Positions 1 to 23,041 of a stretch of 23,041 nt of DNA are shown here, piece after piece. Position numbers and translations under genes: made by a program. Each line of letters starts with the position of its first letter. Positions within the stretch are counted from its first letter, which is position 1. The stretch covers positions 1-23,041 of the IMG/VR virus record IMGVR_UViG_3300021165_003825, one strand, 5' to 3'. Below the pieces are notes generated by a model. It was not told the DNA's origin. It was given only the letters and a program-made list of their open reading frames with translations, and searched no databases. Origin of the DNA: a virus.

Positions 1-1
1 A

Positions 2-385
2 AGGTTCATCAGTTGTTATAATCACCTTGTTTACAGAAATAACTATAAAAACATTAATCCTGATAACATATTAAAACAAATAATAAGCCGTAACTTTGAT
101 AAAAAAATTAAAGAACCCATAGATCATATTGTGTGCCACCTTATTCCGCAAAATTTCAAAAACGATGCACAATTTTTCAGCATGATTGACTTAGAATCAG
201 AGAATATGCAAAACTTATTTTTAGACACTTATGGCGACATTTACCATGATGCAAAAAGAAAGTTAGAAATATGTGGACATCATAAAAACAAAAAAATCTT
301 ATTGAGACTAGAGTGTGTAAATAAGCAAAAAGACCTTTGTGACAAAATCATGCTTGCAGATGAAATAAAAGATATTGTTCTTTAG
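2..385 (+). CDS. Unknown protein, 3' part only (5' end outside window)
   Basis: The reading frame is open from base 2 to a TAG at 383-385, giving 127 visible residues. The first internal start-like codon is the GTG at 131, but the frame runs upstream of it without a stop, so the gene most likely begins before the window. The C-terminal half is charged, rich in Lys, Asp and Glu, and contains scattered Cys and His (CGHHKNKK, LECVNKQKDLC). No family is recognised. Its base composition is visibly more A+T-rich than the polymerase gene that follows, which could mean separate acquisition. No terminator hairpin follows its stop. Confidence 0.55.
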   Translation, partial: RFISCYNHLVYRNNYKNINPDNILKQIISRNFDKKIKEPIDHIVCHLIPQNFKNDAQFFSMIDLESENMQNLFLDTYGDIYHDAKRKLEICGHHKNKKILLRLECVNKQKDLCDKIMLADEIKDIVL

Positions 386-988
386 GCATTGCAATTTTTA
401 TTTTGTTTGCTAAATTAAACTAACTTAATTATTTTTCCGACATTGAGGACAATGCTTGTTGCCGTCCAATATGTCAACCTAAGATGAAGGCTTTCTCCTT
501 CCCTCTGTTTTTCCTTTTGAGATACCCCAGCGGGAAAAACCTTGGCAAAAAACTTGAGCGGCCCTGACGGGTAAGTCTTTGTAGTTTATAAAAACGAATG
601 GTGCTACGAGAGCCATTGTTACGCTCCATGGTCAAGTAAGCCTGGTTGCTCCAAAAAATGCCGACAGTCATCAGCACAAGTGATGACAGCAACCATGAGT
701 TACACAGCCAAAACTGGTATCATTAAAAGCAAACAGTATGGAATGGGATACTTAAGTGTCTTATTCAGGCTGATAGTTGTGTTTTTGATCTATTTAAAAC
801 GATATGCTTAAAAGCAGAAACTTTAATGAAATCATAGTTATCATTAACAAATACAGTTAATTTTAATTATAAAAAAAACGCATAACTAAGTCGGCAACTC
901 GGTTAGAAGAATAAACCATAAAAGTAGTAGAAAAATATTTTAAATTTTTGATCTTCTCTTGTTACAAAGCATATTGTAATATTTGTTT
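386..988. other. About 600 bases without a convincing gene
   Basis: This gap separates the partial first gene from the polymerase gene. Its outer parts (386-430 and about 760-988) are very A+T-rich with no ORF of note. The last stretch before the polymerase start contains TATT/TAAT-rich sequence but no clear Shine-Dalgarno site. The central part, about 431-760, is richer in G+C and in inverted repeats and is listed separately as an RNA candidate. I found no tRNA cloverleaf and no recognisable group I intron core. A 72-codon minus-strand frame (474-692) is not supported as a gene. Confidence 0.6.
431..760 (+). ncRNA. Candidate structured noncoding RNA (strand uncertain)
   Basis: Several inverted repeats cluster in a segment that is more G+C-rich than its flanks and has no credible coding frame. 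The clearest is compound: TGGTTGCT (643-650) pairs with AGCAACCA (688-695). Inside it GTCATCA (667-673) pairs with TGATGAC (681-687) around a 7-base loop, and the two stems abut at 687/688. Smaller stems are CATTG/CAATG (441-445/450-454), AATGG/CCATT (597-601/613-617), CCC/GGG pairs at 526-534 and 562-571, and GTATC/GATAC (717-721/747-751). Large structured RNAs of unknown role (for example ROOL and GOLLD) are known in phages, but I cannot assign this to any family. The + strand is assumed because both flanking genes are on it. Confidence 0.35.
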
Positions 989-2317
989 ATGCAGAACAAC
1001 ACCAATGAAATGGCCTTGTTGCTGACACAACATCAGCAATCTCAGGTTGTTTACCTATCACCGTCTGGCAATATCCTCGACTTCACTGACCGTGAGGCGT
1101 CGAAGGCTGCTTCTGTTAGCATTTTGTCTGCAAAAGGAAACAATTCAATATCTTTGGGCGATGAGTGGGCGACAAGGTTTTTTGTGAAGGCTGCAAATGA
1201 AACCATCATGTCTGCCGATAAAAAGCTTCTTGTGTGGGATTGGAAGGCAATCGTCTCATTTATCCTTGGCAAGCATGGTGTGGCTTTACGGCCTCCGTGT
1301 TCGATTGTAGACCTCAAATTGCTTGAAAGCCATTCGGATGCTCGTTTGGCTATGCCTGCCACTATAACTGAATTTATGGGGCGTTTACGGGCTGTATCAG
1401 AATCACCATCGTGGAAGAACAGGCAGAATGTTTATCGCCTTGTTCACTTACCTTTGGCCATGGAAGTTATTCCCGAAATGGAGGCCATAGGCATACTTAG
1501 TGACACACGGCTTCATGCTTTTTATGACATTGTTGGTCAAGAAAACGGAAGGATGCTCAGCCATAAGGCATTTTCTCGTGGCTATGTTCCCCATGTTTTA
1601 ACACCAGAGATCCGAGCTCAACTTAAGCCATTGGAAAATCACTTGTTTGCCTATCTTGATTATAGAAGCATGGAAGTGCAGATGCTTGCGTGGTTGTCCA
1701 AGGATGGCGAGTTGGCAAAGGCTTGCATGTCCGATGATATTTACGCATCGGCCTATGAGATGGTTACAAAAACGCCATGTGATAGTGATGAGAAGCGATC
1801 TCTTTGCAAGCGTTTTCTTTTGCCAATATTCTATGGAATGGGTGCTGCTGGACTTGAGAAATCACTTGGACTTCCAATGGCTGCATGTGAAAGCATTGTG
1901 GATAGGGTACATGGGATATTCCATGTTGCCAGTTTGTGGTTAAAAGCGGCACAAGACACTGCGGAAAGTACTGGGCGTTATACTGACATGCTTGGTAAGA
2001 CTCGTTCATTTCCAGAGAAACATTACAAGGCACGCAATTTTGTAATTCAGAGTCCAAGCGCTATTTTTTGCATGCATGGGCTTGTTCGGTTGCATAGTGC
2101 ATTGAAAGGTCTTGCTAAAATCGCATATAATGTACATGATGGTTTCATGTTATATGCGACTAAGGATAGTGTGAGGAATGCCATCTTGACCGCTCAAGAG
2201 GCGCTGCTGTCACAAAGTGAGCTTTTCCCAGGGCTTACCATTGATGTGTCTTGCTCTGTTGGTCGGACACTCGCTGACATGAAGCAAATCACTCTCCCGA
2301 GGAAAAAGAAAAAATGA
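989..2317 (+). CDS. polA: Family A DNA polymerase, compact, exonuclease motifs not visible
   Basis: This protein of 442 residues is the likely replicative DNA polymerase. Motif A is LDYRSMEVQML, with catalytic Asp at 224 and the sugar-selecting Glu three residues after the Arg-Ser pair. Motif B is RSLCKRFLLPIFYG, with Arg270, Lys274 and Tyr282 where E. coli Pol I has R754, K758 and Y766. Motif C is VHDG with Asp384, where most relatives have HDE. The Pol I Phe762 position is Leu278. Residues 1-115 resemble the exonuclease fold in layout (VWDWKAIVSFILGKHG), but I see no DxE metal motif. Only about 110 residues separate that region from motif A, so the thumb is short. The ATG at 989 is preferred to the TTG at 983; neither has a Shine-Dalgarno site. 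Its stop overlaps the next start (ATGA). Confidence 0.9.
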   Translation: MQNNTNEMALLLTQHQQSQVVYLSPSGNILDFTDREASKAASVSILSAKGNNSISLGDEWATRFFVKAANETIMSADKKLLVWDWKAIVSFILGKHGVALRPPCSIVDLKLLESHSDARLAMPATITEFMGRLRAVSESPSWKNRQNVYRLVHLPLAMEVIPEMEAIGILSDTRLHAFYDIVGQENGRMLSHKAFSRGYVPHVLTPEIRAQLKPLENHLFAYLDYRSMEVQMLAWLSKDGELAKACMSDDIYASAYEMVTKTPCDSDEKRSLCKRFLLPIFYGMGAAGLEKSLGLPMAACESIVDRVHGIFHVASLWLKAAQDTAESTGRYTDMLGKTRSFPEKHYKARNFVIQSPSAIFCMHGLVRLHSALKGLAKIAYNVHDGFMLYATKDSVRNAILTAQEALLSQSELFPGLTIDVSCSVGRTLADMKQITLPRKKKK

Positions 2318-2871
2318 AGACAATCTGTCAATCGTTCCCAATCACCACCGAGGAATACGATTGCCTTACCAAGGCTTTTGGTAGGCTTTGCTATTATGCA
2401 GCTCATCAGCTTCAAAAAAAGAACTCGAAAAATAACTACACGGATGATTTTGATGATATCAACCAAGAATTACATCTTTCCATCATTCGTGCCGGTTCGT
2501 ATTACAAGAGGCAGATTTATATTGAGAAATGCTTGTCTTCTGTTAAAGAACATAACTTTGATTACTTTACGGACAAGATTATTTGTAAGTTGGTTGACCT
2601 CTGGACTAACAGAACAAGGCATGGAGCAAATAGGCAAAAATTTGGTGGTAAGCAAGAATTGATGCTTGATTCCATAGTTCGGAGCGTGGTGCCAAGGCGC
2701 AAAAGACCAAATCGCAAGGCTCCATTGAAAATCGACACTAAGTTTAGCACTTACTGTAAGGCTATCGTGTGGAATGGGCAGAAGAGCATGGGTAAGAAGA
2801 TTACTCGTGAAAAATCTATACGATCCGGTCAAGTTTCTCTATCCGAATATGATTATCTTAATGGCGAGTAA
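2314..2871 (+). CDS. Possible phage RNA polymerase sigma-like factor
   Basis: The 185-residue protein has the pattern of a divergent sigma factor region 2: residues 45-60 (DFDDINQELHLSIIRA) resemble the conserved acidic helix seen in sigma-70 relatives and in T4 gp55. Residues 61-75 continue with aromatic and basic residues. Residues 142-170 (DTKFSTYCKAIVWNGQKS and the basic stretch after it) resemble the FxxY-x-helix seen after region 2 in such proteins. The segment SGQVSLSEYDYL near the end is like the RxxSLDE linkers of sigma factors. The middle (100-140) is very basic and could bind nucleic acid. It overlaps the polymerase gene by 4 bases (ATGA), so translation is probably coupled. The assignment rests on pattern only; another DNA-binding protein remains possible. 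Confidence 0.4.
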   Translation: MKTICQSFPITTEEYDCLTKAFGRLCYYAAHQLQKKNSKNNYTDDFDDINQELHLSIIRAGSYYKRQIYIEKCLSSVKEHNFDYFTDKIICKLVDLWTNRTRHGANRQKFGGKQELMLDSIVRSVVPRRKRPNRKAPLKIDTKFSTYCKAIVWNGQKSMGKKITREKSIRSGQVSLSEYDYLNGE

Positions 2872-2969
2872 CTAATTTATGGTGTTGGGGCGAAGTAGTA
2901 GGCCGGCGGGAAACTCATACATATATTTCCAACCCAGCATTTCGGTCCTTTGCCCTGGCATTATAAATC
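2872..2969 (+). other. G+C-rich intergenic leader with weak pairing potential
   Basis: This 98-base gap before the glycosyltransferase gene is richer in G and C than the surrounding genes. TGTTGGG near 2883 can pair with CCCAGCA near 2934 (one G-U pair), and GGCCG near 2901 can pair with CGGTC near 2943. TATAAAT at 2962-2968 lies one base before the ATG at 2970, and there is no Shine-Dalgarno site. It could be a structured leader or a small RNA; the pairing is too weak to decide. Confidence 0.25.
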
Positions 2970-3809
2970 ATGAAAGTCGTTTACATCGTTAATGAGTTTT
3001 GGCTTTACCTCACTATGCTGAGGGTTAGTATCACATCATTACGCAGTCACAACAGCAGCATTCCTATAGACATATTTTTTGTTCGTGATGGTAATAGAGA
3101 CAACCGTGATGTTGGTGGCATTTCCATATCACTAGGTGGCATTCCTAGGATGCAATCATCTGATCTTCCAAGTTTTTGCAGATCCATGGGCGTAAATTTA
3201 ATTGATGCAGGACTTCCCGATCTCGGGGACGAAAAAGGTTACGCATCGGCGCAAAGGATTTGTTTGCGTGAATCTTCACCAGATAAAACACTTTTGATGG
3301 ATGCCGACACATTTGTTTTTGGTGATGTTGCCAAACTTTTCAAGCATCTTGATGGTTGTCAGTTTGTTGCAGATAAAAATACATTTGGGGAAAGACAAGA
3401 ACTTGGTTATGCTGGCAAAACGATAAGGCCATTTAACTCTGGTGTTGTTCTTTGGGGTGAGGGATTGCTGCGTGAATATGGAGCAAATGTTGGAAGGCTT
3501 TGTTTTGGTCTTAAAAATAAAACGCATCCATTGAGCGAGTGGCTGTATCAGCGTAGCAGTACAAGTCCTCCACAAGGCAGGGAAGAACTTGCGTGTAGCA
3601 TATTTGTCCTCGACAAAGGATTGAATTTTCGCTATTTTCCCAAGGAGTCTGTTCAAACAGAGAATTATTTTGGTGGATGCTTGGTTTATCACACTTTGAC
3701 CCAGAATTGGCCTGATTCTTATTTTAGGTTCCGTGATGTTTTGGAACCAAAGAAATCTCGTGTTGTGGTTGAAAGAAAGCTTGTCTTATCAAAACCGAAC
3801 TTTACTTGA
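2970..3809 (+). CDS. Glycosyltransferase, GT-A fold, GT8-like
   Basis: The 279-residue protein is expected to transfer a sugar from a nucleotide-sugar donor. It opens with a strand typical of the GT-A fold (MKVVYIVNEFW). The DxD metal motif is DAD at residues 111-113 inside LLMDADTFVFGD, followed by FNSGVVLW, which is characteristic of GT8-type enzymes. No signal peptide or membrane segment is visible, so it should act in the cytoplasm. The acceptor is unknown; phage DNA bases, virion proteins or host glycans are all possible. The UDP-galactopyranose mutase at 7622-8737 could supply UDP-galactofuranose as donor, though that link is inference. No Shine-Dalgarno site precedes the ATG. Confidence 0.8.
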   Translation: MKVVYIVNEFWLYLTMLRVSITSLRSHNSSIPIDIFFVRDGNRDNRDVGGISISLGGIPRMQSSDLPSFCRSMGVNLIDAGLPDLGDEKGYASAQRICLRESSPDKTLLMDADTFVFGDVAKLFKHLDGCQFVADKNTFGERQELGYAGKTIRPFNSGVVLWGEGLLREYGANVGRLCFGLKNKTHPLSEWLYQRSSTSPPQGREELACSIFVLDKGLNFRYFPKESVQTENYFGGCLVYHTLTQNWPDSYFRFRDVLEPKKSRVVVERKLVLSKPNFT

Positions 3810-3853
3810 TATTCACTTTCTGATAAGCTCTGCCCTTTTAGGAGTTTGACAAG

Positions 3854-5371
3854 ATGAGAGATTTGACACCGGACGAAAAACAACAATTCGAATCATTCAC
3901 AGATTCTGATGAATCAAAGCCAAGATTTGCATGGGATGACACCTTCCAACGCAAGATATTAAGCATGTTGATGTGTGATAAGGTCATGCTTTTGCAAGGC
4001 ATAGATTTGCTTAAGCCTGGCTATTTCAGTAACGAAGTTCATGTGATTATTTGTGAAATTATCTTTAACTATTTCAGATCAAGAAATGAGGTTCCTTCAC
4101 TTTTTATTGTCAAGCAAGAACTTGATGAAAAGTTGAAGGACAGGGATGCTGCCGTGAGGTTGCACCATGTCGCAGAACTTGAGGCTCTTGTCGATTTTTA
4201 TGTGCCAGGAATTGACACAAGAGATTATCTACTTGACAAAGTTATGTTCTTTTCCAAAGTGCAAGCACTTAAAACTGCATTTCGTGAATGTGTAAAGAAG
4301 ATGAACGAAGCGCCCGAGGATGAGAAAACATGGCCATATATTTATGACAAGATGCGCATGGCCATGAATATAGAGAGGAACTACGAGCCTGGTTTGGAAT
4401 ACTTCACGAACATTGACGAGATGTTTCAGCGTATGGAGGAACAATACCAAGGTAAGGAGCGTTACACGAGTGCGTTTGAATCTATAGACAATGCATTGAC
4501 TGGCGGTGGTTTGTTTCATGGCCAAATTGGAGCTTGGATAGGTTTGCCAGGAACTGGCAAGTCTCTCGCTCTTGTCAAGGCTGCTGTTGCCAATGTGCTG
4601 CTTGGATATAAGGTTCTTTACCTTACTATGGAAATGGATGAGGTTGGCATTGCGCAGCGTTTTACAAGTATGTTTGCCAAGATAGACATCAACATTCTTA
4701 GGAATTCCAAAGATATAGTTAAGCGTACTATTGAAGAATTCAATAGAGATAAGGATGACAAGAATCAACTCATCATCAAGCAATTTCCTGGTGGGGCCAT
4801 AGATGTTAATGGCATCCGCAGTTATTGCAGTAAGCTTGAGATGCGTGGCTGGAAGCCAGGACTTATTATCATCGATTATGTTGGTGAGATGAAGGATGAT
4901 CCGAATGTAAAGAAGTATGAAAGCGCCTATAGGATACTTAGGGATCTCAGAGGATTTGGCGTAGAGAAAGGTCATTGTACTTTGACATGCGTCCAACCAA
5001 ACCAAAGTGCAGCAAAGTTAGAAATCTCCCAGTACATCGATGAATCTAACATCGGAACATCATTCGATCAGTTTAAACCACTTGATGCGTTTTGGTCTAT
5101 CAACCAACAGACGCAAGAAAAAGATGCAGAGATTGGTAGGGGCTTTGTGATAAAGCATAGAAATGGAAAATCCAGATTCCCATTTAAGATGGCATTTGAC
5201 TTTTCCATGGGTACATTGGACATTTACGAAATTACACATGAAGCTTACAAAGAGCGACTGACAAGGTCGCAGATAAAACGCAGTAGTGAGATTGCGTTTG
5301 ATACTTACTCTGTTGACGGAAAGGGAAAAAATAAAGGCAAAAGTAATACCGCTTGCGCCGATGAGGAGTGA
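3854..5371 (+). CDS. dnaB: Replicative DNA helicase, DnaB/T4 gp41 type
   Basis: This 505-residue protein is the hexameric fork helicase. Residues about 25-120 match the DnaB N-terminal helical domain (FAWDDTFQRKILSMLMCD and onward). The RecA-like motor domain starts near residue 200. Its Walker A is GLPGTGKS with Lys236 and its Walker B is LIIIDYVGEMK with Asp341. The stretch VLYLTMEMDEVGIAQR after Walker A is the typical H1a region. The final 40 residues are basic and low in complexity. A good Shine-Dalgarno site (AGGAG, 9 bases before ATG) supports the start. It heads a + strand cluster with the UvsY-like candidate directly downstream, as expected for coupled replication and recombination. 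Confidence 0.95.
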   Translation: MRDLTPDEKQQFESFTDSDESKPRFAWDDTFQRKILSMLMCDKVMLLQGIDLLKPGYFSNEVHVIICEIIFNYFRSRNEVPSLFIVKQELDEKLKDRDAAVRLHHVAELEALVDFYVPGIDTRDYLLDKVMFFSKVQALKTAFRECVKKMNEAPEDEKTWPYIYDKMRMAMNIERNYEPGLEYFTNIDEMFQRMEEQYQGKERYTSAFESIDNALTGGGLFHGQIGAWIGLPGTGKSLALVKAAVANVLLGYKVLYLTMEMDEVGIAQRFTSMFAKIDINILRNSKDIVKRTIEEFNRDKDDKNQLIIKQFPGGAIDVNGIRSYCSKLEMRGWKPGLIIIDYVGEMKDDPNVKKYESAYRILRDLRGFGVEKGHCTLTCVQPNQSAAKLEISQYIDESNIGTSFDQFKPLDAFWSINQQTQEKDAEIGRGFVIKHRNGKSRFPFKMAFDFSMGTLDIYEITHEAYKERLTRSQIKRSSEIAFDTYSVDGKGKNKGKSNTACADEE

Positions 5372-5376
5372 CATAC

Positions 5377-5862
5377 ATGACAGAAATACCAAATGAAAAG
5401 ATTATCGTAACTGTGAATAATAGGGAGGTTATCCTTGATCCTGAAAATATGAAATTCAATGAGTTCACTTTGAGTGAATACATGGATAAAGAGTATGCAT
5501 GGATTGACTACTATGGCAAGCAACTTGAGTTGGCTACCAAGGAGCTTGCTCTTTCAGAGCTTGCTTGGGAGACAAAGTATAATGAAGCATACATCCAACA
5601 CAAGGACTCTGGAGGATCGGATGCCTACTGTAAGGCCAAGGCGCAATGCGACCAAGAATGTGTGAAGATGCAAGAGAAGGTTATCGATCGTCGTTCTACA
5701 GTTGGTTTCCTTAGACACTATCTTAAGGCATGGGACAAGAACCATGACAATGCGCAAAATCGTGGGCACACACTTCGTAAGGAGTTGGATAAGCTCAATA
5801 GGGACATATACAAGGACGACAAGGATGACAAGATGTGTAATACAGACGAATTCGTCAAGTAG
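5377..5862 (+). CDS. UvsY-like recombination mediator candidate
   Basis: The 161-residue protein is largely helical and charged. Residues 34-105 form a long helix-prone stretch, and residues 111-137 read FLRHYLKAWDKNHDNAQNRG followed by HTLRKEL. In T4 UvsY a similar order occurs: an N-terminal helical segment, a loop rich in small and charged residues, then a YW..LLDF..GALDAIKSRG segment. That likeness, the size, and the position after the helicase in a genome with gp32- and UvsX-type genes suggest the protein that loads the recombinase onto SSB-coated DNA. The ATG at 5377 follows GAGGAG by 8 bases and is preferred to the GTG at 5368. The identification is by pattern only; a different small coiled-coil protein is possible. 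Confidence 0.4.
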   Translation: MTEIPNEKIIVTVNNREVILDPENMKFNEFTLSEYMDKEYAWIDYYGKQLELATKELALSELAWETKYNEAYIQHKDSGGSDAYCKAKAQCDQECVKMQEKVIDRRSTVGFLRHYLKAWDKNHDNAQNRGHTLRKELDKLNRDIYKDDKDDKMCNTDEFVK

Positions 5863-5871
5863 GTCAAACGA

Positions 5872-6366
5872 ATGAAATCAATGATACGCTGGATGACTAA
5901 AGAAGATGTTAAGCACGCCATCAAAATAGACAAAGAGTCTCCCGATCCATGGCTTGAATCGGATTTTGCCGAATGTCTTAAGCCTTGGGGAAGAATTGGT
6001 AAGATCATAGAGGTCGACGGCAAGGTTGTCGGCTATATGCTGTATGAGCTTATGAATGAAAGGTTTTACCTTATCAACATTGCAGTTTCTGAGTTGATGC
6101 GGAGGCGTGGTCTAGGGCGAACTCTTGTCAAACAGCTTATTGATAAGCTTGAAAATGGAAATAGAACTATAATCGACATACACATATCTGAAGATAACTT
6201 AGTTGGTCACCTTTTCTTTAAGAGCCTTGGATTTCGTGCAATTAGCGTCGATAGGGATTTTTTCCGTGAATCTGGAAAAGCTTATGACGCATATCTTTTC
6301 TCGTATGGATCAAGCCATCAAAATCTTGGTGTGGGCGAGGTCGGTAAGGTTGGTGGCAAGTCATGA
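5872..6366 (+). CDS. GNAT-family N-acetyltransferase, RimI-like
   Basis: The 164-residue protein has the full GNAT core. Residues 50-60 give the beta strand GKVVGYMLYEL, residues 66-74 the strand YLINIAVSE, and residues 77-85 the acetyl-CoA pyrophosphate loop RRRGLGRTL. Near residue 117 LFFKSLGFRAI is the usual C-terminal GNAT signature. The substrate cannot be read from the sequence; RimI relatives acetylate protein N-termini. A second ATG at 5881 (MIRWMTKEDV) is a plausible alternative start because many relatives begin there. The last 20 residues are Gly-rich and run into the next gene, with which it overlaps by 4 bases (ATGA). Confidence 0.85.
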   Translation: MKSMIRWMTKEDVKHAIKIDKESPDPWLESDFAECLKPWGRIGKIIEVDGKVVGYMLYELMNERFYLINIAVSELMRRRGLGRTLVKQLIDKLENGNRTIIDIHISEDNLVGHLFFKSLGFRAISVDRDFFRESGKAYDAYLFSYGSSHQNLGVGEVGKVGGKS

Positions 6367-6803
6367 GTCAATGGGATTTGAGATTTCTTGAGATGGCCAA
6401 ACATGTGGCATCATGGAGCAAAGATCCATCCACAAAGGTTGGAGCCGTTATATTTGACGAACAGAAGCGTGTCGTTTCGCTTGGCTACAATGGATTTCCC
6501 AAGGGTGTTGATGACGACCCAAAAAGGTACGCTGACAGAGAGTTGAAGTATAGGATGGTTGTACATGCAGAGGCAAATGCGATGATATTCGCACAGAGAA
6601 ATCTTGCGGGATGCTCCATAGCAACATGGCCATTTATGTCATGTTCTGCATGTGCCGCCATGCTTATACAGTCGGGCATTAAAAGATGCGTTGCGCCTCG
6701 GCTCTCTGAGGAGCTAGCATCGAGGTGGAGCGAATCTTGTGCAGCTTCAACCATGATGTTTGCAGAGGCTGGTGTCGAACTTGTATTTTACGATAATGTG
6801 TAA
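6363..6803 (+). CDS. Deoxycytidylate (dCMP) deaminase
   Basis: This enzyme of 146 residues should convert dCMP to dUMP, the substrate of thymidylate synthase. The zinc and proton-shuttle motif is HAEANA (His68, Glu70), and the other zinc ligands are Cys94 and Cys97 in MSCSACAAML. The common PCxxC form is here SCxxC, a conservative change that keeps both Cys. The N-terminal KDPSTKVGAVI and GYNGFPKG segments are typical of the family. It is shorter than the T4 enzyme. Together with ThyX at the right edge and the dNMP kinase at 19780, it forms a dTTP supply route. It closes the + strand cluster and converges with the J-domain gene 23 bases away. Confidence 0.93.
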   Translation: MSQWDLRFLEMAKHVASWSKDPSTKVGAVIFDEQKRVVSLGYNGFPKGVDDDPKRYADRELKYRMVVHAEANAMIFAQRNLAGCSIATWPFMSCSACAAMLIQSGIKRCVAPRLSEELASRWSESCAASTMMFAEAGVELVFYDNV

Positions 6804-6826
6804 TCAATATTTGTGGTCAATAAAAT

Positions 6827-7588
6827 TTATATATTTGGACAAGTTTGTTTGTGAAAATAATTAGATTTTATTGAAGATAACGCTGTGCAAAACTTACCAG
6901 ATAACGATCCAATTTTTTTCAAAAATTCAATGGCATTTCCCCATTGTTTTATAGGGTGTACTTGTATCGCATTTGAATAAATATTGGCACTTGTTTGATT
7001 TGTGAAATATTCAATAATGAGTTCGTTTAGTCGATATTCTTTCCATTTTTTCGAGAGGTTCTCAATTTCTTTCTTTCTTTTTTCATCTTTTTTAATTAAT
7101 TGCTTTATTGCTTTCTCTTCTTTTTCTGTAAAACTTCTGTAGAAATATCCCAATGACTGCCCTAATTTCGAATCTGGATGGACTTCTTTACTTCTAAGAT
7201 TATAAATTTTTTCTCTTTCTGGATTCTCAAGCAAGATGATAGCCGTTACTTTTTGCTCATCTGTTAATGCAGAAATTAAATTCTTTGTTTCTTCTATTGC
7301 ATGAGAAGCAGTGGGATAATTTGCAGTTGGTTCTATTGATTTTGACTTTTGGGGTTTTAATTTTTTTGGTTTTATATCTCTATTTAAAATTTCGTATGCT
7401 TGATTTATATCAGCTATTTTGGCATTTTTATCTAAGCCAGGGTTTCTATCGGGATGATTTTTCCAAACTTTTCTGTTGTAAGCTGCTTTAAGTTCTTGTG
7501 GTGTAAAATTCCAAGACAAGCCCAACATTTGAATAGCGTCGTCTTCTGACATGGATTCTGTGAGTATTAACCATTCTTTAAAGTACAT
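6827..7588 (-). CDS. J-domain (DnaJ-like) protein with possible capsid-targeting N-terminus
   Basis: The 253-residue protein has a J domain at residues 18-70 with the invariant HPD at 45-47 and the helix IADINQAYEIL. Such domains stimulate DnaK-type chaperones. A second HPD occurs at 137-139 (EVHPDSKLG) followed by helix-forming sequence, perhaps a degenerate repeat. Residues 145-200 are highly charged and probably coiled. The first residues, MYFKEWLILTES, look like the capsid-targeting peptides of T4 internal proteins; LTE before Ser12 fits the (I/L)xE prohead protease rule. No DnaK gene is present in the window. The gene is markedly more A+T-rich than its neighbours and lacks a Shine-Dalgarno site. 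It lies 33 bases downstream of the mutase gene on the same strand. Confidence 0.8.
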   Translation of the reverse strand: MYFKEWLILTESMSEDDAIQMLGLSWNFTPQELKAAYNRKVWKNHPDRNPGLDKNAKIADINQAYEILNRDIKPKKLKPQKSKSIEPTANYPTASHAIEETKNLISALTDEQKVTAIILLENPEREKIYNLRSKEVHPDSKLGQSLGYFYRSFTEKEEKAIKQLIKKDEKRKKEIENLSKKWKEYRLNELIIEYFTNQTSANIYSNAIQVHPIKQWGNAIEFLKKIGSLSGKFCTALSSIKSNYFHKQTCPNI

Positions 7589-7621
7589 GATAATATGTAA
7601 ACTTTAAATACACTTTTTACT

Positions 7622-8737
7622 TTAGCAACCAAGAGATTTTGCCTTTTGGATTGCAGAAGCCATACTCTGATCCATGTCGAGGTATTTGTATTCGCCAAGT
7701 CTTCCGCCAAACAAAACATTTCTTGGCCTAATTGCTGAGTATTTTTGATAGATGTCGCTGTTCACTTTGTTTCGTATGGGATAAAGTGGGTCTGGGTGAT
7801 CTTTAAAGCTTATGGGTATGTCATAGGTGATGACGCTTTTAAATGAATTGTTGGAAATATCGTAGTGTTTGGTTGATTCGCCATGAATATAGAAATGTCT
7901 ATGTTCAATGGATCTGAGACATGGTGTGTTCTGGTCAACATGATTTACGACAGCGTTTCCTTGTTGGTCTCCTATAAATTCTTTGCGTTCAAAACGCATT
8001 GTGTTGTACTCAAGGTGGCCATGCTCATAGTCGAAGAATTCATCTATTGGGCCGGTGTATACAATGTGTTTCGCCATGCTTGAAAGTTTTTCACGATTTT
8101 TAATGAAGTCGACACCAAGTTCGATATCAACTCCATTTAGCATTTCACGCATCATGTTTGTGTAGCCATTCTTTGGAATTCCTTGATATTTAGTTGTAAA
8201 GTAATTCTCGTCATAGGTTAGTCTTATGGGTAGGCGCTGTATGATGCTCATTGGCAAATCTCTTGGCTCACGCATGTACTGCTTTTTTGTATAGCCATAT
8301 ATAAATCGCTTATAGAGATCCTCGCCAATCGTGGATAAAGCCCATTCTTCAAAGTTTGATGGGTTTTCAATTTTGACCTTTTCCATCTCAAGCCTGCGTG
8401 ATGCCTCATTGGGTGTACGCACACCCCATATTTGGTGCATTGTCATGAGATTTATCGGGAAGCTATACATATTGCCATTTGACATTGCCTTGGGGCGATT
8501 TATAAATGGAAGAAATTTTGTGAAGCGACTAGCAAAATTCCATACTTCTTCGCTGTGTGTGTGAAATATGTGGGCTCCATAGCTAGAGACATAGTAGTCA
8601 TCTTGGGCGAGATCGTGAGCTGCCCCAGCTATGTGTGGCCTTTTATCAATTATAAGTACACGCATGCCAGCATCATGTGCACGCCTTGCGAATGTGGATC
8701 CAAAGAAGCCAGCTCCGACAATAATAAAATCGTACAT
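7622..8737 (-). CDS. glf: UDP-galactopyranose mutase
   Basis: The 371-residue flavoenzyme interconverts UDP-galactopyranose and UDP-galactofuranose. The FAD-binding Rossmann motif is at the start (DFIIVGAGFFGSTFARRA), followed by the conserved VLIIDKRPHIAG and YGAHIFHT segments. The C-terminal RPRNVLFGGRLGEYKYLDMD block is the typical flavin and substrate region. Its length is that of complete bacterial enzymes, so the gene appears intact. In a phage the product would feed a galactofuranosyltransferase; the GT8-like protein at 2970-3809 is the only glycosyltransferase visible here, but the pairing is unproven. The start is 33 bases from the divergent gene at 8771. Confidence 0.95.
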   Translation of the reverse strand: MYDFIIVGAGFFGSTFARRAHDAGMRVLIIDKRPHIAGAAHDLAQDDYYVSSYGAHIFHTHSEEVWNFASRFTKFLPFINRPKAMSNGNMYSFPINLMTMHQIWGVRTPNEASRRLEMEKVKIENPSNFEEWALSTIGEDLYKRFIYGYTKKQYMREPRDLPMSIIQRLPIRLTYDENYFTTKYQGIPKNGYTNMMREMLNGVDIELGVDFIKNREKLSSMAKHIVYTGPIDEFFDYEHGHLEYNTMRFERKEFIGDQQGNAVVNHVDQNTPCLRSIEHRHFYIHGESTKHYDISNNSFKSVITYDIPISFKDHPDPLYPIRNKVNSDIYQKYSAIRPRNVLFGGRLGEYKYLDMDQSMASAIQKAKSLGC

Positions 8738-8759
8738 AGTATATCCATTGGTTTTAACT

Positions 8760-8766
8760 TATAATA
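8760..8766 (+). promoter_or_regulatory. TATAATA element in a 33-base divergent gap
   Basis: The sequence ACTTATAATAT lies four bases before the ATG at 8771, with no Shine-Dalgarno site and no recognisable -35 hexamer. The reverse reading, ATATTATAAGT, faces the mutase gene. Similar ACTTATAAT strings occur near other divergent starts (13599 and 19652, minus strand). It could be a -10 element or part of a start-site context; the short spacing to the ATG argues against a simple promoter for the annotated + start. Confidence 0.3.
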
Positions 8767-8770
8767 TTTT

Positions 8771-9397
8771 ATGCTAACAGTAGAAGACATTCAAAATGAA
8801 ATAAAACCTTTGCTTCACCGCAAGTTGATCAATGGGAAGATATTGTTGCAAGATTGCAAGCTTGTAGATGAAAATTCTAGACGCAGTCCGGCTTATAGCG
8901 ATCCCATGTATGTTCCATTTTACTATCATCTTGGCAAGTTTATCGCTCCCAAGGCAATAGTATCGCTCAGTTTTAACCTTGGTTTGTTGGAAAAGTGTTT
9001 CTTCATGTCTTGCAAAACGACAGAATATTTTCTCGCCTTCAGAAATAAGGATGATAATGTGTATTTTTCCCCAAGGATGGGATTTTACAATATCAGGCGA
9101 TCCTACAAAGGTCATTTCGATTATTTTGAATCTAACGCAAAAGATCTTGGTTTAGAACAAAGGCTTTCATCACGGAAATGGGACATGATCATGCTAAATG
9201 AAGAATTTAACTATGATAGCATGTTGTATTCGTTGGAACTTTCTTGGCAGAATATGTCAAGCGGTGGGCTTATAGTGGTTGATAATGCAACTGATTTAAA
9301 ATCTATTAAACAAGCTTTTCATGCCTTCGCCGATAGCGTTGGTAGGGTTCCAGCTGTGTTTCCGACCAGATATGGAACTGGTATTTTGATGAAGTAA
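8771..9397 (+). CDS. Class I methyltransferase-like protein, possibly degenerate
   Basis: The 208-residue protein resembles the smaller SAM-dependent methyltransferases in its C-terminal half. WDMIMLNEEFNYDSMLYSLE at 137-156 corresponds to the strand-4 DLIFIDGxHxYExVxxDLE block, and SSGGLIVVDNA at 163-173 to the KPGGxIVxDD strand 5. The N-terminal SAM loop should be glycine-rich, but here it reads IVSLSFNLGLLEKC (63-76) and lacks the GxGxG pattern, so catalytic activity is doubtful. The neighbouring mutase suggests a role in glycan synthesis, yet no partner confirms it. The start has no Shine-Dalgarno site. Confidence 0.45.
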   Translation: MLTVEDIQNEIKPLLHRKLINGKILLQDCKLVDENSRRSPAYSDPMYVPFYYHLGKFIAPKAIVSLSFNLGLLEKCFFMSCKTTEYFLAFRNKDDNVYFSPRMGFYNIRRSYKGHFDYFESNAKDLGLEQRLSSRKWDMIMLNEEFNYDSMLYSLELSWQNMSSGGLIVVDNATDLKSIKQAFHAFADSVGRVPAVFPTRYGTGILMK

Positions 9398-9430
9398 TTA
9401 CTCCTATAGGGCAATACTGAGGGGGGTTCC

Positions 9431-10153
9431 GTGGGTTACGAAGTAATATACACATATCATGAGAGGGTTGACGGCTCCTACAACAAGGAGGAGACTAAGA
9501 CCATCAAAAAAAAGGTTGGCGATCCATTTGACGATGTGCCTATGGACAAGCTAGCAAGTTCCATCATGGGACAGCTTGCCAGGCGTGATGTATTTGTTAT
9601 TGGAGTTGAGGTTTTTGAGCTTTCCAAGAAAAAGGTTAGCTTTAGGGAAACCGACAATGGTGTTGTAATCAAAAATAAAAAGTTTTCCTTTGACCAAGTC
9701 ACTGGCGACTTTACTGTGCGGGAGGTGGATGAGCAGCCGACACAACAAGCTGCAAGCCAACCCATATTGCATCCTCATGAGCTCATAGCAAATCAGCGTA
9801 AAGAGCTCACTGCAAGTGGCGAGTCAAATCCATCGAAAAGGGTGGTTGATTATGTGGTTTATGTCCCAGAGCCACAGCAAATACCAGAGGTGGCAAAAAG
9901 GGGCTTCAGATTAACGGTGGATAAAAAATATGCTGTCTATCATAGGCAATCATCTATGCAAGGTGATATACTCACAATGAACGATGATGCCAATCGTGAA
10001 ATAAAGATAGGTGATAAGTATTTTGTGCCAGGAAATACTCAGCTCTTTGCGGATAATGAGTTGCGTTTTTCTGAAACCCAGAAACAAAGGGAAAACGGCA
10101 ACCTTTTCTGGGGTGGGGCTTCCAACGACAACATGCCAAATCTTAGAAAGTAG
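9431..10153 (+). CDS. Unknown phage protein, 240 residues
   Basis: No family is recognised. The start is GTG, 4-5 bases after a strong purine-rich GAGGGGGG site, which supports it well. Residues 1-90 form a compact alpha/beta segment rich in Lys and Glu (KKKVGDPFDDVPMDKLASSI; QLARRDVFVIGVEVFELS). Residues 100-135 are rich in Gln, Ala and Pro and look like a linker. Residues 145-220 form a second small domain (FRLTVDKKYAVYH; KIGDKYFVPGNTQLF). The last 20 residues are polar and Asn-rich. It is followed after 7 bases by the highly charged protein at 10161, so the two are probably co-expressed. Confidence 0.75.
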   Translation: MGYEVIYTYHERVDGSYNKEETKTIKKKVGDPFDDVPMDKLASSIMGQLARRDVFVIGVEVFELSKKKVSFRETDNGVVIKNKKFSFDQVTGDFTVREVDEQPTQQAASQPILHPHELIANQRKELTASGESNPSKRVVDYVVYVPEPQQIPEVAKRGFRLTVDKKYAVYHRQSSMQGDILTMNDDANREIKIGDKYFVPGNTQLFADNELRFSETQKQRENGNLFWGGASNDNMPNLRK

Positions 10154-10160
10154 GTTCACC

Positions 10161-10583
10161 ATGAGAAAAGAGCAGAAAATAGCAAAAAAACGCAAGGAAA
10201 GACAGAAGGAAGCAAAGGTAAAGGTGCTAAGACGCCGTGAGGCTCTTCGTAAGGATCGAAAGATTGAAACGGAGAGAGCAATGAAGGAAGCTGAATTTGC
10301 ACCTAAGCAGAATCCAATCATAAATATTAAGAACGAAGTTTTTCCTATCAATAGAGATGATATAATTCGTGATCAGCTATTGAAGAATCAGCAAATCCTC
10401 AAAGCTCTTGAGGAAGAGTATGAAAAAGAGCAGAAGACAAGACAAGGCATCAATTCGAATCTTGAGGATGAGGGACATGAATCTTTACAAGACAAACTTG
10501 CTGCTATGCACAAAAAAGCGGTAGAATCACAAGATTTTAGCAATGATGGTGAGGCAAAGCCAATGATTGATACTACAAAGTAG
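10161..10583 (+). CDS. Unknown highly charged, coiled-coil protein
   Basis: The 140-residue product starts with about 45 residues dominated by Lys, Arg and Glu (RKEQKIAKKRKERQKEAK), a pattern typical of a single alpha helix or nucleic-acid-binding tail. A second helix-prone stretch follows at about 75-100 (LLKNQQILKALEEEYEKEQK). The ATG at 10161 is chosen because it sits 7 bases after the upstream stop with AGG before it; the open frame further upstream (to 10011) overlaps the preceding gene and is not credible as coding. No function is suggested beyond possible nucleic-acid or scaffold binding. A terminator follows at 10619. Confidence 0.7.
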   Translation: MRKEQKIAKKRKERQKEAKVKVLRRREALRKDRKIETERAMKEAEFAPKQNPIINIKNEVFPINRDDIIRDQLLKNQQILKALEEEYEKEQKTRQGINSNLEDEGHESLQDKLAAMHKKAVESQDFSNDGEAKPMIDTTK

Positions 10584-10585
10584 AT

Positions 10586-10607
10586 ACAATGTGATTACAA
10601 TGTGATT
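10586..10607 (+). repeat. Tandem 11-base direct repeat
   Basis: ACAATGTGATT occurs twice back to back directly after the stop codon at 10583, followed by a partial third unit (ACA), just before the terminator stem. It may be a simple slippage product. Confidence 0.6.
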
Positions 10608-10618
10608 ACAAAAAACCT

Positions 10619-10653
10619 TAAATTCTCGGCCAAATCAGCCGAGAATTTTTTTT
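10619..10653 (+). terminator. Intrinsic terminator, 11-bp stem
   Basis: AATTCTCGGC (10621-10630) pairs perfectly with GCCGAGAATT (10638-10647) around the loop CAAATCA, extended by A10620-T10648, and is followed by a run of T to 10653. An A-rich stretch precedes the stem, so weaker function on the other strand is possible. It ends the 8771-10583 unit and isolates the SSB gene. Confidence 0.9.
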
Positions 10654-10706
10654 TATAAATTAATCTTGTAAAACAAAAAATATACTGTTAACTATAAACT
10701 TACGAA

Positions 10707-10772
10707 TTGGGGCACATTATGTTTGTGTCTCGAATACGACAAATGGGGTCACATATGTTTGTGGCTCGAATA
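10707..10772 (+). promoter_or_regulatory. Tandem RNA hairpins in the SSB leader
   Basis: Two related 28-base units (10709-10736 and 10745-10772, period 36) each fold into an 8-bp stem. Unit 1 pairs GGGGCACA (10709-10716) with TGTGTCTC (10724-10731) over loop TTATGTT, with two further pairs outside. Unit 2 pairs GGGTCACA (10746-10753) with TGTGGCTC (10760-10767) over loop TATGTT. Where the arms differ, pairing is kept (G-U in unit 1 against U-G in unit 2), and both have TATGTT in the loop and CGAATA after the stem. T4 gp32 is known to bind a structured site in its own leader and repress translation, so autogenous control is the natural inference. A protein operator on DNA is the alternative. 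Confidence 0.6.
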
Positions 10773-10797
10773 AACCTTTTTACATGACGGAGATATT

Positions 10798-11793
10798 ATG
10801 TCAATTGATTTTGAACCACTCGATCTTAATTCCATTCAAAAAGAAGTTAAGCGAATTAACTCAGGCGAGGGCGCTGAAAACGAGTTCATGCAACAGTATG
10901 TCAGAATGCCTGAGCGTGACGGATTTGTCTTGCTAAGATTCTTGCCCCGCAAGAAAGGACAGCAATTTTTTTGTGCTACTAGGATTCACACACTAAAAAA
11001 TCCAGCCACTGGAAAGATGACGCAGTATCATTGCCCTAGGGATCTCTCAAAAGATGCCAATGGCAAGGAAGCATGGCGTGGCGACTGCATAATCTGCAGC
11101 CTTTATCATAGTTTGTGGCAGAAGAGCGAAAGGCTCAATGGCAAAGACCAAGAGAACATGCAAAATCAAGCCCGTGAACTTAAGCCATTGGAAAGGTACT
11201 ACTACAATGTTATTGTTCGATCTGAGAGCGATGGCAAGGGTGGTACACTTAAAAATGTTGGCCCAAAGATTTACAGCTGTGGCAAGCAAGTTCATTCCAA
11301 GATCATGCTCGCAATCAATGGTGATCAAGTCACCGGCGAGAAAGAGCTTGGGGATATCACAAGGCCTGATACTGGCTGTGATTTCCGTCTTGTCAAAAAA
11401 GTGGTGAAAAGTGGCGCAAGGGAATACCCAAACTATGACAATAGTAGATTTGAGGACCCAAGTGTTGCTGGCACTCAAGAAGAGATGGCAAAATGGTTTG
11501 GAAACTTGATTGATCTTGCGATGCTCAGGAAGCTGAAAAGTGCTGATGAACTTAAGCATGCATTGCGTGTTCACTGCGGAATGGTTGTCGAAGAAGACAA
11601 CAATGACCTAAATGAGTTTTATGGTCAAGCCGTTAGAGAGCCTGCAAAGTCTGCTGGATCAACATTAGCTGCTGGAGCCGACAAGATCCGTGAAGAGGAC
11701 ATTGCACCCAAGCAGTCGCCATCTAAGACCAAGCAAGTTGAAGAGGATTCTATGGCAGATGATGACTTCCTCAAAGAACTCGGAGCCATCTAA
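10798..11793 (+). CDS. Single-stranded DNA-binding protein, T4 gp32 type
   Basis: The 331-residue protein coats single-stranded DNA at the fork and interacts with the recombinase. The zinc-binding region of gp32 proteins is present: His78-Cys79, then Cys97 and Cys100 in GDCIIC. Basic and aromatic residues flank it (VLLRFLPRKKGQQFF, PLERYYYNVIV). A polar linker from about 275 to 315 leads to an acidic tail (EEDSMADDDFLKELGAI), the usual site for partner contacts. The start has a GGAG site 6 bases upstream. Its leader carries two related hairpins and it is followed by its own terminator, so expression is separately controlled. Confidence 0.92.
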   Translation: MSIDFEPLDLNSIQKEVKRINSGEGAENEFMQQYVRMPERDGFVLLRFLPRKKGQQFFCATRIHTLKNPATGKMTQYHCPRDLSKDANGKEAWRGDCIICSLYHSLWQKSERLNGKDQENMQNQARELKPLERYYYNVIVRSESDGKGGTLKNVGPKIYSCGKQVHSKIMLAINGDQVTGEKELGDITRPDTGCDFRLVKKVVKSGAREYPNYDNSRFEDPSVAGTQEEMAKWFGNLIDLAMLRKLKSADELKHALRVHCGMVVEEDNNDLNEFYGQAVREPAKSAGSTLAAGADKIREEDIAPKQSPSKTKQVEEDSMADDDFLKELGAI

Positions 11794-11804
11794 ACACTTT
11801 GTTG

Positions 11805-11843
11805 GCGTGGGCGCATCTTGCAATGTTTGTCCACGCTTTTTTT
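11805..11843 (+). terminator. Intrinsic terminator after the SSB gene
   Basis: GCGTGGGC (11805-11812) pairs with GTCCACGC (11829-11836), 8 bp with one G-U, around a 16-base loop. A run of seven T follows (11837-11843). It separates SSB transcription from the recombinase gene. Confidence 0.8.
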
Positions 11844-11866
11844 CATGCATTTTTACAACAACGATG

Positions 11867-11903
11867 TTGATGATAAAATCTCTTGTTGGGATTTTATCAT
11901 CAA
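11867..11903. promoter_or_regulatory. Perfect 14-bp inverted repeat before the UvsX gene
   Basis: TTGATGATAAAATC (11867-11880) is exactly complementary to GATTTTATCATCAA (11890-11903) with a 9-base loop. It is A+T-rich and is not followed by a T run, so it is not a standard terminator. It lies about 50 bases before the recombinase ATG, between that gene and the SSB terminator. It may be an operator, an mRNA-stabilising hairpin or a processing site. Confidence 0.6.
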
Positions 11904-11953
11904 TTATTTCGCAAGTGCTTATTTTTAATGACAATAAAATTACGGGGTGAATC

Positions 11954-13165
11954 ATGGCTAAGAAAAAAGCAAGCGATGATGATACTTTTTTTAAGGATCT
12001 TGCCAGTCAAACTGGTGGTGATATTGTTGCTGACATAGACAGCGTTAAATATTTTGTAGATTCCGGCAATCTTGCTGTGAATTACATATGCAGTGGTCGA
12101 TTTATGGGCGGCGGTGTTCCAGGTAGCAAATTGACGGAGATTTATGGACCAAGTTCATCATCCAAGTCGCTCATAGGTACAAATGTGCTTTTTGGTTGTC
12201 AGCGAGCTGGTGGTGTTGCCATTCTTGAAGACTGTGAAAACAGTGCAAACAAGGAGTTTATTCAACGAGCATCACATTGCGATTTAGCCAAGATAGTCAG
12301 ACACACACCGCAGACTCTTGAGGATGTGTTCTTGAAGATGTACAAATCCATAGAATATGTTCGCACCAATCGCAAGGGTGTGCCGATTGCAATTGTTTAT
12401 GACTCCATTGGCGTTAGCCCCTCTGCTCGTGAGCTTAGAGAGGTCAATCTGCCAGAGAATGCTTCAAAGGCTGATTTTAAAAGGATTGTTGGTGGCAACG
12501 AACAGCCTGGTGAGCGAGCTAAGATTTGTTCTAGAGAATTCCGAAAATTGAATACAGTCATGGAAAAGAATGATGCTACTGTTATCATTTTAAATCAGAC
12601 TCGTTCAAAAATTGGTGTTCTTTATGGCAATCCAACAACAACTGCTGGTGGCGGCAACGCCTTACCGTTTTATGCAAGCTGTAGGCTTGAGACGGCAACC
12701 ATGAAGAAGATCGAATATAGGCTTAGTGCTAAGAAAACAAAAATACTTGGTATTAACATTCGTATAAAGAATGTTAAAAACAAGACTCATAGGCCTTACA
12801 TTTCCACAGAAAATGTTCAGCTTTTGTTTGACCATGGCATAAATCCAATCAGCGGTTTGCTTACTTGTCTCATGGATGCCAACAGAATTATTGCCAAGAG
12901 TGCAGGAAACTTCATCGTGGCAGAACAGTACTGTAATGGCGAGGAAGTAAAATTTAAAGCTTCCATTGATAAGAATGAAATTCCAATTGACATTCTTTTT
13001 AAGTGTCCAGGAATCATTGATGCGTCAAGCGAGCAAGAGGTTGCTGAATACCTTGAGCCATTCAAGGAAGCTATGGATTTCCAAATAGGTGGCGATGTCA
13101 TAGAGACTGATGTCGGAGGTTCTGATGACGCCGATGACCAGATTGATTCGGAGATTGATGGTTAA
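11954..13165 (+). CDS. uvsX: RecA-like recombinase, T4 UvsX type
   Basis: The 403-residue protein performs homologous pairing and strand exchange. Walker A is GPSSSSKS (65-72); the Gly usually found before Lys is Ser, as T4 UvsX also departs from the RecA consensus here (GPSKSFKS). Walker B is PIAIVYDSIGV. The NQTRSKIGVLYGNP segment followed by TTTAGGGNALPFYAS is the L2-like region and is strongly RecA-like. The C-terminus is acidic (DDADDQIDSEIDG), as in many recombinases that bind SSB. An ACGGGGTGAATC leader gives a usable ribosome site. Its TAA shares the palindrome TTAA with the stop codon of the convergent gene. Confidence 0.93.
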   Translation: MAKKKASDDDTFFKDLASQTGGDIVADIDSVKYFVDSGNLAVNYICSGRFMGGGVPGSKLTEIYGPSSSSKSLIGTNVLFGCQRAGGVAILEDCENSANKEFIQRASHCDLAKIVRHTPQTLEDVFLKMYKSIEYVRTNRKGVPIAIVYDSIGVSPSARELREVNLPENASKADFKRIVGGNEQPGERAKICSREFRKLNTVMEKNDATVIILNQTRSKIGVLYGNPTTTAGGGNALPFYASCRLETATMKKIEYRLSAKKTKILGINIRIKNVKNKTHRPYISTENVQLLFDHGINPISGLLTCLMDANRIIAKSAGNFIVAEQYCNGEEVKFKASIDKNEIPIDILFKCPGIIDASSEQEVAEYLEPFKEAMDFQIGGDVIETDVGGSDDADDQIDSEIDG

Positions 13166-13599
13166 ATGGCCGTGAACTTGGTTCGTCCAAGTTTTTTCAA
13201 GGTCATGCCTATTTTTGTTATGTGTTTTTTTGCACGGGTTATTTGGGAATAGATGTTTTTTTCATCTATTCCCTTTTTCTTATAAAGGCTAACTATTTCT
13301 TCGGTATCTACATGCCGATGTCTTCTGAGTGCATTTATAATTTTTTTAAACACAATGTTCGTCTTCGATTGTGACACGGGAATGCTTTGCACAATTTCGC
13401 AAGTGAATTCATTGGGCTTACTATTTGTATCACATATATCTTCGGCAAGCTTATCGAGTGACAGTAAATTCTTGCATTCCGTTGTTACTATTGATATATT
13501 GGCGCCGAATGTCTTGGCAAACTCAACGAGTTGGTTGAGATGCTTGGTGTTGGTGAGAAACTTTCTTTTATCCCGAAGGGTTATCATTAGGTAGTTCAT
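13162..13599 (-). CDS. Unknown protein with a possible helix-turn-helix C-terminus
   Basis: The 145-residue protein is not recognised. Residues 1-45 form an alpha/beta segment (MNYLMITLRDKRKFLTNTKH). Residues 80-145 are basic and helical, and INALRRHRHVDTEEIVSLYK followed by KKGIDEKNIYSQITRAKKHI has the spacing of a winged or tri-helical DNA-binding domain. A regulatory role is possible but unproven. The start has GGAG 6 bases upstream, with CACTTATAATT about 25 bases upstream as a candidate -10. It converges with uvsX, sharing the TTAA stop palindrome, and diverges from the amidoligase gene. Confidence 0.65.
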   Translation of the reverse strand: MNYLMITLRDKRKFLTNTKHLNQLVEFAKTFGANISIVTTECKNLLSLDKLAEDICDTNSKPNEFTCEIVQSIPVSQSKTNIVFKKIINALRRHRHVDTEEIVSLYKKKGIDEKNIYSQITRAKKHITKIGMTLKKLGRTKFTAI

Positions 13600-13613
13600 G
13601 TTTTCTCCGATGT

Positions 13614-13630
13614 TTGACTATAAATTATAA
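13614..13630. promoter_or_regulatory. TATAAAT/TTATAAG elements between divergent genes
   Basis: The gap between the minus-strand gene (start 13599) and the amidoligase contains TATAAAT and then TTATAAG. Read on the minus strand this gives CACTTATAATT upstream of the 13599 start, at a distance suited to a -10 element. The same string AATTATAAGTGT recurs at 19665 in the other divergent gap. No good -35 is seen. Confidence 0.35.
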
Positions 13631-13645
13631 GTGTCGGTGGTGCAA

Positions 13646-14656
13646 ATGGACAATAGTCACAAAATACTTAGGTCGTGTATTCTTCGCCGTTTTGGCGTGG
13701 AGATAGAGGTAAACGCATTTGATATGCGCAACAGACCTCTTGGTTATGATGTTGGAAGATTGCCATCTGGCATATATGAGGTGGCAAGTATTGTCCAAGC
13801 TGCGGCCAAGGATAGGGTCTATGTCCAGAAGTGGGGAAACAATCACAACAATGACACTTGGATAGTTAAGCCGGACAGCAGCTGTGGCATGGAAATTTGT
13901 ACACCAGTTTGTAAGGGTGTGGCTGGCTTGCGGTCTGTGTGCGCCGTTGTGGATGCACTTGGCCGTGACGGTAGAATATCTGCAGATGAAAGATGTTCAT
14001 TGCATGTTCATGTTGATGTTCATGATCTCTCCACGGATCAGATAGGTTCTATCATTGCGTGGTGGATAAAGTGCGAATATGCAATATCGGCTATTGTGCC
14101 AATTAAACGCCGAAGGAATAAGTACTGCCAGTTTGTTTCTACATCCGATATTATTGTGGATATAAAAGAACCAATGTTGGAAAGCAGTGAACTTATATCT
14201 ATGATTGGTGAGCATAAGTACCTGTCTTTAAACACATATCACCTTTATAATCGCAGGAGGCAAACCATAGAGTTTCGCTTTATGGACTCAAGTGCGTGCC
14301 TAAATTATCATGATGCAAAAAATTATCTTAAATTTATTATGACATTCGTTAGTGCAGCCATTGCTCGTGGTTTGCCACCAAGTTACATATCGGGCGACAA
14401 GATGACAGGATATGCGTGGCTTGATGGCATCGATGTTGCAGAGATGCTTGGTCTTATGAACCCAGCAATTTCTAAGGGTATGTCCGAGCTTGCCGTGTGG
14501 ATGATGAGGCGAATATTAAAGTGTGAGAACAGAGAAGAAAATGGTGTTTTTGGTCTATTTTTCTCCAAATCTTCTGGTTGGGATGACTTTTTAAACAAAC
14601 ATAAAAACGATGTAAAACAATCTTTTTCTTTTTCAAAAGATAACTTTTCATTATAG
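13646..14656 (+). CDS. Putative amidoligase (COOH-NH2 ligase superfamily)
   Basis: The 336-residue protein carries the pattern of phage and bacterial amidoligases related to glutamate-cysteine ligase. RRFGVEIEVNAF (14-25) gives the acidic metal-binding strand. WIVKPDSSCGMEICTPVCKG (72-91) is the second strand with Glu83. CSLHVHVDVHD (117-127) supplies the His residues, and RRRQTIEFRFMDSS near 210 the final strand of the core. Such enzymes are predicted to form amide bonds between carboxylates and amines using ATP; the substrate here is unknown. The ATG at 13646 is used because GGTGGT precedes it; GTG at 13631 is an alternative. The C-terminal 40 residues are basic and polar. Confidence 0.75.
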   Translation: MDNSHKILRSCILRRFGVEIEVNAFDMRNRPLGYDVGRLPSGIYEVASIVQAAAKDRVYVQKWGNNHNNDTWIVKPDSSCGMEICTPVCKGVAGLRSVCAVVDALGRDGRISADERCSLHVHVDVHDLSTDQIGSIIAWWIKCEYAISAIVPIKRRRNKYCQFVSTSDIIVDIKEPMLESSELISMIGEHKYLSLNTYHLYNRRRQTIEFRFMDSSACLNYHDAKNYLKFIMTFVSAAIARGLPPSYISGDKMTGYAWLDGIDVAEMLGLMNPAISKGMSELAVWMMRRILKCENREENGVFGLFFSKSSGWDDFLNKHKNDVKQSFSFSKDNFSL

Positions 14657-14683
14657 AGATATATACATCATAGAAGGTGCCTT

Positions 14684-15154
14684 ATGTCGAACAGTTTTGA
14701 TAAGATAATGAGTTCGATTGGAGAGCTTAAAAGGCTCGGCAAAATTTTGATTCCATATAATTATCCAAAGAATTTATCTGAGGATCAAGATGACGACCTT
14801 CTTATTTTCAAGTCAAGAAAGTTCTTAGTTGATGGCTATTCCGTTGTAGGTCACTATCAAAGGTGTAACTATGATGAATATTTCATGGATGTACTTCAAC
14901 TTTATGGCGATTACAGCACATTCCTTCCCATAAATGTCAATTGTAAGCTTGCAAAGATGTTCCTTGGCGACAAGGAGATTTCTCTCATTGAGACATATAA
15001 GGAAATGAAGAAGATTTATTGCTGGGCTGTATATCTTGACATGGAAGAAAATGTCTTGCCTTGTCCAATAAGAAAGAAAGGCGAGATGACATTTAGGACA
15101 CATGGCGGTTTGAGGTATTCCTATATACCGCCTAGTAGTGTTTACTTCATCTAA
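14684..15154 (+). CDS. Unknown phage protein, 156 residues
   Basis: No family is recognised. The gene follows the amidoligase by 27 bases on the same strand, with GAAGGTG 5 bases before its ATG. Residues 40-75 (FKSRKFLVDGYSVVGHYQRC) and 80-100 look like a compact alpha/beta fold, and the segment KIYCWAVYLDMEENVLPCP is a clear strand pair. The protein ends with RYSYIPPSSVYFI, a tidy, probably folded C-terminus. No catalytic motif stands out. Association with the amidoligase is suggested by order only. Confidence 0.7.
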   Translation: MSNSFDKIMSSIGELKRLGKILIPYNYPKNLSEDQDDDLLIFKSRKFLVDGYSVVGHYQRCNYDEYFMDVLQLYGDYSTFLPINVNCKLAKMFLGDKEISLIETYKEMKKIYCWAVYLDMEENVLPCPIRKKGEMTFRTHGGLRYSYIPPSSVYFI

Positions 15155-15169
15155 CTAACGAGGTGTATT

Positions 15170-15469
15170 GTGAGCAAAAATAAGATACAGTCGATGATCG
15201 TCGAGCATCTTATGAAGCATGGTCAGATAGAGCTATTGCTGCCTGATAACATGACCTTGGAGATAGGGATTACACAAGAGAGTAACAGTGGCAATTTTGT
15301 CAAAAAAGATGATTATTGCTGGGTTATGGCATCTAGAAATGACAGAACAGCTTGCATTGACGCCTTCAATCTTGGCCTTCGTTTTGCCGATGATAACAAA
15401 GCTATGATCCTTGAAGATAGCTTTGTGGATCAAGATGGAGAGAGTGTTAGACGACTTGATGTTGTTTAA
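15170..15469 (+). CDS. Unknown small acidic protein
   Basis: The 99-residue protein begins at GTG 15170, 5 bases after GAGGTG. Residues 15-60 form a short beta-rich region (QIELLLPDNMTLEIGITQES; DDYCWVMASRNDRT) and the C-terminus is acidic (ILEDSFVDQDGESVRRLDVV). No known domain is visible. It is 15 bases downstream of the previous gene and probably in the same operon. Its TAA lies in a TTTAAA string whose TTAA also supplies the stop of the convergent gene. Confidence 0.65.
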   Translation: MSKNKIQSMIVEHLMKHGQIELLLPDNMTLEIGITQESNSGNFVKKDDYCWVMASRNDRTACIDAFNLGLRFADDNKAMILEDSFVDQDGESVRRLDVV

Positions 15470-15804
15470 ATGCAATCATAAGTGTTGCCTAAAATTTTTG
15501 ACAAGCTTAAAATTCCTGTAGTTGATAAGAAAAACTCTGCTGTGCCCACGGCAACCTTTTTCCCATCAATTGGCATCAGGAAGTCCACCCATATGATGAA
15601 TCCTTGTTTCTGGTAGTTAAACCGAGAAACCATTATCTGGGCTCCCTTTTGCTTGTAGTTGGTATTTGGGATGAAATCGAATGAACTTTTGTTCTTTTCG
15701 ACCAATTCCCTAATGGTATCTAGGAGCGCTTGGGCGTTGATGAAATCAGACCATCGTGCGACCAGTAGCGCTTCAAACTTTTGTGTTTCAAATATGTTCT
15801 TCAT
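15466..15804 (-). CDS. Unknown protein, 112 residues
   Basis: The product is not recognised. It reads as a small alpha/beta protein: an N-terminal helix (FEALLVARWSDFINAQALLD), a basic middle, and beta strands (AQIMVSRFNYQKQGFIIWVD; VAVGTAEFFLS). No Shine-Dalgarno site is seen before its ATG. It lies alone on the minus strand between two + genes: its stop shares TTAA with the gene at 15170, and its start is 14 bases from the divergent start at 15819, so control signals for both must overlap. Confidence 0.55.
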   Translation of the reverse strand: MKNIFETQKFEALLVARWSDFINAQALLDTIRELVEKNKSSFDFIPNTNYKQKGAQIMVSRFNYQKQGFIIWVDFLMPIDGKKVAVGTAEFFLSTTGILSLSKILGNTYDCI

Positions 15805-15818
15805 GTGCGGGGTAGACT

Positions 15819-16073
15819 ATGAAAAAGCATGACCAATTTCTCCGTGATTACTTCTACAGGTTATCCGATGAGAATCTGAAGATAATCCACAGTAGACTTC
15901 ACTTCAAGTACCAGGGCGATGTTCCAGAGATTCTCAATTTTGTTTGCAACAACAGGGACATCGATCGTTGGCTTGTGGCTGCAAACTGCGTGGATGAATT
16001 CTTTGGGATGATAGACTCTATGCAAGAATCTGTCAACCGTGAGTATACAAAAAGGTTTGGAATGCATCGGTAG
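15819..16073 (+). CDS. Unknown small protein, 84 residues
   Basis: The protein is short, polar and probably helical throughout, with aromatic and charged residues alternating (DQFLRDYFYRLSDENLKIIH; VDEFFGMIDSMQESVNREY). A GCGGGG site sits before the ATG. No family or motif is recognised. The gene lies in a very tight divergent arrangement with the minus-strand gene starting at 15804. Confidence 0.6.
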   Translation: MKKHDQFLRDYFYRLSDENLKIIHSRLHFKYQGDVPEILNFVCNNRDIDRWLVAANCVDEFFGMIDSMQESVNREYTKRFGMHR

Positions 16074-16135
16074 TGTTTAAAAACACAGATGTCAATGCTA
16101 GATACATCATAAATTCAACTTAAAGTTGGAGTTTG

Positions 16136-16585
16136 ATGCATATCTGGTCATGTTCAAAATGTAAGACGCACGAAGCATCCTTGAGGTACAATTCTGGCAA
16201 AATGAAGCTTTGCAAAGATTGCCAGAAATACCAAAACATGAAAGCCAATTGCTCTGTTGGCAGAAAAAGAACCAAGCCGCCTGAACTTTCCATCACAGAA
16301 TCTGATTTCAAGTCATGGCTTCAATTGACGCCAAGAAATTGTCATTATTGTGGCATTCAAGAGATTGATCTTAGAAGCGTTTCCATAAAGTCTTCAATTG
16401 GTCTACATGTTGAGTCGCTTGGCATCGACAGGTTAGATAACACTCTTGATTACCAGCTTGGAAATATTGTTTTGTGTTGTTATGCTTGCAACAAAGTAAA
16501 AAGTAATTTTTTTACTCAGTCTGAAATGTTACGGATTGGCAAATCTATAGCGGAAATCTGGCGCTCCAGAAGATTCGAATCTTAG
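16136..16585 (+). CDS. HNH endonuclease with N-terminal zinc ribbon
   Basis: The 149-residue protein joins a CxxC...CxxC zinc ribbon (CSKCKTH...LCKDCQKY, residues 6-29) to an HNH-type nuclease core. The core has CHYCGI, then LGIDRLDNTLDYQLGNIV and CCYACNKVKSNF, a form in which DRxDN replaces the first histidine and four Cys bind structural zinc. Such free-standing enzymes in phages are often homing endonucleases, but repair or packaging roles exist. The ATG at 16136 follows GGAG; the TTG at 16133 is rejected. It stands alone between a small unknown gene and the Hel308-like helicase, with 62 and 54 bases of A+T-rich flanks, as an inserted gene would. Confidence 0.85.
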   Translation: MHIWSCSKCKTHEASLRYNSGKMKLCKDCQKYQNMKANCSVGRKRTKPPELSITESDFKSWLQLTPRNCHYCGIQEIDLRSVSIKSSIGLHVESLGIDRLDNTLDYQLGNIVLCCYACNKVKSNFFTQSEMLRIGKSIAEIWRSRRFES

Positions 16586-16639
16586 TGTTGCTACAAATCT
16601 AACAAATGGTAAAATGCTTGTTTGCATTTAGGAGCAACC

Positions 16640-18664
16640 ATGAGCGATGTTGTTAGTTTGACTGATCAGAATGAACTTGCATTAACCAAGTCCTACAAAC
16701 ACGCAAAATGGGCGTTTGACTATTTTAACCCAGTGCAGAGTAGGGTGCTTGAAATTTGCCACGAAGATGTAAACATCATTGTGGCTGCAAAAACTAGTGC
16801 TGGAAAGACAGTCGTAGCAGAGATGTTCATAGCACAAGAGATTAAAGAGCGTGGCGGAAAGGGCTTGTTTCTTGCTCCGTTGCGTGCACTTGCACAAGAA
16901 AAGATCGATCAATGGTGCGATCCCGATTATCACTTCTCCAACTTAAACATATCGATATGCACGGGCGATTATAGGATAACACCACAAAGACAAAAGGAAC
17001 TTGAAGACTCGAACATCATCATAATGACTAGCGAAATGCTTAATCATCGTGCAAGGAACATGAATTCCGAGAAGAGCAAGTATCTTGAAGACATAGGAAC
17101 GCTGGTTGTTGACGAAAGCCACCTACTTACTGTTCCTGGTCGTGGCGAGCATCTTGAGGTTGGATTGATGAAGTTTTGTAAGATTAACCCCAAGTGCAGA
17201 ATAGTGTTTCTTAGTGCCACCATGCCAAATGTAGCGCAGATAGCCGAATGGATGGCTGGTTCTTTGAACAAAAAAAAGACATATGTTCTTGATTCAAGCT
17301 ATAGGCCTGTTCCGCTTGGAATACATTATGAGAACTACGACGATGATGCTAGTTATTACGATGCCATAGAGAGAAACAAGGTAGATAAGGCCATGGATAT
17401 TATCCTTGACTACCCCGAAGATAAGTTTCTTGTTTTTAGCCACACAAAGCGTACTGGCGAACTCATGACAAAAACTCTAAAGAGCAATAATATTGGAGCT
17501 GAATTTCATAATGCTGATCTCAAAAAAGATGAAAGAGTTTTGCTTGAGAAACGCTTTAAGGCAGCTGGCGATTTGAGGGTTGTTGTTGCGACGCCAACCC
17601 TTGCATGGGGTGTTAACATGCCAGCTCGAAGGGTGATTATTCTTGGGATTCATCGTGGCAATGAACTGGTTGAGTCTTACAACATAACACAGATGGTTGG
17701 ACGCAGCGGAAGACTTGGCATAGATCCCATGGGCGATGCGTACATTCTTCTTCCAAACTCTGAGGCTAGAGTTCAGATGGATCGTCTAAAAATGCCACAG
17801 AAGATTGTGTCAAAACTCATAGAGAATCCAAAAAACCTTGCGTTTCATTTGGTTAGTGAGATTTATCAAGGCGAGATATCGAATTTTGATGATATCAAGA
17901 AATGGTACGAAAGGTCTCTGGCTCATCATCAGAGCAAGCATCTTGGCGACACAATGCTTAAGGTTCTTTTTGATGATCTCAAAAAATATGAAATAGTGTA
18001 CGAAAACGATGGAGTCCTTGAAGTCTCAAGCGTTGGAAAGGTATCAAGCATCTTTTATTGTTGCCCATTTGACATTGCTTCATTGAGAAGAAATATGTAT
18101 TTTCTTTTCAAGAATGGGGCTGAATCAAATGATTTGAAGGTTGCAGTTGCTCTTGCCAACACTGATGGCAACAGAATGTTGATTTCCAATACTGCAGAAA
18201 AAAGTGAGATAAAGCCATTTGATATAAAGCTTCAGCGTGAACTAGGACAAGAATATAAGTTTCTCACAGAAGGTTCTAAGAAGGCCACACTTGCGTATTA
18301 CAATTTACTGAATGGCACCAATTCTATGGCTTTGGCTGGATTTCAGCGTGGCATACAATCCGATTTTGAAAGGCTTGAGCAAGTTCTCTGCGCTCTTGAT
18401 AGCATGAGTGGAAAGTGGAACAAGAGTAATTTCTTTCGTGAGCTAGGCAAGCGGATCAAACACGGTGTTCCAAGTCACCTAGTTCAGCTCTGTCAAATAC
18501 CAAACATAGGTAAAATGAGGGCAAAAAAATTATGGGATCTTGGCTATAAAAATGTAAAAGATGTAGCCAATGAGGATGTGGCTAAGCTTAGGAAGGTTCT
18601 GAATATGAAGGAGGATCTTGTGAAACAAGTGGTAAGCGATGCGTTAGGGCTTGTTTCGCCGTAG
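16640..18664 (+). CDS. Superfamily 2 DNA helicase, Ski2/Hel308-like
   Basis: The 674-residue protein has all the motor motifs in order. The Walker A is AAKTSAGKT with Lys56, then FLAPLRALAQEK (motif Ia), VVDESHLL (motif II, Asp158), FLSATMPN (motif III), TPTLAWGVNMPARRVI (motif V) and QMVGRSGRLG (motif VI). After the motor there is a winged-helix-like and helical part, and the C-terminus holds a helix-hairpin-helix element (IPNIGKMRAKKLWDLGYKN). This order matches Hel308 and Ski2-type helicases, which unwind forks 3' to 5' in archaea and eukaryotes. AGGAG 5-6 bases before the ATG at 16640 decides the start against TTG 16622. Its last 21 bases overlap the convergent gene. Confidence 0.92.
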   Translation: MSDVVSLTDQNELALTKSYKHAKWAFDYFNPVQSRVLEICHEDVNIIVAAKTSAGKTVVAEMFIAQEIKERGGKGLFLAPLRALAQEKIDQWCDPDYHFSNLNISICTGDYRITPQRQKELEDSNIIIMTSEMLNHRARNMNSEKSKYLEDIGTLVVDESHLLTVPGRGEHLEVGLMKFCKINPKCRIVFLSATMPNVAQIAEWMAGSLNKKKTYVLDSSYRPVPLGIHYENYDDDASYYDAIERNKVDKAMDIILDYPEDKFLVFSHTKRTGELMTKTLKSNNIGAEFHNADLKKDERVLLEKRFKAAGDLRVVVATPTLAWGVNMPARRVIILGIHRGNELVESYNITQMVGRSGRLGIDPMGDAYILLPNSEARVQMDRLKMPQKIVSKLIENPKNLAFHLVSEIYQGEISNFDDIKKWYERSLAHHQSKHLGDTMLKVLFDDLKKYEIVYENDGVLEVSSVGKVSSIFYCCPFDIASLRRNMYFLFKNGAESNDLKVAVALANTDGNRMLISNTAEKSEIKPFDIKLQRELGQEYKFLTEGSKKATLAYYNLLNGTNSMALAGFQRGIQSDFERLEQVLCALDSMSGKWNKSNFFRELGKRIKHGVPSHLVQLCQIPNIGKMRAKKLWDLGYKNVKDVANEDVAKLRKVLNMKEDLVKQVVSDALGLVSP

Positions 18665-19390
18665 TCTTTTTACCCTTTCAGAAAGATTCTTGACATTTAA
18701 ATATCCTTGAACCGTCTTTTCAATTGATTTTGCCCGATAGAATATTGCAGCTGAAACAAAGTTTAATGGCGAGCAAATAACTTCAACTTGGCAATAATTG
18801 CAGCAGCTTGCATTTGGTCCGTTCATTGTTAGAGTCACGGATACCGCTGTTCCATCTGTCAAGTAAACGCTACTACCAGATCCATTTATGTTAAGTGTGA
18901 AGGTGCAATCTCCAGCGGCGCCATAGGTAGCCGATACGGTTCCATCGCCAACAGTGCGGATTCCTGTGTTGGGTGGATAATTTGTTGTGGGGGTTCCACC
19001 GCCAAGAACTTCAAGGCAGCATCCGGTTGTTGTTAGTGTGACATCAACAACCTCGCATGGTATGGAGCAACTACTGCCTAGGGCAAAAACAAAGCCATCG
19101 TTGCTTTTCTTGCGGACGATTTCTTTGTTGAATTTTGGGAATGGTATAAGTTTCTTGTCTTGAAGTCGTGTTTCCCAGTTATCGGATGTTGATCCGCCGA
19201 TATACATGCCTACCGGCGCATCAAGCACACAATCGCAACCTTCTAGAAATTCTGCCGAATAGTCCGAACCAATCTCGTATTTGATGGTTACCGATGAGCA
19301 ACAAGGCGGAGGGCAACATTTGGTGTCGCATTGGCAACCACAGTATGGGTTGGCTTTAACGCCATACAAGAATGGGCCATCACATGACAT
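18644..19390 (-). CDS. Cysteine-rich protein, possible virion surface component
   Basis: The 248-residue protein is unrecognised but unusual. Its first 35 residues hold dense Cys (NPYCGCQCDTKCCPPPCC), and further Cys pairs occur along the chain (GCDC, SSCSIPC, TGCCL, SCCNYC). Residues 115-210 are rich in Thr, Gly, Ser and Val with alternating strands (VVDVTLTTTGCCLEVLGGG; TFTLNINGSGSSVYLTDGT), like beta-sandwich domains of phage tail or decoration proteins. The C-terminus is basic. No signal peptide is visible, so the Cys would have to bind metal or oxidise after release. It overlaps the helicase gene tail-to-tail by 21 bases and follows the four-Cys gene by one base. Confidence 0.6.
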   Translation of the reverse strand: MSCDGPFLYGVKANPYCGCQCDTKCCPPPCCSSVTIKYEIGSDYSAEFLEGCDCVLDAPVGMYIGGSTSDNWETRLQDKKLIPFPKFNKEIVRKKSNDGFVFALGSSCSIPCEVVDVTLTTTGCCLEVLGGGTPTTNYPPNTGIRTVGDGTVSATYGAAGDCTFTLNINGSGSSVYLTDGTAVSVTLTMNGPNASCCNYCQVEVICSPLNFVSAAIFYRAKSIEKTVQGYLNVKNLSERVKRLRRNKP

Positions 19391-19391
19391 A

Positions 19392-19652
19392 TCATCGACC
19401 CTCTGACCCGAAGAAACCTTCTGGGTATTCTATTTTTACGACTCCATTGCCATCTGTCTTTTTACCTTTTTCGTCCTCAGTCCACCAGCGAACTTGTTTT
19501 ACATCTATGCCAAGATCGTCCATGTGACATTTGTCATTCAAGTCCACAGGCAAGTGATATTCTTTGCCACTTATCAGTATGGCCACCTTGCACTCCTTTT
19601 TTTCGTGGTTGTAAAGGAGACAGTTTTTACAAATTGGTTCTGGTTTGTTCAT
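19392..19652 (-). CDS. Small four-cysteine, probably zinc-binding protein
   Basis: The 86-residue protein has Cys8, Cys11, Cys21 and Cys42 (ICKNCLLYNHEKKECKV; LNDKCHMDD), a spacing that suits one zinc site. The rest contains WW and Glu/Lys-rich sequence (VKQVRWWTEDEKGKK). No function is recognised. TATAATTCG lies about 20 bases upstream on the minus strand, followed by a four-codon ATG...TGA frame whose stop overlaps the gene's ATG. It leads a two-gene unit with the cysteine-rich protein, so the two products may work together. Confidence 0.7.
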   Translation of the reverse strand: MNKPEPICKNCLLYNHEKKECKVAILISGKEYHLPVDLNDKCHMDDLGIDVKQVRWWTEDEKGKKTDGNGVVKIEYPEGFFGSEGR

Positions 19653-19779
19653 AAGGATACCATCGAATTATAAGTGTGATCGGCTAATGAAAAACAGTCT
19701 ATGGTGTTGATTTGTTGGCGATTAGGGGTTATGATTTATAAATGAAAATAAATGATACCGCAATCAAGGGGTTAATATC
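19653..19779. promoter_or_regulatory. Divergent intergenic region with two TATAA elements
   Basis: The gap holds AATTATAAGTGT at about 19665 (on the minus strand CACTTATAATT, suited to a -10 for the 19652 gene) and TTTATAAATG at about 19736 on the + strand, about 40 bases before the kinase ATG. The latter resembles the T4 late consensus TATAAATA. A 15-codon frame starts at ATG 19742 and overlaps the kinase start; it is probably accidental. Confidence 0.4.
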
Positions 19780-20403
19780 ATGCGCATAATAGGTTTTTCA
19801 TCTCAACTTGCCATGGGTAAGGATACCGCCGCCGATTATCTTGGGATGGAACTTAATCGTGTTAAAACAACTGGGGAATGGAATAGAGCATCATTTGCGG
19901 GTGCGGTTAAAGATACATTTTGCAAAGCATTTAATGTGGATACGAGTTTCATTGAGAAGTGGAAGCGGATTGATACACCACCACCAAATATGAATATGAC
20001 AGTCAGAAAGTCACTTCAGTTTATTGGGGATGGATTCCGTCAGATTGTTCCAGACATTTGGATTGACATAGCTCTTCGTGATAGCTCTAAACAGCTTATT
20101 TTCAGTGACTGTAGGTACATAAACGAGGCTAGGCACATTCGAAGTCGGGAGGGAATAAATGTCATACTTTATAGACCAGATTATCTTAATGACGACCCAA
20201 ATCCATCAGAATCACAGATAAAACCGATCATAGAGTGGTGTTTGGCTACACAGAAGGAGGGCGTTATAAATCATAGTATTGAAGGCGCCCCAGAAGGAGC
20301 GGATCTATATGACTTTTTCCTTGTGAACGAAAAAGACATAGTGGATCTTTACTACAAAGTTCGTGACATTCTTATACCTTATATAGAAAAGGTTTATTCA
20401 TGA
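19780..20403 (+). CDS. Deoxynucleoside monophosphate kinase, T4 gp1-like
   Basis: The 207-residue enzyme should phosphorylate dNMPs to dNDPs. The P-loop is SSQLAMGKDTAADYLG (Lys14), the GxxxxGKD form seen in phage dNMP kinases. Other family features are SFAGAVKDTFCKAF, the RKSLQFIGDGFRQIVPDIW block that contacts the nucleotide, and IFSDCRYINEARHI. Length fits complete enzymes. AAGGGG about 8 bases before the ATG supports the start. It works with dCMP deaminase and ThyX in nucleotide supply. The cupin gene follows with a 4-base ATGA overlap. Confidence 0.88.
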   Translation: MRIIGFSSQLAMGKDTAADYLGMELNRVKTTGEWNRASFAGAVKDTFCKAFNVDTSFIEKWKRIDTPPPNMNMTVRKSLQFIGDGFRQIVPDIWIDIALRDSSKQLIFSDCRYINEARHIRSREGINVILYRPDYLNDDPNPSESQIKPIIEWCLATQKEGVINHSIEGAPEGADLYDFFLVNEKDIVDLYYKVRDILIPYIEKVYS

Positions 20404-20768
20404 ATCTTAGTCATCTTACAGCACCTCATGTTGTGGTTTCCAAAGGGTGGGGACATGAAGAGTGGATATGTAATTTTGAGAAATACTGTGGCAAAATTCT
20501 TGTGTTTAATTCACTCAAGAGATGCTCAATGCATTATCATGTCATCAAGGATGAGGTTCTTTACTGCGACAATGGTGAGATTGAGATTTTATATTATTGG
20601 AATGATGGCGATGCCAACAAATCGATAAAGCTATTGCCAGGAATGTCGTTTCATGTTCGACCAGGATTAAGACATCAGATGATTGCCGGTGATAATGGGG
20701 CAAGAATTATAGAGTTTTCGACTCACCACGAAGACTCTGATAGCGTCAGAGTCATTAAGGGCGATTGA
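20400..20768 (+). CDS. Cupin-domain protein, sugar-phosphate isomerase-like
   Basis: The 122-residue protein is a single cupin. Motif 1 holds His45, His47 and Glu52 (MHYHVIKDEVLYCDNGE), and motif 2 holds PGMSFHVRPGLRHQMIAG with His85 and His92; these would bind one metal ion. The opening KGWGHEEWICNFEKYCGKIL is like the C-terminal domain of bifunctional mannose-1-phosphate guanylyltransferase/isomerases. A sugar-isomerase role would fit the mutase and glycosyltransferase, but free cupins have many activities. It overlaps the kinase gene by 4 bases and its 3' end overlaps the convergent nuclease gene by 14 bases. Confidence 0.82.
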   Translation: MNLSHLTAPHVVVSKGWGHEEWICNFEKYCGKILVFNSLKRCSMHYHVIKDEVLYCDNGEIEILYYWNDGDANKSIKLLPGMSFHVRPGLRHQMIAGDNGARIIEFSTHHEDSDSVRVIKGD

Positions 20769-21426
20769 TCTCAGAAACAGCTCTTTTCAATTTTCCCATA
20801 CCAACTTCTGTCATTACAACAAATTGCCAGCCACGCTGTTCGCAATGATGTTGGCAAGCCGACCATTTTGCATGGTTTTTTGGAAGCTGAGTCTGATTTG
20901 CTGGCTTGATTTCCCATATTTCTACATGCCCATCAATGAAGTAGATGCTTAAATCTGGGTTGTATTCATGTCTTTCGCCCTCGAAAAGGTAGTCTACTTT
21001 AAATGGCTCTACATCATATTTGATGACTTCTGGGAGATACTCAAGGCATTCATAGACCTCAACCTCGTAACCGCTACGATAGTGCATTTCCTTGCCATTC
21101 TTGATCGATGAAAAGAAGCCTTCTCTGAATCTTGGCTTTTGCTGTTTCATCTTGCCGCTTTTGCGATCAATGTCTTTCCACACCGTGGCTCTCATTTGGC
21201 CAATTTTTGGGACTTCTGATTCTGATGGATGCTTGGACTTGAAATGAAGTCTTAGGTCACGCACAGGGGCTCCGCAGCGCTTTAGTGGGCATATTACATA
21301 TTCTCTGCCAAGTTCATGGGTTGTCTTGATGTGTTCGCCATATTCTTCATAAGCTTCAAATGATCGACCACATACAAAACACTGAAATCGTCTTTTATGC
21401 CCAGTTTTTTCGAATGGTAGATTCAT
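20755..21426 (-). CDS. Zinc-finger protein with TnsA-like nuclease domain
   Basis: The 223-residue protein has two C2H2-type fingers: Cys16, Cys19, His32, His37 and Cys46, Cys51, His61, His66. A basic linker follows to about 112. Residues 116-210 match the TnsA-like N-terminal nuclease fold: SGYEVEVYECLEYLP with Glu121, then EYNPDLSIYF with Asp158, and EIWEIKP with Glu172 and Lys174, giving E..D..ExK. This domain cuts DNA in Tn7; related domains are found in phage head-completion and nuclease proteins, which is the likelier setting here. It is co-translated with the 21423 gene through an ATGA overlap. Fingers at the N-terminus of this nuclease are noteworthy. Confidence 0.75.
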   Translation of the reverse strand: MNLPFEKTGHKRRFQCFVCGRSFEAYEEYGEHIKTTHELGREYVICPLKRCGAPVRDLRLHFKSKHPSESEVPKIGQMRATVWKDIDRKSGKMKQQKPRFREGFFSSIKNGKEMHYRSGYEVEVYECLEYLPEVIKYDVEPFKVDYLFEGERHEYNPDLSIYFIDGHVEIWEIKPANQTQLPKNHAKWSACQHHCEQRGWQFVVMTEVGMGKLKRAVSEINRP

Positions 21427-21785
21427 TTCTTTTTCTTTTTCTTGGATTTATGTAAAATAGATTCAATTTTGTCTCTGTCTAGAACTGTAATATCGCTCAT
21501 GGCATCCCTGTCGAACATAACTTCGGCCTTTTCGCCACTAAAGCTTTTGCTGAGATTCATTGCGTGAACTCTGACCTCACGCTTAACCGATTCTGGTTCT
21601 TCGTCGTCGTTGATGCAAGCAAAGGACATTCTTCCATCTTCAGATGCGCCATATATTTCGCCGTCTTTCTTGAAAAAGAATATCAGCTGATTATCATCAA
21701 GCATTTTTTGCACTCGTTCATCCTTCTCTGTGAAGGAATCCCAAAGTTTCATTGCTTGTCTAAATGTCTCTATGAAGTTTTCCAT
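21423..21785 (-). CDS. Unknown protein with poly-Lys tail
   Basis: The 120-residue protein is mostly charged and probably a small alpha/beta fold (NQLIFFFKKDGEIYGASEDG; REVRVHAMNLSKSF). It ends with a run of Lys, and its stop overlaps the start of the zinc-finger nuclease gene. The A-rich Lys codons sit where a ribosome site for the next gene would be. No function is recognised; because of the ATGA overlap, a partner of the nuclease is possible. Confidence 0.65.
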   Translation of the reverse strand: MENFIETFRQAMKLWDSFTEKDERVQKMLDDNQLIFFFKKDGEIYGASEDGRMSFACINDDEEPESVKREVRVHAMNLSKSFSGEKAEVMFDRDAMSDITVLDRDKIESILHKSKKKKKK

Positions 21786-21805
21786 GGCGTGTCCTATATA
21801 AAGTT

Positions 21806-22264
21806 ATGACTTATTTATTCACTGGGTTCAGAAGATTTATAGAGGAAATGGATGAAACACCATCTAAAAAGATGGGATCCGACTCCGATGATGCCGATTC
21901 ATCTGGTGGAAGCTACATGAAAACCCTTGAAGATGAGTTTGGAATAAAGTGGACTAGCCTTAAAAATATACTTTCATCTGAGCCATGGATTGCTTCGCAT
22001 TTTACCATGGGTAACAATACACATAAAATTTCCGCTTGGGAGATTGACCCCGATAGTATCAGCGATAGGGGAGCTTATATTCGGATCAAGCCAACAAAGG
22101 GTTCGAGGGATTATTTAAAAGACGGCTCCATTGACAAGGGCGCTCCTGATACTAATAGATATTATGTTACAAGGAAAGAACTTGAAAAAATGCTTACAAC
22201 AGCATGGGTTCCACAACAACCGGCTGGTGGCGACATGGGAGCTATGGGAGGACCGCCATTATGA
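21806..22264 (+). CDS. Unknown protein with possible capsid-targeting N-terminus
   Basis: The 152-residue protein begins MTYLFTGFRRFIEEMDETPS, an amphipathic opening resembling prohead-targeting peptides; IEE at 12-14 would fit the (I/L)xE cleavage rule. A Ser/Asp-rich linker (25-36) follows, then a folded domain at about 38-140 (DEFGIKWTSLKNILSSEPWI; YIRIKPTKGSRDYLKDG). The last 15 residues are rich in Pro, Gly and Met. It has no Shine-Dalgarno site; TATAAAG lies two bases before the ATG. The next gene overlaps by 4 bases, and both could be virion components. Confidence 0.6.
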   Translation: MTYLFTGFRRFIEEMDETPSKKMGSDSDDADSSGGSYMKTLEDEFGIKWTSLKNILSSEPWIASHFTMGNNTHKISAWEIDPDSISDRGAYIRIKPTKGSRDYLKDGSIDKGAPDTNRYYVTRKELEKMLTTAWVPQQPAGGDMGAMGGPPL

Positions 22265-22530
22265 TTTCATTTAAAGAATGGTTGAAAAAAAATGAAGTTG
22301 CCACAGTGGCCGCTCCGGCAGCAGCACCAGCTGCGGGTGGTGGTGGAATGACTAAAGCTGGTGATGTGGCTGTTTATGCAAGACCTATTGGCATTGGAAC
22401 AGTGACTAGAAAATCGCCAAGTTTGATAACTGTTGATGATCTTGAGAAAAAAAAGAAAAAAAAAAGTAAAATTTTAAAAATGTTCCCTAATTTGCCAGAT
22501 GTTGTCATGGGAGACATAGGTTGGTTCTAA
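22261..22530 (+). CDS. Small protein with FKEWL N-terminus and Ala/Pro/Gly stretch
   Basis: The 89-residue protein starts at the ATG within the ATGA overlap with the preceding gene. It opens MISFKEWLKKNE, close to the opening of the J-domain protein (MYFKEWLILTE). This is followed by low-complexity VAAPAAAPAAGGGG, a short domain (GDVAVYARPIGIGTVTRKSP), a run of Lys encoded by long A tracts near 22446-22465, and a hydrophobic end (FPNLPDVVMGDIGWF). The A tracts could cause polymerase or ribosome slippage. A virion or scaffold role is a guess from the N-terminus; the open frame upstream to 22204 is rejected as overlapping. Confidence 0.6.
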   Translation: MISFKEWLKKNEVATVAAPAAAPAAGGGGMTKAGDVAVYARPIGIGTVTRKSPSLITVDDLEKKKKKKSKILKMFPNLPDVVMGDIGWF

Positions 22531-22606
22531 TTGCTATTTTCATTTCCCTTTATTTTTTTTATAATTTAATTTACAGAACAATATTTAACCATTTTGGAGT
22601 TATCTC

Positions 22607-23041
22607 ATGCATGATGTTTTGACAAATGTTTCTGAAAAAACAATTAAATGCTTGGACAAGGGTCATGTGACGATTATTGATGTTATGCCAAGACTTGTTC
22701 CAGATGATAGGAAGACTGCAGATTACGCAATAGTTCAAGCCGCTAGAGTTTCTTATGGAGATGGAACTAAAACTGTCAATGAAGATAGAGGATTGATTCG
22801 TTATCTGCTTCGTCACAAGCACACAACTCCATTCGAAATGATTGAATTTAAATTTTCTGTTAAATTACCTATATTCATCGCTAGACAAATGGTGCGCCAC
22901 AGAACTGCAAATTTGAACGAATACAGTGGAAGATATTCAATGATGAAGGACGAATTTTACAAGCCAGAAATTGAAAATGTGAGGCAACAATCATCAGTAA
23001 ATAAACAAGGAAGTGGCGAATCGATAAATGAAACTAATGCT
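22607..23041 (+). CDS. thyX: Flavin-dependent thymidylate synthase ThyX, 3' end outside window
   Basis: The first 145 residues are present. The ThyX signature RHRx7S is complete: Arg97-His98-Arg99, then Ser107 ([15 protein letters not shown]). Upstream, [10 protein letters not shown] and [18 protein letters not shown] are typical FAD and dUMP-site segments. The enzyme makes dTMP from dUMP using methylene-tetrahydrofolate, FAD and NADPH, and receives dUMP from the dCMP deaminase. TTGGAG about 8 bases before the ATG at 22607 supports the start. TATAAT at 22559-22564, in a T-rich stretch, may be its -10. The frame is open to the window end. Confidence 0.95.

Follow-up and report, generated by a model that had tools for sequence, protein, structure and literature searches.

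The window, meaning the whole stretch of 23,041 nucleotides that was analyzed (a 23-kb IMG/VR fragment), carries a gene for a single-stranded DNA-binding protein (SSB) of 331 amino acids, with a gene for a UvsX-like recombinase as the next one after it. The SSB product matches the Pfam gp32 family PF08804 above the cut-off (E value of 8.8e-13, residues 42 to 243) and the PHROG SSB families (E value of ∼1e-18), and a profile of its relatives matches the T4 and RB69 gp32 structures 2a1k, 2atq, 8gme, and 1gpc, with E values of 2.5e-7 to 8.7e-7. These matches support the description of the gene as gp32-like, which was given in an earlier note on this DNA. Residues H64, H78, C79, C97, and C100 are invariant in 7/7 aligned homologues and form a putative Cys/His zinc site; the acidic C terminus is likewise present in all of them. 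The contigs that carry SSB homologues reach 430 kb in length, and at least some of these therefore come from large, uncultured phages. A strong AT-rich hairpin (GATGATAAAATC...GATTTTATCATC, positions 11870 to 11903) lies 3′ of the SSB gene, ahead of the UvsX-like gene.

The features of the locus, in order along the strand, are as follows:

10620 to 10656, plus strand: bidirectional intrinsic-terminator-like hairpin with a T-run (11-pair stem, then T9), parting the SSB unit from the upstream gene
10655 to 10668, plus strand: conserved 14-mer ATAAATTAATCTTG, essentially confined to the SSB promoter
10666 to 10671, plus strand: putative −35-like hexamer TTGTAA, with 18-nt spacing to the −10
10690 to 10695, plus strand: putative −10-like hexamer AACTAT, in a layout shared with relatives
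10707 to 10733, plus strand: hairpin 1, an 8-bp core plus two outer pairs, loop UUAUGUU
10734 to 10745, plus strand: single-stranded linker from hairpin 1 to hairpin 2, almost identical in the 89% relative (L145)
10746 to 10767, plus strand: hairpin 2, 8 bp, loop UAUGUU
10768 to 10788, plus strand: mostly single-stranded A/U- and pyrimidine-rich stretch (GAAUAAACCUUUUUACAUGAC) from hairpin 2 to the ribosome-binding site
10789 to 10792, plus strand: Shine-Dalgarno sequence GGAG, read directly from the sequence
10798 to 11793, plus strand: gene for the gp32-like SSB, 331 amino acids, assigned by Pfam, PHROG, and structure profiles

Direct reading of the sequence bears out the two 8-bp hairpins with a shared loop core and CGAATA tail that had been reported at 10707 to 10772. 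The core stem of unit 1 pairs GGGGCACA (10709 to 10716) with TGTGTCTC (10724 to 10731) around the loop TTATGTT (10717 to 10723) and is lengthened to 10 pairs by the outer pairs U10707-A10733 and U10708-G10732. The stem of unit 2 pairs GGGTCACA (10746 to 10753) with TGTGGCTC (10760 to 10767) around the loop TATGTT (10754 to 10759). The CGAATA tail lies at 10731 to 10736 and at 10767 to 10772. The units are direct repeats with a start-to-start spacing of 36 nt and 78% identity over 32 nt. Folded singly, unit 1 reaches −12.2 kcal/mol (z score of −5.3) and unit 2 reaches −11.5 kcal/mol (z score of −4.7), and folding of the whole 111-nt leader gives a z score of −2.2. Of 600 dinucleotide shuffles of the 99-nt leader, 11 equaled the observed leader in the stability of the best hairpin, and none (0/600) equaled it in that of the second.

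The earlier note had further stated that bases which differ between the units still pair (G-U against U-G). This is true for one pair only, as the sole difference among the eight aligned pairs is G10712-U10728 in unit 1 versus U10749-G10764 in unit 2. A covariation argument drawn from the two units of the window alone is therefore thin, and relatives are needed to judge the claim of selection on the RNA structure.

The hairpins in related SSB leaders

About 60 distinct SSB leaders were gathered from three homology scans. In the SSB tree, the window forms one clade with L145, L148, L147, L261, L268, L149, L159, and L150 (100/100 support). The leader of L145, whose SSB is 89% identical to that of the window, contains two hairpins with UCUGUU loops. 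The L150 lineage (58 to 59% identity; five contigs sharing one leader) contains three hairpins 39 nt apart, each with a terminal CUCGAA; a further scan with the L150 protein as the query returned no new variants of this leader. Each of the seven homologous units from the window, L145, and L150 lineages folds singly, with z scores of −3.3 to −6.1.

Alignment of related leaders for covariation had been proposed as a check on the earlier reading of selection on RNA structure, and its outcome supports that reading: the hairpins are conserved in the relatives, and the seven units keep their pairing (96.8% of aligned cells pair), with changes on both sides in 6 of 9 pairs. The covariation score of the seven units was reached by 0 of 500 shuffles, a statistic that draws its units from three lineages only and its structure from those same units, with an effect size that is still large. 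The covariation is lost when partner columns are slid by one to three positions. Among transition-type mismatches in the seven stems, closing pair excluded, there are nine G-U and zero A-C, which favors an RNA of the mRNA (coding) strand over a DNA palindrome. UGRG/CUCGAA is conserved as the base of the stem, and the loop core U(A/C)UGUU or CGUU recurs in most units. On this comparative evidence, the twin hairpins are a real RNA structure.

The remaining members of the clade (L148, L147, L261, L268, L149, and L159) have one hairpin each, at the same leader position and with a stem sequence unrelated to that of the window units. Between L261 and L268, the stem shows a compensatory G-C to A-U change. 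Among the leaders collected, the tandem form of this unit is seen only in the window/L145 lineage (two hairpins) and the L150 lineage (three), and the more widely shared feature is a 5′ hairpin followed by a weakly structured stretch. Outside the clade, many SSB leaders begin with a hairpin of very varied form, and those of L203, L215, and L225 have almost no structure.

Some of these more distant leaders have distinctive arrangements of their own. Those of L153, L154, L160, L164, and L208 contain one long hairpin with two GACGYTRACGA copies, nearly invariant in sequence, unlike the freely varying stems of the window clade; folding of the L153-group alignment gave no covariation, its sequences being too similar. 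The distant homologues L142 and L123 (LR756511, a 595-kb phage; 35 to 38% identity) have twin hairpins, GAAACTAA/TTAGTTTC and then TGAGTT/AACTCA, directly 3′ of a strong TTGACA-17-TATAAC promoter. The close leaders of L188 and L190 differ by an extra hairpin, TGTGTC/GACACA, present in one of them, a recent gain or loss.

Bulk folding energy does not set these leaders apart. The 90-nt SSB leaders were not significantly different from the other intergenic leaders at their own loci (P = 0.10), nor did promoter-anchored folding separate SSB leaders from controls (P = 0.15, n = 9). Hence, no universal rule of structured SSB leaders is claimed, and energy is not used as evidence. The bias of G-T over A-C is likewise a property of the seven homologous units only, and in the best stems across the family it is not significant (46 versus 38; P = 0.22).

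With a covariance model of the unit, every confident copy (E value below 1e-4) fell in an SSB leader of the window, L145, or L150 lineage. Its other matches, from contigs searched over their full length (up to 189 kb), were weak, and among single hairpins it matched that of the L261 SSB leader weakly (E value of 0.21). In these searches, the hairpin unit is thus tied to the SSB gene. An Rfam scan of the window leader and its relatives gave only chance matches below threshold, with no family at its curated gathering score, and the plasmid collection that was searched gave no match. Pattern scans were of less use: the loop core is a common pattern, found in at least 120 stretches of viral contigs and hence uninformative, and the linker patterns returned only the known relatives and one chance coding match (L125).

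Promoter region and single-stranded stretch

The terminator-like hairpin at 10620 to 10656 is also visible upstream of the L145 leader. The 14-mer ATAAATTAATCTTG that follows is exact at the SSB locus in 8 of 9 records; a second exact copy is present in none of them, and one record has one extra copy with 1 mismatch. The version in the L150 lineage has one extra A. The 14-mer includes the start of the −35-like TTG, with −10-like hexamers located 17 to 18 nt further on, and it may represent a transcription factor binding site or an UP/−35 element.

Promoters of the clade were placed from the aligned −35 and −10 elements, and the layout in relatives is TTGTAA-18-AACTAT in L145 and TTGCAA-18-TACTAT in L147. 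Automatic promoter calls for the window, L148, L149, and L150, among others, fell on wrong sites and were set aside, and a strong-promoter search carried out as a control gave mostly chance matches and was unusable. The aligned elements predict a transcription start near 10702, approximately 5 nt before hairpin 1. With the predicted promoter upstream of them, the hairpins should lie near the 5′ end of the mRNA. The earlier note had named a start downstream of the hairpins as an outcome that would speak against its reading; the conserved predicted promoter points instead to a start upstream. Many of the relatives that fall outside this clade, L215, L208, and L198 among them, have an SSB promoter with the overlapping arrangement TAAAGT-N3-TTG...CGATA...TATAAC, which is rare elsewhere in the contigs and possibly represents two overlapping promoters.

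Between hairpin 2 and the ribosome-binding site, the stretch at 10768 to 10788 may be the counterpart of the unstructured A+U-rich region of T4. In the window clade, pairing in the near leader is lowest here, with an unpaired fraction of 0.61 to 0.74 at positions −30 to −11. Its A+T content equals that of controls, and in the window it is a diverged form (ACCTTTTTAC) of words that recur in the family. Within positions −60 to −12, ACTTT occurs in 32 of 53 SSB leaders versus 18 of 165 other leaders of the same loci (P = 3e-12) and TTAAC in 22 of 53 versus 8 of 165, counts that were drawn from related sequences with no phylogenetic correction, so that P values overstate independence. The point of this result is that ACTTT and TTAAC appear to be conserved while the hairpins change. 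The leader repeat AACTTTTGTGT is present in five copies in L149 versus two in L159, in leaders that are otherwise near-identical; this array constitutes a stretch of variable length before the ribosome site.

Possible functions of the hairpin array

The autoregulation of gp32 is a textbook case. In T4, gp32 represses its own translation by binding to a 5′ pseudoknot, from which it is thought to spread cooperatively over the ribosome-binding site via an unstructured A+U-rich region of UUAA(A) repeats (PMC3014915). The gene 32 operators of T4 and RB69 have diverged in sequence, yet either is repressed by either gp32 (PMC535899), which fits with a structure that is kept here while the sequence drifts. 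The leaders described here resemble these operators in that they precede a gene of the same protein family, in having structured RNA on the 5′ side of a weakly paired stretch that may correspond to the repeat-bearing region of T4 and leads into the ribosome-binding site, and in the retention of structure as sequence diverges (PMC535899, PMC3014915). They differ in having two or three tandem hairpins at the presumed 5′ end, whereas T4 has one pseudoknot and UUAA(A) repeats, to which the ACTTT and TTAAC words are a parallel and in whose place they stand. A search of the window, L145, and L150 leaders for pseudoknots revealed no complementarity of unpaired segments below −3 kcal/mol. The analogy with the T4 gp32 leader drawn in the earlier note thus holds for the layout, but no pseudoknot is predicted here.

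Two other known elements invite comparison. The operator of the T4/RB69 replication gene 43 is also a simple hairpin, placed some 40 nt before the start codon, together with ribosome-site sequence (PMC3014915); it differs in its gene and ligand and in being a single hairpin with a conserved UAAC loop, whereas the units here are tandem and their loop is partly conserved. The STAXI motif (Rfam RF01728), the only described case of its kind that was found, similarly places two or three structured repeats close to SSB genes (PMC2864571), but its repeats are pseudoknots, often with UUCG loops, and the window units are simple hairpins. Identity with STAXI was rejected, as RF01728 had no match at an E value of ≤10 in the window, L145, L152, L149, and L262 records. 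In the literature that was searched for tandem-hairpin SSB leaders, nothing beyond T4/RB69 and STAXI turned up. Structured leaders of gp32-type SSB genes are known as a kind, and the tandem-hairpin form, whose function is presumed, is new.

The preferred reading, by analogy with T4 gp32, is autogenous translational control of the SSB, to which we assign a probability of roughly 0.5. We infer in it the transcription start, the SSB as the ligand, and translation as the controlled step. Transcription from the SSB-specific promoter near 10702 would yield an mRNA with the hairpin array at its start; next would come ∼20 nucleotides, most of them single-stranded, and then the Shine-Dalgarno sequence and the AUG. 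SSB in excess of the available single-stranded DNA would bind its own leader, with the hairpins acting as a boundary or docking platform and cooperative binding spreading in the 3′ direction across the single-stranded stretch to the ribosome-binding site; once this site is covered, translation would be turned off. The presence of two or three hairpins may provide extra binding sites or protection of the 5′ end. Several observations count against autogenous control: the hairpins leave the ribosome-binding site unsequestered, no pseudoknot is predicted, SSB leaders do not stand out in folding energy, those of L203, L215, and L225 are almost unstructured, and the enrichment of leader words comes from related sequences. 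A more specific proposal is put forward tentatively, at somewhat less than even odds: the leaders may constitute a previously undescribed gp32-type SSB operator, in which one to three covarying 5′-terminal hairpins, with a copy number that varies by lineage, precede a single-stranded stretch for loading that contains short repeats, the whole taking the place of the T4 pseudoknot in a group of uncultured phages.

It is still not clear how an SSB that has little preference for sequence locates its own messenger, and a review pointed to autocontrol across a wider range of phages as a subject that needs study (PMC3014915, PMC535899). Leaders with interchangeable hairpins, from one to three, and variable single-stranded repeats offer a natural test set for SSB recognition. 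The preservation of the hairpin shape, and not of its sequence, before the SSB gene suggests a switch that sets the amount of replication protein made.

A stable stem near the 5′ end of the transcript can stabilize bacterial and phage mRNAs, as in the ompA type. The hairpins share this feature, and the main rival to autogenous control is that they are 5′-terminal mRNA stabilizers, in which a stem a few nucleotides from the triphosphate end slows decay of the RppH/RNase E type, a messenger required in large amounts lasts longer, and no specific protein is needed. We regard this rival as serious but less likely; the putative start ∼5 nt before hairpin 1, the free change of stem sequence with stability kept, and the variation in hairpin number from one to three all agree with it. 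However, one hairpin should suffice for stabilization, and an array at 35 to 39 nt with a shared base and CGAA flanks suggests more. To our knowledge, ompA-type stem-loops do not form arrays in which a repeated unit covaries and belongs to a single gene; here, the unit is absent from other genes of the same contigs. Stabilization would also leave the shared leader words unexplained, although it agrees with gene 32 mRNA being the most stable mRNA of T4 (PMC3014915).

Two further readings are less likely than both autogenous control and stabilization. It is improbable that the hairpins are read not by the SSB but by another factor, such as an RNA-binding protein of phage or host origin or a small molecule. 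The conserved stem base UGRG/CUCGAA and the recurrent loop core do resemble recognition features, but none of the other genes in the contigs has the unit, which leaves no sign of a regulon; moreover, no RegA homologue was found in the nine records (the contigs may be incomplete), and the hairpins match no Rfam family. Very improbable is a DNA element, that is, imperfect palindromes for a dimeric transcription factor or replication initiation whose RNA folding is incidental, since against the closeness of these near-palindromes to the promoter and the lack of a significant G-T bias in wider-family stems (46 versus 38; P = 0.22) stand the 9:0 excess of G-T over A-C in the seven homologous units (closing pair excluded), stem sequences that vary freely, unlike a protein-read palindrome, and a position downstream of the predicted start, on the coding strand.

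Elsewhere in the window, the open reading frame at 983 to 2314 encodes a family A DNA polymerase that matches the profile over its C-terminal part alone (PHROG positions 955 to 1236 of 1445) and is possibly part of a split polymerase. The open reading frame at 16133 to 16585 has CxxC and CxxCN motifs and resembles an HNH endonuclease by eye only.
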